From: Oxalobacter formigenes
Lineage (GTDB): Bacteria; Pseudomonadota; Gammaproteobacteria; Burkholderiales; Burkholderiaceae_D
Direction: 5' to 3'
Assembly: GCF_002127965.1 (NCBI RefSeq)
Contig: NZ_CP018787.1
Location: 1,426,001-1,490,000 of the forward strand
DNA length: 64,000 bases
The translations under genes and the position numbers were made by a program. Positions 1-64,000 of the stretch are shown here, one piece after another (positions within the stretch are counted from its first letter, which is position 1; the number at the start of each line of letters is the position of its first letter). The notes below the pieces were generated by a model. It was not told where the DNA came from. It did not search any database and saw only the letters and a list, made by a program, of their open reading frames with translations.

Positions 1-493
1 CCAGCGACAATTCCAGCGGTTCCCAGTCTGTTGCCCGATAAATCCAGTCTTCTCCATCCTTTTCTGGCGGGATCATCTCGATGGAATGGATGGCATAACC
101 AACCGAAATATTCCGGATAATGCCTTCCTTAACGTCCTGCCAAATCGCATTCACTTCTTCCCGTTTCGAGAATCGAGCAGTCGCAATGCCCTGACCATTT
201 TCGATAGATGCTGATTCCACAACGCCGAGTTGGTCGGACAAGTCATAGCGACAATGACTGTTCAGAAATGGTGCCCTTCCTGATGTCAGTCGTTCCATTC
301 GTACACATTCCGGGCTGACAGGCAGTTCTTCCACATAAAAACGTCCTCGCATGTAGTCGTACCGTCGAACCTTGCCTCCTGTCGTCCAAACCAGATTACA
401 CGTCCGGTTTTCATCGTTGATTGTCCCAACTGATGCGGCTCTGGTCTGCATCGGTAGGTCCGTCATTCCTTCTTTATTTGCCTGCTTTGGCAT
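1..493 (-). CDS. HK97-type phage prohead protease (partial, runs off left edge)
   Basis: Open from an ATG at 493 to the window edge, so only the N-terminal 164 residues are visible. It would cleave the scaffold and capsid N-termini during head maturation. The visible residues include a FLNSH segment that fits the catalytic histidine and an ISVGY segment that fits the catalytic serine of the HK97/ClpP-like prohead protease fold, then the usual W-P-LELSL segment. It lies directly after the portal gene in the leftward late operon, as in lambda-like phages where the protease, or a protease-capsid fusion, follows the portal. Whether it is fused to the major capsid protein cannot be seen. Confidence 0.85.
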   Translation of the reverse strand, partial: MPKQANKEGMTDLPMQTRAASVGTINDENRTCNLVWTTGGKVRRYDYMRGRFYVEELPVSPECVRMERLTSGRAPFLNSHCRYDLSDQLGVVESASIENGQGIATARFSKREEVNAIWQDVKEGIIRNISVGYAIHSIEMIPPEKDGEDWIYRATDWEPLELSL

Positions 494-512
494 CTGTTTC
501 TCCCAAAAAAAT

Positions 513-530
513 AACCCGGACAAGCCGGGC
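513..530 (-). terminator. Hairpin plus T-run between portal and protease genes
   Basis: On the minus strand CCCGG-CTTGT-CCGGG is followed by TTATTTTTTT. It has the form of an intrinsic terminator, but it lies inside the late operon between two genes that must be co-expressed. It may act as an attenuator or be read through by an antitermination complex. A weaker T-run on the plus side would also fit. Confidence 0.55.
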
Positions 531-554
531 TTTTATTCTCACAATTCAAATACC

Positions 555-2006
555 TTATGAATCCTCTGTTTTCATGACATCCGTTATCTTGATCAACCTC
601 TCCGATACCGCTGCATCCGAATCAAACAATATCCCCGCGTCGGCATACTGCTGGCGTTCGGCAATGATTTCAGCCAGAACGGCATCGGGGTCACCACCCA
701 ATTCCCTGATACTTTCTGATACGGATTTCATCCCTGCCCGTTGCGCTTCTTTTGCAGCCATAACATCCTTGACCGGATCAACCCAGGCCTTTTTAGGCAT
801 CGTCACTGACATTCGTGATGGTTTTCCTCGCAAAGCGCCAGATAGAATGGCTGATTTCTGCCATGCCCAGCAAATCGGGTTAATGAGCATCGGCACCAGC
901 GCAAGCCACTGTTCGGCATTGATAATTTGCCTAAACTCCACCAGACCGGCACGGTAAGACGAATAATTGAACTTCGATAAATCGCCAGTCATCTGCGAAT
1001 ACATCACGCCCATACCGGCGGCAATGGCGTGCAATTGGGTGTTGGTATAACCTTCATATCCCCCCGATTGTGACGGTGAAGCAAATTCGATGGCATCCGC
1101 ATTGTCGATTCTCGTTATCATGCCGGGGGCGAGTGTTTCCGTCCGTTGTCCTGATGCCGTTTTACCCTGTTGGCCAACATTCAAACCGCCATTGTCCGAG
1201 CGAATGAATACGGCGAAACAGGCTTCTATCTTTTTGCGAACCAGTTCGGCTTGTTCGTAATCGGCCACATCACGCAAGCGCATGAGCGCCACGGCTAATT
1301 CAGACATTCCTCTGACCTGCGATGCCCGTTCTTTCCGGTAGTAATGGAGGATATATCTGGCCGCCACCCTGATGCTGTCCATCCCGTTTTTCCAGCTCAT
1401 TCCGGCAATCTCTCCCGGATGAGTCTGGAAAAGCCAATACGCACAGCGCCTGCCTGAACGGTCAAACTCCACACCGGCAATCACGAAATGCCCGTTATCC
1501 AGTTCACCTATTTTGCTTGTATCGAGATGATCAGCTTCGAGGACTTGCAACTGTAACGGAACTGACAATCCCTCATAAAGCCCGGTATGATGCAGGCGAA
1601 TCAGCACTTCACCATCGGTATAACGATGACGTACAGCCAATTCCAGCAATCCATTGAAATTCAGTTGCCCGTCATAATCACACTGATCACACCATGCTTC
1701 CCACAATCCGTTATCCGGAGCTTTAACCGTTATACCGTCCCCGATTGTATTAGCCACCAGCGCACGAATGGCCGACCGTCCATATTCGTTGTTTCGGACA
1801 ATATCCCGTCCTCTGGCACGAATACGGGACAGTTGCGGCGCAATTTCAGCATTGGCACTGCCGTTTGTAGCGTGCCATCCAGCTGTTCGTCTGCCAACCT
1901 TGCCCGCATCGTATGATCTGGCCATATTCAGAGACATACGCGCATACGCCCGGCGAACGGCAGCAGCGGGCGACACGTATTCAACCATTCGATCTATCCA
2001 GTTCAT
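555..2006 (-). CDS. Phage portal protein, lambda gpB family
   Basis: 483 residues, normal for the lambda-type portal family (PF05136). It would form the dodecameric ring at the head vertex through which DNA is packaged and to which the tail joins. The N-terminal MNWIDRMVEYVSP start and the segments NPICWAWQ and MRLRDVADYEQAELVRKK are typical of this family. The ATG at 2006 lies 4 bases after the stop of the gpW-like gene, which fits tight translational coupling in the packaging operon. No truncation is seen. Confidence 0.92.
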   Translation of the reverse strand: MNWIDRMVEYVSPAAAVRRAYARMSLNMARSYDAGKVGRRTAGWHATNGSANAEIAPQLSRIRARGRDIVRNNEYGRSAIRALVANTIGDGITVKAPDNGLWEAWCDQCDYDGQLNFNGLLELAVRHRYTDGEVLIRLHHTGLYEGLSVPLQLQVLEADHLDTSKIGELDNGHFVIAGVEFDRSGRRCAYWLFQTHPGEIAGMSWKNGMDSIRVAARYILHYYRKERASQVRGMSELAVALMRLRDVADYEQAELVRKKIEACFAVFIRSDNGGLNVGQQGKTASGQRTETLAPGMITRIDNADAIEFASPSQSGGYEGYTNTQLHAIAAGMGVMYSQMTGDLSKFNYSSYRAGLVEFRQIINAEQWLALVPMLINPICWAWQKSAILSGALRGKPSRMSVTMPKKAWVDPVKDVMAAKEAQRAGMKSVSESIRELGGDPDAVLAEIIAERQQYADAGILFDSDAAVSERLIKITDVMKTEDS

Positions 2007-2009
2007 CCG

Positions 2010-2228
2010 TTAATCCCTCGAAAATATTGCCAGCGCTGCCGGTCCCCTGTTACTGTTTCCGCCCGATATCAAGCCGCTGGCGGTCAGCTCGCTGCGCATC
2101 AGGTTCCTCACCCGGAGCAGTTCATCCATCGAGCGATACCGCACCCGTTTTCCGCCGTAATCCACTTCCAGCAGACCATTTGCCAGTGCTTTTTCCACTG
2201 CATTGAATTGTTCAACTGTGAATGCCAT
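2010..2228 (-). CDS. Phage head-tail joining protein, gpW-like
   Basis: A 72-residue protein matching the size (lambda gpW is 68 residues) and position of gpW, between the terminase large subunit and the portal. It contains the family-like pattern ALANGLLEVDYGGKRVRYRS followed by a helical segment with MDELLRVRNLM. gpW binds the connector after DNA packaging and provides the seat for further tail joining proteins. The short spacing to both neighbours supports co-translation. Confidence 0.85.
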   Translation of the reverse strand: MAFTVEQFNAVEKALANGLLEVDYGGKRVRYRSMDELLRVRNLMRSELTASGLISGGNSNRGPAALAIFSRD

Positions 2229-2236
2229 TTATCCCC

Positions 2237-4372
2237 CTATAACCAGTTATCGTTACCTCCTCTGCAGAGCCAGTTTGACCCGACACCCAGCCAGTTATCC
2301 GGTTCCGGCTCTGGTTCTGGTTCGGTCTTATGTTCCTGTTCCGGTTTCGTTTCTGGTCTCGCTGTCGCTGTTTCAACAGTTTGCTTTTCCGTCTCAAGCT
2401 GCCGTTTTTCCGGTTCGGTTTCGGATATTTTCGCACCTGAAAGCGAAACGGATGTTCCACTCTGTTCCATCGCGTTCCGGTCATTTTTTTCATGTTCGTC
2501 AGCTTGTTTAAACAGATCAGGAATGCGCGGTTCGATCAGAGTTTTCAAATGTTCCCAGTCCGCTGCCTGAAACCGGTTAATTCGTACATTGGGATGACAG
2601 GCAGCAGCATAGGCATACACCCATGTATCCAGCGCCTCGTTACGCTGCCTTATCTTGACGTAACGCCCTCGCCGATCATCGTACACTTCCGCTGTCATCT
2701 GTTCGTAGAACTCCGTCGGCAATCCTTCAGGGAAACGAACCATCCTTTTTTCAGGTGCAAGATATTGTTCTGTTTCGCCTGAAATCTCGACGTCACTCGC
2801 CAGACGCGAAAACAAGGCGTTCTTGGCCGTATCGGTACCGACAGACCAAACCATTACCCCGTTCTTCTGAACGTCACCACGGGCGTTTTTGACGTCCTGG
2901 CGTGTCGGTCTGGACAGGATCGGCCGATTCGTTTCTTTTGCGCCCTTGACTGCAATAACTCTGTCGAAACGACATTGCCGGACATGGTTGTAAACCCTGT
3001 GCGTGTTGTAACCGGTATCGATTGCCGTCATGGATATTTGCAAATCCACGCCAAAGGCATTGCGAACCGGTGAATGTCGATACTTTTCCAGCGCTTCCCA
3101 CACTTCCGGTTTTTCCGGATCGCCATGAATAATGACGTAATCGATGGTTGCGCACCGTTCGTTTTCTCCCCACCCCACAAGATGACCTTCCAACCGGTCT
3201 TTCTGAACGTCCACGCCCAGCGTCAGAACGAAAATGCCTTCCGGAACCGTCCGTACCGGCCAGCTTTCTGCCCGTTTTTCAAGATCAACGCCTTTAACCC
3301 TGTCGCCGAAATCTTCATAAGGCAAACCTTTCTGCAGGTTAATGAACGGCTGTAATTTGGCCGGATCATTGCAAGCATCCAGCCATTTCTTCGCAATCTC
3401 GACCCAAGTAAGCCCAAGCCCGATAGGCGAATACAAGGCATTGATGTGATAACCTAGCCTTTCCCGTTCCGGATGGGCATGTATCCAGCAGGCTCCGTTT
3501 TCCTCGGCCAGCATCCACGGCTTGAAGCGTTCTTCGATACAACCGCCACAATGTGGACAGACATATGCTGCCGTCTCCGGATGATGTATTTTCTTTCCGT
3601 CTTCGCCGACCGTTTTCTGCCAGATCAGATTTTCAAATTCAAGCGTCTGCAGTTCTACACAATGCGGACACGTCACCCAATATTTCGCCTGTGATGAGCG
3701 TTCATATTCTTTGGCGATATGTGACGTTTCTTTCCGTCCCGGTGTCGATGCCTTATACCGTTTTGCACGTGCAAACGTCACTGTCCGCTGTTCAGCCAGT
3801 GAAATAGGATCGCCTTCGCCGTCGACATCGATCGGGTAACGATCCGTTTCATCCAGAGCCAATTTCTTGATCGGCATGGATGCCAGTGCCGATGCCGCAT
3901 TGGCGCCGGTCATGACGAGCACACCACCTGGAAATTCCTTGACCAACGTTGTGTTGCCGCTATCGCGTTTCCTTGATGCCGGTATTTTTGCCAATAATCG
4001 TTTGTTCAATTCGATCATTGGCGCAATACGCTGTTTACTGTACTTTTCTGCCGTGTCCACCGTCGGCTGTACTGTCAGCATCGGGGCCGGTGCATGATCG
4101 ACTGTGTAGCCGATCCAGTTCAGCAAGACTTCCGTTTTTCCGACCTGCGAAGCGGCCATGAAACAAATATCCTTTGCAGGATGCTCATCCGATAGCGTGT
4201 CCATGATTTCACGCAAATACGGCGTTCTGGATGTCCTCCACAACCCCGGTTCAGCAGAGGCCTTACCGGACAACATCCTGTTTTTATCTGCCCATGTACT
4301 GACTTTCAGTTTTTCCGGTAATTTCCACGCTTTGACCACGGCATGACAGATTGCCTTGTAGCCATCAAGCAT
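2237..4372 (-). CDS. Phage terminase large subunit, GpA family
   Basis: ATP-driven DNA packaging motor and cos-cleaving nuclease, 711 residues from the chosen start. An ATPase P-loop variant ASQVGKTE lies near residue 75 and a Walker B-like ALDETDRYP near 171. The nuclease part begins around LTLGVDVQKDRLEGHLVGWG. The ATG at 4372 is chosen over an upstream in-frame ATG at 4399 because GGAG lies 8 bases before it and it overlaps the small-subunit stop by 8 bases (ATGCTTGA). The C-terminal tail is unusual: a charged stretch with EPEPEPEP and a repeated NWL, which may be the prohead-binding end. Confidence 0.93.
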   Translation of the reverse strand: MLDGYKAICHAVVKAWKLPEKLKVSTWADKNRMLSGKASAEPGLWRTSRTPYLREIMDTLSDEHPAKDICFMAASQVGKTEVLLNWIGYTVDHAPAPMLTVQPTVDTAEKYSKQRIAPMIELNKRLLAKIPASRKRDSGNTTLVKEFPGGVLVMTGANAASALASMPIKKLALDETDRYPIDVDGEGDPISLAEQRTVTFARAKRYKASTPGRKETSHIAKEYERSSQAKYWVTCPHCVELQTLEFENLIWQKTVGEDGKKIHHPETAAYVCPHCGGCIEERFKPWMLAEENGACWIHAHPERERLGYHINALYSPIGLGLTWVEIAKKWLDACNDPAKLQPFINLQKGLPYEDFGDRVKGVDLEKRAESWPVRTVPEGIFVLTLGVDVQKDRLEGHLVGWGENERCATIDYVIIHGDPEKPEVWEALEKYRHSPVRNAFGVDLQISMTAIDTGYNTHRVYNHVRQCRFDRVIAVKGAKETNRPILSRPTRQDVKNARGDVQKNGVMVWSVGTDTAKNALFSRLASDVEISGETEQYLAPEKRMVRFPEGLPTEFYEQMTAEVYDDRRGRYVKIRQRNEALDTWVYAYAAACHPNVRINRFQAADWEHLKTLIEPRIPDLFKQADEHEKNDRNAMEQSGTSVSLSGAKISETEPEKRQLETEKQTVETATARPETKPEQEHKTEPEPEPEPDNWLGVGSNWLCRGGNDNWL

Positions 4373-4967
4373 GATCTTCTCCGGATAGATGTTTCTCAAT
4401 CAGTTCAGATACCGTTTTTTCCATCGTGCTGCATATCTTTTCGCATTCGTCTGTAATCAGAGCATGGACCTTTGCCGGATCCGTTTCAGCCGCGATCTGT
4501 TGCGTCAGGCGTTCCGGAATTTGCATTAAAGCCGTTCTGGCCGCCATGTGCGTATCCACCACCGCCTTGACGATGGGTTCCACCATGGCAATAAGCCCTC
4601 TTTGCTTTGCCAGTTCAATTTTTTTCAGCTCGGCTTCAGCCCGCTCCCTATCCGCCCGTGCCTGATGGTAGTCGCTTTCCTGTTCATCACTTACAAAAGG
4701 GCTGACTGGCTTGTTTTTTGGTGCTTCGGACACTGGTTTTTCCGGTAACGTGATCTCTTTTCCATCACGATAGGCATTCCAGCGATCACGAACTCCGACC
4801 TTGCTTGGATCGCCCGTCGCTTCGATCAGGCGCAAGCTGGCTTCGACGTTGACCTGTTTCCCATCTTCCGACAAAACGATACGTTTCTGGTCTTTCAGCT
4901 TCGTCACATATGACACGCCGCAACCGTATATTTTGGCGAACACGGATTTTGTGACAAAACCATTCAT
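4365..4967 (-). CDS. Phage terminase small subunit, Nu1-like
   Basis: A 200-residue DNA-recognition subunit of the packaging terminase. The N-terminus (FVTKSVFAKIYGCGVSYVTKLKDQKRI) looks like the winged helix-turn-helix of Nu1-type proteins that bind cosB. A charged coiled-coil-like middle (RADRERAEAELKKIELAKQRG) would mediate oligomer formation. The end overlaps the large-subunit gene by 8 bases. The candidate cos region lies immediately upstream. Confidence 0.85.
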   Translation of the reverse strand: MNGFVTKSVFAKIYGCGVSYVTKLKDQKRIVLSEDGKQVNVEASLRLIEATGDPSKVGVRDRWNAYRDGKEITLPEKPVSEAPKNKPVSPFVSDEQESDYHQARADRERAEAELKKIELAKQRGLIAMVEPIVKAVVDTHMAARTALMQIPERLTQQIAAETDPAKVHALITDECEKICSTMEKTVSELIEKHLSGEDHA

Positions 4968-5040
4968 GCAAACATCCTTAATTTCACTTAAAATATTGAT
5001 TTCACTACATATATTTCACTAACTTCACCAAGCTGTGACC

Positions 5041-5093
5041 AGCGAAAACACGCGGTTCGAATTACCCGCATAGGCGCCCCAAGGGAAGGACCC
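5041..5093 (-). other. Candidate cos (cohesive-end) region
   Basis: A GC-rich island in an otherwise AT-rich gap just upstream of the terminase small-subunit gene, which is where cos lies in phages with Nu1/GpA terminases. The minus strand reads GGGGCGCCTATGCGGG and, further on, CCGCGTGTTTTCGCT. The latter resembles the right part of lambda cosN (CGCGGGTTTTCGCT, recalled from memory). No cleavage site can be proven from sequence alone. The open frame across it looks incidental. Confidence 0.45.
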
Positions 5094-5105
5094 ATATTTT
5101 TCAAT

Positions 5106-5120
5106 TGAGAATGATTCTCA
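5106..5120. promoter_or_regulatory. Fur-box-like palindrome TGAGAATGATTCTCA
   Basis: A 15-base perfect inverted repeat (TGAGAAT-G-ATTCTCA) that closely resembles the classic GATAATGATAATCATTATC Fur-binding motif. It lies inside the prophage between the tail-Z-like gene and the terminase genes, close to the candidate cos site. It could be an iron-responsive operator or a phage protein site. The match is visible, but its role is inference. Confidence 0.4.
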
Positions 5121-5156
5121 TTTACAATATCGTGATCTGTACCCGAATCATTGCCC

Positions 5157-5924
5157 TCAGCCTTTTGATGTACCCGATCCAACAACTTGGACAAAAGTTT
5201 CCTTGAGATTCTTTTCAAAATGTCTCTCTGCAGATTTTTCCGTTGCATAAAAGAAATCCAGACGTTGCCCATAGACCGGATACGGAACAAACATCATGAT
5301 CGGCTTGACTGCCGAACCCTGCGCTAACTGATACCGTGCCCAGATACCGGCAGCAAACTTGTCTGCTCTACCTTTCGAAACAAAGTAGCTGACTCCCTGT
5401 TTCGTTTTTGTTCCGCGTGCTATCGACTTGCGCCGTTTATCTGTCATGTTTGCCCGATAACCTTGCTCACCGAATGCTTTGAAATAAGCAAGAATCTGAA
5501 CAATCAAACCTCGTGGCATGTTGCCATATGAATCCAGCTGAACCCCTGACCCAGGCACAACGATATGGTTGCTCGGCAAGATACCAATAGAGCGCAAAGC
5601 CACCTCAAACCGTTTGAGCGGACGAACCCCACCGAAAACTTGCGGTAATAGATATTTGCCAGCTGGAATGCCTTTGCCCCCGAATGTTTTGAAACCGACT
5701 GTTGCTTCAAGTTTTGATTTTGAAGCCGCTTGAATGTACGTGCTGTTTAACGTGTATGGCGTCGGTCGATCGAATGAATCCGTCATTTCATGTTTCAGAT
5801 CGGCTTGCAAATCCTTGGCCGTCATCGTCAGACTCTTTGCTGCGATAAATGGAATCTGGCGGGCAATATGATCGTCAATCGACTCTTGCAATTCCTTCAA
5901 GCCCTTTATTTCGATTTTCATCAT
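5157..5924 (-). CDS. Phage minor tail protein Z-like protein
   Basis: About 256 residues from ATG 5924 (or the adjacent ATG at 5921). An open frame reaches back to 5945, but that extension runs into the terminator stem of the upstream gene, so the later start is better. The N-terminus (KIEIKGLKELQESI, then IPFIAAKSLTMTAKDLQADL) has the pattern of the tail-assembly gpZ/HK97-gp10-like proteins. The C-terminus is basic and helical. Its place upstream of the terminase, where lysis genes are usual, is odd; no holin or endolysin is seen between the Q-like gene and the terminase. Confidence 0.55.
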   Translation of the reverse strand: MMKIEIKGLKELQESIDDHIARQIPFIAAKSLTMTAKDLQADLKHEMTDSFDRPTPYTLNSTYIQAASKSKLEATVGFKTFGGKGIPAGKYLLPQVFGGVRPLKRFEVALRSIGILPSNHIVVPGSGVQLDSYGNMPRGLIVQILAYFKAFGEQGYRANMTDKRRKSIARGTKTKQGVSYFVSKGRADKFAAGIWARYQLAQGSAVKPIMMFVPYPVYGQRLDFFYATEKSAERHFEKNLKETFVQVVGSGTSKG

Positions 5925-5930
5925 GACAAT

Positions 5931-5957
5931 AAAAAAGCCCTGCAAATTTTGCAGGGC
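5931..5957 (-). terminator. Intrinsic terminator after the 5978-6769 gene
   Basis: On the minus strand a 10-base-pair stem GCCCTGCAAA/TTTGCAGGGC is followed directly by TTTTTTATT. It ends transcription of the unknown gene at 5978-6769 and separates it from the tail and packaging genes. Confidence 0.85.
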
Positions 5958-5977
5958 CTGCTGTATAAAAAATAGAA

Positions 5978-6769
5978 CTATTCGTTATCGGTGAATATCT
6001 CATGAACATCAATAATCTTATACATTTTGGGTACATCCTCAACTGTTTCAACAAATACATCGACAAGAAAATAGTCTTGAAAAGGATAAGGACGTTCGAA
6101 TAGCATTTTCTTTTTCAATTCCTCATTTTCGAACGTCACCCTGATCGGTTTTGGCGAAATACTTTCAATTATTGCCTTGTCTCCCACAGTATTGCTTGTC
6201 TGATTCTTAGCTTGATCCCAATGTAATAACACTTTATTGCGAACGCCAACCAGAGGAACTTTAAGAATCTCTATTTCCCTACGTGCATTATTCTGAATTG
6301 TATTGGCTTCTGGAGAATGAAAATGGTAATGGACACTAATTTCACCATTTACATTTACGGTATCGATTCTGAAAGAGCCTTTAGCATCTTTAGCAATTGG
6401 GTCAACGATATCCATAATATTTTCAAGTGTCTTTTTTTCGATCACAGCAGGTCTGTCAACCTTATTTCCAGCAAGCCAATTTAATAACACGACAAGTCCT
6501 CCCCCAAACGCAACCAATGTATTTATGTCTTCCATATACGGAAGCAAGGATGAGGTTAATCCCACTAGCTCGGTGATAATACTGCCAGACCTTACGTCTT
6601 TAACGTAAAGACCGGCATCAACAGGTGGCAGCCCCAACTCTTTTTCTACGTAACGCTGATATTCATTACTGACACCCAACATACATTCGGCCAGATCCCT
6701 CACATCTACCGGTCGGCTGTTCTTGATTGTCAACACGAGTTTTGATTCATCAGGCATGACGAGCTCCAA
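5978..6769 (-). CDS. Unknown AT-rich prophage gene (moron-like), possible single membrane segment
   Basis: 263 residues, not recognised with certainty. The N-terminal 85 residues look globular (DVRDLAECMLGVSNEYQRYVE, then LYVKDVRSGSIITELV). A hydrophobic stretch around INTLVAFGGGLVVLLNWL could be one membrane helix. The remainder is a mixed domain with NVNGEISVHYHFHS. The gene has its own downstream terminator, is clearly more AT-rich than the phage late genes, and lies between the late regulator and the tail gene. These are features of a moron, a gene expressed from the lysogen. A role in host protection is possible but unsupported by any motif. Confidence 0.6.
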   Translation of the reverse strand: MELVMPDESKLVLTIKNSRPVDVRDLAECMLGVSNEYQRYVEKELGLPPVDAGLYVKDVRSGSIITELVGLTSSLLPYMEDINTLVAFGGGLVVLLNWLAGNKVDRPAVIEKKTLENIMDIVDPIAKDAKGSFRIDTVNVNGEISVHYHFHSPEANTIQNNARREIEILKVPLVGVRNKVLLHWDQAKNQTSNTVGDKAIIESISPKPIRVTFENEELKKKMLFERPYPFQDYFLVDVFVETVEDVPKMYKIIDVHEIFTDNE

Positions 6770-7064
6770 CTGTTTATTCAGTTAGTAATTTACTCGTGCT
6801 CAACCATTTTTAGAATCGAAAATAACTTTTCCTTATAAAAATTAAACTTATCTGCTACAAATAAATATGATTACTGAGCAAAGTATTGAAAACGCAATAA
6901 TTTCTTGTAAACTGTAAGGTTATTCATAAAAAAATCCCTGCCGAAATAGGTCAGGGATTAAAGAAAATAGTCTTTGAGTAACAGCTCTGCTTGAGCATAG
7001 CAATAATGTAACGAAAAAGTGTAATTTTTCAAATAGTCACTTTGTCTAAGTTCGGCTTGACAGT
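6770..7064. other. AT-rich intergenic region with promoter potential and one terminator
   Basis: 295 bases of AT-rich sequence between the unknown gene and the Q-like gene. It contains the terminator at 6928-6959 and A/T-rich stretches that could hold the private promoter of the 5978-6769 gene. No convincing -35/-10 pair was fixed and no open frame of interest is present. Confidence 0.4.
6928..6959 (-). terminator. Intrinsic terminator after the Q-like gene
   Basis: The minus strand reads AATCCCTG, an 11-base loop, CAGGGATT and then TTTTTTATG. It lies about 105 bases downstream of the Q-like gene and would block read-through into the unknown gene unless antitermination acts. Confidence 0.8.
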
Positions 7065-7424
7065 TTAAATCACTTGTTTATAATCGCGCGACCCAATTAA
7101 AACCTGTTGTTTCAACGCGCTCATTCGGTTATAGACTGTCTTGTTGGCACATCTATGATGAAATGCAATAGAAGACACCGGCAAGCCCTTCACATACCAA
7201 TCCCACCCCATCCAGAACAACGATGGTTTTTCTGCCTTCACCCTGGACATAATGCCGTCGATCATCATTACATCAGCATCGACCAGCGCAACCGTACCAG
7301 AACTCCCGCCAGACAATTCAACCCTGAATGTCGGCGATTGAGCAGGAAACCCGCAAACCCCTTTTTCCTTCAGTGCCGAAAACAATCCCCATTTTTTCAA
7401 TTTTTCGTCTGCCCAATCGCTCAT
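7065..7424 (-). CDS. Putative late-transcription regulator (antitermination Q-like)
   Basis: 119 residues, the last gene of the leftward early block and just before the late genes, where Q-type regulators lie. The C-terminal half (PVSSIAFHHRCANKTVYNRM) resembles a helix-turn-helix or sigma-region-4-like segment, and the middle VDADVMMIDGIMSRVK is typical of small phage late regulators. A function in switching on the packaging and head genes is inferred from position and fold only. It could also be an ArpU/RinA-type activator. Confidence 0.5.
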   Translation of the reverse strand: MSDWADEKLKKWGLFSALKEKGVCGFPAQSPTFRVELSGGSSGTVALVDADVMMIDGIMSRVKAEKPSLFWMGWDWYVKGLPVSSIAFHHRCANKTVYNRMSALKQQVLIGSRDYKQVI

Positions 7425-7474
7425 TTCATCTTCTTTCTTTATTTTATTGATTCATGTCAATTTTTTAATGGTTT

Positions 7475-7750
7475 TGTGAACAGTATGAATAGTTATGTTA
7501 ATAGTTTTGTGAATAGTTTATTTTTTATAACATATTGTTTTTATTAATATTTTTTAGGTATGTGAATAGTATGAATAGTTTTATCCCTATACGCGCGAGA
7601 AATTATTTCATTCTCGGAAAAATATGCATCTCGCGTGTGCGCGCGCACGTGTAGAAAAAACTGTTCATACTGTCCATACTGTTCACAAAGCCTTATTTCA
7701 TGCGGGTTCTGACGTGTTAACAGTTTTTCGAAACTATTCATACTGTTCAC
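7475..7750. repeat. Iteron array (GTGAACAGT-type) next to the primase gene, likely phage replication origin
   Basis: At least ten copies of a 9-10 base element of the form [G/A]TGAAYAGT. On the plus strand they start near 7475, 7485, 7496, 7508, 7561 and 7571. In inverted orientation they lie at 7660-7668, 7669-7677, 7678-7686, 7732-7741 and 7742-7750. The two arms flank an AT-rich stretch (7518-7560) and a CGCGCG-rich stretch (7591-7650). The unit is close to the type I iterons bound by P4 alpha protein (GGTGAACAG[A/T], from memory). The P4-alpha-type primase-helicase gene ends inside the right arm. This fits an origin where the initiator binds inverted iteron clusters. Confidence 0.7.
7544..7750 (-). 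CDS. Small open frame across the iterons, doubtful gene
   Basis: 68 codons from a GTG overlapping the primase stop. The peptide has repeats (NSMNS, EQYGQYEQ, TIHTIH) that simply mirror the iteron DNA repeats. Translational coupling to the primase is possible, but the frame may exist only because the iterons have a 9-base period and so avoid stops. Listed as doubtful. Confidence 0.2.
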   Translation of the reverse strand: MNSMNSFEKLLTRQNPHEIRLCEQYGQYEQFFLHVRAHTRDAYFSENEIISRAYRDKTIHTIHIPKKY

Positions 7751-10260
7751 ATTTCCTGTTGTGTGTAAACGTTCCGGTACTTTTTAAGATGCTCTTCAAA
7801 AAGACTTGACGCCCCCTCAACCCAGCCACTGATCGTTTTATCGTCCGGCTTGTCTCCGACCAGATAAACAGTCCTCTGCTTGACATCACTGTTCAGGTCA
7901 TACTTGATCAATGACTTCCTGACCAATCCTTTTCCTATCCGGTCTATCGTTCGACCGAATAGCGTCAATGTTGGGGGCCATCGCTCGCCACTCACTACGC
8001 ACCACCGCTGGAAACCTGAATAGAGTTGTTGAGCGGAACAACTTATAAACGGAAGGGGAAGGAAACCCTGCGACCAGTTATGAAAAAAACGCTCTGGTGG
8101 CGACATGCTCAACGTAATAAGATCGTCCTTTGCCTCGGTTCTGGGCGGGTCGGTGTACTCGTCAAAACCATCAAACGTGACGGTATTAAGCAAAAAATCA
8201 TAAAAAGCCTCAATACCGCCGTTATTCGCCTCTTCAGCCACAGCGCGATAAAACTCTTTCTCCCGTTTTGGCGGTGTCCAGAGAACAAGATAACGCCTGT
8301 CTGAACTATCCAGAACCAGCGGTTGCAACTCATTCGAAAGAAACACAAAATTCATGTGATTTGCTTCTTCCCTGGCATTCAGGTTTTTCGGATTAACCAT
8401 CACCGTATCGCCAGAAATGATTTTTTTCAATCTGCCTTTTGTCGCTTTAAGCTCTGATCGAGTAATCACCTCATCAGCCACTACAAACAGCTTCTTGCTG
8501 GCCCAGTCGTTAAACTGGTTTTCCAGCTGTTCACTGCCGATAACCCCGCCATACTCGCCGTATATCCGACGCACAATGATTTCCCAGAACAGGTTTTTAC
8601 CCGAACCTTCATCACCGTGCATCACAATACTCGTCCGCATTTTTGCGCCGGGGTTTTGCAGTGGGTAGGCGATCCAGCGCAATAACCACGTCATAACCGC
8701 TTTATCACCATTGGACAGGTGCCCGACCAGCTCCATGATTTTTTGATAAGAGCCTTTTTTCGGTTGAATCGTCCAGCCGTGATAAAGGTTTATTGCGCCG
8801 ATCATGTCCTCTTTATGCCCAGGATCGAAAATAACGCGGTCTTTATTGACGATCTTTCGCTCACCATTGTTCAACCAGAATTTAACCTCGTCGCTGCCGT
8901 ATGCCAGCCTTAAATTCGCGATCTTGATGAACATGTGGCGGTCACTATCGTAAGCCTCGTCCGTTCCGTAAATCAGAACAAACTTATCGAGCAGAAAATT
9001 AACTTTTTCCCAGAAATTAGCGCCCCGTTCCTTGATCTTGCGACCGCCCCTTTCCCCCTTGCCGTCGGCACTTTTTCCACCTTTTTTGTTGACTGGCAAC
9101 GGCTTTCCGGACAGAGCAGCATCGATAGCCGCCTGAACCTGATCTTTGACCACATCAAGCGATTCATGAACATGCAGATCGTTGAAATCCGTCCATTTAT
9201 TTGTTCCCCGATCTTTAAAAACCGGCCAGACTACCGACGCATTACCTGCATCAATCGCCGCATTTTTGGCACCGTAAATCCCTGCATTTCTGAACGTGAG
9301 TGAACGTCCATGTCCATTCCGTATGACTTCCGAATAAATGTAATCGTCGCCGTGCGGATCTTTTTTAAGCCCTGATGTGACACGCACAGGCATCCCGTCT
9401 TTATCAATCAGGTCGTTTTGAATACCGGAAAGTTCCGGAATATCAGAAAGCCCGTAATCAGTTGTCAGGCGTTCAGCGTACCGCTGCCGGATCAGATAAT
9501 CATCATCGGCAATGAAGAGCAAATGCGCCTCTGGCCAGTCCCGTCTTACCCAGCGTATGACGCGCATCAGATTACCCACGTCAAATGCCACGATAGCCGG
9601 ATATTTCCGGTCTGTCGCCATCCGAACAGATTGCATCGTTGCGTACCCCTCGCCAACCATGATCAGCTGGGGGGCGAGGGGAATTTCTCCTAATATCAGG
9701 CCTGCACCGTCTTTTTGCATCCCTTTATTAAACCGTTTATCGCCGGCTGGATCGATCTTTTGTAATCCAACAAGATGTTGGCCATCCGGGTCATACTGAT
9801 ACGCAGGGACAAATACGGATCCATCCGGCGCGATTTTCGCCCCGTCGCCATCAATACCCTTGCGCTGCAGATATGGCGAAATAACCCCAGCTTCCGGCTT
9901 GACTGCCTCCCATTGCGTTTTCGCCCGGTTTGCGGCAAACGTCGCCATTTTCCGGCGCTTTTCAGCTTCCCGATCGTCGAACTCTTTTTGTTTTTTGAGG
10001 GCCAGTGCTTTTTCTTCATCGGAAATTCCTTGCCAATCGATTTTGACGGATACTGCATTATTGTTTTCGCCCTGCCAGATTCCGAATGCGCCTGTCACGA
10101 CCTGACGGCCCGACTTGAGCGTAATGTCACGCAAGGCATACCATGCTTTCTTACCGGGTCCAAATCGATGAATCTTGCCATCAAGGACTGGATGCCCTGA
10201 AGGCAACATCGGCAGACCGCAAGCCGTCATCTGGTCGATAACCGATGTCAGATTACTCAT
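7747..10260 (-). CDS. Phage replication primase-helicase, P4 alpha-like (TOPRIM plus SF3/DUF5906)
   Basis: 837 residues. The N-terminal region leads to a TOPRIM-type fold with VGEGYATMQS near residue 202 and IADDD near 250, which binds metal for primer synthesis or regulation. A linker of basic residues (390-412) follows. The C-terminal helicase has Walker A HGDEGSGKN near 548 and Walker B-like FVVADE near 592. Together these fit the alpha-type proteins that combine primase, helicase and origin binding in satellite phage P4 and many prophages. It overlaps the KilA-N gene by 8 bases upstream, and the iteron origin lies at its 3' end. Confidence 0.9.
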   Translation of the reverse strand: MSNLTSVIDQMTACGLPMLPSGHPVLDGKIHRFGPGKKAWYALRDITLKSGRQVVTGAFGIWQGENNNAVSVKIDWQGISDEEKALALKKQKEFDDREAEKRRKMATFAANRAKTQWEAVKPEAGVISPYLQRKGIDGDGAKIAPDGSVFVPAYQYDPDGQHLVGLQKIDPAGDKRFNKGMQKDGAGLILGEIPLAPQLIMVGEGYATMQSVRMATDRKYPAIVAFDVGNLMRVIRWVRRDWPEAHLLFIADDDYLIRQRYAERLTTDYGLSDIPELSGIQNDLIDKDGMPVRVTSGLKKDPHGDDYIYSEVIRNGHGRSLTFRNAGIYGAKNAAIDAGNASVVWPVFKDRGTNKWTDFNDLHVHESLDVVKDQVQAAIDAALSGKPLPVNKKGGKSADGKGERGGRKIKERGANFWEKVNFLLDKFVLIYGTDEAYDSDRHMFIKIANLRLAYGSDEVKFWLNNGERKIVNKDRVIFDPGHKEDMIGAINLYHGWTIQPKKGSYQKIMELVGHLSNGDKAVMTWLLRWIAYPLQNPGAKMRTSIVMHGDEGSGKNLFWEIIVRRIYGEYGGVIGSEQLENQFNDWASKKLFVVADEVITRSELKATKGRLKKIISGDTVMVNPKNLNAREEANHMNFVFLSNELQPLVLDSSDRRYLVLWTPPKREKEFYRAVAEEANNGGIEAFYDFLLNTVTFDGFDEYTDPPRTEAKDDLITLSMSPPERFFHNWSQGFLPLPFISCSAQQLYSGFQRWCVVSGERWPPTLTLFGRTIDRIGKGLVRKSLIKYDLNSDVKQRTVYLVGDKPDDKTISGWVEGASSLFEEHLKKYRNVYTQQEM

Positions 10261-11098
10261 TGACGCCCCCCTGGATTTTATTCAGGGCTTTATCGGCCTT
10301 GATCCTGACGAATTGAAGCAGTTCTTCGATTCGTTCTTTTTCTTCATTCAGTTTGTGCAGGAGCGCATTGCCAAGGGTGGTTGTCTTGACAACTCTTTTT
10401 GCATACATCAGATTTAGTCTTCCGCCGGCGACACATCGATATTCAACCGCACGGCGCAAATGATCAATACAAAGGTCATAACATTCCCGCGACATTTCCC
10501 ATGCCTTTTTTTCCATATCATCGGCCAGACTTTTCGGAATATCGACGCTGGAAACAGGAAGACCTTCCCGCATCATTTCAGCGATATCAACAGAAGACAT
10601 CGATTTCGTTTCTTGAGGAATCCAGATATCCAGATCGTCAACCTTTCCAGAAAGATAATCGGACATCAATTCACCCCGGATTTCCCGGTATTTTTCCATT
10701 ACCAGAACGTGCGCACGCATGTTGATGGCGGTTTGCTCTTCGGTAGTAATGACACGGACGGCCGGAAGTGTGCTTACAACCTGCGCTTTCGCGGAATCCA
10801 GAAACACACGAATGACCTTGAGATGGAATGCAGGGCTGATCCATGCCGCGTAGGCAATGACTAGTTCTTTACAAACATAAGAACCCTGTGCCCGCCCTTT
10901 TCCGGCAACTGTATTTAAGCTCCTCATATGTGAGGAACTATCAATTTCAGAAATTAAAGCCTTTGTTGCCTCAAGCCGCAAAAAATTGGAGGGCTGATGT
11001 TTTTTATTGCCACCGCTGGCCTTATGTAAATCATTGAGAGAATATAAACCGTCTTGCTGACGGATGGCGGACGAACCGATAGATATGATGTTAGTCAT
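10253..11098 (-). CDS. KilA-N domain phage protein (antirepressor-like)
   Basis: 281 residues with a KilA-N DNA-binding domain at the N-terminus (LYSLNDLHKASGGNKKHQPSNF, then VCKELVIAYAAWISPAFH). A middle segment from about residue 113 (AVRVITTEEQTAINMRAH then EKYREIRGEL) is shared with the neighbouring BRO-N protein. The C-terminal helical region is unknown. Its Shine-Dalgarno (ACAAAGGAGT) is complementary to a loop of the C4-like RNA just upstream, so its translation or transcription is probably controlled by that RNA. Proteins in this place act as antirepressors in P1-like immunity systems. Confidence 0.85.
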   Translation of the reverse strand: MTNIISIGSSAIRQQDGLYSLNDLHKASGGNKKHQPSNFLRLEATKALISEIDSSSHMRSLNTVAGKGRAQGSYVCKELVIAYAAWISPAFHLKVIRVFLDSAKAQVVSTLPAVRVITTEEQTAINMRAHVLVMEKYREIRGELMSDYLSGKVDDLDIWIPQETKSMSSVDIAEMMREGLPVSSVDIPKSLADDMEKKAWEMSRECYDLCIDHLRRAVEYRCVAGGRLNLMYAKRVVKTTTLGNALLHKLNEEKERIEELLQFVRIKADKALNKIQGGVNE

Positions 11099-11813
11099 GG
11101 CTGACTCCTTTGTAGCGTTTTGAATTTTCGCTACCCGCTTCTAAACGGGTGGGCGAAACCGTGCGGATTAGAAGACCGGTTACAAAGGAACCCGGCGCAC
11201 CCGAAGATGCCCCGCACGGCTCGCCCATAAAAAGAGACTTGCCACGGACATAAAAAAACCGCTTTGATGGCGGTGTCCGCCTTTGTATATCCGAGCTTCT
11301 AAACCCGACGCTGTTTTTTTCCAGCGCAGATGTAGCATAGCCGGATAGTTGACGGCTTGTCAACTCACCCCGGATTTCCCGGTATTTTTCCTGTGCCAGA
11401 ACGTGCGAACGCATGTTGATGTTGGTTTGTTCTATCGTAGTGAGAATGCGCACGGCTGCAAGCGTATTTCTAGCATGTTGCTCCACCTCTTTATCCAGAA
11501 TATCCAATACCCATCGCCGGAATTCTTTTGCCTTCGATGTTCTGGAAAACATGGCAACCAAATGAGCGCCACGAAGGGAAAAAAGACGGACGGTTTTTTG
11601 AATATTCCCCGAGACGGTCAAATTGACCGTCTCGGACATATCTGCCGTAAATTCATCAGCATTACGTCTGTATATCCGGCTTATTGCATCATCGGATTGA
11701 TAACCCAATGACTTTGCGATATCGGTCGCAGAAAAATAGGTTTGATTGTTTTGTCGAATAATCGACAGAGATACGCCGTTAAAAACGAGCGCAGGCAATG
11801 AGGATTTAGGCAT
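11091..11813 (-). CDS. BRO-N domain protein fused to an Icd/Ash-like C-terminus
   Basis: 240 residues. Residues 1-100 form a BRO-N (Bro/P22-Ant-like) DNA-binding domain (SIIRQNNQTYFSATDIAKSL, later LFSLRGAHLVAMFSRTSKAKEF). Residues 118-155 match the linker of the KilA-N neighbour (AVRILTTIEQTNINMRSH, EKYREIRGEL). From about residue 165 the frame reads PPSKRFFYVRGKSLFMGEP and ends NSKRYKGVSHD, which looks like the small cell-division-inhibitor (Icd/Ash-like) products of P1/P4 immunity regions. That part also encodes the C4-like RNA and its first target. The last 8 bases overlap the KilA-N start. Antirepressor function is inferred. Confidence 0.75.
   Translation of the reverse strand: MPKSSLPALVFNGVSLSIIRQNNQTYFSATDIAKSLGYQSDDAISRIYRRNADEFTADMSETVNLTVSGNIQKTVRLFSLRGAHLVAMFSRTSKAKEFRRWVLDILDKEVEQHARNTLAAVRILTTIEQTNINMRSHVLAQEKYREIRGELTSRQLSGYATSALEKNSVGFRSSDIQRRTPPSKRFFYVRGKSLFMGEPCGASSGAPGSFVTGLLIRTVSPTRLEAGSENSKRYKGVSHD
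11106..11302 (-). ncRNA. C4-type antisense RNA with two target pairs (RNA core 11151-11226)
   Basis: On the minus strand the core closes with GGGCG/CGCCC (11226-11222 with 11155-11151) and CCGCACGG/CCGTGCGG (11219-11212 with 11166-11159). Inside are a C(UUCG)G hairpin and a hairpin CCGGGTT...AACCGG whose loop shows CCTTTGT, followed by CTTCTAA. These are complementary to two downstream sites, TTAGAAG (11144-11138) and TACAAAGGA (11114-11106, the KilA-N ribosome site). The same two target words recur upstream at 11302-11296 and 11287-11280. Two antisense words and two copies of the target pair are the design of P1/P7 C4 RNA, which terminates or blocks expression of ant. The call rests on this pairing, not on a database match. 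Confidence 0.75.
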
Positions 11814-11869
11814 AGTAGCCCCCTTGAGTATAGCGTTTTGAATTTTCGCAATGATTGCGGCTTGACTCC

Positions 11870-11898
11870 TTGACCTTTTGTAACCGATTGGTTACAAT
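11870..11898 (+). promoter_or_regulatory. Promoter and palindromic operator of the toxin-antitoxin pair
   Basis: TTGACC (11870-11875) and TACAAT (11893-11898) are spaced by 17 bases. Between and over them lies the perfect inverted repeat TTGTAACC-GATT-GGTTACAA (11878-11897), a good autoregulation site for the antitoxin. The expected transcription start falls at or next to the toxin ATG at 11905, so the mRNA may be leaderless. Confidence 0.75.
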
Positions 11899-11904
11899 AG
11901 AACC

Positions 11905-12198
11905 ATGAAATACACAATCAAACAAACCGAAACATTTAAAACGTGGCTCAAAACAGTCAAGGATAGAACGGCATTTATTGCCATCATCAGAAGACTTGAA
12001 AGAGCCGGAAACGGCAATTTCGGGGATGCCAAGTCGATTAATGACGGTGTTTCTGAAATGCGCGTCGATGTCGGTGCAGGTTATCGCTTGTATTACACCA
12101 TTCGCGGAAATGAGATCGTGTTTTTCCTGAACGGTGGAAAAAAGTCCACACAGAAATCGGATATTAAAATCGCAAAAAGCAAGGCGAAAGGAATTTGA
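11905..12198 (+). CDS. Type II toxin, HI1419/RelE-HigB-like
   Basis: 97 residues, matching the short killer proteins of the HI1419 family, related to RelE/HigB mRNA interferases. Typical features are FKTWLKTVKD at the N-terminus, GNFGDAKSINDGVSEMRVDVGAGYR in the middle and GGKKSTQKSDIKIAK at the end. It would cleave translated mRNA when free of antitoxin. It lies 3 bases upstream of the antitoxin gene, with the toxin-first order usual for this family. No Shine-Dalgarno is visible before the ATG. The pair lies on the strand opposite the phage replication operon. Confidence 0.88.
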   Translation: MKYTIKQTETFKTWLKTVKDRTAFIAIIRRLERAGNGNFGDAKSINDGVSEMRVDVGAGYRLYYTIRGNEIVFFLNGGKKSTQKSDIKIAKSKAKGI

Positions 12199-12201
12199 AA
12201 A

Positions 12202-12486
12202 ATGACTGAAAAAACACACACTTTTGACATAGTTGAATATCTGGACAGTGAAGAAAACGTCCAGGAATATTTCAGACAAGTCATGGAAGACGGCGACTCC
12301 GATGAAATTATCCGGGCGCTCGGCCACATCGCCAAAGCGCGGGGCATGATGAAACTTGCAAATGATACCGGACTCGCCAGAGAAAGCCTTTACAGGGCGC
12401 TTTCTGAAGGCGCAAAACCGCGTTTTGACACGATTATGCGCGTCACTCAAGCCCTTGGCCTGAAACTGACTATTGCGCACGGCTGA
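12202..12486 (+). CDS. Type II antitoxin, HI1420-like helix-turn-helix protein
   Basis: 94 residues, the usual partner of HI1419-type toxins. The C-terminal half is a helix-turn-helix (MMKLANDTGLARESLYRALSEGAKPRFDTIMRV), which would bind the palindrome over the promoter. The N-terminal acidic part (DIVEYLDSEENVQEYF) should neutralise the toxin. It follows the toxin gene after 3 bases and converges on the 12513 gene. Confidence 0.88.
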   Translation: MTEKTHTFDIVEYLDSEENVQEYFRQVMEDGDSDEIIRALGHIAKARGMMKLANDTGLARESLYRALSEGAKPRFDTIMRVTQALGLKLTIAHG

Positions 12487-12512
12487 CCGATAAAACAATA
12501 GGTGGTTTGCAG

Positions 12513-12908
12513 CTAACATGCTGCACCTCTCCCAACAACAACCTGAAATGCCCAATCATCCAGAAATTCTTTTCTATAAACGACTTCACGTGATGATTTT
12601 ATTCGGACTGGTGTTGGCGATAGTTCCAACACCGGTTTGCGTTTTTTTGGTCCGGCAACCTTGCGGTTTGGTGTCGGTGCATCTTTACCAACTCCGAAAG
12701 CAAATACTCTTGAAAATGCATAGTCGCCCTCAAGCCAATCAGCAACATAAACCGTGCCATTTTTCCTTTTCTCGACTCGGATTTTACGCACGTGCTTATT
12801 GATCGTTTGACTGCAAAAACCTGTCTTTTCAGCGAGTTCTTTTACTGTCGCCGGTTTTTCTTTCAAGGCATCAATAATCTCTTTTTTTATATCTCTTTTG
12901 GTTTTCAT
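12513..12908 (-). CDS. Phage winged helix-turn-helix protein, unknown role
   Basis: 131 residues. The N-terminal 55 residues look like a winged helix-turn-helix (ALKEKPATVKELAEKTGFCSQTINKHVRKI). The rest is basic and not recognised. It overlaps the upstream gene by ATGA and so belongs to the leftward early operon. A role in replication control or gene regulation fits, but nothing more exact can be said. Confidence 0.65.
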   Translation of the reverse strand: MKTKRDIKKEIIDALKEKPATVKELAEKTGFCSQTINKHVRKIRVEKRKNGTVYVADWLEGDYAFSRVFAFGVGKDAPTPNRKVAGPKKRKPVLELSPTPVRIKSSREVVYRKEFLDDWAFQVVVGRGAAC

Positions 12909-13210
12909 TCCGACACCTCGTCAGTAAAAAACAGGCTGAAATCATCAATCACGTCGCTGATATAAAAATTCTGGTTATAGATCCCGACCAAAGCCTCATG
13001 CTTTTCCGTCACAAACGAAGCAAACCGCAAGCCCGATGACTTCATGATTGTTATCCGCCCGCAAAAGCTGAACACTGCGACAGAATCGGATGTTTGCCTC
13101 AATGCGCAAACAAGACGTCGGACGGCCTCTGTCAGTGACGTTTTTTCTGACAGCTTTCTTTTTCGAAGACTTTTCCTGACTGGTTTTAACGACATGGTTC
13201 TGGATATCAT
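12905..13210 (-). CDS. Small phage protein of unknown function
   Basis: About 101 residues from ATG 13210, chosen because AAGGAAG lies about 8 bases upstream and it almost touches the stop of the YmfL-like gene. An in-frame ATG at 13228 is the alternative. The N-terminus is very basic (KPVRKSLRKRKLSEKTS), followed by a compact alpha/beta-like segment with no known motif. It ends in an ATGA overlap with the next gene. Confidence 0.55.
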   Translation of the reverse strand: MISRTMSLKPVRKSLRKRKLSEKTSLTEAVRRLVCALRQTSDSVAVFSFCGRITIMKSSGLRFASFVTEKHEALVGIYNQNFYISDVIDDFSLFFTDEVSE

Positions 13211-13211
13211 T

Positions 13212-13670
13212 TCAGTCTTCCTTTTCATGTTGCTTGCAATAGATTCGAAATGTGAGCGCCAACAGTTCCTGTACCAGCTTATTTACCCCCTCACCTGCCG
13301 CCGACAGATCCTGACGTTCTCGCTGATCGACCACATCATCAGAAATCGCCCTGCTGAATTTTCCGGAAAATTCGCCTACTTTCGCGTAGAGTGCATTCCA
13401 CTTTTCCAGCAGTTCATCGTTTCCGATATCAGACACATCCGGCAATTCGACAAAAACCCCACCACTTAACGACGCCACTGCATCAGCAAAGAACGTTGTT
13501 CCACTGAAGGACTGGATCTGCAACTCTTCATCGGCCGTAAAATCCTGCCCCTTCCGGTTATATAACCGGTTATCAAATGCATGAATCGTCATTCCCATTG
13601 CCACTGCTAGCGCATCTTTTCCGCCGGGAAACGACTTGATCATTTTGAGATTTGCCTGCCTCACATTCAC
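13212..13670 (-). CDS. YmfL-like (CII-type) phage regulator
   Basis: 152 residues from a GTG start. The N-terminal part (MIKSFPGGKDALAVAMGMTIHAFDNRLYNRKGQDFTADEEL) is the pattern of YmfL-family proteins from e14-like prophages, which look like CII-type DNA-binding proteins. It lies second in the leftward early operon after the Cro-like gene, where CII normally lies. The C-terminal half is helical. Confidence 0.75.
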   Translation of the reverse strand: MNVRQANLKMIKSFPGGKDALAVAMGMTIHAFDNRLYNRKGQDFTADEELQIQSFSGTTFFADAVASLSGGVFVELPDVSDIGNDELLEKWNALYAKVGEFSGKFSRAISDDVVDQRERQDLSAAGEGVNKLVQELLALTFRIYCKQHEKED

Positions 13671-13695
13671 AGCGTTTGCCCTTTCCCTGTGGTTT

Positions 13696-13902
13696 TTAAT
13701 TTTGGCGATTACAGTTAAATTGATTACATTGAACAGCAGCGACAGTTTCTGGATACACAGCCTTTAAATACATCATCCTGGCATCCGGAATCCCTTGTTT
13801 TCGCCACTTTGAAACAGCCTGCGAACGGATGCCAAAAATGTCAGCCACTTTGACGGAACCGCCAAGCTCATCAATTAATTTGGAGTCGTTTAAATGAATC
13901 AT
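13696..13902 (-). CDS. Cro-like helix-turn-helix regulator
   Basis: 68 residues from ATG 13902. Longer open frame upstream is hydrophobic nonsense that runs through the operators. The motif GGSVKVADIFGIRSQAVSKWRKQG is a clear Cro/YdaS-type helix-turn-helix. It is the first gene leftward from the operator cluster at 13912-13968 and divergent from the CI-like gene, the normal Cro position. Confidence 0.85.
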   Translation of the reverse strand: MIHLNDSKLIDELGGSVKVADIFGIRSQAVSKWRKQGIPDARMMYLKAVYPETVAAVQCNQFNCNRQN

Positions 13903-13911
13903 ATTAGCGAT

Positions 13912-13968
13912 TGTAACCATAGTTACACAGAAAAAGCAAATTATAGTTACAAAAAAATATGTAACCAT
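13912..13968. promoter_or_regulatory. Left operator cluster of the lysogeny switch
   Basis: Between the Cro-like and CI-like genes lie TGTAACCATAGTTACA (13912-13927), a 16-base imperfect palindrome, plus the half sites TAGTTACA (13944-13951) and GTAACCAT (13961-13968). The same word is found again at 14468-14558. They are probably sites for the CI-like and Cro-like proteins. Confidence 0.75.
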
Positions 13969-13974
13969 TCTTTC

Positions 13975-14364
13975 ATGGATACCATTAGCAAAAAAATCAG
14001 AGAGTTAAGGATTAAAAAAGGGCTGACTCCGGAGCAATTCGCCAAAAATATTGGAGTAAGTCGAGTATCGGTATTGAAATGGGAAAATGGCTCGGCGCAA
14101 AATCTGAAAATAGCTAATATTTTGAAAATTTGTGAGTTTTTTGGTCTTACAACTGACGAATTTTTGAAAGACGAATCGCCCTCTACATTAAAAGCGGCGG
14201 AAAAGGCAGAGCCTTATCGTGTGGGCCGGTACTGGCCGTTCAATTTCCCGCCTGACAAATTAAATTTATTACCAAAACCCGAAATCGACGCGATCAACGA
14301 ATACATGGAATTGCGTTTTTTTAACTGGGAAATGAAAAGTAGAAAGAGAAAGAACGCTGGCTAA
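13975..14364 (+). CDS. CI-like phage repressor without peptidase domain
   Basis: 129 residues from ATG 13975, the start that directly precedes the helix-turn-helix. Residues 1-60 form an XRE DNA-binding domain (KIRELRIKKGLTPEQFAKNI, VSRVSVLKWENGSA). The C-terminal part is short, with PFNFPPDKL, and has no S24/LexA peptidase motifs. Such a repressor would not be cleaved by RecA and would need an antirepressor for induction, which fits the BRO/KilA genes nearby. No Shine-Dalgarno is obvious. Confidence 0.8.
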   Translation: MDTISKKIRELRIKKGLTPEQFAKNIGVSRVSVLKWENGSAQNLKIANILKICEFFGLTTDEFLKDESPSTLKAAEKAEPYRVGRYWPFNFPPDKLNLLPKPEIDAINEYMELRFFNWEMKSRKRKNAG

Positions 14365-14419
14365 ACGAACGCTTGCGATAATTATTCCTTTCCCGCGAAA
14401 AATCCTACCACCAAAAAAC

Positions 14420-14447
14420 AACCCGCTTTGACGGGTTATTTTTTTAT
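14420..14447 (+). terminator. Intrinsic terminator after the CI-like gene
   Basis: AACCCG-CTTTGA-CGGGTT followed by ATTTTTTTAT, about 55 bases downstream of the repressor stop. It isolates the repressor gene from the early rightward operon. Confidence 0.85.
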
Positions 14448-14467
14448 CCGTTTTACGCCCCCAGAAT

Positions 14468-14558
14468 GTAACTACAATTACAAATTAATGTAATTACTAT
14501 TGACACATTAAAAAATTAATGTAACTATGGTTACGAACAAAAAGTAATTAACGTTACA
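14468..14558 (+). promoter_or_regulatory. Right operator cluster and early promoter
   Basis: Four 16-base sites of the form TGTAAY-N4-RTTACA: 14468-14483, 14489-14504, 14520-14535 and 14543-14558. TTGACA at 14500-14505 is a perfect -35, with a weak -10 (AACTAT) 17 bases on, so the repressor would cover the promoter of the early operon that starts at 14573. Confidence 0.7.
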
Positions 14559-14572
14559 GAAAAGGGGGAAAT

Positions 14573-15103
14573 ATGCAAAGCAACGATACAACGCCTGTAG
14601 TGATTTATGGGCCTGCTGGATGCGGTAAGACGAGATACGCCCAAGCATTAGCCAGACACTATCGCAAGCCAATCATTATGGATGACGTCAGCAAACATGA
14701 TAAAGGGGCATTTGGCTTGAATGCCCTTTATTTAACAAATGAAGACTTGAGCGATTCAGACATCCCTCATGCCATCCCTTTTCATGTTGCAGCCAGGGCC
14801 GCCGGCATTAAGGTGCCAGATAAAGACAAAAATGATAATCAGCCGCGTTACTGCAAAGACTGTAAACATTGCTCGGGCGATCTCAAATGGGGCCCTAAGT
14901 GTTCCGCCAAAGAATCCGAGTATGTCGATCTGGTTCAGGGTCCATTATTAAGATCATGTGAAAAAATGAGACGGACTGACCAGTTTTGCGGGTCATCTGG
15001 ACGCTTTTATGTCGTCAAGGAATCGATTTCTTTTTCATCAAGAACTTCCATGTTGTTCTCCTCTTTAAATAAAAGGCATTCTGCCACGCTTTCCAAAAAA
15101 TGA
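14573..15103 (+). CDS. Small P-loop protein with Cys cluster, unknown phage function
   Basis: 176 residues. The N-terminus has a Walker A motif (GPAGCGKT) followed by a short NTPase-like domain (RKPIIMDDV). The middle has a zinc-type cluster CKDCKHC, then C of KWGPKC. The end is not recognised. AAGGGGGAA lies before the ATG. It is the first gene of the operator-controlled early operon. A full AAA+ core is too large for this length, so it is probably a degenerate or minimal ATPase. Confidence 0.6.
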   Translation: MQSNDTTPVVIYGPAGCGKTRYAQALARHYRKPIIMDDVSKHDKGAFGLNALYLTNEDLSDSDIPHAIPFHVAARAAGIKVPDKDKNDNQPRYCKDCKHCSGDLKWGPKCSAKESEYVDLVQGPLLRSCEKMRRTDQFCGSSGRFYVVKESISFSSRTSMLFSSLNKRHSATLSKK

Positions 15104-15111
15104 GGTCAATT

Positions 15112-15252
15112 ATGAACTCTTACATTCTGACAATTACCGTTGATCTGCACAAAATCGGCAGATTCTGCAAGCGTCTTGCAGAAGGCCTATTTGTCGGCTT
15201 GATCATTGGCTCACCTATTCTGCTTTACGGCCTCGGCTGGATCAAGGGGTAA
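15112..15252 (+). CDS. Small phage membrane protein
   Basis: 46 residues. A basic N-terminal part (HKIGRFCKRLAEG) is followed by one hydrophobic segment (LFVGLIIGSPILLYGLGW) that should span the membrane. AGG lies 6-8 bases before the ATG. It is spaced 8 bases after the previous gene. Function unknown. Confidence 0.5.
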   Translation: MNSYILTITVDLHKIGRFCKRLAEGLFVGLIIGSPILLYGLGWIKG

Positions 15253-15255
15253 ATC

Positions 15256-15435
15256 ATGCTGATTCTTCCCGAAGAAGAGCTTAAAAAAGCATGGCAATGG
15301 CTCAAAGTCACTACCCCGTATCAGCAAATGATCGCATGCCCGACACAAAAAGCCATCCTTATGGCCATCGCCAAGAATCGCTCGCGAAAGAATCGAGTAA
15401 ATACGCAGAACCGGCGGATTACTGAACGCACATAA
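15256..15435 (+). CDS. Small phage protein, unknown
   Basis: 59 residues, beginning MLILPEEELKKAWQWLKV and ending in a basic tail (NRSRKNRVNTQNRR). It lies 3 bases after the stop of the previous small gene and 9 bases before the next, as expected for an operon gene. No family recognised. Confidence 0.45.
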   Translation: MLILPEEELKKAWQWLKVTTPYQQMIACPTQKAILMAIAKNRSRKNRVNTQNRRITERT

Positions 15436-15444
15436 GAGATTATT

Positions 15445-16221
15445 ATGCCAAATCTGAAGTCCAAAATTATTGAATTGATAACCGCTCATCCAGGCATCAA
15501 TGATGCAGAGATAGCCGACCGTCTGGATATAGAGGTAGATCTTGCCAGATCTGTCACCTCACCTCTTCTTGGAAATGAAATTTCATCCTCGGTTGTAATT
15601 ACCCCGTCTGGACTACAAATCCGGCGATATCGGCGAATCTGTACTGAAAAAACTGCTATACCCATCACTCCTAAAATCAGTAAAAAAGAATCAATTTCTG
15701 TCGAAAGCGATCGAAAAAGTTCGATAAAAGTTTCAAAAGTGGCACTCGCACTCGCTTATTTAAGAACTCACGAAAAAGCAACGCCCGCAGAGTTAAAGCA
15801 AGCAATGGGACTTACTTCTCGTCAGCACCCTCTCCCTTTTTTGAAACATTTGATTTCAAAAGGATCCGTGAATTTTAGGGACAAGGTCTGGACGCTATGT
15901 GATATCGCTACCACCAATCCAAATACAGCTGACGAAGCATTAAATAAAACTGCATTGGAAGAATCAAAAATCGGAATAACAGAACAATCGTTTGACCCAG
16001 TCAACCAACCTTCTCATTACAAAACTGGCGGTATAGAGATGATCGATATTCTTCAGGCAAAGCTATCTCCCGAAGAGTTCAAAGGTTTTCTTAAAGGAAA
16101 CGTCCTGAAATACACAATACGAGCCGAACATAAAAACGGAATTGAAGACTACGAAAAAGCCAGCGTCTACGCAAATTGGCTGGTACAAGCAGCCAAAGGA
16201 GAGGCACAAAATGGGATTTAA
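15445..16221 (+). CDS. Phage protein with winged helix N-terminus and DUF3310 C-terminus
   Basis: 258 residues. The first 65 residues look like a winged helix (IIELITAHPGINDAEIADRLDIEVD), and a second helix-turn-helix-like segment lies around residue 108-135 (EKATPAELKQAMGL). The C-terminal 60 residues match DUF3310 (VNQPSHYKTGGIEMIDIL, then GNVLKYTIRAEHKNG), a domain found in many phage nucleotide-metabolism operons. The next gene overlaps its end by 11 bases. Confidence 0.75.
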   Translation: MPNLKSKIIELITAHPGINDAEIADRLDIEVDLARSVTSPLLGNEISSSVVITPSGLQIRRYRRICTEKTAIPITPKISKKESISVESDRKSSIKVSKVALALAYLRTHEKATPAELKQAMGLTSRQHPLPFLKHLISKGSVNFRDKVWTLCDIATTNPNTADEALNKTALEESKIGITEQSFDPVNQPSHYKTGGIEMIDILQAKLSPEEFKGFLKGNVLKYTIRAEHKNGIEDYEKASVYANWLVQAAKGEAQNGI

Positions 16222-16570
16222 CCACGATTACGGCGGCGTTTATGAAAAGCCGTCAACAAAAAATGTAAAAAAAACGCGGGTTTATATCAGTGGCCCAATG
16301 ACCGGATTACCCGGTCTTAATTTTCCATTGTTTAACGCAGAGGCGTTACGTCTTGAAGGGATGGGATATGACGTAGTCAACCCTGTGGACCTATGCCCCA
16401 ACTCGACGGATTGGCAACAGTGTATGCGCATTGATCTGGCTGCACTCCTGACTTGCGACATGATAGCCCTGCTGCCAGGCTGGATGAAATCAAGGGGCGC
16501 CCGTCTTGAAGTGAACATTGCTCATCAGGTCGGCATTGAAATCGTATCAGCAAAGGACCTGACATCATGA
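16211..16570 (+). CDS. DUF4406 protein, nucleoside deoxyribosyltransferase-like fold
   Basis: 119 residues from ATG 16211 with GAGG upstream. It has the hallmarks of DUF4406: VYISGPMTG near the N-terminus, then PVDLC, and LPGWMKSRGARLEVNIAHQVG. The family resembles nucleoside 2-deoxyribosyltransferases and is common beside DUF3310 in phage early operons, as here. A role in nucleotide handling is likely but not proven. Confidence 0.8.
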   Translation: MGFNHDYGGVYEKPSTKNVKKTRVYISGPMTGLPGLNFPLFNAEALRLEGMGYDVVNPVDLCPNSTDWQQCMRIDLAALLTCDMIALLPGWMKSRGARLEVNIAHQVGIEIVSAKDLTS

Positions 16571-16755
16571 CAGATGAGATAGATCGAGCACAGGAATACG
16601 AAAGCAGGATGACTGAAGCAGCAATTTCTCATGCAAGGGCAAACGCAGAAATGGCTAAAGGTGTACCCGGCGAATGTGAGTTTTGCGGTGAATGGTCCGG
16701 ACGACTCGTTAATGGTGCTTGCGCCCCTTGTCGCGATAAATACAAATTGGGGTGA
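16567..16755 (+). CDS. TraR/DksA-type zinc finger protein
   Basis: 62 residues. It has a helical N-terminus (QEYESRMTEAAISHARA) and a C4 zinc finger, CEFC...CAPC, at the C-terminus, like phage TraR/DksA homologues that bind the RNA polymerase secondary channel. It overlaps the upstream gene by 4 bases. Confidence 0.8.
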   Translation: MTDEIDRAQEYESRMTEAAISHARANAEMAKGVPGECEFCGEWSGRLVNGACAPCRDKYKLG

Positions 16756-16757
16756 TC

Positions 16758-17795
16758 ATGGCCGACAACTCGAAAATCGAATGGACGGACGCGACCTGGA
16801 ACATCATAACAGGGTGTTCTCCAGTTTCTCCCGGCTGTGCAAATTGTTATGCAAGTCGGCTCGCTGGTACACGTCTGAAACATCATCCTTCCCGTGCGGG
16901 CCTGACGAAAGAAGTAAACGGACGCTATGTCTGGAATGGTGAGGTGTGCTTTAGCCTCGAATGGCTGGACCAGCCTATTCGCTGGAAGAAACCAAGAAAG
17001 GTTTTTGTCTGCGCGCATGGCGACCTGTTCCACGAAAACGTCCCAGATGACTGGATTGATGCTGTTTTTGGTGTTATGTGGGCGTGTCTGTATGGACGCG
17101 ATAGCGAACCCGGTCATATTTTCCAGATATTGACAAAACGTGCCGACAGAATGCTTGAATATCTGTCTCAAGACCGACGCGAGCAATGGGCAACTAATGC
17201 TGTTAATTATGGCGGAGGACTTGACCCCGATGGTCTTTATGATCAGACAAAATACTTTGACGGACCTCATCCGAGGATATGGGCTGGTGTCACAGTTGAA
17301 AATCAGGAGATGGCGGACAAACGTATACCGCTATTGTTGGCAACGCCTGCAGCAAAACGATTTATCAGTATGGAACCGTTGATTGGAAGCGTTGACATAG
17401 TTCATGCGTTTGATTGGCCAGCCCCCGGTGTTTGTATTGATTGGGTAATCGTTGGCGGTGAATCCGGACAAAATGCAAGACCAATGCACCCAGACTGGGT
17501 GCGTACTGTACGAGATCAGTGTGCGATAGCTCATGTCCCGTTCATGTTCAAGCAATGGGGAGAATGGTGCCCAAGAAGCGATTGCGTTCACAAATTCGAG
17601 GACGGTTCTTGCTTAGCTGACCTTGATCCAAGCTGCAAGAAATGGCCTTATGTCGTCCGACTGACAGCAAGGGGAAATGATGGATCCCGGCTCGAAAATT
17701 CCTGCGATGGCGATGACACATATATGCAAAAAGTTGGAAAAAAAATAGCAGGCCGTCTCCTGGACGGAAGAACTTGGGACGAGGTGCCGGAATGA
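16758..17795 (+). CDS. Phage Gp37/Gp68 family protein (DUF5131)
   Basis: 345 residues from ATG 16758, with GGGGTG upstream. An in-frame GTG at 16752 is less likely. It begins with a conserved segment WTDATWNIITGCSPVSPGC, followed by ANCYA, whose three cysteines look like a metal or radical-SAM-like cluster. Further family motifs are LTKRADRM, WAGVTVENQ, FISMEPLIG, WVIVGGESG and FKQWGEW. The family is widespread in phages and mobile elements but its reaction is unknown. Confidence 0.85.
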   Translation: MADNSKIEWTDATWNIITGCSPVSPGCANCYASRLAGTRLKHHPSRAGLTKEVNGRYVWNGEVCFSLEWLDQPIRWKKPRKVFVCAHGDLFHENVPDDWIDAVFGVMWACLYGRDSEPGHIFQILTKRADRMLEYLSQDRREQWATNAVNYGGGLDPDGLYDQTKYFDGPHPRIWAGVTVENQEMADKRIPLLLATPAAKRFISMEPLIGSVDIVHAFDWPAPGVCIDWVIVGGESGQNARPMHPDWVRTVRDQCAIAHVPFMFKQWGEWCPRSDCVHKFEDGSCLADLDPSCKKWPYVVRLTARGNDGSRLENSCDGDDTYMQKVGKKIAGRLLDGRTWDEVPE

Positions 17796-18016
17796 GCAAA
17801 ACACCTGAATTACACCAGTGTTATCTGTGCGGCGGGGATGTCGAGCTTATGGATGCCAATCTGAATAACAGTACTGCAAGCTTCCAATGCAAAAAATGTG
17901 AAACATGGATTTTAGTGAAGCTGAATAATGAGGTTATCAGCAAGTCAATCTGTGCCAACAAATGGAACAGCTTCGGAAACAAAAATCCGGTAAAGGAGTT
18001 TTATGAAAACACCTGA
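17792..18016 (+). CDS. Lar-like small zinc protein
   Basis: 74 residues from ATG 17792, which overlaps the previous stop (ATGA). It has CYLCGGDVEL and CKKCETW, then SICANKWNSF near the end, the pattern of Lar/restriction-alleviation-like proteins of lambdoid phages. It may modulate host restriction enzymes. Only the zinc-binding pattern is visible. Confidence 0.65.
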   Translation: MSKTPELHQCYLCGGDVELMDANLNNSTASFQCKKCETWILVKLNNEVISKSICANKWNSFGNKNPVKEFYENT

Positions 18017-18377
18017 ATTACTGCCCTGCCCGCATGACGGAAGCAAAGTCGAATTTTGCGACGAATGCGATGGCGGCTGTCACAGAATTATCGGCAATGG
18101 CATAGAGATAGACCTACTGCCAACAATTCGTCAGGGCGACAGCTTGGAGAACCGCAGGGCTATATGCGCTGAGCGATGGAACACCCGCGTATACCCGCCA
18201 GAAGCCCAAAAGGCCATTGAGCGGGATACACCAAAGATGCTAAAAAAAGGCAACCCTTTTTTCTGTGAAGGAGATGAGTTTATTTGTCCAAGTTGTGACG
18301 AGCATGTCCGCAAAAGTTTACTCAAAGGAAATTGCTGTTGTCACTGTGGCCAGCGGCTGGATTGGAGCGAAGAATGA
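18003..18377 (+). CDS. Lar-like protein with extra zinc ribbon
   Basis: 124 residues. The N-terminal 60 residues have a Lar-like arrangement (LLPCPHDGSKVEFCDECDGG ... ICAERWNTR). The C-terminal 40 residues hold a second zinc ribbon (CPSC ... CCCHCGQRL). It overlaps the previous gene by 14 bases and the next by ATGA. Two Lar-like genes in a row, followed by two methyltransferases, suggest a restriction-evasion block. Confidence 0.6.
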   Translation: MKTPELLPCPHDGSKVEFCDECDGGCHRIIGNGIEIDLLPTIRQGDSLENRRAICAERWNTRVYPPEAQKAIERDTPKMLKKGNPFFCEGDEFICPSCDEHVRKSLLKGNCCCHCGQRLDWSEE

Positions 18378-19006
18378 GTAAAAACATAGTTATCAGCTTG
18401 TTTGATTACACCGGAAATATTGTCAAACCTTGGGCAGAAGCCGGATACAACTGTATATGCGTTGACCTTCAGCACCCGAACACATCTTCAGATGGACGTA
18501 TTGCAAAAGTCAGGGCAGATGTACTGCACTGGATGCCAAAAAAACCGGATCAGGTTGCAATGTTATTTGCCTTCCCTCCGTGTACAGATGTTGCGGTATC
18601 CGGTGCCAGGTGGTTTAAAGACAAGGGGCTGGGGGCGTTAATCAACACATTAAATCTTTTTAAGCGCTCTGTTGACATGGCTTTATTGCTCGGCTGCCCG
18701 TATATGATTGAAAACCCTGTAAGCGTGGTCAGCAGCTACTGGCGTAAACCAGATTATACATTTCATCCGCATGAATATGCTGGGATATGCGCTGATGATA
18801 ACTACACAAAAAAAACATGCTTGTGGACAGGAAATGGTTTTGTAATGCCGGAGACTCAACCAGATTTAAAGCTCGGGAAACCAGATGACCGCATTCATAA
18901 AGCCTCGCCTGGACCAGAACGCGCAAACTTTCGAAGCGCTACACCTAGGGGGTTTTCTGAGGCAGTGTTCAAAGCAAATCATAAATTCGAAGAGGCAGCA
19001 ATATGA
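18374..19006 (+). CDS. Cytosine-5 DNA methyltransferase-like protein (short form)
   Basis: 210 residues from ATG 18374. It starts with a beta strand resembling SAM motif I (VISLFDYTGN), then CVDLQHP, and has FPPCTDVAVSGARWF, which fits the PC catalytic motif IV, plus MIENPVS in place of the ENV motif VI. The target-recognition region of full Dcm-type enzymes is missing because the protein is about half their length. It may methylate phage DNA or be a related but inactive form. Confidence 0.6.
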   Translation: MSKNIVISLFDYTGNIVKPWAEAGYNCICVDLQHPNTSSDGRIAKVRADVLHWMPKKPDQVAMLFAFPPCTDVAVSGARWFKDKGLGALINTLNLFKRSVDMALLLGCPYMIENPVSVVSSYWRKPDYTFHPHEYAGICADDNYTKKTCLWTGNGFVMPETQPDLKLGKPDDRIHKASPGPERANFRSATPRGFSEAVFKANHKFEEAAI

Positions 19007-19458
19007 AGCCAATTCTTGATGCTTGTTGCGGCTCTCGGATGATGTGGTTCGACAAACAGAATCCGCTGGCTGTTTTTGCTGACAGCCGTAACGAAACTCA
19101 CACTCTATGCGATGGACGAGTTTTGCATATCAATCCAGATGTTCAGCACGATTTTAGAAATATGGATTTTGAGGACGAGACATTTAATCTTGTTTGTTTC
19201 GATCCTCCGCATCTTGTACATGCGGGTGAAAAATCATGGCTGGCCAAAAAATATGGTGTTTTATCTGGCAGCTGGCAAGACGATATCAGACAAGGATTAG
19301 TTGAGTGTTTCCGCGTTTTGAAACCGCTCGGGACGCTCGTTTTCAAGTGGTCTGATGAGCAGATCAATACGTCTGACGTGCTAAAACTGACAACACATGA
19401 GCCGCTATTCGGGCATCGTCGCGGGAAAACAGTATTTTTAGTTTTTATGAAAGTTTGA
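19003..19458 (+). CDS. Class I SAM methyltransferase, DPPH type
   Basis: 151 residues. It has [12 protein letters not shown] as a SAM-binding loop, HDFRNMDF and the catalytic-like FDPPHLV, as in small N6-adenine or related DNA methyltransferases of phages. A late-strand [14 protein letters not shown] follows. It overlaps the previous gene by ATGA. Substrate unknown. Together with the C5-like protein it makes two DNA-modification candidates in one early operon. Confidence 0.75.
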
Positions 19459-19460
19459 AT

Positions 19461-19910
19461 ATGGCATCAATCAACAAAGTAATCATCGTCGGCAATCTTG
19501 GCCGGGATCCTGAAAATCGCTATTTGCCAAGTGGCGAACAGGTCACCAGTATCACTGTCGCAACGACTGATCGCTGGCGTGACAAAACATCGGGTGAACA
19601 GAAAGAACAGACCGAATGGCACCGTATTTCATTCTTCGGCAAACTGGCAGAGATTGCCGGTCAGTATCTGAAAAAGGGTTCACAGGTCTATATCGAAGGC
19701 CGTCTGAGAACGCGTAAATATACCGACAAGGAAGGTGTTGACCGTTACGCGACCGAAATCATCGCCGACACCATGCAAATGCTCGGCAGCCGTCAGGATT
19801 CACAAAGCACGGGGCGGAATGAGTACGCCGAACAGACAGGACGGTCACAGCCTACGCAGCGCAAGACCCCGCCAACTGCCGACATGTTGGACGATGATAT
19901 TCCCTTCTGA
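19461..19910 (+). CDS. ssb: Single-stranded DNA-binding protein (phage copy)
   Basis: 149 residues from ATG 19461. The OB-fold is complete ([50 protein letters not shown]). A flexible linker (about 110-140) leads to the acidic tip DDDIPF that recruits replication proteins. It is a normal bacterial SSB in length and serves phage replication. It starts 2 bases after the methyltransferase stop. Confidence 0.95.
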
Positions 19911-19935
19911 CGGGAAAAATTGAGAGGAAATAACG

Positions 19936-20115
19936 ATGTCTGAAAATTCAAAAATCGAACAGCTGAAGCACGTTCGTGATGCCATGCAAATTCTCGTTAA
20001 CGGAATCGGGCTACAAGACTTGCCTTATGCTTTGTCCACGACCGAATATGCAAAGGTACAACGGGCACAACGTATGCTGAATCAGCTTATCGATGATGGT
20101 GAAAAAAATGATTGA
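19936..20115 (+). CDS. Small helical phage protein
   Basis: 59 residues with GAGGAAA before the ATG. Predicted mostly helical (IEQLKHVRDAMQIL, AKVQRAQRMLNQLIDD). It overlaps the next gene by 8 bases. No known family. Confidence 0.55.
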   Translation: MSENSKIEQLKHVRDAMQILVNGIGLQDLPYALSTTEYAKVQRAQRMLNQLIDDGEKND

Positions 20116-20320
20116 GCACCACTGCCCCGACTGTGCTCGCCAATCTCTCACGCTCGATCAGGCTTTTTCTCGACATCGCGTCAGGTGCGAAAAATGCGGA
20201 TGGCGTATCGAGAAGTGGCACAGGGAACCAGGGGAAGCGCTAGCATTGCTGGAATTGGTTTGCTGGCAGATAGAACAGGATCGCAGAACAGGAACTTTGA
20301 AATTAACGAGGACGGCATAA
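20108..20320 (+). CDS. Small zinc-ribbon phage protein
   Basis: 70 residues from ATG 20108. Two CxxC pairs (HCPDC and RCEKCGW) make a zinc ribbon, followed by a helix (EALALLELVCWQIEQD). Part of the early operon; function unknown. Confidence 0.6.
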   Translation: MIEHHCPDCARQSLTLDQAFSRHRVRCEKCGWRIEKWHREPGEALALLELVCWQIEQDRRTGTLKLTRTA

Positions 20321-20321
20321 G

Positions 20322-20609
20322 ATGGAAACAGATATACTTGATAAACTTGCTTCAGCGGTCGCCGGTAAAATTCGCCCTGCAGTACCGATCAGCGTTGCAT
20401 TATGGGATTCTGACGACGTATCTTCTTATTTGCGGGTCTCAAAAAACCAACTGACGCGGTACACACCGCGCCCGGATTTTCCAAAACCGATCAGATTACC
20501 AACACAATCAGGCGGCTACGGTCATCCGCTTTGGAAAGCGGAGCAAGTAATAAAATGGGCCGAAAGTTATCATGATAGCGTTATAAAAAAGCGTGTCAGA
20601 AACGGATGA
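20322..20609 (+). CDS. AlpA/Xis-like winged helix regulator
   Basis: 95 residues. VALWDSDDVSSYLRVSKNQLTRY, PDFPKPIRLPT and WKAEQVIKW are the pattern of AlpA/MerR-like excisionases. It is the last gene of the early operon, where xis normally precedes int. No integrase gene follows in this window, so it may act in trans or regulate the operon. Confidence 0.75.
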   Translation: METDILDKLASAVAGKIRPAVPISVALWDSDDVSSYLRVSKNQLTRYTPRPDFPKPIRLPTQSGGYGHPLWKAEQVIKWAESYHDSVIKKRVRNG

Positions 20610-21095
20610 ATTACGGATATATCTGTTGAAAGCCTTATAAATAAAGACGTTTGTGGTGCCGGTCCCGGGCACCAGTTTGACGGATTCGGCATGAATCCGT
20701 AAAAAGGCCCTGTTTTCACAGGGCCTTTTTTCATACCAGTATAAAAAATTCCGGATTTAAAAAAATGGCTGAATGCCGCATGATACGGTTCATTGAGCTT
20801 TATCATATTGTATTAATTCCTGCCCAGTCCGCTTGCCCTGCAATTATAATATTTTATAAACTACGGGTTTCGTTATTAAGTATTCGAAAATCATGCTTAT
20901 CTGTTATGAAGACGGACTTCACTATTCATAAGCTTCGGACAGAGAAAATTACATTTGCCAAAACGAAATAATTGCAGTTTGGCAATCACGTTCCTGACAT
21001 CTCAGGATAGGCCTGTGTATCCATTTATGTTTAAACGTTTTGTTGATGAGTCCGTCAAACATTACGTGTAACACTTCACTTGAAAAATCGAGACA
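20610..21095 (+). other. Prophage right edge: three hairpins, terminator and AT-rich DNA
   Basis: 486 bases without a convincing gene. After the Xis-like gene come hairpin GGTGCC-GGTCCC-GGGCACC near 20656, hairpin GGATTC-GGCAT-GAATCC near 20682 and the terminator at 20701-20731, then AT-rich DNA up to the S24 repressor. The series of hairpins could be a small RNA or 3' region of the early transcript. The prophage end and any attachment core should lie here, but no direct repeat can be paired inside the window. Confidence 0.5.
20701..20731. terminator. Strong bidirectional terminator at the end of the prophage early operon
   Basis: AAAAAGGCCCTG-TTTTCA-CAGGGCCTTTTTT, a 12-base-pair stem with T-runs on both strands. 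Confidence 0.92.
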
Positions 21096-21782
21096 ATGTT
21101 TTGTATGCATGAACAAATGAAACGTCTATACGAAGCAGCTAGGGTTTTGAAGCGCATACATGGCCAGTCCGAACTGGCCAGGGCGATTAATGCCTCTCCG
21201 CAAACGATTCATAACTGGCAGGAAAGAGGCATTTCGAAACAGGGGATGTTGAAGGCTCAGGAGGTGATCGGATGTTCCGCCTTGTGGCTGGAAACCGGTA
21301 GTGGCCCAATGTCCCTGAATGTGCTTTGCAATTCGTCACAGCTGTTTTCCAAAACCAGCCAGATTCCACTTATTCGGCCTGATCAGGCATTGAAAGTGAA
21401 TTCGACGGCTGCCGCGCCTGCATTGGGTGATCCTCTGGGCTGGTTGTTCACTCATTCTAATCTGTCCTCGCGCGCTTATGCCCTTGAGGTATCGGGCAAT
21501 TCCATGCAACCGGTCTTTCAGGAAGGCGACTGGATCATTCTCGATCCGATGGCCGTACCCGAACCGGGCGATTTCGTGGTAGCAAAATGTGGGGAAAAGA
21601 AAGAACTGATCTTCAGGAAATATCGCCCGAAAGGTCTGGATAATTCCGGCAAGATGACTTTCGAACTGGTGCCCTTGAATGAGGATTTTCCTTCCTTGCG
21701 ATCGGATATCTTGCCCATTGAAATCATCGGGACTTTGATCGAGCATCGTATTTTTACAAAAAAACATCTCATAGCCTCATGA
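21096..21782 (+). CDS. XRE-family repressor with S24 (LexA-type) peptidase domain
   Basis: 228 residues. N-terminal helix-turn-helix (SELARAINASPQTIHNWQERG) and C-terminal S24 peptidase fold with the serine motif SGNSMQPVFQEGDW and the lysine region ELIFRKYRP. Such repressors undergo RecA-aided self-cleavage. It lies just outside the prophage early operon and might be its second repressor or the repressor of a lost element. A clear Ala-Gly cleavage site is not obvious; the hinge reads AAPALGD. Confidence 0.88.
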   Translation: MFCMHEQMKRLYEAARVLKRIHGQSELARAINASPQTIHNWQERGISKQGMLKAQEVIGCSALWLETGSGPMSLNVLCNSSQLFSKTSQIPLIRPDQALKVNSTAAAPALGDPLGWLFTHSNLSSRAYALEVSGNSMQPVFQEGDWIILDPMAVPEPGDFVVAKCGEKKELIFRKYRPKGLDNSGKMTFELVPLNEDFPSLRSDILPIEIIGTLIEHRIFTKKHLIAS

Positions 21783-21799
21783 AAATGAGGCTTTTTTTT
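21774..21799 (+). terminator. Intrinsic terminator overlapping the S24 repressor stop
   Basis: GCCTCAT-GAAA-ATGAGGC then TTTTTTTTG. The left stem contains the last codons and stop of the repressor gene. Confidence 0.9.
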
Positions 21800-21896
21800 G
21801 TCCACTTTTCCTTCGGAAAAATTTCACAATCCGTTATATCCGCAACTTTCGGGTTTTATGTCTGTCTTTTTGAAATAAACTTCAATGGAGACGGCT

Positions 21897-22655
21897 ATGA
21901 ATCGATTTACGAACAAGGTGGTTGTGATTACGGGAGCCGGTAACGGTATTGGCGCCGCTGCGGCAAAGCGTTTTTCTTCCGGGGGGGCCACTGTCGTCGC
22001 TGCCGATTATGTCATGGACGATGTGAAAAAATTGGCGGCCTCCCTTCCTTCCGATCGAACATTTGCCGTATTTGTCGATGTTTCAGACGCGAAAGCGGTT
22101 GAAAACATGATTGCCGAGACGGTCAAAAGATGTGGCAAACTCGATGTCATGATCAACAATGCAGGTGTCCATGTCATTGGTTCGATTCTGGAAACGACAC
22201 TGGATGACTGGCGGCGCATTTCCGCCATCAATATCGACGGGGTTGTTTTCGGTGCAAAATATTCCCTTCCCCATCTCATCAAATCAAAGGGTTGCATGAT
22301 CAATACCGCTTCTGTTTCCGGTCTGGGAGGTGATTGGGGTGCGGCTTTTTACTGTGCTTCCAAGGGGGCCGTTGCCAACCTGACGCGTGCGATGGCGCTG
22401 GATCACGGTTTGTCCGGCGTTCGTATCAATGCCGTTTGTCCGAGTCTGGTCAAGACGAACATGACGAAAGGCTTCGACGCGGCAGTTCAGGAAAAATTCA
22501 ATGAACGGATTCCGCTCGGCCGTGCGGCACAACCTGAAGAAGTCGCGTCCGTAATGGCTTTTCTGGCAAGCGATGACGCCAGTTTCATTAACGGGGCATG
22601 CATTCCGGTCGATGGAGGCACCACTGCTTCGGATGGACAGCCGAAAATCGCCTGA
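21897..22655 (+). CDS. Short-chain dehydrogenase/reductase
   Basis: 252 residues from ATG 21897, chosen because GGAGAC lies 6 bases before it. Classical SDR: cofactor motif TGAGNGIG, NNAG at residues 83-86, active-site serine in NTASVSG and YCASK tyrosine/lysine. The C-terminus FINGACIPVDGG is standard. It oxidises or reduces an unknown hydroxyl/keto substrate with NAD(P). It is a single gene, with no linked enzymes to identify the substrate. Confidence 0.9.
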   Translation: MNRFTNKVVVITGAGNGIGAAAAKRFSSGGATVVAADYVMDDVKKLAASLPSDRTFAVFVDVSDAKAVENMIAETVKRCGKLDVMINNAGVHVIGSILETTLDDWRRISAINIDGVVFGAKYSLPHLIKSKGCMINTASVSGLGGDWGAAFYCASKGAVANLTRAMALDHGLSGVRINAVCPSLVKTNMTKGFDAAVQEKFNERIPLGRAAQPEEVASVMAFLASDDASFINGACIPVDGGTTASDGQPKIA

Positions 22656-22868
22656 TTTTGGTATTGTCGACGAACCGGACGCATTCATATTGAGTCGTCC
22701 GGTTCTTTTTTCGGCAAAAAATCATCTTCTTTTACCGTTTTTTTCTTTTCGTGCCATTTTCTGATCGCTTTCTGATTTGTGTCACTTCCCGGGATTTTGT
22801 GTGAGTTAGCCTTACTCTGGTTTTAATTCTTCCTGAATTTTTCAACTTAGGACATCCCAGGAGACATT

Positions 22869-23606
22869 ATGAAGCGATTTTCCCTTTTTCTGGTTTCACT
22901 ATTCATGCTGGCTGCGCTTGCTGCCTGTAGCAAGGCGCCCAAAAACGATACTCCTCCACAAGGCATGTATACGGGTACCATTCCCTGTGCCGACTGTGCA
23001 GGCATTAAATATGCCATTACCTTCAATCCTGATGGAACGGTAGTCGATACTTCCCTGTATGAAAATACAGATGGTGCATCTCTTTCCGAAATGGGTACCT
23101 GGAAAATGGAGAAAGGCATTGTTACAGTGACTTTCCCGTTCGACACGAAATACTTCATTGTCAAATCACCGGATGCAATCGAAATGACGAACAAGGAAGG
23201 AAAACGTTCCGAATCGATGGCAGATCAATATACGCTGAAGAAGGTACAGCCCAAAGTCGCTTCCGACTTTTCAGGACGCTACAAAATGTCCGGCGACAGT
23301 ATGTTGAATGGCAATATGCAAACGCTGACCATTCTTGGGAATGCTGAAAACGGTGTGTCTGTTTCATTTGCTGCGGATGGCATGGAAGAAGGCTGTACTT
23401 TCAATGGCAACGGCAAGATTGTCAATGACCAGATCGAAGTGCCGCTTCAAACCGCCAATCCGGATCTGAAAAGCACGATGGTTATCCGCTCGACCGGGGC
23501 TGAAAGCATGAACGTTTTCACGTCCAAAGCAAATGACAAAAACGATCTTGGCCTTTTCTGCTCAGACGGAAAAACGCTTGCAGGTGATTACGTCAAGGCA
23601 AAATAA
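22869..23606 (+). CDS. NlpE-like outer-membrane lipoprotein
   Basis: 245 residues. Signal peptide of 19 residues ends in the lipobox LAAC, so Cys20 would be lipidated. The mature N-terminus has GMYTGTIPCADCAGI, the CxxC-containing motif of NlpE/copper-homeostasis lipoproteins that sense surface contact and misfolded lipoproteins through the Cpx pathway in enteric bacteria. The C-terminal half is a second beta-rich domain. GGAGA lies before the ATG. Confidence 0.85.
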   Translation: MKRFSLFLVSLFMLAALAACSKAPKNDTPPQGMYTGTIPCADCAGIKYAITFNPDGTVVDTSLYENTDGASLSEMGTWKMEKGIVTVTFPFDTKYFIVKSPDAIEMTNKEGKRSESMADQYTLKKVQPKVASDFSGRYKMSGDSMLNGNMQTLTILGNAENGVSVSFAADGMEEGCTFNGNGKIVNDQIEVPLQTANPDLKSTMVIRSTGAESMNVFTSKANDKNDLGLFCSDGKTLAGDYVKAK

Positions 23607-23624
23607 TCCGTTTTTTTCCAAAAT

Positions 23625-23659
23625 AATGCGCAGCCTCTGAATAGAGCTGCGCATTTTCA
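23625..23659. terminator. Terminator after the NlpE-like gene
   Basis: AATGCGCAGC-N11-GCTGCGCATT followed by TTCATTT. A 10-base-pair stem that could also act on the opposite strand. Confidence 0.75.
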
Positions 23660-23885
23660 TTTGTGTCGAATGATGAGGTTATTTTCATAAAACCGGGTCC
23701 TTCGGAAAACATTTGCATATATGACACAAAAAATTATGGTCGGAAAGAAACTTTTTTGGGGCTTTTGAATAAGGTGGGTAAACGCTATGTTTATATACCT
23801 TTTTGTTTATTTTCTCTCCGGAAAATATGCCATTAATTTTTAAAAACCGTTAAAAAGCAAGTGGAAGGGATGGGAAAATTACGAT

Positions 23886-24584
23886 TTAGCCGATATCTTC
23901 GGCAATCCGGCAAAAATTATGCAAAAGTCGTAAAGGCCAGTTCGTTTTTTGAGAAGTCAATGCTGAAAGAGTATCCGGTTTCGTGCCGATGGTATGACAT
24001 GCCGATTCAATGATTTCTGATGTGAATTCAGGATGAAACTGGACAGAGAAAGCACTGGTCCCATAACGGAGTATCTGGCATCTGTCTTTTTTGGACACGG
24101 CCAGAATGTCGCAGTCTTTCGGTGGTTTCAATACGCTTTGGCGGTGAAAAACGCAGGCAGGAAAATTTTCCGGAAAATTGTCCAGCAAAAGATTGCGTTT
24201 GCCTGCCTGTGTCAATTCGATATCGGCAAGGCCGGTTTCACCTCCGGCAGGATTGTCGCCGACGATACCGCCAAGGGCATGTGCCATGAGCTGATGGCCG
24301 TAACAGACCCCGAAAAGCGGGATGTCGAAAGGCATGGCTTTCCGAATCCATTCGGCGATTCTTTCGCTCCATTCTTCCCTGTCGGTTACCATGCTCCACG
24401 AGCCTGTAATGATGGCAGCGGTAACGGATACCGGTTCGGGCAGTTTTTCTCCGAGATAAGGTCTGATTACGTCAGCTTTTTTGCCGATTTTCGCGAGCGC
24501 AGCCAGAAACCAGTCGGCCGTTTGTCCACAACGTGCCAGTACGGATTCAGGAGGAGATCCTGTTTCAATGATCGTTATCGCCAT
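23886..24584 (-). CDS. Class I glutamine amidotransferase domain protein
   Basis: 232 residues. Catalytic triad visible: Cys94 in GVCYGHQL, His184 and Glu186 in QFHPEF. The domain hydrolyses glutamine; stand-alone members such as YfeJ-like proteins have gamma-glutamyl hydrolase or transferase roles. It is divergent from the LysR gene 98 bases away, which may control it. No synthetase partner is adjacent. Confidence 0.85.
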   Translation of the reverse strand: MAITIIETGSPPESVLARCGQTADWFLAALAKIGKKADVIRPYLGEKLPEPVSVTAAIITGSWSMVTDREEWSERIAEWIRKAMPFDIPLFGVCYGHQLMAHALGGIVGDNPAGGETGLADIELTQAGKRNLLLDNFPENFPACVFHRQSVLKPPKDCDILAVSKKDRCQILRYGTSAFSVQFHPEFTSEIIESACHTIGTKPDTLSALTSQKTNWPLRLLHNFCRIAEDIG

Positions 24585-24682
24585 TTTTGCTTCTGAAAGA
24601 GATGTTCTGTTATTGTAGTGCCTAATGGTTTGAAATAGTCATCAGACAAGGCAAAATCGATTGACGGGTTTACTTTTTTATC

Positions 24683-25606
24683 ATGATAGATAGCGAACTG
24701 ACGATCAGAAAGCTTGAAATTTTTCTGGCTTTCATGGAAAAGAAAAACATGGCACGCACGGCTGAAGCCCTGGGACTCAGCAGTGTTTCCGTCCACAGGG
24801 CACTCCATTCACTTGAAGAAGTACTTCGCTGCCCGCTCTATGCCAGCGAGGGGCGGAATCTGCGCCCTCTTCCAGCGGCGCATACACTGGCGCATTACGC
24901 CGGAGAAGTGTTGATGGTGACCCGTCGCGCCATCGAGGCGACACGGCAGGCGGCCGGATATGGCAGTGGGCGGATGAAGCTGGGTTGCCTCTATTCGCTG
25001 ACGCTTGAAATCGTACCGAAGCTGATCATGGGCTTGAAGCGCAGGCGTCCTGAAATGGAAATTGACCTGACAATGAATTCCAACCAGAACCTGCTGGCGG
25101 GACTGGACGAAGGCCAGCTCGACGCTGCTCTCGTTTCAGTTTCGGATGCAAAAGCGGAACTGGCCGGGCTCGACATATTACCCCTGTTTGAAGACGACAT
25201 TTATTTCGCCATGCCGGTTTCAGCGACAAAACCGGTTACTGATACGATCGATCTGGCTGATTTCGCCAATGAAAAATTCGTGACCTTAAATGAAGGTTTC
25301 GCGACGGCGCAGAGTTTTTCGCAGGCATTTGACGTGGCCGGTTTCAAACCGGAAGTCGTGACGAGGTTAAACGATATCTTTTCCCTGATGAATCTGGTAC
25401 AGGCCGGGGTTGGCTGTTCGCTGGTGCCGAAACGGGTAAAAAAGGTGTTCGAGAATTCGGTCAGATTGCTTCCGCTGGAAGAAAAATACCAGACAAGTCA
25501 GACGGTTGCACTGGTTTTCCCGAAAACACGTGAACGTGATCCGGACATGCTGGCGCTGGTTGCCGAAGCGAGGATGATTACGCGGCAGGCAAATGATCAG
25601 TCTTGA
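24683..25606 (+). CDS. LysR-family transcriptional regulator (MdcR-like)
   Basis: 307 residues. N-terminal winged helix (LEIFLAFMEKKNMARTAEAL, SVHRALHSLEEVL) and periplasmic-binding-like effector domain. It faces the malonate decarboxylase operon from its 3' side, and malonate operons are often controlled by LysR proteins named MdcR. That link is inferred from position only. It also lies divergently from the amidotransferase gene. Confidence 0.85.
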   Translation: MIDSELTIRKLEIFLAFMEKKNMARTAEALGLSSVSVHRALHSLEEVLRCPLYASEGRNLRPLPAAHTLAHYAGEVLMVTRRAIEATRQAAGYGSGRMKLGCLYSLTLEIVPKLIMGLKRRRPEMEIDLTMNSNQNLLAGLDEGQLDAALVSVSDAKAELAGLDILPLFEDDIYFAMPVSATKPVTDTIDLADFANEKFVTLNEGFATAQSFSQAFDVAGFKPEVVTRLNDIFSLMNLVQAGVGCSLVPKRVKKVFENSVRLLPLEEKYQTSQTVALVFPKTRERDPDMLALVAEARMITRQANDQS

Positions 25607-25652
25607 GAATGGCTTTGAATATACTCTGGCGAAAGATTTTTTGATGACATTA

Positions 25653-25672
25653 TGCGTGTAACGTTACACGCA
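25653..25672. promoter_or_regulatory. Perfect 20-base palindrome TGCGTGTAACGTTACACGCA
   Basis: A perfect inverted repeat between the LysR gene and the higA remnant. Such GTAACGTTAC-type operators are common before higBA-type pairs, so it may be the left-over operator of the decayed antitoxin locus. It could also serve a nearby regulator. Confidence 0.55.
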
Positions 25673-25745
25673 CCATATTGAACAGGATTAAAAGCTTTGT
25701 TCATAAAGGTCTGAAACTTTTTTTCGAAAACGGTTCGAGAGCAGG

Positions 25746-25943
25746 CATCAATGCACAGTTACTTCGGAAATAGCCGTGCGTCTTTCAGAGGTTATCGGCA
25801 GCTCACGGCAAGCATGGCTGGCAATGCAGAATGCCCATGATTTATGGCAGGCCCGCAACCGGGTCAACGTTTCACGTCTGACACGGCTTCATATACCGTC
25901 TGACAGTTTTCAGGACGGTATTCGTAAAAACGGCAGGAACTGA
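25746..25943 (+). pseudogene. higA antitoxin remnant
   Basis: From about 25767 the plus strand encodes EIAVRLSEVIGSSRQAWLAM followed by QNAHDLWQAR, the C-terminal half of HigA-type antitoxins. It ends at a TGA at 25941-25943. The N-terminal helix-turn-helix and the toxin gene are missing; upstream frames are broken. A decayed toxin-antitoxin locus, with only its operator-like palindrome retained. Confidence 0.75.
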
Positions 25944-25981
25944 AGCGGTTCGTTCTCTTTCAGCTTATGGACTGGCCTGCT

Positions 25982-26914
25982 TTATCCTGTCCTCTTCCGC
26001 TGTCCAAGCCTCAAAACCGTATTAAATCCCTCCTGCTGGATTGATACGGCATCCCCTTCGGTCATGACCCGTTTCGCCAGTCCGGTCAACACTGATCCGG
26101 GTGGCATTTCAACGGCCAGCCGCACGCCTCTTTCATACGCTGCGGTCATGGCATTGGCCCAGTAAAGCGGACGGGCCATATTGAAGGCAAGGTCGTCGGC
26201 AATTCTCTCGGGCTGCCAGAGAACGCGGCCGGTACTCCCGGAAAGATAGGCTATGGCCGGGCGTTTGAATGGCACCTTTCGGATGGCTTCGAACAGTTTT
26301 TGAGCGGCCTGCCCCAGCAAGGGACAATGCGACGGGACGGCAACAGCCAGCCGGTCGGTTTTGGTCGCGCCCTTTTCGCGCGCCTTTTCCAGTACGGCCT
26401 GCATGGCGGCCTCACTTCCGGCGATGACGAATTGATCGGTGGCGTTATAGTTGGCAAGATAAACCGGGTTGTCGGGCGATTGGACGGCAGCGATCAGCGT
26501 TTCGACGTCTTTTTCGATCAGGCCACTGATGGCGGAGAGGCCGTAACCATCGGGATAAGCGCTTTCCATCAGTTCGCCGCGAAGGGAAACGACTTTCAGG
26601 GCATCGGTAAAATCCAGAGCACCGGACGTGACGGCAGCCGGAAAAGCGCCAATGGAAAGACCGCCGACGAAATCGGGAAGCATTTTTTCCTGTATCAGAC
26701 GATCAGCCATGACAACACCCGCGATCAGGATGCAGAGCTGGACAGCACGGGTACGTTTCAGGGCATCAGCTGTATCCAGTGCCATGACATCTTCGCCCAG
26801 CGCCTCGCTGGCTTTATCGAGCCATGTCTGACATGGAAATGTTTGGGACAGGCTGTGCAGCATGCCCGGTATTTGAGCACCCTGTCCGGGATAGGTAAAA
26901 AGAATCCGGTTCAT
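25982..26914 (-). CDS. mdcH: Malonate decarboxylase epsilon subunit (malonyl-CoA:ACP transacylase)
   Basis: 310 residues. Loads malonyl groups on the decarboxylase ACP. It has the N-terminal GQGAQ motif, the active-site serine in GLSIGAFPAA and the PSHCPLL histidine region of the transacylase fold. It overlaps mdcG by ATGA and ends the leftward mdc operon. Length is normal. Confidence 0.93.
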   Translation of the reverse strand: MNRILFTYPGQGAQIPGMLHSLSQTFPCQTWLDKASEALGEDVMALDTADALKRTRAVQLCILIAGVVMADRLIQEKMLPDFVGGLSIGAFPAAVTSGALDFTDALKVVSLRGELMESAYPDGYGLSAISGLIEKDVETLIAAVQSPDNPVYLANYNATDQFVIAGSEAAMQAVLEKAREKGATKTDRLAVAVPSHCPLLGQAAQKLFEAIRKVPFKRPAIAYLSGSTGRVLWQPERIADDLAFNMARPLYWANAMTAAYERGVRLAVEMPPGSVLTGLAKRVMTEGDAVSIQQEGFNTVLRLGQRKRTG

Positions 26915-27588
26915 GGTGTGTTCCTGTTTTCATTCCAGGGATCGGTCGTCAGGATCGGGCCGAAGTCGGTTTTCAGAAGAACCCTCCTGCCCTTTTCCCG
27001 TACCCATTCTTTCAGGGCAAATGCCCCGAACGGGGTTTCAATCTGGATGTCTGTTTTGCAGGGCAAACTGTCCCATTTTTCAGCCAGAGGCGCGAATGCT
27101 TCCGGCAAAACGGGTTCGTTGCAGCGGATCAGCATATCGAGATCGCTTTCGGCATGCATGACGGCTCGTCCGCTTGCCAGTGCATACGCGCAACTGCCGG
27201 TCGGTCCCCATGCGAATGGCAGTTCCAGTTCCAGTAGTTCGAAAATGGCGCGGACGGGTTTTGCATCGGCAAAGGGGAAAGAAAACAGTTTTTCCCTGTC
27301 CATGATGAGGGTTTCCGGCGAGAGCCGCTTTGACACGTTTTCAGGGGCAATCCATGCCGGTGCCCGCTGGTGCTTTTCTTTTGCCCTAATGCCGACTGGA
27401 ATCAGGCCTCTGGCGGAATGGTCACGCCGGACGATGAGAGGGAGAGACGCATTCCACTGTTCGTTTACCCATGAAGGCAATGGATCATCCGGAATCAGGG
27501 CGTCAAAACCGTCTGTCCACAGCATGTCGTGTGGCCGGTATGCTCGCACGGGTATGCTTGATACGGGTACTGTTTCAGACGGTTTCAT
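26911..27588 (-). CDS. mdcG: Phosphoribosyl-dephospho-CoA transferase
   Basis: 225 residues from ATG 27588 with AAGGGAAAAGAG upstream. It attaches the 2'-(5''-triphosphoribosyl)-3'-dephospho-CoA prosthetic group to MdcC. The nucleotidyltransferase acidic motif appears in AESDLDMLI, with GSCAYALASG as the glycine/serine part. It lies 20 bases after mdcE and overlaps mdcH. Confidence 0.9.
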   Translation of the reverse strand: MKPSETVPVSSIPVRAYRPHDMLWTDGFDALIPDDPLPSWVNEQWNASLPLIVRRDHSARGLIPVGIRAKEKHQRAPAWIAPENVSKRLSPETLIMDREKLFSFPFADAKPVRAIFELLELELPFAWGPTGSCAYALASGRAVMHAESDLDMLIRCNEPVLPEAFAPLAEKWDSLPCKTDIQIETPFGAFALKEWVREKGRRVLLKTDFGPILTTDPWNENRNTP

Positions 27589-27607
27589 CACTCTTTTCCC
27601 TTTCGGT

Positions 27608-28429
27608 TCAGGCTGCGTTCCATTCGGCCCTCATGCGCTCGCGTACCAGTGACGTGCTGGCACGGTTGGGCGATCCGAGACGGTTGGTCAGCATCACGCC
27701 TTCCCTGCGCGCGGTTTCGATAGCCTTGGTCACAGCTGCCTTGACCGTTTGCACTTCCGCCTGTGTCGGGTGTTTCGGATCGGCAACGTCGATCAGTTCT
27801 TCCAGCAGGCCAAGCGTTTTGTAATTGGCGATATCATAAGCCATCGGCGGGATGGTTGATGCGAGTTTTTCAAGCGCTTCAACCGTGCGCAGGGTAATGC
27901 GGGCAGCGGAAGCCTTGCCCATTGCGTGGATCATCACGTCCCTGTCGTTCAAGGCGATCAGGCGATTGGCCTGATAACCGTGTGCCAGAAACGCGCCGGA
28001 CATGGCCTTGCCGACGATCAGGCCGATGACCGGATGACCGGCCAGACGGGCGTTGGCATAGGCTCCGGCAGCGGCAGCCAGTGCCAGATGGATGCCGAAG
28101 GCTTCTTCCCTGCGGCCGTAAGCCTGGGACGGCACGTCGATGATGGCGACGATAGCCCGTTTGACCGGTTTGTCCCTGTCTTCCTGTATGGCTTCATTCA
28201 CCATCTGGCCAAGTGTCCAGCCTTCCAGAAGCCCGACTTCGCCCTTGACGGCGCGGGGATAATGGTTCTCCGGGTCGGGAACGACTGCGATGATGCGGGC
28301 AGCCTGTCCATCGAGCACGCCGTCGGCGACTTTCACGGAAGCGCACTGCCCTTCGCGTTGTCTGAATTGCCCGGCGAAAAGGTCGAACCAGATGTCGCCG
28401 TTGCCCCTGATTTTGTTGTCGGTGTTCAT
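27608..28429 (-). CDS. mdcE: Malonate decarboxylase gamma subunit
   Basis: 273 residues from ATG 28429, overlapping the mdcD stop by ATGA. A longer open frame upstream is antisense-like coding of mdcD and is rejected. It forms with MdcD the carboxyltransferase-like unit that decarboxylates malonyl-S-ACP. Motifs include AIIDVPSQAYGRREE, LAGHPVIGLIVGKAMSGAF and MIHAMGKASAARIT. Confidence 0.93.
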   Translation of the reverse strand: MNTDNKIRGNGDIWFDLFAGQFRQREGQCASVKVADGVLDGQAARIIAVVPDPENHYPRAVKGEVGLLEGWTLGQMVNEAIQEDRDKPVKRAIVAIIDVPSQAYGRREEAFGIHLALAAAAGAYANARLAGHPVIGLIVGKAMSGAFLAHGYQANRLIALNDRDVMIHAMGKASAARITLRTVEALEKLASTIPPMAYDIANYKTLGLLEELIDVADPKHPTQAEVQTVKAAVTKAIETARREGVMLTNRLGSPNRASTSLVRERMRAEWNAA

Positions 28430-29259
28430 GAGCGGTTTCCTTTCGCAAAGAGTTCGGCGGTCAGTTTCGCATCGGCCTGCTGGCGCGTGTCGAACGCATT
28501 CAGACGGGTCAGGAATTCGTCGTAACGTTCGTTGCGCAGGCTGGCCGGTTTTCCTTTTTCCATGCATTCGACGGTCGCGGCTTTTACGGCAGCGAGGGAG
28601 TCGTCCACGAGCTTGTCCACGAATCCGTTACGTTCCCGGGCTTCACCGCCAGTCAGGCTCCAGATAAATGGACGGTTACGGGAATCGTATTCGTCGATAT
28701 CGGCTTCCTGTTCGATGACCTGCGGGCCGTTCAGGCCGAGACGTGCTTCCCGGGTGACGATCAGGTAGCTGCACAGGGCAGCGGCAATCGACATGCCACC
28801 GAAACAGCCGACCGTTCCGGCAACAATGCCGATAACCGGGACATAACGACGCAAATCGACGATAGCGGCATGAATGTCGGCAATCGCGGCCAGCCCCAGA
28901 TTGGCTTCCTGAAGGCGGACGCCACCGGTCTCAAGGCAAAGGACAGCCTGTGTCGGGATGCCCTTGCGGTTGTCTTCAGCGGCGAGTTCCAGTGCCGCAG
29001 CCATTTTCGCGCCGGAGACTTCACCCATGCTGCCGCCCTGAAAGGTGCCTTCGATGGCAATCACGACGGAAGGTTTGCCAGCGATGGTGCCTTTGGCGAC
29101 GACCATGCCATCGTCAGCGGCCGGAACGATGTTCTGGGGCTCAAGCCAGGGTGACATGATGTATTCAAACGGGCCGAGCAGTTCACGGTACGTGCCTGCG
29201 TCCAGAAGTCCTTTTGCCCGTTCGCGGGCGGAAAGTTCGATAAAACGGGAATCAGTCAT
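28426..29259 (-). CDS. mdcD: Malonate decarboxylase beta subunit
   Basis: 277 residues from ATG 29259, which overlaps the end of mdcC by 8 bases. Carboxyltransferase-type fold with IEGTFQGGSMGEVSGAKM and ETGGVRLQEANLGL, then GTVGCFGGMSIAA. With MdcE it decarboxylates malonyl-ACP to acetyl-ACP. Confidence 0.94.
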   Translation of the reverse strand: MTDSRFIELSARERAKGLLDAGTYRELLGPFEYIMSPWLEPQNIVPAADDGMVVAKGTIAGKPSVVIAIEGTFQGGSMGEVSGAKMAAALELAAEDNRKGIPTQAVLCLETGGVRLQEANLGLAAIADIHAAIVDLRRYVPVIGIVAGTVGCFGGMSIAAALCSYLIVTREARLGLNGPQVIEQEADIDEYDSRNRPFIWSLTGGEARERNGFVDKLVDDSLAAVKAATVECMEKGKPASLRNERYDEFLTRLNAFDTRQQADAKLTAELFAKGNRS

Positions 29260-29551
29260 GGCTGGCCTCCTCGAAAACCTGTTCAATTCTCAAACGGGCA
29301 ACGCCGGGCGTGGCACCGAAGTCGTGGATGACCAGTTTTCCCGACGGCAGGCTGCCTGTGATGGAAATCCGGTCGAAAAGGCGTTGCCAGCGAGGTGTGC
29401 TGCCGTCGACCGAAGTTTTGATCGAGACGGACAGTTTGTTTCCTTTGCCGGGTTCGAACAATGCTTCCATGTCGCCCGATCCAACGACACCGGACAGGGC
29501 CCTGTTTCTGGCAGTCTTGCTGCCGGTGTATTGCAGTTCAATGCGTTCCAT
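29252..29551 (-). CDS. mdcC: Malonate decarboxylase acyl carrier protein (delta subunit)
   Basis: 99 residues from ATG 29551. Ser25 in VGSGDMEALFEP is the expected attachment site for the phosphoribosyl-dephospho-CoA group. Carries acetyl/malonyl thioesters through the cycle. The size matches the family; the ATG is preceded by AAGGAGG. Confidence 0.94.
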   Translation of the reverse strand: MERIELQYTGSKTARNRALSGVVGSGDMEALFEPGKGNKLSVSIKTSVDGSTPRWQRLFDRISITGSLPSGKLVIHDFGATPGVARLRIEQVFEEASHD

Positions 29552-30428
29552 TTCGTTTTCCTCCTTGCACGATGGCGGTATGTTCCATACCATCGAGAAA
29601 CAATGTTGCTGCCAGCAGGTCAGCCGCTCCGCCCGGGGAGACGTTTGCCTTCATCATGCCTGCTTCCAGAATGTCGTATGTTTTGCGCCCTTCATGGCTG
29701 CCGATGCCGCCCTGAACCAGAATGGCGCGGGCACCGCTGCGCATGTCAGTCAGGGCCTTGATGCCGCCTCGTGAGAGTACACAGGTATCCGGCAGGGACG
29801 TCATGATGGCCAGAAGTGCGTCGATACGCGCCGCGTCTTCACTGGCACCTTCCCGCCTGCTTTTGGCAAGTTGTGGCAGAGCCAGTTTCATGACGTGCGG
29901 GAATCCCTGTTGGGCTTCTTCCCTCGCGCCGGGAACTTTATAGCGGTGGCTGGCGTACCGGCCTTTCGAAAAGACGGGTGGACAGGCTGTATCGGGCAGG
30001 CTTGCAAGACGGGCAGCCGACGATACCGTTTGGACGATCCCGGACTGGCCTTCATGCATGGCAAAAGCCGTGACCAGCAGGCCGAGCGACCAGATGGCAC
30101 CACGGTGGGTATTGACGCCGCCGGTGGTTGCCAACATGGTTTTTTCCCCTTCCCGTCCGATGGCTCCGATTTGTCGGCGCAAGGCTGCATCAGGCACCCT
30201 TCTCCATCCTGCGTGCGCCATCGCGATAAAGGTCGGCGTCAGACATTCGGCTGAGGTTTCGAGCATCGCCAGATTCATGTCTTTATGCGCGCCCGATCCG
30301 CGACGGTCGACCAGTCCGGGTTTTGGCGTCAGCCGCGCTTCATCCAGCAGGGCCTCTGTGGCCCGATTCGCCAGATGGGCTGCGAGTTCTTCCGCCCGGT
30401 CGTGGTTTATGTTGATGGATGGGTTCAT
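29538..30428 (-). CDS. mdcB: Triphosphoribosyl-dephospho-CoA synthase
   Basis: 296 residues from ATG 30428, overlapping the mdcA stop (TAATG). Makes the prosthetic-group precursor from dephospho-CoA and ATP. CitG/MdcB family motifs include LTPKPGLVDRRGSGAHKDM and GVNTHRGAIWSLGLL. It overlaps the mdcC start by 14 bases. Confidence 0.93.
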   Translation of the reverse strand: MNPSININHDRAEELAAHLANRATEALLDEARLTPKPGLVDRRGSGAHKDMNLAMLETSAECLTPTFIAMAHAGWRRVPDAALRRQIGAIGREGEKTMLATTGGVNTHRGAIWSLGLLVTAFAMHEGQSGIVQTVSSAARLASLPDTACPPVFSKGRYASHRYKVPGAREEAQQGFPHVMKLALPQLAKSRREGASEDAARIDALLAIMTSLPDTCVLSRGGIKALTDMRSGARAILVQGGIGSHEGRKTYDILEAGMMKANVSPGGAADLLAATLFLDGMEHTAIVQGGKRNGTH

Positions 30429-32083
30429 TACCAGCTCCTGAAACGGGCAGGCGGATTGTAGAGGCCGCCCGAGCATTCGACGAGTTCGGCGATACTGCCT
30501 GCCGCCAGCAGGGAACGTTTCGCGTCCGTGCGGGCGATGCCGAGGTCTTCAGGGAAAACGACCTTGCCTTCCTCGCGCAGGCGTTTGACGGTTTTCGGGT
30601 CTGCACCCATGCCGACGTCTGATATACCGGCGACCGCTGCAACCATCGCCTTGCGTTCTTCCAGCGATTTGGCGCGGTAGAGGTAAGCAATACCCTCTTC
30701 CGTCAGGACGTGAGTCACGTCGTCGCCGTAAATCATGACTGGAGCCAGCGGCATACCGGATTCCCGTGCAACATCGACCGCGTCCAGATTGTCGACGAAG
30801 GTCGGTGAGGCACCGGACTGGTACGTTTCGACCATCTGGACAACCAGCTTCCTGCCGCGTTCGAGCAGGTCGCCTCCTTCGATCATGTCCAGCCATGCCG
30901 GGGTGGCGTGACGGCGGCCGTGCGGGTCGTGTCCCATGTTCGGCGCACCGCCGAAGCCGGAAACGCGGCCTTTGGTGACGGTCGAGGAATTGGCGACGGG
31001 ATCGACTTGCAGGGTGGAACCGATGAACATGTCGACGGCGTACTGCCCGGCCATCTGGCAAAACGCCCGGTTCGATCGCATGGAACCGTCGGAGCCGGTG
31101 AAGAAAACGTCGGGACGCGCGGCGATATAGTCTTCCATGCCCAGTTCACCGCCGAAACAGTGTACCGTTTCAACCCAGCCGGATTCGATGGCCGGGATCA
31201 GGGTCGGGTGCGGGTTCAATGTCCAGTTCTTGCAGATTTTTCCCTTGAGGCCGAGTTGCTCGCCATAGGTCGGCAAGAGCAGTTCAATGGCGGCGGTGTT
31301 GAAACCGATTCCGTGGTTTAGGGACTGGACCTGATGTTTTGCGTAGATGCCCTTGATCGCCATCATCGCCATCAGGATATGGACAGGCTTGATCAGGCGC
31401 GGATCGCGGGTGAAGAGCGGTTCGATGAAAAACGGCTTGTCGGCCACGACGACGAAATCGACCCATGAGCCGGGAATGTCGACACGCGGCAGGTCGGTGA
31501 CGTCGTCGACCAGTTCATTGACCTGTGCGATGACGATGCCGTTCTTGAAAGCGGCTGCCTCGACCATTGCCGGGGTGTCTTCTGTGCTGGGGCCGGTATA
31601 AAGGTTGCCGTTTTTGTCGGCCTTGTAAGCGGCGACCAGTGCGACGTTCGGGATCAAATCGACGTACAGGCGGGAATACAGCTCGATATAGGTATGGATC
31701 GCGCCGACTTCAAGCAGGCCGTCTTCCAGCAGCTGCGACATACGCAGGCTTTGCGCGCCGGAATAGGAAAAGTCGATTTTGCGGGCGATTCCCTTTTCGA
31801 ACAGGTCAAGATGTTCCGGCAGGCTGACGCTGGGCATGATCATATGAAGGTCATGCAGTTTGTCAGGGCTCGTTTGTGAGAGCATGCGGGAAAGAAAATC
31901 AGCCTGTTTCTGGTTGTTCCCTTCCAGCACTACCCTGTCGCCCGGCGCGATCAGTTTTTCCAGCATAGCCGGCAGATCGTCTGTCGGCAGCACTTTCCCT
32001 TTCAGGCCAAGACGCTCTATCCGCGCCTGTTTTTCTTGTCGCCGGGTATCCCACCTTTTCGGTGACGATGTTTGCTGCAACAT
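30428..32083 (-). CDS. mdcA: Malonate decarboxylase alpha subunit (acetyl-S-ACP:malonate ACP transferase)
   Basis: 551 residues, the normal family length. It exchanges acetyl for malonyl on the ACP. Family segments include RWDTRRQEKQARIERLGLKG at the start, VVLEGNNQKQADFLSRML and GGAPNMGHDPHGRRHATPAW. It is the first gene of the leftward mdc operon; AAGGAGA lies before the ATG at 32083. Confidence 0.95.
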   Translation of the reverse strand: MLQQTSSPKRWDTRRQEKQARIERLGLKGKVLPTDDLPAMLEKLIAPGDRVVLEGNNQKQADFLSRMLSQTSPDKLHDLHMIMPSVSLPEHLDLFEKGIARKIDFSYSGAQSLRMSQLLEDGLLEVGAIHTYIELYSRLYVDLIPNVALVAAYKADKNGNLYTGPSTEDTPAMVEAAAFKNGIVIAQVNELVDDVTDLPRVDIPGSWVDFVVVADKPFFIEPLFTRDPRLIKPVHILMAMMAIKGIYAKHQVQSLNHGIGFNTAAIELLLPTYGEQLGLKGKICKNWTLNPHPTLIPAIESGWVETVHCFGGELGMEDYIAARPDVFFTGSDGSMRSNRAFCQMAGQYAVDMFIGSTLQVDPVANSSTVTKGRVSGFGGAPNMGHDPHGRRHATPAWLDMIEGGDLLERGRKLVVQMVETYQSGASPTFVDNLDAVDVARESGMPLAPVMIYGDDVTHVLTEEGIAYLYRAKSLEERKAMVAAVAGISDVGMGADPKTVKRLREEGKVVFPEDLGIARTDAKRSLLAAGSIAELVECSGGLYNPPARFRSW

Positions 32084-32326
32084 GGAGTGTCTCCTTTCAG
32101 ATAAGGCTTCGATGTTGACAGCATAGGAAAAAGAACGCTTCGGATCAATTAGGCTGGATGATGAATTATTAGTTTTAAGCTAATGATTTAGAAGTTATAA
32201 AATTGTCAAAATGGAATTTTATATTAGATAAATCACTTTAGAATGTATAAACAAGATTTTGAATAATAATGATAATTTATGATTTTCAAAATGCAGAATT
32301 GTTCTGTTTTCTGAAGTGGCATTTTT
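32084..32326. other. AT-rich gap upstream of mdcA
   Basis: 243 bases without a gene, AT-rich, between mdcA (leftward) and the end of ogt. It must hold the mdc promoter. No clear -35/-10 pair or operator palindrome was fixed. Confidence 0.4.
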
Positions 32327-32812
32327 TCAGAAAAGAGAAGAATTATGATCGCGCGAATAATGTTTTTCCAGTTCGAGCAATTGTCGCTTGATGGGCAATC
32401 CCCCACCATAACCGGTCAATGAGCCGTTTGCGCCAATGACGCGATGGCACGGGATGACAATGGAAATGGGGTTATTGTGATTCGCCATGCCGACGGCACG
32501 GTTGGCCTTGCCATTGCCGATTTGTTTCGCGATGTCACCGTATGAGCATGTCTTGCCATAAGGAATGGTTTGAAGGGCTGCCCAGGTCCTGAGCTGGAAT
32601 GGCGTTCCGGACAACTTCAGGGGTAAATCGAATGTCTTCAGCTCTCCATCGAAATAGTCCGATAACTGGCGAAAAGCTTCCTTGATGGCGGGCGTTTCCT
32701 TTTTTGCGGCATCGCCAATGTCGGCAGAAAATCCGATAAAAACGATTTCACCCCCTTCTTCCATGACGGTAACAGGACCAACGGGAAACGGGACAGTCTG
32801 GTAATAACGCAT
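32327..32812 (-). CDS. ogt: Methylated-DNA-protein cysteine methyltransferase (Ogt type)
   Basis: 161 residues from ATG 32812, with GAGGAATC upstream. Repairs O6-alkylguanine by transferring the alkyl group to Cys122 in the motif IVIPCHRVIG. The upstream RAVGMANHNNP is the recognition helix region. Single gene, with no Ada-type regulatory domain. Confidence 0.95.
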   Translation of the reverse strand: MRYYQTVPFPVGPVTVMEEGGEIVFIGFSADIGDAAKKETPAIKEAFRQLSDYFDGELKTFDLPLKLSGTPFQLRTWAALQTIPYGKTCSYGDIAKQIGNGKANRAVGMANHNNPISIVIPCHRVIGANGSLTGYGGGLPIKRQLLELEKHYSRDHNSSLF

Positions 32813-33609
32813 TTTGATTCCTCGCCAAATCAAAGATTAATTCAGGTTTATCCGGAATTTTTTCAGATTCTTTTCATTAATCATAACCCAATTTGAAAAT
32901 TGATGAATCCAGTATTGAAAACCTGATTCACGGAAAGTTTTTAATGAATTTATTCACCTAAAATCAGGTTTGTTGTTTTTTTTGAGTGCCAGTATAAAAA
33001 ATTATAAGCCCTTGAAACCTATATGAAACATGTCTTATTCTTAAGTGTTATCAAATCACGTTTTTATATGCTTCAAAATGAAATCATTTAAATGTAACAT
33101 TTATAAATAATAACAATAATTATCTTTGGGAAATATTTATTGACTGCTTTTTTATTATTTATTTCATAAGGGAGTTTCAAGAAAAACATGAGCAGAATTT
33201 TTACCGGAACCGGCAAAATATCCGGTTCGTTTCTTCATTTTTGTTGCCCCATCCTGCTGATCGTCTCCGGTCAGGGTTCATTCTGAAGTCGTACCGGCAA
33301 GTAAAGCCTTGCAAATTATCCGGAATGAATATCACTTCACTTTTTTTACACGCGCTGGCCTGAACATTCATTCACAAGTGTATTTATCTGGCAGGCAACA
33401 GGTTTCATGTTCTGTCTGTTGTCGCGACATACACATATTAAATGATGAAAATCAACAGCTTGTGCAAATTCTTCCCATTTTTCAGGGTATTTGATTTTTG
33501 ACAGTAACCCTCTCGGGTTTCTTTTTAACTCGACAAGCATACGCGTCCGCAGGATCAGGCTCGTGTGGGACTCTTTGTCATCTGCAAATACCAGACAGGA
33601 TCATTAGAT
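32813..33609. other. Long AT-rich intergenic region before the autotransporter
   Basis: About 800 bases, strongly AT-rich to 33,180. A hairpin GAACCGG-N8-CCGGTTC lies at 33207-33228. A possible 32-codon frame (33188-33286), with GGGAGTTTC upstream, encodes a small peptide with a hydrophobic end (CCPILLIVSG). Neither is strong. No other feature is supported. Confidence 0.4.
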
Positions 33610-35979
33610 ATGCATAAAAATCATTCAGAGAAAAAAACCGGCCGAACCAGTCACCCGGACAGACAGTACAGCCGATTTACACCGGTTGCAGCGGCTTGTG
33701 TCCTGCTATGCGCCTTATCTGCAAACACGGTGTTTGCGGAGACGATTGATTACACTGGCAACAGTGCCGATCTGCAAACCGTCCCGGCCGGTTTCGGTAG
33801 CGTCAGTAATGCAACGGATGCGCTTTTTCCGGCGACGGCTTCTTACTCGGGCAATTCGGTTACCATCAATATCGCACCCGGAGGGACTATTCCGTCTTTC
33901 GCTTTCGGCGGAATAGTGAACGGACTGAACGCAACAGCCGATGGCAATAACGTGCAGTTCATGCAGGGCACTGTTGCAAACGACGTACATGGGGGATATG
34001 CCTATGCCGAAAGCACGGCAAATCCGGCCAATGCGATTTATGCCGAAACAGTGGGAAATACCGTTGTTTTGGGCAATGGTACGGCAGCAAGGGCTGCTTA
34101 TGGCGGCTTTAGCACGGCAGTTCATCAGTTGAACAATAGCGGTAGCGCCAACGCGTTTTCCGATAGCAACAAGATTACCGTCAATGGCGCAACGATCAGT
34201 GAAGAAATTTACGGCGGAAGAAGTATCGCATCAGGTCAGGGAACTGGACTGGTCAATCTCAGCGCGGAAGACAATGAGGTGTTTGTCGGAACCAATACTA
34301 CCGTTGGCGCTGGCGTTTATGGCGGTTCGGCTGAAGGAAACAACTCGGGTGGTGGCAATATGGTCGTCAACACCAGCGATAACCGTGTCACGATTGCCTC
34401 TGGTGCCACGGTAAACGGCAGTGTTTTCGGTGGATATGCAACGGGCCAGACTCTCGGCCCGGGAACCATTGCCGTTACAGCCAGTAACAATACGGTTTCC
34501 ATTTCTGACGCCACGGTAAACGGTGACGTGTATGGCGGTTTTGTCCTGGGCGATACTCAACTTGATACCAGCACGACCGCAAAAGCGACCGGGAATACGG
34601 TCAGTATTTCCGGCAATTCCACGTTCAGCACGAATACATCGATTTACGGGGGATTTGTCGAGACCGGGACGACCGGCACGATTCCTCCGGGATCGGATGT
34701 CCGGACCGGCAATACCCTGAATGTATCGACTTCTGGCATCAACATCAGGGAAGTCGGCAATTTCGAAAACTATAATTTTTATCTGCCCTCTTCCACAACC
34801 AACAATACGGTCATGATCCAGACATCTCAGGGAGCGGATCTGACAGGGTCGACGGTTGCCGTGAAGGCGGTCGCTCCCGGTGTCGCCCTCAAACAGGGCG
34901 ATACGGTTTACCTGCTGAAAACGGGTGGGCTGACCGGCAATCCGACTCTGGTGAATTCGGCGAATGTGTCCCAGGGATATTCCCTCCAGTATGACCTGAC
35001 GATGGCACAAAACGCCAACGACATTTATGCGACGGTTGGCGGGGTAAGTGTCAATCCGAAAAGCAAGTCTTTCCTTGAAGGCAGGCTGGCTGGTCTGGCA
35101 CTGATATCGCAAGGCGCTGACATCGTTGCCGGTCAGGGTATGTCTTCAGCCATTGCAGCGGCTGAACAACAGGAAGGGAAATTGACCGTGTTCGGTACGG
35201 TTTCCGGAGGCTCAAGCCGTTACAAGACCGGTTCCCATATCGATCTGGACGGGTTTGGCCTGATGGCCGGTGTGGCGAAAAAACAGGACAATCTGGCCGG
35301 AGCGGTCTTTGTCGAAGGGGGTTGGGGCAGTTATGACAGCCATAACAATTTCGCCAACGGTTCCGTTCACGGTGACGGCGATACCCACTACTACGGTGTC
35401 GGCCTGCTCGGCCGTGCGACACTGAAAAACGGCATGTATCTGGATGGTTCGTTCCGGATCGGCAAAACCAGCACGGACTATACCGGCAAGAATTATCTGG
35501 ACGCGGCAGGCAATCAGGCGCATTACAAGAGCAAGGCCACGTACGTCAGCGCCCATGCCGGGGTCGGTTACATGGCTCCGCTCAATTCGGTCACGGATCT
35601 GGATGTGTCGGCAAAATATCTGTGAAGCCGTCAGGGAAGCGATTCCGTCACCGTAGGCAGTGATCCGGTTCATTTCGATGCGGAAAATTCGCAACGTCTG
35701 CGCGGTATGGCGAAGGTCCTGCGCAAAATGTCCCCGGAATGGACCCTGACAGGGGGACTGGGTTACGAGTATGAGTTTGACGGCAAGGCAAAGGGAACCC
35801 TGTATCACATGTACAGCATCGATTCCCCGAGCCTGAAAGGCGGAAGCGGTATCGGTGAAATCGGTCTCGAATACAAACCGCAAAATAACCAGCGCCTGAG
35901 TCTGGAAGCGAAATTGGCCGGATATGTCGGCCAGCGTGAAGGGGTCAGCGGGCTTGTCCGTCTCAACTATGCGTTCTGA
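33610..35979 (+). pseudogene. Autotransporter (type V secretion) with one in-frame TGA in the beta-barrel
   Basis: From ATG 33610 (AGGA 8 bases before) an extended signal peptide (to about ANTVFA) leads into a beta-helix-like passenger. This carries seven imperfect repeats around the motif [VI]-[FY]-GG spaced by about 30-45 residues. The C-terminal autotransporter barrel begins near NPKSKSFLEGRLAG. At 35623-35625 a TGA interrupts it at DVSAKYL; the same frame then continues SRQGSDSVTVGSDPVHF to a proper ending GLVRLNYAF at 35979. Restored, the protein would have 789 residues. One base change from TGG would explain the stop. It may be a real nonsense mutation, a read-through site or a sequence error. 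Confidence 0.85.
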
Positions 35980-36066
35980 TTGAAAAGCAAAAGGTAAAGG
36001 GCAATCGGATGGTTGCCCTTTTGTTTTATGATGGCAGCATATCAGGCAAACAAAGGAAAAACCATC

Positions 36067-36576
36067 ATGATTATCCGGCAGGAAAAAACGGGTGATATCG
36101 ACGCTGTTCATGAGGTCGTCAGGCAGGCATTTGAAAAGGCCTTGCACACGAATCACGATGAGCACAATCTCGTCAATCGCCTGCGCGAAAGCGAGGCGTT
36201 CATTCCCGAACTGTCGCTTGTTGCAGAAGAAAACGGACGCATCGTCGGGCATATTCTTTTTACGAAACTGAACGTTGGCGATACCGTTCAGCTCGGACTC
36301 GCACCTCTGGCTGTGCTGCCACAATGGCAAGGCAAAGGTATCGGTGGAAAACTGATTGAAGCCGGACATGCAAAGGCAAAAGAACTCGGATTTGACTATT
36401 CCATTCTGGTCGGGCATGAAAGCTATTACCCCCGTTTCGGCTACTTCCCGGCCAGCTGTATCGGAGTGACAGCGCCCTTTGATGTGCCCGATGAAAACCT
36501 GATGGCTTTCAGTTTGCAGGGAAAGAATACGCCGCTTGACGGGATGCTGGAATACCCGGCGGAATTTCTGCTTTAG
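36067..36576 (+). CDS. GNAT N-acetyltransferase, YhbS-like
   Basis: 169 residues from ATG 36067, with AAAGGA upstream. GNAT core: LAPLAVLPQWQGKGIGGKLI for acetyl-CoA binding and VGHESYYPRFGYFPA at the C-terminus, typical of YhbS-type acetyltransferases of unknown substrate. Confidence 0.88.
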   Translation: MIIRQEKTGDIDAVHEVVRQAFEKALHTNHDEHNLVNRLRESEAFIPELSLVAEENGRIVGHILFTKLNVGDTVQLGLAPLAVLPQWQGKGIGGKLIEAGHAKAKELGFDYSILVGHESYYPRFGYFPASCIGVTAPFDVPDENLMAFSLQGKNTPLDGMLEYPAEFLL

Positions 36577-36716
36577 GGCGATATCCGGATTTTTCCTCGC
36601 CTGTCCTGATCCCTGCTGTATAAAGACCCGGGCATGGGGATAATGTTTCGTTTTCCTGCCTGCTTTTGTCTTCCCTTTCATTTTTGACAGCGTTGTCCGG
36701 ACGTCCTGTCCGTCTG

Positions 36717-37790
36717 TCATTCGATGACCCGTTTCCCGATATATCGGGAATTCATGAGTCGGACAGCTCCCATATAGTCCATGCTGAAGGCGATGGTGTC
36801 TCCGGTCTTGTACTGGGTCGTGTTCTCTCCCAGATCGACAACCAGCATATCCGAGCAGGCGCCACAACAGCTGATGGCGTTGTCATCCGGGAAAATGCGG
36901 GTATGTTCCACATCGAGCAAGCCAATATCCAGAATGGCCCGGACAGAGGTTTTCCCCCGGTCGTTCCTGTCGAATTCAGGCGTATCCCCTTCCAGATTGG
37001 TTCCCAGACGCCCTTCCGGAATCAGCGGTTTTTCTTCCAGTTCGATTATTTCGGCATACAGTTTCAGGACATCGTGTTCCATGTCGGGCAACAGGGTATC
37101 GTGATACAGATCGTTGCCGAAAAAGAGCGTTTCACCGATCCGGAAGTGATTGATTCCGGCTGGCACGACCTTGTCGGTCAACAGCGGAATCGTGACAGAC
37201 GTGCCTCCGGAAACATAGGGGATGGCTTTTCCGAATTTTGCGTGCAGCAAGTCGCGGTAAAGGCAAAGCTGGTTCAGCTTGTCGTAATCCGGCAGGATGC
37301 CGGAAAGGCAGGACAGGTTCGTCCCCACGCCCACAATGTCGATATGGGGAAGTGTCAGTGTTTTTTCATAGATGGGCAAAACATCATCCCTCAATACGCC
37401 TTCCCGCAATTCGCCCAGTTCGATCATGATGATGACCTGGTGAACCTTGCCTTGCCGGGACGCTTCGGCAGACAGTTTTTCCAGTGTCGCGTATTCCGTA
37501 TTGAAGCTGATATCGGCGTATCGGACGATATCGGGAATCGCTCTGAGAGCAGGTGGCCGGATGCACATGGTTTCGATATCTGGCGCTATTTTTTTGATGG
37601 CTTTGATATTGGCCATGCGGGAATCGCAAATCCGGGTCACGCCCAGTTTTCGAAGCTCTTCCAGAAAAAGAGGATGGCCGCACAAGAGTTTGGAGACGAC
37701 ACTCCAGCTGATACCGTTCCCGTCAAACAGGCGGTTCAGGTAATCGTAATTGTGTTTGAGTTTGTTTCTGTCCAGTGTGATATAGGCCAT
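36717..37790 (-). CDS. Alanine/ornithine racemase-family PLP enzyme
   Basis: 357 residues from ATG 37790, overlapping the GNAT stop by one base (TGATG). Alanine-racemase N-terminal barrel with the PLP lysine in SVVSKLLCGHP. Motifs GVGTNLSCL, VSGGTSVTIPLL and NHFRIGETLFFG are close to the clostridial ornithine racemase group. It would interconvert L- and D-forms of an amino acid in the cytosol. The exact substrate is inferred. Confidence 0.8.
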   Translation of the reverse strand: MAYITLDRNKLKHNYDYLNRLFDGNGISWSVVSKLLCGHPLFLEELRKLGVTRICDSRMANIKAIKKIAPDIETMCIRPPALRAIPDIVRYADISFNTEYATLEKLSAEASRQGKVHQVIIMIELGELREGVLRDDVLPIYEKTLTLPHIDIVGVGTNLSCLSGILPDYDKLNQLCLYRDLLHAKFGKAIPYVSGGTSVTIPLLTDKVVPAGINHFRIGETLFFGNDLYHDTLLPDMEHDVLKLYAEIIELEEKPLIPEGRLGTNLEGDTPEFDRNDRGKTSVRAILDIGLLDVEHTRIFPDDNAISCCGACSDMLVVDLGENTTQYKTGDTIAFSMDYMGAVRLMNSRYIGKRVIE

Positions 37791-38239
37791 CAGCAATCCC
37801 TTTTGTCCAGCCGCATTTCCAGGTACTTGTTGCCGAACCCCAGATTGCGGTACAGGTAGAAAGCCGGATTGTCCGGTTCCACATGCAAGGCAATGGCGCC
37901 TTCCGTTTCAGAAATGACCGAAGACAGCAGGCGTTTCCCGAATTTCTGTCCCCGGAAATCACGGTGTACAGCGATATAGACCAGTATGTTTTCAGGGATG
38001 TAGCTTTCCATGCCGGTCCGGTTGACGACAGCGGCACCGATTGTCTTTCCGTTTTCTGTGGCAATCGCGACATGGCCTCCCCGTCCGTTTTTCGGGTCGT
38101 CCAGAGCGTATTCAATCGCTTTTCTGATGGATTCCACGGGATCGCCATACTGCTCCAGTTCGCGATGCAAAAAGCGGGAAAGCGCATCGGTTTTTTCGGG
38201 CGAAAGCGGGTTTGCTGTCGAATAATAGGTAATTTTCAT
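37790..38239 (-). CDS. GNAT N-acetyltransferase
   Basis: 149 residues from ATG 38239, with CAGGAG upstream. The acetyl-CoA loop HRDFRGQKFGKRLL and the end LHVEPDNPAFYLYRNLGF are clear GNAT motifs. Co-transcribed with the racemase by overlapping stop and start, so it may acetylate a D-amino acid or related product. Confidence 0.85.
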   Translation of the reverse strand: MKITYYSTANPLSPEKTDALSRFLHRELEQYGDPVESIRKAIEYALDDPKNGRGGHVAIATENGKTIGAAVVNRTGMESYIPENILVYIAVHRDFRGQKFGKRLLSSVISETEGAIALHVEPDNPAFYLYRNLGFGNKYLEMRLDKRDC

Positions 38240-38783
38240 GTCTTTCTCCTGTGGCAGATTCATCAGGCATCCGGCAGGTTTTCGCCGGACATGAATTCAT
38301 GACCTTTATCGTATGAATGTCAGTCATGAACAGGAACAAACGTCTGCCGATGGCGATGATGTCGCTATCGGCCTGTTGTCGAGTGCGCTTTTCAATGGAT
38401 GGAAACAGATAAAAAAGCACAGGTTCGGGAAACAAGCTTTTAAAAAACAGACGTTTGTTCCCGATTTTTAATTTGCCGCCTTAAAAGGCATCTTTGGCAT
38501 ATCTTCTGTCAGGCAGAATACAAAAACCTGTTTGGCGAAGATGATCATTGAACTTGCCGATACCATCGGCAAAGAGAATGTGACGCGTCAGGGCAGTTGA
38601 ACGTGTCCGGTTCAAGACCGGACTAACACATCACTTTTTTATTTTGCACCATAAAAGGGCATCAGGGCAAGTTTCAGAGGGAAAATGATGAGGCAACATG
38701 AAATCCGGTTTCCGGATGAGGGAAGGCCCTGCCCTGATGCATCCGATGGACGGACATCCGGACGGACGTCAGATACAAGCGGC
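38240..38783. other. Intergenic region with a distant inverted repeat
   Basis: 544 bases without a supported gene. A 14-base inverted repeat GGAACAAACGTCTG (38333-38346) and CAGACGTTTGTTCC (38448-38461) brackets about 100 bases. It could be a long hairpin or the edges of a tiny mobile remnant. Nothing else is recognised. Confidence 0.45.
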
Positions 38784-39662
38784 CTATAAGTCATCCGGGT
38801 CTATGCCGAAAAAGCGCAGTCTGCGGTCGACCTCCGGATCGGATTCCCCGTTCTTCTTGCGGGTTTCCCAGGCTTTTTCACCCCATTTTGCGGCAGCATC
38901 CGTATCCATTTTCTGGTCCAGAAGTCCATTGGCATAAACGATCCCGAGTTCTTTCATGGCAAGGAAACTTCCATTGTCGGCAGCTTTTTTGAGCCAGTAA
39001 AGTGAACGTTCGGGAGAGTATTGAATGCCCCGCCCCTGCTCATAGGCGCGGCCTAAAAGATACTGGGCATAAGCGTCGCCTTTTTCAGCACCCATGATGT
39101 AATACTGCACGGCACGGTTCCTGTCTTTTTTGACGCCATAACCTTCGGCATAAAAAATGCCGATATCGGCATAAGAACGGTCATCGCCATGTTCAGCAGC
39201 GAGACGATACCATTTCAAGGCTTGTGCAAAATCCTGTTTTATTCCTTTTCCCTTGACAGTGAAATAACCCATTTTGGATTCGGCGCTGGGATATCCCTGT
39301 TCTGCTGATTTACGGTACCATTTGATGGCTTCATTGATATCTTTTGGAACTCCCAAGCCTTTTTGATAACTTAATCCGAGATTGAACTGTGCTACTTTGA
39401 ATCCCATTTCAGCTGCTTTTTTATACCACTTGACACTTGTTTGCAGATTCTTTTCAACACCAAAGCCTTTGTCATACATATAAGCTATGCGGTTTAATAC
39501 ATCCGGATTCTTTTGGGCATCCGGCTTCATGAAATATGTCATGGCCTGCTGATATTTTCCAGCCTGGAACAGACGCATGCCTTCCTTGGCGTTGTCGGCA
39601 AAAGAAGGAACACTGAAAAGAAACAGACAGACTATACAGAAGATCTTGAAAAAAGATTTCAT
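38784..39662 (-). CDS. Secreted Sel1-repeat protein
   Basis: 292 residues from ATG 39662. A signal peptide (FFKIFCIVCLFLFSVPSFA) is followed by about six Sel1-like repeats, each with the A-x-x-W/Y-Y-x-x-A-A pattern (SVKWYKKAAEMGFKVAQFNLG, and similar). These alpha-solenoids mediate protein contacts in the periplasm or envelope. It lies downstream of the unknown 39745 gene on the same strand. Confidence 0.88.
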   Translation of the reverse strand: MKSFFKIFCIVCLFLFSVPSFADNAKEGMRLFQAGKYQQAMTYFMKPDAQKNPDVLNRIAYMYDKGFGVEKNLQTSVKWYKKAAEMGFKVAQFNLGLSYQKGLGVPKDINEAIKWYRKSAEQGYPSAESKMGYFTVKGKGIKQDFAQALKWYRLAAEHGDDRSYADIGIFYAEGYGVKKDRNRAVQYYIMGAEKGDAYAQYLLGRAYEQGRGIQYSPERSLYWLKKAADNGSFLAMKELGIVYANGLLDQKMDTDAAAKWGEKAWETRKKNGESDPEVDRRLRFFGIDPDDL

Positions 39663-39744
39663 TTGAAATGACAGGTTTGGATAAGGCTTGTTCATTATGA
39701 ACAGCCCTATCCATATTGGTCAAGTGAAGCAAAATAAAATAAGT

Positions 39745-41337
39745 TTATTCTGTTTTTTTGATATTGTTTTTATCAACAAACCCATCAACTATCTTCTTCC
39801 TCCCATCATCCTGAGCCTTGTGAACGGCCGCCCCGACAACCATCGACTGGACATAATCCCTGACTTCCTTTGCACTTTGAAAGACGCCTGAATCCCTGAA
39901 AGGAAGCAGCGCTGCACTCATCAGTCCAAGCGGGACTCCGTACATGACCGATTCGGCAGCATGACCGTCACCGGTTCTTTCCCTGAAATCGGCGTAAAAT
40001 TGTGAAGACAGAACGGCTGAAGACACGCCGAACAATTGCGCAAAGGTATTCAGATGGGCTGCCACATAATATGCAGGCAGTTTGACCGTCTGGTTTCCGA
40101 GTTCCTGATACAGGTATTGAGTCATATTCTGCATGGTTTTTTCAGGATCGCCCTCCACATGGATTCGGTCCACATTCAGGCGTCCCATGTTTTGACGCTC
40201 TTTCTGATGCTGATCCATAATTCCCTGAACCCGTCTGAGCGACGTGTCGTCCCCACCGACGATATCGAAAAGATGCTCGCCCGCGAGGGACGCTCCTGAA
40301 TAAAAGAGGATTTGCATATCTTTCATGCCTTGCTGTACGCCTTTTTGCATGAAATCCAGCGGTATCTCCCGAAGTTTTTCATCCTCCAGGTTTCCCCAGT
40401 AACTCATATTCGGTGCGCCGATGACTTGTCTGCCCCTGCCGGTAACGGCACTGTCAAGACCGAAATTTTTCGATACGTCACCTATAGCCGGGTCGTAGCT
40501 TGAATCGGGATGCCCAACCGGAGCCCGCCCATAGCCGGAAACAGCGCTTTTATTGCCCAGATTGTTCGTGATATTTTCGGCAGCAAAGTCGGTCGCGCTT
40601 TTGTAACTCTGGTCCGTCTGACCGGCGATACGCTTGCCATCATGACCATGAACCTTGCTGTCAAATCCCAGTCCCTGATTGGCAGACTGAGCCAGAACCT
40701 GACCGAACGGACCATAACTCAAATCCGGATGAGTCGGCGGGTTTGCCCGCCAGCCGCTGTTTTCTCCCAAACCGTTTCTGGCGTGGTCATTCAGAAAATT
40801 GAAAAAAGGGGTCAGGGTCTCATCTTGCGGGATACTGACTTCGGCCGCTTTTTCGAAAGCGGATTTTTCCGGTGATGCCTGACGGGTTTCCGGTACGTCG
40901 CTGTCGAAACGAAAAGCCTTCTGGTTGGGGGCGTTTCGTTCCTGCCGCAGTTTTTTCAAATCGTCGAGAACCCCGTTGATGTCGTCCGGGTTTTCGGCCC
41001 GCTCTCTGGCACGATTGGACAGAATACGCTGGCGCTCTTCTTCTGAGACGGGATGGCCTGTCCAGTCGTAAACGGGTTCGTTATCCGGTGTTGTGGATGT
41101 ATCCGGTACAGCATCGGATTGGGGTGTCTGTGCGAACGGGGCTGCCTGTTTTTGAACCTTCGGGATGACCGGCCTGAGAAGAGCGGTTTTTTGCTGCTGT
41201 TCGATCTTTTTCTGCTGTTCATCCATCCATCCGTTTTTTTCCACGGGGTTGTCGCTGGCGGCAGTCATGTCGCCGATCGTTTCGCCCCATTTTCTGGCTT
41301 TGTTGAACAAATCTTTTCCTGTGTCGAACCAGTCCAT
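39745..41337 (-). CDS. Large unknown protein with four LGxxSxVxGxG-type repeats
   Basis: 530 residues, not recognised. The first 180 residues are charged and low in order (QQKKIEQQQK, PVSEEERQRIL). Residues 190-313 carry four imperfect repeats of about 33-37 residues with LG-x-x-SxV-x-G-x-G and a later G-x-P-x-x-SY. The C-terminal 200 residues are helical with small hydrophobic segments (KLPAYYVAAHLNTFAQLFGVSSAVL, SVMYGVPLGLMSAALLPF). This resembles the domains carried by phage internal-virion and polyvalent proteins. It could be an orphan phage protein or an exported effector. No signal peptide is seen. Terminators lie just upstream. Confidence 0.6.
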   Translation of the reverse strand: MDWFDTGKDLFNKARKWGETIGDMTAASDNPVEKNGWMDEQQKKIEQQQKTALLRPVIPKVQKQAAPFAQTPQSDAVPDTSTTPDNEPVYDWTGHPVSEEERQRILSNRARERAENPDDINGVLDDLKKLRQERNAPNQKAFRFDSDVPETRQASPEKSAFEKAAEVSIPQDETLTPFFNFLNDHARNGLGENSGWRANPPTHPDLSYGPFGQVLAQSANQGLGFDSKVHGHDGKRIAGQTDQSYKSATDFAAENITNNLGNKSAVSGYGRAPVGHPDSSYDPAIGDVSKNFGLDSAVTGRGRQVIGAPNMSYWGNLEDEKLREIPLDFMQKGVQQGMKDMQILFYSGASLAGEHLFDIVGGDDTSLRRVQGIMDQHQKERQNMGRLNVDRIHVEGDPEKTMQNMTQYLYQELGNQTVKLPAYYVAAHLNTFAQLFGVSSAVLSSQFYADFRERTGDGHAAESVMYGVPLGLMSAALLPFRDSGVFQSAKEVRDYVQSMVVGAAVHKAQDDGRKKIVDGFVDKNNIKKTE

Positions 41338-41349
41338 ATCGATTTCCTT

Positions 41350-41392
41350 TCAAAACAAAAATGCCTTCCGGACAAGAGATTCGGGAAGGCAT
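41350..41392 (-). terminator. Terminator upstream of the 39745-41337 gene
   Basis: Minus strand: ATGCCTTCC-N14-GGAAGGCAT then TTTTTGTTTTG. It ends transcription from the CCG-domain gene. Confidence 0.75.
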
Positions 41393-41400
41393 GGGATACA

Positions 41401-41426
41401 AAAAGGCCTCTCGGTTGGAGAGGCCA
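41401..41426 (-). terminator. Second terminator after the CCG-domain gene
   Basis: Minus strand: GGCCTCTC-CAACC-GAGAGGCC followed by TTTTTGT. A hairpin GGGCGCGCTTGCGCCC lies just before it. Confidence 0.85.
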
Positions 41427-41517
41427 TGAAAAATGGGCGCAAGCGCGCCCTGACTCTTTCTTTATAGCACGGTTTTCTTCTTCGGTCAGCTAGGGCATGC
41501 GAATGCTATGCTGACGT

Positions 41518-42171
41518 TCATAATCTGGCACTGATCAGATCCATCAGATGCACGGCATTGACGCCACCAAGCTTTAGTCCATGCAGGCACCCGGTGCAAT
41601 AACAGACGACTTTATCGGTGGTGAACTGCTTGCCATGTTCCTGCATCCTCCTCTCCTGTTCTTCCGGAGGCAACGGGATGAATTTGTCTTTTGCATTGTC
41701 GAAAAACCGGACAGGGGCAAACCGGGAATATCGGGGAGACTGGGTTTTCATGAGCGAGGAACCGCAAAAGTCCGTTTTTTCAAAATTCTTCGCGATTTCG
41801 ACTGTCTCGACATTCATGAGGCCAAGGATGTGGCGGACGGCATCCTGCATGGGACGGTTGTCGAAGGATCGCCAGCAGTCCTGTACGGTAACGGTATCGC
41901 CACTGTAGTCCGGCCATGGGAAGGCATCGTCGTTTTCCAGTATTTCCCAGATGGAGAGGGAGCGGTTTTTCGGCGTGTATTCCTGAATGAAGGCGCTGCA
42001 GGTCGGACAGGTATAAACGGCTATGTCCTCTTCCCGCAGTGTGTCGAGTCCGGTGCTGCAACAGCCGGTTTGACGGATGCCGTGCTGACGGATCAGGTAT
42101 TGCCGGATTTTCCGGCTGTTTACCCGTGAATGAATGGTGTATTTGCAGCCCGGAAAATAGACGGCGGACAT
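41518..42171 (-). CDS. CCG-domain (heterodisulfide reductase B-like) protein
   Basis: 217 residues, Cys-rich. Motifs CCSTGLD, CPTCSAF, FCGSSLM and CYCTGCLHGL fit CCG domains of the HdrB/GlpC type, which bind iron-sulfur clusters in electron transfer or disulfide chemistry. No Hdr partner subunits are adjacent. The ATG overlaps the EamA stop (TAATG), so it is the second gene of that small operon. Confidence 0.75.
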   Translation of the reverse strand: MSAVYFPGCKYTIHSRVNSRKIRQYLIRQHGIRQTGCCSTGLDTLREEDIAVYTCPTCSAFIQEYTPKNRSLSIWEILENDDAFPWPDYSGDTVTVQDCWRSFDNRPMQDAVRHILGLMNVETVEIAKNFEKTDFCGSSLMKTQSPRYSRFAPVRFFDNAKDKFIPLPPEEQERRMQEHGKQFTTDKVVCYCTGCLHGLKLGGVNAVHLMDLISARL

Positions 42172-43109
42172 TATTTTTCTCCCGTTTTGACTCGCTCGAT
42201 TTCTTTTTCTATTGTAGCCAGATTTTTACTTTGTGTGACAAGATACACACCGGAGAAGATTAAAATGACGGCGATTGTTTTCAGGAGGGTGAAACTGTCC
42301 ATGCCCCATAAAATGGCGACGATGGCGGCGGCTATCGGCTGGATGTAGTTGTACATGCTGACGACGGTCGGCCTCAGTCGCTTTTGTCCTATCGAAATGA
42401 GCAGATAGCTGATGAAGGTGCCACCCACGACGACGAAGGCGATTCCGGCGAGGGTGCGCCATTCGACGGCCGCCCAGTCGATCGCCAGTATTTTGTCGTA
42501 TGTGAACGGCAAAACGGACAGGGTCGAACCGGTGAACATCCATTTCATGATGGTGATCGGCGAATACCGGTTGATCAGGCCGCGGAAGAAGACGAGGTAG
42601 ATGGAAAAGCAGAGCTGCGCTGTCAGGCACAACAGGTCGCCCCGGATATTGCTGGCGTTGCCGTTGGCGAGTTGCTGGCCACTCATGACGAGCAGGATCG
42701 CTCCGGTCGCGCCGAAGACGATACCGGTGATTTTCTTGCCGGTGACCGGTTCTTTCAGGTAGAAGGCAGCGATGATCAGGGTCAGGATCGGCAGGCTGGT
42801 CGTGATGATCGACGCGTCGATCGGCGAGGTCATGGAGACGCCGAAGATGAAGGAACCCTGATTGAAGACGATGGCAATCTGGGAAGCAAGGAAAAAGAGG
42901 CCCAGATCCTTCCAGCTGACGGGTTCTCTCTTCGTAAAGAAAGAGGCTATCCAGAACAGGATGGCTGCACCCAGTATGCGGAAGTCCGTCATGACTATCG
43001 GGCTGACGACACCGGCTGCCATGACCATTTTGGCGACCGGCGACATGATGCCCCACATGGCGTTGGCCCCGAACATGGCCGCGTGACCGGTCAGTTTTTC
43101 AGGCTTCAT
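42171..43109 (-). CDS. EamA/DMT-family transporter
   Basis: 312 residues with ten hydrophobic segments in two five-helix repeats (GANAMWGIMSPVAKMVMAAG, FISYLLISIGQKRLRPTVVS). Exporter or uptake permease for metabolites; substrate unknown. The ATG lies 4 bases from the stop of the AEC gene, and the CCG-domain gene follows with overlap. Confidence 0.9.
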   Translation of the reverse strand: MKPEKLTGHAAMFGANAMWGIMSPVAKMVMAAGVVSPIVMTDFRILGAAILFWIASFFTKREPVSWKDLGLFFLASQIAIVFNQGSFIFGVSMTSPIDASIITTSLPILTLIIAAFYLKEPVTGKKITGIVFGATGAILLVMSGQQLANGNASNIRGDLLCLTAQLCFSIYLVFFRGLINRYSPITIMKWMFTGSTLSVLPFTYDKILAIDWAAVEWRTLAGIAFVVVGGTFISYLLISIGQKRLRPTVVSMYNYIQPIAAAIVAILWGMDSFTLLKTIAVILIFSGVYLVTQSKNLATIEKEIERVKTGEK

Positions 43110-43113
43110 GATG

Positions 43114-44040
43114 TCAGAGGATGGTCAGCCAGACGGATAAGGTCAGGATACCCAGCACGGTTGTCAGGAATATGGTTCGGGATGCGATACCCCCGCCCTT
43201 GCCGTAGAGTTCGGCCAGCATGAAGGGCCCGGTTCCGGTCGGGAGTGCCGAGAGGATGACGGCGGACTTGGCCCAGAGCGGTGGCATATTGAAGACATGG
43301 AACGCGAAATACCAGGCGATCAGCGGCTGGGCGATCAGTTTCAGGATAACGAGTTCGATGGCGACGGCGGAACTGGAACTTTCCTGCCTCTGGGCGAGGA
43401 ACAGGCCGGTGGCAACCAGCGCGCACGGGCTGGCGGCCCCTCCCAGGAGCTTGATCGACTGAAGCACGCCGTGTGGCAGTTGCAGTCCGGTCGCACAAAA
43501 GGCACCGGCAATGACCGGGGCGGCGATCAACGGGTTTTTGCAGAGTGAGACACCGACGTTTTTCAGGGTTGTCCAGACGCTTTTCCCTGACTGGGAACTG
43601 GCCTCGATGAAGACGATGGACACGGCAAAGTTGGCCGAGACGGTCAGGATGGCGGCGACCATGGCCGGGCCAAGTTTGTCGGCACCGAATGTCAGCGCAC
43701 AAAGCGGCAGCCCGATATAGCCGGTATTGGCGTATGACGCGGAAGTCGCGTCGATGGTGGCCGAGGTCAGGTTTTTCGTTTTGAGCCAGTGAAAGGCCAG
43801 TACGGCGAAGAAGATGATGAATACACCGAGTTCGAAGGCGTAAAAGAATTCAGGCTGGTACAGCTCGCTCCAGGTACTGTTGACCATGACGTCGATCATG
43901 AGGGCCGGGAGTGCCAGATAGACGACGAAACGGTTCAGTTCGGTACAGGCGTTTGTAGACAGCACGTTTCGCCTGCGCAGGACATAACCCGCGATGATGA
44001 GCGCAAAAACAGGCAAAACGATATTGGCGATAGCAAGCAT
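43114..44040 (-). CDS. AEC-family transporter, MdcF-like
   Basis: 308 residues from ATG 44040. Ten-helix auxin-efflux-carrier family (IVLPVFALIIAGYVLRRRN, SYANTGYIGLPLC, GLFLAQRQESS, SALPTGTGPFMLAELYG). Malonate permease MdcF belongs here, so it may supply the mdc operon 11 kb away. Substrate not provable from sequence. Confidence 0.82.
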   Translation of the reverse strand: MLAIANIVLPVFALIIAGYVLRRRNVLSTNACTELNRFVVYLALPALMIDVMVNSTWSELYQPEFFYAFELGVFIIFFAVLAFHWLKTKNLTSATIDATSASYANTGYIGLPLCALTFGADKLGPAMVAAILTVSANFAVSIVFIEASSQSGKSVWTTLKNVGVSLCKNPLIAAPVIAGAFCATGLQLPHGVLQSIKLLGGAASPCALVATGLFLAQRQESSSSAVAIELVILKLIAQPLIAWYFAFHVFNMPPLWAKSAVILSALPTGTGPFMLAELYGKGGGIASRTIFLTTVLGILTLSVWLTIL

Positions 44041-44052
44041 AGATCTCAGGCA

Positions 44053-44080
44053 AAACATAAAGCCACCCGGAGGTGGCTTT
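44053..44080. terminator. Hairpin terminator between glcG-like and AEC genes
   Basis: AGCCACC-CGGA-GGTGGCT with a T-run on both sides. On the minus strand it would end the glcG-like transcript just before the AEC gene. Confidence 0.7.
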
Positions 44081-44096
44081 TCAATTCATTGAAAAT

Positions 44097-44504
44097 TCAG
44101 TCCGTCAGGGCGGCGACTCCCGCTTTGGCGATCTGTGCGTCTTCAAAGGCTTTGACACCCGATACGCCGACGGCGCCGATGCAAACCCCGTTCACAATGA
44201 CCGGAATACCGCCTTCGAGCATACCGTCAATTGCAGGAGCGGACAGAAAAGCGGTACGCCCTCCATTGATCATGTCTTCGAAAACCTTGCTTTCCTTCCC
44301 GCCTAGCGCAGCGGTTTTCGCCTTGGCCTGTGAAATGTGGGCAGACAAGGGGGCGGCATTGTCCATGCGAAGGAAATGAAGCAGGTGACCACCGTCATCG
44401 ACGACGGCAATAGATACGATCAAGCCGTTTTTCACGGCTTCCTTTTCGGCGGCAAATGCCATTTTTCTGGCATCGTCCAGAGTCAGTACAGGTTTTGTTT
44501 TCAT
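44097..44504 (-). CDS. GlcG/HbpS-like protein
   Basis: 135 residues from ATG 44504 with CAGGAG upstream. It has the family core (LTLDDARKMAFAAEKEAVKN, SIAVVDDGGHLLHFLRMDNA, GGIPVIVNGVCIGAVGVSG). Members bind small cofactors or haem and occur near glycolate, diol or oxalate metabolism. Exact function unknown. Confidence 0.85.
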   Translation of the reverse strand: MKTKPVLTLDDARKMAFAAEKEAVKNGLIVSIAVVDDGGHLLHFLRMDNAAPLSAHISQAKAKTAALGGKESKVFEDMINGGRTAFLSAPAIDGMLEGGIPVIVNGVCIGAVGVSGVKAFEDAQIAKAGVAALTD

Positions 44505-44699
44505 AGTCGCTCCTGGTGAGAGTTTGATAAACGGCAGCTTTTTGTGGAAGAAACCGTTTTGCATTTGCGTCAATTGTACGATATGACGGCATGAGGTTGT
44601 ACAATCCGGTATGGATTTGTGTATCAGGGCCGATAGCATACTCCTGTTTTTACGACTGTCGGCAATGATTTTTCAATAAAAGGCCGGTTACGCCATCGC

Positions 44700-47600
44700 A
44701 TGCTGAATCTGAATCTGTCCAATCGCTTCGAGGACCTTCTCGCGGCTCTGTTAAAGAACCTGCATTCCTCGCCTGCTTCGGTGTTCGAACCGGAACGGAT
44801 CATCATGCCAAGTGCCGCGGTAAAGCGTTGCCTGACGATGGCGATTGCCGATACTTTCGGGGTCTGCGCCAATGTGGAGTTTTCCTTTCTCGCGCAGTGG
44901 CTCTGGCGACAGGTCGGGCATCTTGTCCCGGTTCAGAAAACCTCACCTTTTTCTTCCACGGTTCTGGTCTGGCGGATTCTGGGTTTGCTGGAGGAACCCG
45001 GTTTCGCTGATCCTTACCCACGGCTTTCAGCTTATTTGTCTTCCAGCGACGAGCTTATGCGTTACGATCTTGCCGCCCGGCTGGCGTCACTGATGGAACA
45101 GTATGTCATTTATCGCCCCGACTGGCTGTCGGCATGGTCCAGAGGCGAACGTGTCGATATCGTGCCTGCCGACCATAAGAAGTTCGATACGATTGAAAGC
45201 GACCAGCGCTGGCAATCGGCCTTGTGGCGCCGGATTGCGGCAGAGACCGGCACGCTGGAAAAACAGCCTGTCGAGCTTTTTTTCGAGGCTATTTCCGAAG
45301 ACGAAAAAAAGGCGGCTTCCCTGCTGGATTCGCGTATTCACCTGTTTTGCGAGCCGTCCATTGCGCCGCAATATATTGAGATGCTGGAGAAGCTTTCACG
45401 CCTGATCGATATCGAGCTTTACGTCCTGAATCCCTGCCGTGAATACTGGTTCGATATCGTCGATTCCCGCAGGCTGGCCTATCTGGCAAACCGGCAAAAA
45501 GACCTGTACCACGAAACGGGGAACACCCTGCTTGCCTCATGGGGAAAACAGACGAAGGCATCGCTTGAATCCATGCACGACCGCCTGGACAATATCGAAA
45601 GGGAAGATGACGCTTTCATATCGAATGCGGAGCTTGGCGTGCCTGAAACGCTGCTGTCACATTTGCAGGACGCTATTTTCGATTTGCGTGAGCTGGAACC
45701 GGCTTCGCTGTCCCATCTGGGGGACGATGGCAGTATCCGGATTCACGTCGCCCATTCCCTGACCCGGGAAATCGAGATCCTCCATGATCAGCTTCTCCAG
45801 CGTTTTGCGTCGGACGATCCGCCGACGGCCGACCGGATTCTGGTGGTCACACCCGATCTGGACGCTGCCGCTCCGATGATCGAGGCGGTATTTTCCAGCC
45901 ATAACAGTCATCAGGCACGTATTCCTTATACGATTACCGGGCTCTCCGGTAACCGGATCAATCCGGTGGCGCGCGCCCTGCTCGACTTGCTGGCGCTGGC
46001 GTCTTCCCGTTTTTCGGCAACGGACGTGATCGATTTGCTGATGCAGCCGGTTATCGGCAAGACTTTCGGGTTCGATGGCGATCTGAAAACCTTGCGGAAC
46101 TGGTTTGCCGACGCGGGAATTTGCTGGGGACTGGATGGTGCACACAAGGCCGAGTTCGATTTGCCCGAAGAAGACAGACACAGTTTTCATGACGGGATGC
46201 ACCGCCTGTTTCTCGCCTATGCCTTGCCGGATGGTGAACAGATGCCATTGGCCAATCGCCTTCCGGCCGGAAACCCGTCGGGATCACAGGCTGTCGCTCT
46301 CGGTCAGCTCTGGCAGTTTATTGGCGGCTTGCGGCGTTTGAAACGGGAACTGTCGAAACCGAAGACGGCGGATGGCTGGATGCAGACGTTTTCCGATGTG
46401 CTTGACTCGTTCATGACGGTTTCAACGGAACTGATCGAAAGTGAACGGGAAGTCCGTTCGTGCATCGGCGAGTGGCATGCCGCGATGGCGGAAGGCAGCC
46501 CGGAACTCCTGGCGGGATTTGCTATTGCGCGTCATGCCCTGGAACGGGCGCTGGAGGGTGCCGGACAGGGGAGTGTTCCCGTTGGAACCGTGACGTTTGC
46601 GCCGATGGACAGCTTGCGCAACCTTCCCTTTGACCATATTTATGCCATCGGACTGGACGATGGGATTTTCCCGGCTGACCGGTATCCGGACGAGTTCGAT
46701 CTGATTGGAGTCGCGCCTCGCAAGAGTGACAAGTTGCCACGGGAATCGGACAGGAATGTGTTCCTCGATCTGGTGCTCTCGGCCAGAAAGAGCCTGACCC
46801 TGAGTTATTCCGGGAAAAATATCCGCGACAATTCCGCAAAGCCTCCTTCGATATTGATATCCGAACTCCTGAAATCGCTGAAACCGGCGCTTGCCGTATC
46901 GAATGATCCGGCCGATCTTGCTGCGGCTGAAAGGATGCTGGTCGTCGTTCACCCTCTTGCCGCTTTTTCCGCCGATTATTTCAATGGCAGGGGCGATCCC
47001 CGTCTGGTGAGCTTTCGAACCGACCTTTGCGAAGCCCTCAGAATACGGCAGGAAAGTCAGGCAAAACAGCAAAACGACGCATCTTTGACCGTTTCATCTG
47101 CGATGGCGACGGACGAGAGTGACGATGACACGACAACGGACAAATCCCTGCCTTTTTTTACCGGTTCTCTTCCGAAGCCCGAACCGGTATGGCAGGAAGT
47201 CAGTCTTGAACAGCTTGTCCGGTTTTTCAGCCACCCTGCCCGTTATCTGCTAAGGCAGCGTCTGGGTATCCGGTTTTCGTCAAAAGAAGAGGAATTGCCT
47301 TGTGCCGAACCGTTCACGATTGACCGGCAAAACCGCCGACAGCTCGCCAACAGGCTGTTGCCGCTCTTCCTTGAGGGCCACAATGAAGAATCGATCCGTC
47401 TGGCGGCGCTGGCCGGAAATGAATTTCCTCCCGGGCAAATGGGTAAAAACCGGATGGAACAGGAACTGATGGAACTGGCGGCTTTTGCAAGGGCGGCACA
47501 GGCTGACTTGCAGGCCGATGTTCTCGCTCCGGTAACGGGCAGCCTCGATTTCATAATTGATGGTGAAGAATGGCGATTGTCGGGGTCGCTGACGGAATTG

Positions 47601-48056
47601 AGGCAAAACGGCCTTGTCCGGCTTCGTTACGACAATGGCAGTGCATGGGATTATCTGGCTGGCTGGATCGAACACCTGTTTTTGAATGCCCTTGTGCCTG
47701 ACGGCATTGCGCCGCATTCGGTGTGGTATTACAAAAATGAAAGCGTACGGCTTCATGCTTATAAAGAGGCGAAAAACAGGCTTTTCGAACTGGTGGACAT
47801 TTACCGGACAGGATTGATGGCTCCGGTCCATTTTTTCCCGCGTTCCTCGTGGGAATTCGTCTCCTCTGACGACAATATGAACAGGGCCAGAGGCGAATGG
47901 GTCCATGCGCAACATGCCAATGGCGGCGAACATGCCGAGCGCTACACGCAATTGGCGATGCGTGGGGTGGACAATCCACTGGATGACGATTTCATTGAAT
48001 TGTCGAAACGGGTTTTCGTGCCGTTATATGGACATCTGAATGGGGAAATATCATGA
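44700..48056 (+). CDS. recC: Exodeoxyribonuclease V gamma subunit
   Basis: 1118 residues, close to E. coli RecC. Starts MLNLNLSNRFEDLLAALLKNL. RecC splits the duplex, recognises Chi and holds RecB and RecD. Motifs include RIPYTITGLSG, LPFDHIYAIGLDDGIFPADRYPDEFDL and the C-terminal RPxx-like ligase/nuclease-fold remnants. First gene of a recC-recB-recD operon with overlapping junctions. Confidence 0.95.
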   Translation: MLNLNLSNRFEDLLAALLKNLHSSPASVFEPERIIMPSAAVKRCLTMAIADTFGVCANVEFSFLAQWLWRQVGHLVPVQKTSPFSSTVLVWRILGLLEEPGFADPYPRLSAYLSSSDELMRYDLAARLASLMEQYVIYRPDWLSAWSRGERVDIVPADHKKFDTIESDQRWQSALWRRIAAETGTLEKQPVELFFEAISEDEKKAASLLDSRIHLFCEPSIAPQYIEMLEKLSRLIDIELYVLNPCREYWFDIVDSRRLAYLANRQKDLYHETGNTLLASWGKQTKASLESMHDRLDNIEREDDAFISNAELGVPETLLSHLQDAIFDLRELEPASLSHLGDDGSIRIHVAHSLTREIEILHDQLLQRFASDDPPTADRILVVTPDLDAAAPMIEAVFSSHNSHQARIPYTITGLSGNRINPVARALLDLLALASSRFSATDVIDLLMQPVIGKTFGFDGDLKTLRNWFADAGICWGLDGAHKAEFDLPEEDRHSFHDGMHRLFLAYALPDGEQMPLANRLPAGNPSGSQAVALGQLWQFIGGLRRLKRELSKPKTADGWMQTFSDVLDSFMTVSTELIESEREVRSCIGEWHAAMAEGSPELLAGFAIARHALERALEGAGQGSVPVGTVTFAPMDSLRNLPFDHIYAIGLDDGIFPADRYPDEFDLIGVAPRKSDKLPRESDRNVFLDLVLSARKSLTLSYSGKNIRDNSAKPPSILISELLKSLKPALAVSNDPADLAAAERMLVVVHPLAAFSADYFNGRGDPRLVSFRTDLCEALRIRQESQAKQQNDASLTVSSAMATDESDDDTTTDKSLPFFTGSLPKPEPVWQEVSLEQLVRFFSHPARYLLRQRLGIRFSSKEEELPCAEPFTIDRQNRRQLANRLLPLFLEGHNEESIRLAALAGNEFPPGQMGKNRMEQELMELAAFARAAQADLQADVLAPVTGSLDFIIDGEEWRLSGSLTELRQNGLVRLRYDNGSAWDYLAGWIEHLFLNALVPDGIAPHSVWYYKNESVRLHAYKEAKNRLFELVDIYRTGLMAPVHFFPRSSWEFVSSDDNMNRARGEWVHAQHANGGEHAERYTQLAMRGVDNPLDDDFIELSKRVFVPLYGHLNGEIS

Positions 48057-51000
48057 GTTTTCCTGAAGAATTCGATGTTTTCAACTGCCCTCTTTCAGGC
48101 CGGATTCTGATCGAAGCCTCAGCGGGGACTGGCAAAACCTGGAATATCGGAGGCCTGTACCTGCGTTTGCTTCTGGAAAAGCAACTGGAAGTGAAGCAGA
48201 TTCTCGTCGTGACATTCACAAGGGCGGCAACGGCGGAATTGCGCGACCGCATCCGGGGAAGGATCGCAAAAGCGCTCTCTTACCTGAATGGCGTTGATGA
48301 TCTGGCGGACGATACCTTCCTGCTGGAACTGCTCGGCAGGCAGCTTGAGACCGGTAATACGCACGCGGAATTGACCAGTCGCCTGCAACTGGCGTTCGAG
48401 TCCTTCGATCAGGCGGCGATTTTCACGATTCACAGTTTTTGCCAGCGGGCACTGGCGACGACGGCGTTTTCTGCCGGCGTCGCGTTTACCGTCAGGACTG
48501 AAACGGTCGACGAGGAAATGGTGCTCGAAGCCGTGCAGGATTTCTGGCGACGCCACATCGCCAACGGGCACCTGTCCGCCGCTTTTTCGGCATGGCTGGA
48601 AAAGAAACGGGTCACGCCGGAAAAACTGATGCTGCTTTTGCGAAGGCATTTGAGAAAACCGCTGGCACATGTGCTCTGGCCCGATGAAATCGGGGCTGCC
48701 GGAAATCAGGATGACAATCCGCAGGCGTCTGGTCTGGAGACGGCGTTTCACGAAGCAAGAGTATGCTGGCACACCCGTCGTGAAGAAGTGCTTGAAATCA
48801 TGATGTCTTCTTCTGCCGATCTGAATCAGCAGCGTTACAAGCCTTCTGCGATTGAAAGTGCCTTCGGTGCTTTCGACAGGCTGTTTGCGACCGGCGACCC
48901 GCTTGGAATGGTTGACAGTGTCGGCAAAACGGAACTCCTGACAACGTCGAAACTTCTCGCCTCGACCAAAAAAGACAGGACGACGCCCAAGCATCTTTTC
49001 TTCGGACTCGCGGAAAAGCTTGTGATTGAATGCCAGCAGACAGAAGCTGATCTTTCAATGGCCTGGATGCGATTGTTAAAGCGATTTCTTGAAGAAACAG
49101 TCGCTTTGCTGAAGGCAAAAAAACAGGAAAAACGGGTGGTCGCTTTCGACGATATGTTAATCGACCTGTACAAGGCCTTGCATAATCCCGAACTGCCCTG
49201 GTTGCCCGACGTGCTCAGGCAGCAATTCCCTGCCGCTCTGATCGATGAATTTCAGGATACCGATCCGTTGCAATATGCCATTTTCCGTTCGATTTATGGC
49301 GAATCGGACTTGCCGGTTTTCATGGTAGGCGATCCAAAACAGGCGATTTACAGTTTCCGCAACGCCGATTTGCACACGTATTTTGCAGCCCGTTCCGAGG
49401 TCGATTATCACTACACCTTGCCTGAAAATCACCGATCGACTGCTGGCCTGATCGAAGCCTGCAATACGGTTTTTTCCGTCAATTCACGGGCGTTTCTCCA
49501 GTCTGGCCTCGATTTTCTGCCAGTCAGAAACGGAAACCGGGAACGGCCTGAACTGCTTGATTTGTCTGAAACTGAATCGGAAGCCAGTCTGACAATATGG
49601 CGCTTGCCTGACGAAAACGGCGAATGGATAGAACGTACCAAAGCAAAAGAACGCGCTATCGAAGCGACGGCCGATGAAATCGCTCGCCTTTTGAATGCGA
49701 GTGCAAAAGGAAAACTGACGATTGGCGAGAAGCCGGTTTGTGCCGGGGATATGGCGGTTCTGGTCAGGAGCCACCGGGAAGCGTCTATGGTGGGCAATGC
49801 CTTGTCACGCCGTGGCATCGGGAGTGTCTCGCTTTCTCATGAGAGTGTCTTTTTGTCCCGGGAAGCGAGGGAACTGGAATGTATTCTGGCAGCCCTTTTG
49901 TCGCCCGGCAGCGAGTCTTTATTGAAAGCGGCTCTCTCGACTGAAATGCTCGGGTTCAATGCGGGAGAAATGGACGTCCTTTCAAACGATGAAGCCCGGT
50001 TGTCGGACTGCTTCGAACGGTTCGAACAATACCGCAACAGCTGGATTTCCAACGGCATCGGCTATGCATTGCGTTTCCTGATGGATCGGGAAGGTATTGT
50101 GAAGCGGCTTCTGGCCTTGCCTGACGGTGAAAGGCGCATGACGAACCTGATGCATCTGGCTGAACTGTTGAACCGGGAAAGCGAAAACAACGATGCGCCA
50201 GACGCCCTGCTCCGCTATCTGGCTGAAAAACGCGAGAGCGACAAGACGGGTGAAGAGGAAGAATTACGGCTTGAAACGGATCGCAATCTGGTCCAGATTA
50301 TGACGGTTCACCGTTCGAAGGGACTCGAATTCGCTTTTGTTTTCTGTCCCCTGCTCTGGGACGGCTATTCCAGACGGATGCCGAATGCTCTGGAAGGCAT
50401 CGAGTATCACGATAATGAAAAGCTTGTGATCGATTTCAGGGAAATGGACAAGGAAACGTCACAGGCGATCAAAAATGATCAGGCGATTGAAACGGCGGCT
50501 GAAAGCCTGCGTCTGATTTACGTCGCACTGACCCGTGCGGTGTATCGCTGTTATCTGGTCGCGGGCTGTTACAGCCGTTCAAACGCAAAGCTGAAAACGG
50601 CGGAATCGCAACGCAGTCTTCTGAACTGGCTGGTAGCCGGAAACGGGTGTTCGCCCGATGAATGGTTCCTTTGGGACAACCGGAAAAAAGAAGACGAAAT
50701 CGCTGCCGGACGAAACGCCATAGAAGAGGCATGGAAAGCGCTTGAAGGACGTTGCAGGGATATCGTGTTGTCAGATTTGCCGGAAAATCGCGGGGTGAGC
50801 CTGACTGAAACGGAAAACGGGCATGACACGCTTGCGGCAAAAACCTTTAATGGCCGGATCGTTTCGCGCTGGCGGATGAACAGTTTCAGTGGCCTGATGC
50901 GCAACGCTGTCGAATTGGACGAGTCGGGCGACCATGACGAGTATGTTGTGGCTGAAACTGACGGTTCTGTTGTGATGGAAACCGCACAACCGGAATTGTC

Positions 51001-51793
51001 CACCATTGACGCAGACGACATTCTGCTGTTCCCGAAAGGAACCTTTGCCGGAAGTTGCCTGCACGCGATGTTTGAAAACGCGGATTTCACCGACCGGGAA
51101 AGCTGGAACACGGCAATTGAAAGTGCACTGCAGCAGTTCCCTCAAACGGCAGAGGTGATTACCGTTGAAGATGGCAAAAACAGTTACCCCGACCTGAAGG
51201 CAATGGCAAGACGGATGATGGAAGACGTGCTGAATACGCTTTTGGGTGATGGTATTGTTCTTTCCTCGATCCCGAACGAAAAACGCCTGACCGAACTGCC
51301 GTTTTGTCTTTCGGAAGCGCCAGTATCGGCGAAAAGCCTGAATGCCCTGTTCAAACGTTTTGATTACCCGGTCCCGCAACTGGTTTTCGATGATATGAAC
51401 GCTTTTCTGAACGGGTTCATCGATCTGGTGTTCGAGCATGAAGGCCGTTTTTACGTTCTGGACTGGAAATCGAATGTTCTCGGTACGAACAGGGAAGATT
51501 ATGGCCCGGCTCCTGTTGCGATGGCGATGGCTGAACACGGATATCACTGGCAATACCTGCTTTATACCGTTGCCCTGCACCGTTTCCTGTCATTGAGACT
51601 GCCCGGTTACGACTACGACAGGCACATGGGAGGTGCGCTTTATCTGTTCATCCGTGGAGTCCGGCCGCAGTGGAGTAACGAAGATGGAACACCTTCTGGC
51701 GTGTTTTTCGACAAGCCGGATCGCTCCATTATCGAAGCGATCGACAGTCTTTTGAAACCGGCGGGAATGAAAAACAGGGAGAATGCGCCATGA
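48053..51793 (+). CDS. recB: Exodeoxyribonuclease V beta subunit, helicase-nuclease
   Basis: 1246 residues. UvrD-type helicase: Walker A ASAGTGKTWN near the start, DEFQDTDPLQY motif II, QIMTVHRSKGLEFAFV and LIYVALTRAVYRC in later motifs. The C-terminal nuclease has GFIDLVFEHEGRFYVLDWKSN, with catalytic Asp and Lys. ATG overlaps the recC stop (ATGA). Processes double-strand ends with RecC and RecD. Confidence 0.97.
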   Translation: MSFPEEFDVFNCPLSGRILIEASAGTGKTWNIGGLYLRLLLEKQLEVKQILVVTFTRAATAELRDRIRGRIAKALSYLNGVDDLADDTFLLELLGRQLETGNTHAELTSRLQLAFESFDQAAIFTIHSFCQRALATTAFSAGVAFTVRTETVDEEMVLEAVQDFWRRHIANGHLSAAFSAWLEKKRVTPEKLMLLLRRHLRKPLAHVLWPDEIGAAGNQDDNPQASGLETAFHEARVCWHTRREEVLEIMMSSSADLNQQRYKPSAIESAFGAFDRLFATGDPLGMVDSVGKTELLTTSKLLASTKKDRTTPKHLFFGLAEKLVIECQQTEADLSMAWMRLLKRFLEETVALLKAKKQEKRVVAFDDMLIDLYKALHNPELPWLPDVLRQQFPAALIDEFQDTDPLQYAIFRSIYGESDLPVFMVGDPKQAIYSFRNADLHTYFAARSEVDYHYTLPENHRSTAGLIEACNTVFSVNSRAFLQSGLDFLPVRNGNRERPELLDLSETESEASLTIWRLPDENGEWIERTKAKERAIEATADEIARLLNASAKGKLTIGEKPVCAGDMAVLVRSHREASMVGNALSRRGIGSVSLSHESVFLSREARELECILAALLSPGSESLLKAALSTEMLGFNAGEMDVLSNDEARLSDCFERFEQYRNSWISNGIGYALRFLMDREGIVKRLLALPDGERRMTNLMHLAELLNRESENNDAPDALLRYLAEKRESDKTGEEEELRLETDRNLVQIMTVHRSKGLEFAFVFCPLLWDGYSRRMPNALEGIEYHDNEKLVIDFREMDKETSQAIKNDQAIETAAESLRLIYVALTRAVYRCYLVAGCYSRSNAKLKTAESQRSLLNWLVAGNGCSPDEWFLWDNRKKEDEIAAGRNAIEEAWKALEGRCRDIVLSDLPENRGVSLTETENGHDTLAAKTFNGRIVSRWRMNSFSGLMRNAVELDESGDHDEYVVAETDGSVVMETAQPELSTIDADDILLFPKGTFAGSCLHAMFENADFTDRESWNTAIESALQQFPQTAEVITVEDGKNSYPDLKAMARRMMEDVLNTLLGDGIVLSSIPNEKRLTELPFCLSEAPVSAKSLNALFKRFDYPVPQLVFDDMNAFLNGFIDLVFEHEGRFYVLDWKSNVLGTNREDYGPAPVAMAMAEHGYHWQYLLYTVALHRFLSLRLPGYDYDRHMGGALYLFIRGVRPQWSNEDGTPSGVFFDKPDRSIIEAIDSLLKPAGMKNRENAP

Positions 51794-53649
51794 GAAAGCC
51801 GTTTTTCACCGAATCCCCCGAGCAATCCCTTGCACGTGCCTTTGCCGAACATATCGTGTCCTGGGCTAGGCAGACCCGCGAGCTTGACGATCCAGTCGCC
51901 AATACGCTGAAAAAAGCGGCATGGCAGGTGAGCATGGCGGTTTCATCGGGTGATTCATGCCTGTTGCTGGATGATCTGGATGAAAATGGCGATAAGACTG
52001 ATGTCGGCATTATCCGGCAAATGCTTTTTGACTCCGGTGTCGTGGCAACGCCTGATTTGCCTGGAAACTGCCCGCTTGTTCTGGACGGCGAAAACCGGCT
52101 TTATCTGCACCGGTATTTCGGGTATGAACAGACACTGGCCGAATGTCTTGTCAGACTGTGCCAGCCTCGTGAGATCGATACGAAATTGTTACGCCCTCTT
52201 CTCGATTCGCTTTTTTCACAAAACAAAAGCGACAAAACGCCAGACTGGCAAAAGATGGCGACGGCACTGGCTTTGAGGCAATCCCTTCTGATTATCAGTG
52301 GCGGCCCCGGAACCGGCAAGACAACGACTGTCGCCAGTCTCCTGGCATGCATTCTGGAAACGTCTCCCGCCAACCGGATCATGCTGGCTGCCCCAACCGG
52401 GAAGGCGGCCAAACGGATGCTGGATTCGATTTCGCAACGATTGGATCTTTTTCCTCTTCACATGCAGCCAGCCATCCCGAAAGAAGCGTTTACCATTCAC
52501 CGGTTGCTCGGCATTACCGATAATCTGTCGAATGCCCGTTACCACAGGGGCAATCCCCTTCCCTGTGAGACGCTGATCGTCGACGAAGCATCAATGCTCG
52601 ATCTTGCGCTGGCGTCGACACTGTTTGCCGCCTTGCCTGAAAACGCAAGGGTCATTCTTCTGGGTGACAAGGATCAGCTGGCAGCCGTTGAAGCCGGTTC
52701 CGTTTTTTCGGAACTCTCTTCCCGATTTGTTCTTTCCGGCTCATGCCGTGACGATCTGGAAGCGCTCACCGGATACCGGCTCACGGATAGTGACCTGCCG
52801 GACGCGGAAAATGATGCTTCTGGCGCTCCTCTTGGCGACAGTGTTGTCTGGCTGATGAAAAACTACCGTTTTTCCGAGTCGTCGGGTATCGGGAGGCTGG
52901 CAAGCGATATCCGTGACAAACGCATTGCGGAAGTGATCCGTTTCCTGCGTGAGCAAAACGACCCGCTCGTCCAGTGGCTGGATATGGACGATACCGGCGT
53001 TGTATCCGGTTTCGGGAAAACAGTTTCGGAGCAATTCGACGATTATTTCAATGTCGTCAGGGAAAATCCATCCGACGTCCGGCTGGTTTTTGATGTTTTC
53101 AACCGCTCCCGCATCCTTTGCGCGGTTCGGGAAGGACCGTATGGAGTGAACGCCGTCAACCGTTTGCTTGCCAATGCGATATTGAAAATGCAGGCTGACG
53201 GGAATCAGGCAGGTAAAAACCTTCGCGAGAAATGGTTTGCCGGACAGCCGGTTATGGTCAGGCGAAACGATTATGTCCTGAAACTGTTCAATGGGGATGT
53301 CGGTATTGTTTTACCGGATGCTGCGGGAAATTTGTCCGTTTATTTTCCGGATGAAGACGGTTCTTTCAGGTCTGTACCGCCCTCACGGATCAGTGACTTC
53401 GAAACGTCTTTTGCGATGACGGTTCACCAGTCACAGGGGTCGGAATTCGATTCTGTCCTGCTTTTGCTGCCGTCAGAACCCTCCAGGGTATTGTCCAGAG
53501 AGCTGATTTATACCGGCATTACCCGTGCCCGAAGTAAAATAACGATGGCATCCCGGCTGCCGGTTCTGCTGGAAAGCCTGCAACACGATTCTGCAAGACG
53601 TTCAGGCCTCGTGAAGCGGATCTTCGAAATCACGACTTGCAGTGGATGA
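51790..53649 (+). CDS. recD: Exodeoxyribonuclease V alpha subunit, 5'-3' helicase
   Basis: 619 residues. Walker A SGGPGTGKTTTVA, Walker B VDEASMLDLALA, and the C-terminal motifs FAMTVHQSQGSEFDSVL and YTGITRARSKI. ATG overlaps the recB stop (ATGA). Completes RecBCD. Confidence 0.97.
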   Translation: MRKPFFTESPEQSLARAFAEHIVSWARQTRELDDPVANTLKKAAWQVSMAVSSGDSCLLLDDLDENGDKTDVGIIRQMLFDSGVVATPDLPGNCPLVLDGENRLYLHRYFGYEQTLAECLVRLCQPREIDTKLLRPLLDSLFSQNKSDKTPDWQKMATALALRQSLLIISGGPGTGKTTTVASLLACILETSPANRIMLAAPTGKAAKRMLDSISQRLDLFPLHMQPAIPKEAFTIHRLLGITDNLSNARYHRGNPLPCETLIVDEASMLDLALASTLFAALPENARVILLGDKDQLAAVEAGSVFSELSSRFVLSGSCRDDLEALTGYRLTDSDLPDAENDASGAPLGDSVVWLMKNYRFSESSGIGRLASDIRDKRIAEVIRFLREQNDPLVQWLDMDDTGVVSGFGKTVSEQFDDYFNVVRENPSDVRLVFDVFNRSRILCAVREGPYGVNAVNRLLANAILKMQADGNQAGKNLREKWFAGQPVMVRRNDYVLKLFNGDVGIVLPDAAGNLSVYFPDEDGSFRSVPPSRISDFETSFAMTVHQSQGSEFDSVLLLLPSEPSRVLSRELIYTGITRARSKITMASRLPVLLESLQHDSARRSGLVKRIFEITTCSG

Positions 53650-53800
53650 AAACGATGAAAAAAACGTTTTCCTTTACGGTGCTGTAGCCAGTCAAAACGG
53701 GTGTTACACTTTATTTTTATGGATGAGTCCGGTTTGGGAATACAATACGCCCAAATTGTTTTGAACTCATGCTCAATATCTTTATTCGACCTGTTTTCAT

Positions 53801-54196
53801 ATGGATAAAATTGCTAAAAGAATAGAAAATTGCCGGCGCCATCTGAATTTCAGTCAATCCGAATTGGCACGAAAAGTCGGCGTAACCCCTCAGGCTGTGC
53901 AAAAATGGGAAAAAGCCAAAACCGTTCCCCGGGGTTATACATTGGAAAAACTGGCCGGTGTGCTTGGTGTTTCACCGGCTTATATCCAGTTTGGAATTAC
54001 CGATGCATCTTCTGGCGGTCATTTTTCCGTAGAAGACGAAAAGACCGAATACCTTGTAACCGGCTGTTCAAAACAGGAGGAATGGCCTTTTTCCATTTCC
54101 AGAGAACAGTTCAGCCACTTCAGCGACGAGCAACGTTCTCTTATCAATCGATATATCGAAATTCTCTGGCAATCGGTCGACCGGAAGGAAAACTGA
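53801..54196 (+). CDS. XRE-family helix-turn-helix regulator
   Basis: 131 residues. Residues 5-65 form a helix-turn-helix (NFSQSELARKVGVTPQAVQKWEKAKTV). The C-terminal part is short and has no peptidase motifs (SREQFSHFSDEQRSLINRYIEIL). Lone gene after recD; target unknown. Confidence 0.82.
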   Translation: MDKIAKRIENCRRHLNFSQSELARKVGVTPQAVQKWEKAKTVPRGYTLEKLAGVLGVSPAYIQFGITDASSGGHFSVEDEKTEYLVTGCSKQEEWPFSISREQFSHFSDEQRSLINRYIEILWQSVDRKEN

Positions 54197-54844
54197 TTCC
54201 TTTCACCCACATCTCCCCGCTCCATTACCCCCTGTTTTGTTATCTTTCAGGCAAAACGCTTCATACACTTTTGACACCTTGATGCCTTAAAACAACGTTT
54301 GGCATCTTCTAAAAAACCTTTTCGGAAAACAAGGTAAACTGCTTGCCGCCCCGTTATCTGGATGGCCTATTTTTACACATGACGGGAGTTGGTTTGAATT
54401 GTCTGTCAATAAGCTTTTTTTAAATGGACTTATTGATTTTTAGCAATTTTGTTTATAGCTTGTTTTTTATAATTTCCGTTCTTATTGGGAAATGTTGTTT
54501 GACGGATGCATTATATATTTAGGCTATTGGAAAATGTAAAATTTCAGTCAGGTTCAGGTTATTCAAGAATCTTCGAACCGTTCTTTTCATGACATTCCAA
54601 TCTGTTTTCATCCAGCATAAACCGTTGGATCAAGCGAATTGTATTCGGCTTTAAAAAGATGTTCGTTAACAAATTTAACCATTTTTTACTGTTTATTACA
54701 ACCGAAGGTTGTAGTATTGCCGTTGATGCGGTAACATTCGGGTGTATCATTTGTAACTTTAAGTTTAATCAAGAATTTGTTTTACTGATTTTTATCTAAT
54801 GAAGTCGGTTTTTGAAACGAATCATTTTTACGCCAAGATCTAAA
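54197..54844. other. AT-rich intergenic region
   Basis: About 650 bases. It contains a hairpin-like GATGCC...GGCATC near 54281-54306 and a small palindrome ACAACC-GAA-GGTTGT near 54698. Possible small frames on the minus strand have no clear start signals. No gene or RNA is supported. Confidence 0.4.
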
Positions 54845-55126
54845 ATGGACGAACTTAAAATGAAGGAAATGCTCACCAATATTCATTTCGAAATTATCCG
54901 TAATTCCATTCTGACGAGTCGGGAAATTGCGGATGGCGTCGGTGATTTTATTCAGAGATATACAACCGGAAGCGAATTTGCCGAAGTTTCCGTCGCACTC
55001 ATGAATGAAGACAAGGATGAAGTCTTTGCATTGATGAAAAAGATTTTGAATGAAGCCATCTGGTATATGGCAGAAGAACAAACGGAAGAAGAAAACCAGG
55101 AACCTAAAAAGGAATATGATGACTGA
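54845..55126 (+). CDS. Small protein of unknown function
   Basis: 93 residues from ATG 54845; a TTG at 54812 is an alternative. Helical and acidic at the end (MAEEQTEEENQEPKKEYDD). Its 3' end overlaps the next gene. No family recognised. Confidence 0.5.
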   Translation: MDELKMKEMLTNIHFEIIRNSILTSREIADGVGDFIQRYTTGSEFAEVSVALMNEDKDEVFALMKKILNEAIWYMAEEQTEEENQEPKKEYDD

Positions 55127-55343
55127 ATATTCGCATATGATCCATGAGGGACTGGAGGTCAGCATCAATGCCCTCGTCCAGTCGATCAACGGGCTCATGA
55201 ACCGGGAACAGAATCTGCGGGAAAATGGATTGTCGGACAAGGCTGAACGAGTTCATGCAACGATTGAACGTCTTTATGTTTTACGTAACGAACTCATTCT
55301 TATTTTCAATGAACAAAAAAAGGAACGGACGGACTTTGTCTGA
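55116..55343 (+). CDS. Small helical protein of unknown function
   Basis: About 75 residues from ATG 55116 (or 55119), with AAAGGA upstream. Predicted helical (MIHEGLEVSINALVQSINGLM, RLYVLRNELILIFNEQ). Co-transcribed with the previous gene by an 11-base overlap. The pair may form a small complex. Confidence 0.5.
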   Translation: MMTEYSHMIHEGLEVSINALVQSINGLMNREQNLRENGLSDKAERVHATIERLYVLRNELILIFNEQKKERTDFV

Positions 55344-55736
55344 CGCCGTTTTTTCCTGAATTACGGTAAAGGCGAATCTCTTCGTCTGTTCCTCCCGGGA
55401 CCTGCCATCTGGCAGGTCTTCTTATATGGAGAATGACCTTGGTTACATTCTTGAGTTTGTCCACTTTCCTTGTGGACAAGCTTGTGCAAAAACGATGTAT
55501 GGCACTCATAACGCCTTGATATTGAATCCTGTTTGAAAATATGCCTGTTTTTCGGGCAGGCTGTTTCATATTTTTTCCGGTACAGACAATTATCGATGCA
55601 TAAATATTGTCTCTGAAAGCTCAGCCATTATCTTGTTGTCTGACCAAACTCAATGCCGGTTTTCACTCTCACCTGACAATGCTCCTGTATAGGCTTCTTT
55701 TGGATTTGCCGATTTTATTTTTGTTTGAAAACCATT
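55344..55736 (+). other. Intergenic region with a terminator
   Basis: 393 bases. Near its start a terminator lies at 55399-55425. A weaker hairpin (GCCTG-N8-CAGGC) is near 55540. The rest holds no gene. Confidence 0.5.
55399..55425 (+). terminator. Intrinsic terminator
   Basis: GACCTGCC-ATCT-GGCAGGTC followed by TTCTTAT. Ends the two-gene unit at 54845-55343. Confidence 0.75.
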
Positions 55737-56777
55737 ATGGACGTACTGGAAAACATCATTGTCGCCTCTCTGGCTATCGTAATGACCTCTCTGATTGCGG
55801 TGCTGTATCATATACGGCAGCTCTATGCGACGGCGCCTGTCATGTTCCAGAAGAAGTCGGATAGCGGTTACGATTCTGTTTTCCAGATCGTCGTGACAAA
55901 CCGCGGCAATCAGGTTGAAGAAAATATCGAGCTTGAAATCGATCCTTCCATCACGTTCGAAATTGTCGCCGCCAGTGTTCCGGACGTGACGAAAGACGGA
56001 TCGACCGTTCGCATCGAACGTATTCACCGTAAAAACGAAGTGATCGTTTTGATTTCCACCACCGAGATCCATTTCGGATCTGCCACAATCCTCTCTGTCT
56101 CGTCCAATAATGTCAGCGGTCGTGTTTGCAAGACCCCGAAAGATATCCCGTTCAATTATGGAATGACTTCGCTTGCAATCCTGCTCCTGCTCAGCGCATT
56201 TCCCGTCGGGTATTATATTTATCAGGTCGCCGGTTATGTCGGGGACAAGGTCGATGAGGAAAAACTGGCTCCCGTGACGAAGGAAGGCTGGAGCAACCTG
56301 GATGAATATCAGGAATCGGATTTGCGGAAAAGTTACAGTGATCAGGAATTTCCGGTCAGACTCTCGCAGGTCAAAAAGAAGCAGGATTATGGCAACGATT
56401 CCGTTCCGGTTTCCCTGAAGGATGAATGGGACAATATCGATAAGGATAAAGATGCCCTTTTGCAGTATGAAATCAATAACAAGACAGCAGACAATCTTGG
56501 CGTCATGGCTTACCGGCGAAACGGGAACGCAACGCGCCCCTATTTTGCTGAAGTCTCTCCGCTTTCGAAGGGCGTCATTATCGTTCCGGTAACAGGACAG
56601 ACCGATTCCGGCAATGTACAGGTCGAGTTCCTTTTCCGGCTGAACGATGAATGGCTTGAGAAGATCGTTCATTCCATCGATGCACAAAAATTGCAGGAAA
56701 TGAAAAATGAGGACGCTTCAAAAACGGATGGAGGCCAATCGTTTAAGGCCAGAAAACTGGCCAGCCCCTCAAAATAA
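55737..56777 (+). CDS. Two-segment membrane protein, unknown
   Basis: 346 residues from ATG 55737 (TTG at 55725 possible). One hydrophobic helix at the N-terminus (NIIVASLAIVMTSLIAVL) and another near residue 140-160 (TSLAILLLLSAFPVGYYIY). Between them is a beta-rich domain. The C-terminal 180 residues are soluble and rich in D/K (WDNIDKDKDALLQYEI). Function unknown. Confidence 0.6.
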   Translation: MDVLENIIVASLAIVMTSLIAVLYHIRQLYATAPVMFQKKSDSGYDSVFQIVVTNRGNQVEENIELEIDPSITFEIVAASVPDVTKDGSTVRIERIHRKNEVIVLISTTEIHFGSATILSVSSNNVSGRVCKTPKDIPFNYGMTSLAILLLLSAFPVGYYIYQVAGYVGDKVDEEKLAPVTKEGWSNLDEYQESDLRKSYSDQEFPVRLSQVKKKQDYGNDSVPVSLKDEWDNIDKDKDALLQYEINNKTADNLGVMAYRRNGNATRPYFAEVSPLSKGVIIVPVTGQTDSGNVQVEFLFRLNDEWLEKIVHSIDAQKLQEMKNEDASKTDGGQSFKARKLASPSK

Positions 56778-56846
56778 GGGGCTATTGCTTTTCAGCAAGG
56801 GATGAATGATTCCGTTCTGGCCTTTCGGAATATTATCTGCACCTTT

Positions 56847-57428
56847 TCAGTGCGTATCCTGCATTTTTCCTGAAATGACCTCGAACATTTTCTGCATTTT
56901 CACGACGGTCTGGTTTTCGGGATCGATTCCGTATCGTCTGGCAATCCATGCCGGGTCGTTCCATGACAGCATGGTTCCATCCGGTGATTCCCATACGAGT
57001 ATTTTGAGTGGCAGATCGAGTGCCGCTTCAGGGTTTTCCTGCATCAGGAAGGTTCCGACGGCCGGATTGCCGAAGGAAACGACTCGTGCCTCCTTCATGT
57101 CCAGCCCCACTGAAACGGCATTGGCTTTGTGATCGACTTTTGAAAAAACAGGAGCTTTCATGTTTTCGAGTGTCGAAAGCAGTTTGTTCCAGACTGAATC
57201 GACGTCGCCGGGTACTTTGCTGTGTATGATTCCATTTTCCATCTTTGCCATAGTTATCTCCTTGTGACTGCCGGACGCCGCGTTGACGGGAAACGCCTGA
57301 ACGCATAACAGGATTCCGGTAACGAGCGCTTTTATGAGGCCTGTCGTCAGAAACGGCTTCAGGCATATTGAGACCGGATTTGTGTTCATTCGTTCACGGT
57401 AATCCCGGTTCGATTGATCGGCATTCAT
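56847..57428 (-). CDS. Exported DUF302 protein
   Basis: 193 residues with GGAGAA before the ATG. A hydrophobic signal-like segment (GLIKALVTGILLCVQAFPVNA) is followed by a DUF302 core (VDSVWNKLLSTLENMKAPVFSKVDHKANA, GNPAVGTFLMQENPEAALDLPLKILVW). Such proteins are periplasmic, of unknown function. Confidence 0.82.
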   Translation of the reverse strand: MNADQSNRDYRERMNTNPVSICLKPFLTTGLIKALVTGILLCVQAFPVNAASGSHKEITMAKMENGIIHSKVPGDVDSVWNKLLSTLENMKAPVFSKVDHKANAVSVGLDMKEARVVSFGNPAVGTFLMQENPEAALDLPLKILVWESPDGTMLSWNDPAWIARRYGIDPENQTVVKMQKMFEVISGKMQDTH

Positions 57429-57585
57429 GTCGTTTCTCCATATCGTGTGGCTTCAGAAAATATTTTCGTACGGTCAAAGCATTCGGGCTTGTCCGGTATG
57501 ACGGTATTGTCTGAAAAATGGCGCTTCTTTATTGACGGACCCAACGATATAATACGCCACACTATCCATTACTGTTTTTCTGAAG

Positions 57586-58116
57586 ATGAATAAAATCCAC
57601 CGTTTTTTCCTTTTCGCTCTGATGCTCCTGTTTTCAGCCCATTTACAGGCTCAAACCGTTATCGAAAGCGCTTTTTCGCCTGATGACCGGGCACAGGAAC
57701 TGATTTTGAAAGTGATCGATTCGTCCCGGGAAAACCTGCGTCTTGCCGCGTATTCGTTCACTTCTCCGGTCATCATGAAAAGGCTTCTGGCCGCCAAAAA
57801 ACGCGGGGTGGACGTAAAGATTATCGTCGATGAAAAGGGCAACCGTTCCAAAGCCAGCAAGGCAGCCATGAATCTGATGGTCAATGCAGACATTCCATTA
57901 AGAACCGTTTCCAGTTACCGGATTCATCACGATAAATATATTGTTGTGGATGGAAAGAATGTCGAAACAGGCAGCTTCAATTACAGCCAGTCGGCCGCCA
58001 GAAATAACAGTGAAAACGTACTGGTGATCTGGAACAATCCGCAAATCGCCAGCCGTTACCTGTCGCACTGGGAATCCCGCTGGAATCAGGGTACCGATTG
58101 GAAATCGGAGTATTAG
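57586..58116 (+). CDS. Secreted phospholipase-D-type endonuclease, Nuc-like
   Basis: 176 residues. Signal peptide RFFLFALMLLFSAHLQA. A single HKD motif (HHDKYIVVDGKNVETGSFN) means it works as a dimer, as in Salmonella Nuc. Likely cleaves DNA in the periplasm. GAAGATGAA around the start has only weak Shine-Dalgarno. Confidence 0.9.
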   Translation: MNKIHRFFLFALMLLFSAHLQAQTVIESAFSPDDRAQELILKVIDSSRENLRLAAYSFTSPVIMKRLLAAKKRGVDVKIIVDEKGNRSKASKAAMNLMVNADIPLRTVSSYRIHHDKYIVVDGKNVETGSFNYSQSAARNNSENVLVIWNNPQIASRYLSHWESRWNQGTDWKSEY

Positions 58117-58137
58117 TCTTTTTTTGCTCCAGAATAA

Positions 58138-58163
58138 AAAAAGGGCCGGCTTTATGTCGGCCT
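58138..58163 (-). terminator. Terminator for leftward transcripts after 58335
   Basis: Minus strand: GGCCG-N9-CGGCC then CTTTTTTTATT. It also lies 27 bases after the Nuc-like stop, but the T-run fits the minus strand better. Confidence 0.6.
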
Positions 58164-58334
58164 TGTTCACAGGGATTGAACAAAAAAATACTCTGGTTTG
58201 GGAAAAGATTTGACCTTATAGTTGACGCAAAAAGCGTGCCATTTTTTTACGATACGATGAACGCTTTGCCCTGATCTGACCGGCAGATTGCCCCTGTTGG
58301 CGACAGAGCGACCCTGAATCCGGCTAAAGACCGT

Positions 58335-58517
58335 TTACAAGTTATTTTCAGGATCTTTCCGGTTGACGCCTTTCACCGGTTTTCCAGTGAAATCGTTTCC
58401 TGCCTTGTCCATATCGTGAATATCCGTGCCGACCAGCTCAGGTATTTTCTTTTCGATGTTATAAACGGACGATTTGGAGAATCGGACGGTTTTGTCGAGT
58501 TCTTCAATGATCGTCAT
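58335..58517 (-). CDS. Small unknown protein
   Basis: 60 residues. MTIIEELDKTVRFSKSSVYN then ELVGTDIHDMDKAGNDF. Lies 49 bases downstream of the 58567 gene on the same strand. No family recognised. Confidence 0.4.
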   Translation of the reverse strand: MTIIEELDKTVRFSKSSVYNIEKKIPELVGTDIHDMDKAGNDFTGKPVKGVNRKDPENNL

Positions 58518-58566
58518 GCCGGTTCTGTCTGTTTTTGCCGGTTTTCCAGTTCATCTGTCAGGTTGA

Positions 58567-59046
58567 TCACGTTCCGTATGCTGTCCTGAACCGAAGCGAT
58601 TTTATAAATTCGATTCCAAAAACGGGAACCGGATTCGCCGACTGTCCGGCAGACCGGAGAGGCTGGTTTTTCAGGAAACCGTCGGATTCTTTCAGCCGCT
58701 TGCGATGCGCGTCCATTCTGATCAGGTTTTCCAGTTCGATCTCGTTTTCAAACCTGAACCCGTTGAGACAGTTCAGAAAGACCTGCATGGTCGAATAAAG
58801 CGATTTGAGCTGCAATACCATTCCGACAGCGGTCATGCGGGACACGAACATGGCCTCTTCCCTTCTTTTGCGATCGTCCGGCTCCGCCAGCCAGGGTGAG
58901 ACGGCGGCCGCCCCCATTGTCCCGATAGCGGTGGTCATCGACCAGTCCATAGCGTATGCGGGATTGCGCCAGTAGAACCCGATAGCGGTGAAAATCCAGC
59001 CGGCCAGTACGGCAAAGAGCGCATATTTGTATAAATTGTTATGCAT
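58567..59046 (-). CDS. Small membrane protein, unknown
   Basis: 159 residues from ATG 59046. The open frame reaches further upstream, but that part is antisense to the SSB-like gene. Two hydrophobic segments (YALFAVLAGWIFTAIGFYW, MTTAIGTMGAAAVSPWL), then a helical tail (MRMTAVGMVLQLKSLYSTM-like). It diverges from the SSB-Ku-ligase cluster. Confidence 0.55.
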   Translation of the reverse strand: MHNNLYKYALFAVLAGWIFTAIGFYWRNPAYAMDWSMTTAIGTMGAAAVSPWLAEPDDRKRREEAMFVSRMTAVGMVLQLKSLYSTMQVFLNCLNGFRFENEIELENLIRMDAHRKRLKESDGFLKNQPLRSAGQSANPVPVFGIEFIKSLRFRTAYGT

Positions 59047-59211
59047 GGGAAGGGAATGATTTTGTTTTCCTTTTTTCACTCTGGCCGTATCCCGTGAAAT
59101 GAATCCGATTTTCGTCAAGATTTTCGTGACTAATTCTTCTTGCAAGGCTTTGAAACGAAACGAAGCATCTTGCCGGCGTGTCCAAATTTCAAACAGACGA
59201 TGGGATGAAAA

Positions 59212-59631
59212 ATGGCGTCGGTCAATAAAATCATTCTGCTTGGAACCGTCACGACAGCGCCTGATTTTCGGGTACTGTCGGGAGGCTCCATGATGGTCAG
59301 CCTTCAAATGGAAACGACTGTCGGGGAAGAGACAGAATCGCATGATGTGACGTTTTACGGGCGGCTGGCTGAAATTGTCATGCAATACGTTGCCGAGGGA
59401 TCCGTGATTTTTGTCGAGGGGAAAATCCGGTCGAGACAATACAGGGATAAAAATGGCGTCGAGCGGCTCGTAACGGACATTGTGTCGCAAAAAATGCAGA
59501 TGTTCGGACGGAAAAAAGATATCGTTTCCGACACGGACGATCTTTTTTCAAAAGACAATCCCTATAAAAAAGCCAGGGAAGGCAGGGGCGATCCCCCCGA
59601 CTTGTCCAGATTCGAATATGACGACTGGTAA
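59212..59631 (+). CDS. Divergent single-stranded DNA-binding protein (second SSB)
   Basis: 139 residues. OB-fold SSB motifs INKIILLGTVTTAPDF-like, VTFYGRLAEIVMQYV and GSVIFVEGKIRSRQY. The C-terminus ends SRFEYDDW rather than the usual DDDIPF tip, so its partner may differ from that of canonical SSB. It begins a cluster with Ku and ligase. Confidence 0.85.
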   Translation: MASVNKIILLGTVTTAPDFRVLSGGSMMVSLQMETTVGEETESHDVTFYGRLAEIVMQYVAEGSVIFVEGKIRSRQYRDKNGVERLVTDIVSQKMQMFGRKKDIVSDTDDLFSKDNPYKKAREGRGDPPDLSRFEYDDW

Positions 59632-59717
59632 TACACTGTTTCAAACAGGGATTTCAGTCGAAACTTTCATGACGATTATCTCTCTATAGGAATTCCAGGT
59701 ATTTTAGTGAGGCGATC

Positions 59718-60506
59718 ATGCCCGTTGCCCAGAAAAGCGCCATTTCCTTTGCATTGGTTCACATCCCGGTTGAACTGTTTTTGGCTACGCAGGATAACGA
59801 TATTCATTTCAACCAGTTGACCGGCGACATGAAGCGGGTTCGATATCGTAAAACCGATGGTGCCGGTCATGAATTGAAAAATGAAGATATCGTGCGGGGC
59901 TTCCAGTACGAAAAAGACCGTTACGTCATTGTCACGGATGACGATATCGAAAAAATCAAGACCGAGAAGGATAACAGTATCGATATTCTGCTTTTTACGG
60001 ATCTGTCGTCGATTCCGACGGTTTATTTCAACAAGTCTTACTACTGTGTGAGCGGGAAAGGCAGTGAAAAAGCGTTTGAACTCCTCCAGCGCGCCATGAA
60101 AGACACCGGAAAGGTGGCTATCGGCAAGACCGTTATCGGAACGAAAGAAACGATGCTGGCGCTGGTTCCGGAAAAGGACGGGATATTGCTCCAGACGCTT
60201 TATTTTCATGACGAAATCCGGGAAATCCCGAAAGAACGGGCTCACCCTCCCCTTGATAAACAGGAACTTGATATGGCGAGGCGCCTGATCGGATCGATGG
60301 AAAGCCCGTTCGAGCCGGAAAAGTATCACGATGAATACCAGATGCGTCTGAAAGCGATGATCGAAGACAAGATTGAGGGCAAGGAAGTGGTGGCCGCCAA
60401 ACCGGTAAAATCAGGTAACGTGATCGACCTGATGGATGCCTTGAAAGCCAGTCTGGAACAAAACAAGCCGAAAAAAAGCCGTCCGGCACAACGCAAAGCC
60501 GGATGA
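59718..60506 (+). CDS. ku: Bacterial Ku, end-joining protein
   Basis: 262 residues, normal for bacterial Ku homodimers that ring DNA ends. Ku motifs: SAISFALVHIPVELF at the N-terminus, YYCVSGKGSEKAFELLQRAM, KTVIGTKETMLALV and a basic C-terminal tail (QNKPKKSRPAQRKAG). It recruits the ligase two genes downstream. Confidence 0.95.
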   Translation: MPVAQKSAISFALVHIPVELFLATQDNDIHFNQLTGDMKRVRYRKTDGAGHELKNEDIVRGFQYEKDRYVIVTDDDIEKIKTEKDNSIDILLFTDLSSIPTVYFNKSYYCVSGKGSEKAFELLQRAMKDTGKVAIGKTVIGTKETMLALVPEKDGILLQTLYFHDEIREIPKERAHPPLDKQELDMARRLIGSMESPFEPEKYHDEYQMRLKAMIEDKIEGKEVVAAKPVKSGNVIDLMDALKASLEQNKPKKSRPAQRKAG

Positions 60507-60532
60507 TGCCTTTTTGATGAAAGGAGTGTGTT

Positions 60533-60736
60533 ATGCCTCTGCCAGCCCCGAAAAAGAATGAAAAGAAACAGGAATTCATATCCCGTTGCATCAAGGAAAT
60601 GACGCTGGATGAGTCCGAACGTTTTCCGACACGGTCCCAACGTGCGGCCATCTGTTATTCGCAGTGGGGTGAAACACCCGAAGAACGTCGCCAGTACGCG
60701 GCGGCCAGAAAGAAAAAACCGTCTCCGAAAGCTTGA
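60533..60736 (+). CDS. Small QRAxxYSQW-motif protein inside the end-joining cluster
   Basis: 67 residues with AAAGGAG upstream. Sequence KKQEFISRCIKEM then FPTRSQRAAICYSQWGE, ending in a basic tail. This short domain is known to me mainly from phage structural or packaging proteins. Its place between Ku and ligase suggests a role in end joining or in DNA binding. Function unknown. Confidence 0.75.
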   Translation: MPLPAPKKNEKKQEFISRCIKEMTLDESERFPTRSQRAAICYSQWGETPEERRQYAAARKKKPSPKA

Positions 60737-60747
60737 AAAGGCTGAAA

Positions 60748-61704
60748 ATGGACATGTTCGACTCACGATCTGCTGTCCCCATGCTGATCGGGGTCGAAAG
60801 CGGGCCTTTTGACGATGAGGCCTGGATTTATGAACTGAAACTGGACGGCGAACGGACACTGGCCTATCTGGACAGGAATGGCACTTTACTGGTCAACAAG
60901 CGTTCTGTCAGGCTGCTTGCCAAATTCCCCGAACTGGCTACCCTGAATGACTCTGTTTCCCGACGGTGCATTCTGGACGGCGAACTGATCATCGTCGATG
61001 AAAACGGGCATCCGGATTTCGAGGAAGTGAAACGCCGGTCCCTAATGACCCGGACAATGGCGATTGAACGGGCCGCAGCCATGCGGCCTGTCGTTTTCGT
61101 CGCTTTTGACATCCTTTACGATACGGACAGGGAAATCATTCACCTTCCCCTGATGGAACGGAAAGCCATTCTTGCCGATGTAGTCCGGGACAATGCGCAA
61201 ATGTCCGTCGCACGATATGTTTCAACGCAGGGAATCGCTTTTTACGATTTGGCGAAAGAAAGGCGTCTGGAAGGCATTATCGCCAAACGCAAGGACAGTC
61301 TCTATTCGCCCGGCAAACGGACGAAAGACTGGGTCAAGATCAAGAACCTGATGGACGACGATTACATTATCTGTGGTTATGTTTCCAATGCTGAATACGT
61401 TGTCAGTCTGGTATTGGGACAATATGACCGTTCCGGACGGATTATCTACAAGGGACGTGTGACCCTGGGAAAAGCGTCTGAAGATTTCGCGCTGATCGAA
61501 AAACAGCCGAAAGTGAAGTCCTGGCCTTTTCCTGAAAAGCCGCCCGCGTATGTCGACAATGCCACCTGGATCCGTCCGAAACTGGTTTGCAAGGTCGCTT
61601 TCATGGCGCGAAACCATAACGGCCTGATGCGGCAGCCGGTATACAGGGGCTTGCGGCCGGACAAGACTGCCAAAGAAACCCGTGAACCGGAAATCATGGA
61701 CTGA
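60748..61704 (+). CDS. ATP-dependent DNA ligase (LigD ligase domain type)
   Basis: 318 residues from ATG 60748 with AAAGG upstream; a TTG at 60733 is less likely. The nucleotidyl lysine lies in ELKLDGER (Lys31). Motifs DGELI, LEGIIAKRKDS and DWVKIKN follow, with a C-terminal OB-fold. It lacks the polymerase and phosphoesterase domains of full LigD, so the system is minimal. Confidence 0.95.
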   Translation: MDMFDSRSAVPMLIGVESGPFDDEAWIYELKLDGERTLAYLDRNGTLLVNKRSVRLLAKFPELATLNDSVSRRCILDGELIIVDENGHPDFEEVKRRSLMTRTMAIERAAAMRPVVFVAFDILYDTDREIIHLPLMERKAILADVVRDNAQMSVARYVSTQGIAFYDLAKERRLEGIIAKRKDSLYSPGKRTKDWVKIKNLMDDDYIICGYVSNAEYVVSLVLGQYDRSGRIIYKGRVTLGKASEDFALIEKQPKVKSWPFPEKPPAYVDNATWIRPKLVCKVAFMARNHNGLMRQPVYRGLRPDKTAKETREPEIMD

Positions 61705-61827
61705 TCCACTTTCTTTACAGTCTTGACCTTTCTATGCAGTGTTGGAAAAACTGCCAGAAAGCCTGAAGCGGCGAAACCCGTTCAAATTCGTCAGGAAATG
61801 AAGTAAAATTGCCAGCTCTGGTCGTTA

Positions 61828-61914
61828 GCGAGGGTGGCGAAATTGGTAGACGCACCAGGTTTAGGTCCTGACGCCAGTGATGGTGTAGGGGTTCGAGTCC
61901 CCTCCCTCGCACCA
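61828..61914 (+). tRNA. tRNA-Leu (UAG)
   Basis: 87 bases including encoded CCA. Acceptor stem GCGAGGG/CCCTCGC, anticodon loop TTTAGGT giving UAG, long variable arm (typical of tRNA-Leu) and T-loop GGTTCGAGTCC. Likely integration target for the element to its right. Confidence 0.97.
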
Positions 61915-62118
61915 TTAAGCTATTGATTTTAAATGGCTTTTCAAAAAATAATGTCAAAAAAAGACCTGAAACAGGCATAAAAATGACATGGTTTGCCAGT
62001 ATTTTGTCTGCCTCTTTATCCTTTATCCCATCCTTCTTCAGACCCTTACCATAAACAGGGTGACCACCCGGTTCGGGATGTCAAAATAGACGATTCAGCA
62101 GTCAATCATTTCCGTTCA

Positions 62119-62673
62119 TCAGCCATCAATCCCGACGGCTTCTCCCATAACGACGTAACGGTTCACTACTGAAATGACGTAAAATTTATTGGCTTCCGTG
62201 GTCAAATCGCCAATCAGTTTGTGACTTGTCTGAATATCGATTTCAACCGGCGTGTTTCCGGTCGAAAAATATATGCTCGATTCGAGATGGCCGTCAGGCA
62301 GCGATGTCACGATGACTTTCTTTACTTCCCCTAACTGGTAAACCCTGTTTTCTTCGACAACTACGACGCTTTGTCCACTACCGCCATTTTCCGGTACCGT
62401 ACCAGTAATGGTGACGACTTCGGGAACCGTTCTGAATCGGTCAGGATTCGCTGCATCATAAGGTGTATAACCCAGTGCGTCGATGATGTCTGCCGGGGAC
62501 ATGGACAAATCGATGCCCAGCGCTTCCCTTGCGGCTGCCTTGTCATCGCTGTCCGTGCCAAGTAAAGCTGACAGATAATCTCTCAGTTCACCTAGCGCGG
62601 CTTTCATCTCTCTGGTACTGGTTTTGGGTGTCTTGCTGCCGTCAAGCAGGGATTTTTCCGGTAATTTCGTCAT
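62119..62673 (-). CDS. Phage tail-fibre-associated protein
   Basis: 184 residues from ATG 62673 (GGAG 8 bases before). DSDDKAAAREALGIDL and PADIIDALGYTPYDAANPDRF are the KAAAREALG- and DALGYTP-type segments of phage tail fibres and fibre adapters. It is the last gene of a leftward unit that follows the BspA-like gene. No integrase seen. Confidence 0.7.
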   Translation of the reverse strand: MTKLPEKSLLDGSKTPKTSTREMKAALGELRDYLSALLGTDSDDKAAAREALGIDLSMSPADIIDALGYTPYDAANPDRFRTVPEVVTITGTVPENGGSGQSVVVVEENRVYQLGEVKKVIVTSLPDGHLESSIYFSTGNTPVEIDIQTSHKLIGDLTTEANKFYVISVVNRYVVMGEAVGIDG

Positions 62674-62685
62674 TGTTTTCTCCAT

Positions 62686-62715
62686 AAAAAAACCTCCGCG
62701 GAGGGAGGCTGGTCG
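62686..62715 (-). terminator. Terminator after the BspA-like gene
   Basis: Minus strand: CCTCC-CTCCGC-GGAGG then TTTTTTT, just before the 62119-62673 start. Confidence 0.7.
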
Positions 62716-62759
62716 TTTGAATGTGAATTGTCTTTTTGTGGCGGTTTGTGAAACGTTCG

Positions 62760-64000
62760 CTATTTCCAGCTTGCCGGAATCTGGCTGTAGTTGGACAGCG
62801 AATTGGCCGAGTTGCCGTTTCCGCCGAAGCAACCCGACGTGGTGGGTGTCGTTGAAAAACTGCAATTCCACAATTCCGGTGCACATCCCGTTTCAGTTCC
62901 GTATGAGTAGGACCCTCTTGAAAAGCAATTGGTGAAATTGATTGTTTCAGCGGAGGCAAAACGGCTCCCGGCATGGATGGTGTCGTCAGTGAATAACTCG
63001 CTTGCCAATACCAGACTGGTACATGCGTTGAAACAGCTGGAAAAATCGGTGACCAGACTGTTTCTGGCGAACAGACCTGAAGGGACTGTTTTCAGTTTGT
63101 TGCAATAGTAATAACAGTTTGAAAAGCTCGTGGCGGCGAGATTGGTGTCGAATATCCCTGAAGGTAATTCCGTCAGGGCCATGCACATTGAAAATGTCCG
63201 GTCGAAAAGCCGGGCCGCACTGCAGTTTCTGAAAACGGAAGAAGGAATATCGACAAGTGCCTTGCAACTGGCAAAACAGCTTGAAAATTTAACGGCACCT
63301 GTGCAATCCGCAAATATTTCATCGGAAATCGATGGCAGGTTTGTACAGTTTGCAAAGCACTGGGAAAAGTCCGTGACGCTGGCAAAGCCTTTGAAAAATG
63401 CCGGTGGAATGATCAACAGTGCAGAACATCCATTGAAACACATGGCAAACGAAGTGGCTTTGCTGCAATTGTCAAAAAGTCCTGCCGGGATGGATTCCAG
63501 CGTCTGGCATCCTGAAAAGGTCTGGGTGAAAGTTATCACATTCGTAGAGGTGTTGAACAGGCCTTCAGGGATCGCCGCCAACCTGGCACAGCCGGAAAAA
63601 CACTGGGAGAATGTCGTCACTTTATCGCAATGATCAAACAAGCCATCGGGAATGGTTTCCAGTGAATTGCAGTTCATGAAGGTTTGCGAAAAATTGGTGA
63701 CGCTGCTATTGGTATCGAAAAGACCCGAAGGAATGGTTTTCAGGTTTGTACAGGTACTGAAACAGCTGTAGTACGTCGAGACATTGACGAAATCACTGAA
63801 CAGACCAGCGGGCAATGCTGTCAGACCGGTGCAATTGCCGAAGGACTGGAACATGTTGGTGTTTTTCGTGCATCCGGCAAACACGGTCGAAGGCAGGTTC
63901 TTCAGACTGGTGCAGTTGTAGAAGCATTTGTTAAATGAAGTGATATTCGGGTTCTGGCTGAAGAGATTGCCACAGACATTCCCCAGATTGGTGCAATTGG
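62760..64000 (-). CDS. Cys-rich BspA-type leucine-rich-repeat protein (partial, runs off right edge)
   Basis: Open from the right window edge to its stop at 62760, so only the C-terminal part of more than 410 residues is visible. It is built of about 24-residue repeats of the form L-x-x-I/L-P-x-x-L/I-F with following C-F-x-x-C (SLETIPDGLFDHCDKVTTF). The two cysteines per repeat suggest stacked disulfides. Its likely role is a surface or tail-fibre adhesin; context with a tail-fibre-like gene favours phage origin. The end has a G/N/S-rich stretch (GCFGGNGNSANSL). Confidence 0.8.
   Translation of the reverse strand, partial: NCTNLGNVCGNLFSQNPNITSFNKCFYNCTSLKNLPSTVFAGCTKNTNMFQSFGNCTGLTALPAGLFSDFVNVSTYYSCFSTCTNLKTIPSGLFDTNSSVTNFSQTFMNCNSLETIPDGLFDHCDKVTTFSQCFSGCARLAAIPEGLFNTSTNVITFTQTFSGCQTLESIPAGLFDNCSKATSFAMCFNGCSALLIIPPAFFKGFASVTDFSQCFANCTNLPSISDEIFADCTGAVKFSSCFASCKALVDIPSSVFRNCSAARLFDRTFSMCMALTELPSGIFDTNLAATSFSNCYYYCNKLKTVPSGLFARNSLVTDFSSCFNACTSLVLASELFTDDTIHAGSRFASAETINFTNCFSRGSYSYGTETGCAPELWNCSFSTTPTTSGCFGGNGNSANSLSNYSQIPASWK

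Follow-up and report, generated by a model that had tools for sequence, protein, structure and literature searches.

Organization of the locus

The window, by which we mean the whole stretch of 64,000 nucleotides of Oxalobacter formigenes DNA analysed here, carries on its minus strand a BRO-N gene, a KilA-N gene and a primase gene in a row, and a C4 antisense RNA with its target sites lies at the junction of the first two. The genome also has an oxalyl-CoA decarboxylase match of 887.7 bits, above the cut-off of 739.4 (which 1 of 14 control genomes exceeds as well), in keeping with Oxalobacter. The features, numbered from the first letter of the window, are as follows.

7747-10260, minus strand: P4-alpha-type primase-helicase, the next gene downstream (DUF5906 7.9e-21; phrog_2249, DNA primase, 8.2e-126)
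10253-11098, minus strand: KilA-N protein of 281 aa, the predicted target, antirepressor-like (PF04383 3.8e-22; phrog_2812, phrog_129)
11091-11228, minus strand: short orf45/Icd-like frame, 45 codons plus stop, with its AUG at the 5' end of C4 and its stop overlapping the KilA-N start
11091-11813, minus strand: BRO-N frame of 240 aa (PF02498 7.1e-14; phrog_5060, anti-repressor, 1.1e-38)
11107-11114, minus strand: downstream loop target (b2) TACAAAGG, complement of the C4 loop word and part of the KilA-N ribosome site
11138-11144, minus strand: downstream segment target (a2) TTAGAAG, complement of the C4 segment word
11145-11232, minus strand: C4 antisense RNA (RF01695, 75.7 bits; fold z -4.2), loop word at 11181-11188 and segment word at 11168-11174
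11251-11274, minus strand: intrinsic terminator (stem 11274-11258 plus T-run), between the upstream targets and C4
11252-11327, minus strand: IsrK/seqA-like leader, comprising a hairpin, the segment target in a hairpin loop, the loop target, the antiterminator and the terminator (fold z -3.3)
11269-11281, minus strand: predicted antiterminator GGCGG-ACA-CCGCC, from the minimum free energy (MFE) fold of the leader, of which GG is also part of the loop target and CCGC also part of the terminator
11280-11287, minus strand: upstream loop target (P1 name b1) TACAAAGG, complement of the C4 loop word
11296-11302, minus strand: upstream segment target (P1 name a1) TTAGAAG, complement of the C4 segment word
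11334-11363, minus strand: sigma-70-like promoter TTGACA-18-TATGCT, 10/12 consensus, in the 3' part (last third) of the BRO-N frame
11360-11465, minus strand: 106-nt repeat in BRO-N, 81% identical to 10666-10771 in KilA-N (spacing 694)
11831-11849, minus strand: 19-nt repeat before BRO-N, identical (100%) to 11113-11131 before KilA-N (spacing 718)

The BRO-N frame passes through the promoter, the leader and C4 and ends with a stop codon that overlaps the start of KilA-N. The BRO-N and KilA-N genes and the P4-alpha primase had been proposed in a sequence-only reading of this DNA, and the Pfam and PHROG matches given above agree with all three assignments.

The BRO-N and KilA-N proteins have 43 aa in common at 72% identity, and the direct repeats suggest that the two units are a tandem pair with a common leader and middle and with different N-domains. 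The promoter begins just where this shared part ends, so the C4 unit may have cost BRO-N its C-terminus. We considered the 19-nt repeat as a common motif of C4 leaders and rejected it, because it was found behind C4 in one of 139 loci, namely the window, and is therefore a local duplication. The leader of BRO-N resembles that of KilA-N, but where the latter has the loop target its bases differ.

On the plus strand at 11905-12486, back to back with BRO-N, there is a toxin-antitoxin-like pair (Gp49-like and dnstrm_HI1420 antidote), which is preceded by the inverted repeat GTAACC-GATT-GGTTAC. The minus-strand order at 555-13968 is regulators, Bro-type genes, primase, Q-like protein, terminase and portal, and it resembles the Bro-Replication-Late part of the satellite order given in the accessible portion of PMC10111431.

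The C4 RNA and its four target sites

The Rfam search that the sequence-only reading had proposed as a check returned a full-length match to the C4 family RF01695 at 11145-11232 on the minus strand (model positions 1-87 of 87), with 75.7 bits against a cut-off of 45; the absence of such a match, one of the refuting outcomes named there, thus did not come about. The RNA folds with -44.1 kcal/mol (z -4.2), a stability reached by 0 of 200 shuffles, and the MFE structure has the long outer stem, the structural hairpin, the target-binding hairpin loop and the exposed interhelix segment. The exposed words are CCTTTGTA in the loop (11188-11181) and CTTCTAA in the segment (11174-11168). Complements of both lie at the ribosome site of the next gene and are duplicated upstream, as in members of the family, and the downstream TACAAAGG is continuous with the KilA-N ribosome site TACAAAGGAG, with the start codon at 11098. 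When the two flanks were dinucleotide-shuffled 20,000 times, the four sites occurred together 0 times, and single sites arose 378-505 times each.

The RF01695 match and the four sites bear out the claim of a C4 antisense RNA with duplicated targets. The architecture of P1/P7 C4, which the reading had named, stands as to the two words and the two target pairs; the Icd-like end that it described in the BRO-N gene holds by place only. The window frame has no match to NCBIfam phage_ICD_like or Pfam Phage_ASH, and we therefore reject its membership in the Icd protein family.

Targets mostly follow the C4 RNA of their own locus

We searched 13 genomes of the genus, 399 of the order and 369 of the class for C4 RNAs and obtained matches (E up to 0.001 for the order) in 7, 55 and 24 of them respectively, the window's genome being counted in each. 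The window, the second C4 of its genome, the other matches in genus and order, P1, P4, Gifsy-1 and a Bordetella phage gave 139 loci, among which 133 fold to the C4 shape by MFE alone; the 6 unparsed ones were left out. For each target site we counted complements of 7 nt or longer, both to the C4 of its own locus and to C4s exchanged between loci.

Own C4s score far above swapped ones at every site: 104/133 against 166/2611 for the loop upstream, 101/133 against 81/2611 for the loop downstream, 117/133 against 328/2611 for the segment upstream and 110/133 against 229/2611 for the segment downstream. With a minimum of 6 nt, 93 of the 133 loci have the full set of four sites and 40 lack at least one. 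A second set was made of the class matches outside the order, 27 of 52, being those with loci returned; 25 were parsed and 2 dropped. Here the loop is matched in 19/25 upstream (37/596 swapped) and 21/25 downstream (21/596), and the segment in 22/25 upstream (47/596) and 22/25 downstream (18/596). Targets thus mostly follow the C4 of their own locus and not those of other loci, and therefore the window locus is a C4 module. The words vary between loci (the 133 loci have 123 distinct loop regions), as one would expect if they set immunity specificities.

The second C4 of the genome uses different words, and its targets GTGTACGG/TGTACGGA and TTGGTCG match its own RNA; because of these other words the two C4 units of the genome should not cross-react. 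The gene behind this second C4 is related to the BRO-N gene of the window (50% identity over residues 8-115).

A predicted switch in the leader

The transcript of leader, C4 and KilA-N presumably starts at the promoter-like site 11334-11363. Promoter-like sites show no excess at 9000-13500 (6 found against 5.9 in shuffles), and across 113 C4 loci promoter scores at the equivalent place exceed those of shuffles. With isrK (RF01394) the leader reaches 48.7 bits (E 3.4e-9), slightly below the cut-off of 50, so we call it isrK-like and not a member by score; against c4-a1b1 (RF03163) it scores 23.3 bits at 11340-11288 and does not reach the cut-off of 46.7. Terminator-like sites at 9000-13500 number 9 against 5.9 in shuffles.

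In the best fold of the window leader GGCGG-ACA-CCGCC is paired and the terminator is not formed. The 5' arm of this antiterminator starts within the loop target, and its 3' arm covers most of the 5' arm of the terminator. P(terminator), which is the mean pairing probability in equilibrium and not co-transcriptional folding, with targets masked to mimic bound C4, rises from 0.04 unmasked to 0.97 when both targets are masked, and also to 0.97 with the loop target alone. The leader hence looks, from these folding models, like an RNA switch that lets C4 end its own transcription early, and the antisense attenuator thus predicted is the most interesting part of the unit.

For the terminator counts we took the loci with both upstream sites of at least 6 nt, namely 113 of 133 and 23 of 25 in the second set. 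A terminator-like hairpin lies between the upstream targets and C4 in 80 of the 113 loci against 118/2260 mononucleotide shuffles; this is by the revised scan, an earlier and greedier version having given 73/113. Averaged over the 80 leaders, P(terminator) is 0.49 without masking, and it reaches 0.79 when both targets are masked and 0.73 when only the loop target is. As controls, other windows of loop-target size shift it by -0.009 on average, and in leaders shuffled before the terminator masking at the place of the loop target changes it from 0.68 to 0.71.

The effect is unevenly distributed. Half of the 80 leaders stand at 0.5 or more unmasked; among the 40 below 0.5, masking both targets lifts 27 above that value, and masking the loop target alone lifts 24. 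The 27 flipping leaders form 18 clusters at a loose similarity of 0.8, which are not to be read as 18 independent origins. A shift of more than 0.2 is a rise in 37/80 and a fall in 2/80. In 17 of the 40 low leaders no other window outperforms the loop target; in the rest at least one does. The second set has a terminator in 12 of 23 leaders with a mean going from 0.52 to 0.81; 5 of the 12 are low and 4 of these flip, one leader drops from 0.67 to 0.02, and the mean effect of masking other windows is +0.017. A switch is accordingly predicted by folding for a subset of C4 leaders, the window among them. The leaders of L046, L050, L088, L092 and L105 have no T-run and carry a GGAC...GTCC-type hairpin between targets and C4, which is perhaps a processing site.

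Comparison with P1, P4 and Gifsy-1

Like the window, P1 (NC_005856) has two C4 words and target pairs on both sides, with a1, b1, a2 and b2 annotated around c4, where a is the segment target and b the loop target. Three of its four pairings reach at least 7 nt by our scan; for the downstream segment the match is 5 nt long, although the annotated a2 has TTGACAG. The two differ in that in P1 C4 is followed by icd and ant1/ant2 and the scan used finds no terminator-like hairpin, whereas the window has KilA-N directly behind and BRO-N before.

In P4 the CI RNA scores 74.9 bits with RF01695 and seqA 60.8 bits with RF01394, the terminator lies between the seqA-like targets and CI, a DNA primase is in the same record, and both RNA matches fall within one frame of 214 aa (8812-8168), presumably eta. 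According to the accessible portion of PMC10111431, the Rfam models C4 and isrK detect CI and seqA, and eta translation prevents termination. This arrangement, i.e. CI/C4 and seqA in one long frame of the Bro network, is found again in the window frame 11813-11091, with a leader that is isrK-like below the cut-off. The sequence-only reading had taken the position of C4 in a BRO-type gene as a sign of a new branch, a claim that finds no support, since the P4 CI RNA lies in eta; the locus is a genuine C4 unit, an eta-like nested variant that presumably guards KilA-N. P4 differs from the window in its terminator, which forms unmasked (P 0.97) with no antiterminator, while the window has a predicted one, and no KilA-N was seen behind CI among the 130 downstream ORFs that include that of P4.

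Gifsy-1 shows the same order, with isrK at 79.3, C4 at 69.0 and c4-a1b1 at 48.1 bits. Its target gene is different (anrP), and no switch is predicted, the terminator forming unmasked with P 0.99 and no antiterminator. Its orf45 starts at an AUG equivalent to that of the window's short frame: the first AUG (107, numbered from the isrK match) is the one at the C4 5' end. In the accessible text of PMC4825925, isrK G28A and G31A and orf45 C162U and C159U raise anrP translation, and the double mutants G28A/C162U and G31A/C159U have the wild-type conformation on gels, with anrP expression going from 484 to 224 and from 926 to 327 units (wild type 4), a partial rescue. We find that the mutated bases lie in IsrK 26-32 TTGGCGT, the upstream segment target, and in C4 158-164 ACGCCAA, the segment; mutations published as those of an sRNA acting on its own mRNA thus fall on C4 pairing sites and lend the proposed module support from a relative. 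The same text describes IsrK as an activator acting in trans, likens it to P4 seqA with a role in termination considered, and likens STnc1160, an RNA downstream of IsrK, to P4 CI; the phrase "C4 antisense RNA" has 0 occurrences there. It also reports that co-expressed orf45/STnc1160 strengthened the growth arrest by IsrK, which argues against a simple decoy model.

Genes behind C4 and relatives of the window genes

The longest ORF behind each C4 was taken as the downstream gene, and 9 of the 139 loci without an ORF of the required length were set aside, which left 130. Since some of these picks are not the true gene, the family counts (Pfam, E up to 0.001) are lower bounds: at least 17 Bro-N, 7 Rha, 4 DUF1484 and 4 ORF6C. 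KilA-N stands directly behind C4 in at least one of the 130, namely the window.

KilA-N relatives in genome contigs were found at 2 loci (45% over 135 aa). When 21 contigs with KilA-N relatives were scanned (19 of 28 viral ones and the 2 from genomes), 19 had no C4 or sRNA-Xcc1 at the cut-off; the exceptions are L154, which is the window's own prophage, and L178, where C4 is about 3 kb from KilA-N. BRO-N relatives occur in viral contigs at 4 loci, one being the window's own prophage, and the three that were scanned with Rfam had neither C4 nor sRNA-Xcc1. The BRO-N relative of Vibrio phage 1F53_PE003 (58.6% over residues 1-116) has isrK and C4 immediately before it. The RNA region itself has relatives in 4 phage records (about 70%). 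What is unusual in the window is KilA-N as the direct target, the BRO-N/KilA-N tandem and the predicted antiterminator.

Proposed mechanism and alternatives

The best explanation is, very probably, a C4-type antisense immunity module with a predicted antiterminator switch. The fold and score of C4, the four sites, the terminator and the nested frame can be read from the sequence itself; use of the promoter, processing of C4, repression, a decoy role and KilA-N as antirepressor are parts that we infer. Transcription from 11363-11334 would give an RNA with the first target set, the terminator, C4, the second target set and the KilA-N gene. In the lysogen C4 would be cut from read-through transcripts, and its hairpin loop and interhelix segment would pair with the second target set and cover the KilA-N ribosome site. 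On the first target set C4 would break the GGCGG/CCGCC antiterminator and let the terminator form, and early termination would then limit further C4 and KilA-N mRNA as a feedback, while the short leader RNA may serve as a decoy for C4. With little C4 present, as in early infection, or with ribosomes translating the BRO-N frame across the region, read-through would follow and KilA-N protein would be made.

The alternative that survives best, quite conceivable although we hold it for somewhat less than an even bet, is that the BRO-N frame through C4 is a true nested gene like P4 eta, whose translation overrides termination; it is compatible with the module just described. The same nesting in P4, together with the role of eta (accessible portion of PMC10111431), speaks for it, and in the window 195 in-frame codons ahead of the C4 AUG stay open. 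In 105 C4 loci with an AUG at the 5' end of the RNA, the frame of this AUG stays open for at least 26 codons, through C4, in 87. Upstream of the AUG it is open for at least 250 nt in 23 of these loci, and the other two frames are so in 14 and 11. This weak excess speaks against the alternative, as does the finding of Bro-N in only 2 of 18 long frames of this kind, which were chosen by length. Moreover, the part shared with KilA-N ends at the promoter, and the C4 unit may simply have truncated the BRO-N gene. As general rules, two candidates were rejected: a strong coding signal of the through-C4 frame (only 23/105 against 14 and 11), and coupling of that frame to the next gene (its stop lies near the picked gene start in 19/88).

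We regard it as rather unlikely that C4 only blocks KilA-N translation, as in the P1 picture, with the terminator and upstream targets passive and the antiterminator a by-product of GC-rich hairpins. Such a reading gains from P1, which has no terminator-like hairpin by the scan used, from P4 and Gifsy-1, which have no predicted switch, and from the half of leaders that form the terminator unmasked. It does not account for upstream targets that track their own C4 about as strongly as downstream ones, for a terminator that recurs behind them, or for a mean masking effect that shuffled leaders and other windows do not reproduce; and in P4 CI acts on termination at seqA, as stated in the accessible portion of PMC10111431. 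A dead remnant, i.e. a broken C4 unit without function, is very improbable: BRO-N seems shortened, but the four sites are exact, C4 scores 75.7 bits, the promoter-like site has 10/12 consensus, and the KilA-N and primase frames are open.

sRNA-Xcc1 as a candidate second class

The RNA sRNA-Xcc1 (RF02221) resembles C4 in having 87 positions, an outer stem and two hairpins, and in loop and interhelix words that are copied upstream and near the next ribosome site; it differs in being a separate Rfam family with no clan entry and in weaker downstream sites. The window has no match at the cut-off, nor is there one at 10900-12000 with E up to 1. Seven phage or plasmid KilA-N loci were scanned: sRNA-Xcc1 stands before the KilA-N relatives of Vibrio phage VaK (65.9 bits), Pasteurella phage Pmp14 (65.1) and an IncL/M plasmid (73.0), before that of Moraxella phage Mcat13 with 49.3 bits, below the cut-off, and not at the cut-off in SfII, CASP1 and Emek.

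These four KilA-N loci and 44 loci from 26 of the 369 class genomes (21 of the 44 over the cut-off) made 48, of which 47 were tested and 1 was dropped for short flanks. At 7 nt or more, own against swapped matches are 30/47 against 124/915 for the loop upstream, 35/47 against 112/909 for the segment upstream, 20/47 against 58/920 for the loop downstream and 18/47 against 51/921 for the segment downstream. Leaving aside 7 of the 48 loci without a downstream ORF of the required length, SymE stands downstream in 6/41 and KilA-N in 5/41, 4 of the 41 having been pre-chosen for KilA-N. A terminator-like hairpin shows a small excess, 5/29 against 30/580 shuffles, among the 29 of 48 loci with both upstream sites close together. 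L190 and L194 have a CCAAC...GTTGG hairpin before a T-run, with a loop longer than the scan allows. The sRNA-Xcc1 at L190 1383-1468, L192 1383-1466 and L194 1381-1463 has target copies of its own words, as C4 has.

The window's genome, which also has two C4 units, carries four sRNA-Xcc1 matches (1510134-1510221, 1574105-1574189, 1525406-1525493 and 2071834-2071920 of the contig), all outside the window and one of them over the cut-off. In the accessible portions of PMC12444791, PMC2996969 and PMC12189769, sRNA-Xcc1 appears as a virulence-linked sRNA or before symE with "a divergent regulatory mechanism", and a C4-type mechanism is not given for it; the accessible portion of PMC12189769 has both sRNA-Xcc1 and "C4 antisense", the latter in a table of Rfam hits. 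The link to C4 may already have been made in the 2011 sRNA-Xcc1 paper or elsewhere. Judged by its words and their copies, sRNA-Xcc1 may be a second C4-type class, and it gains a specific candidate mechanism.

Discussion

C4-type RNAs are known from P1 and P4; here the upstream copies of the targets would form a concrete attenuator, as modelled by folding. We see an even chance for the following wider picture: two-word antisense immunity RNAs would comprise at least two classes, C4 and sRNA-Xcc1, that guard shared genes of phages and mobile elements (Bro-N, KilA-N, Rha, SymE and others), and many C4s would also flip an antiterminator to a terminator through the upstream target, i.e. act as a trans-acting antisense attenuator that controls its own supply.

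Several such RNAs can stand close together. Genome G669 has four C4 matches in about 1.4 kb (contig C9, 1700-3092), and in Xylella five sRNA-Xcc1 copies about 380 bases apart are described in the accessible portion of PMC12189769; arrays of either RNA may be sets of immunity specificities.
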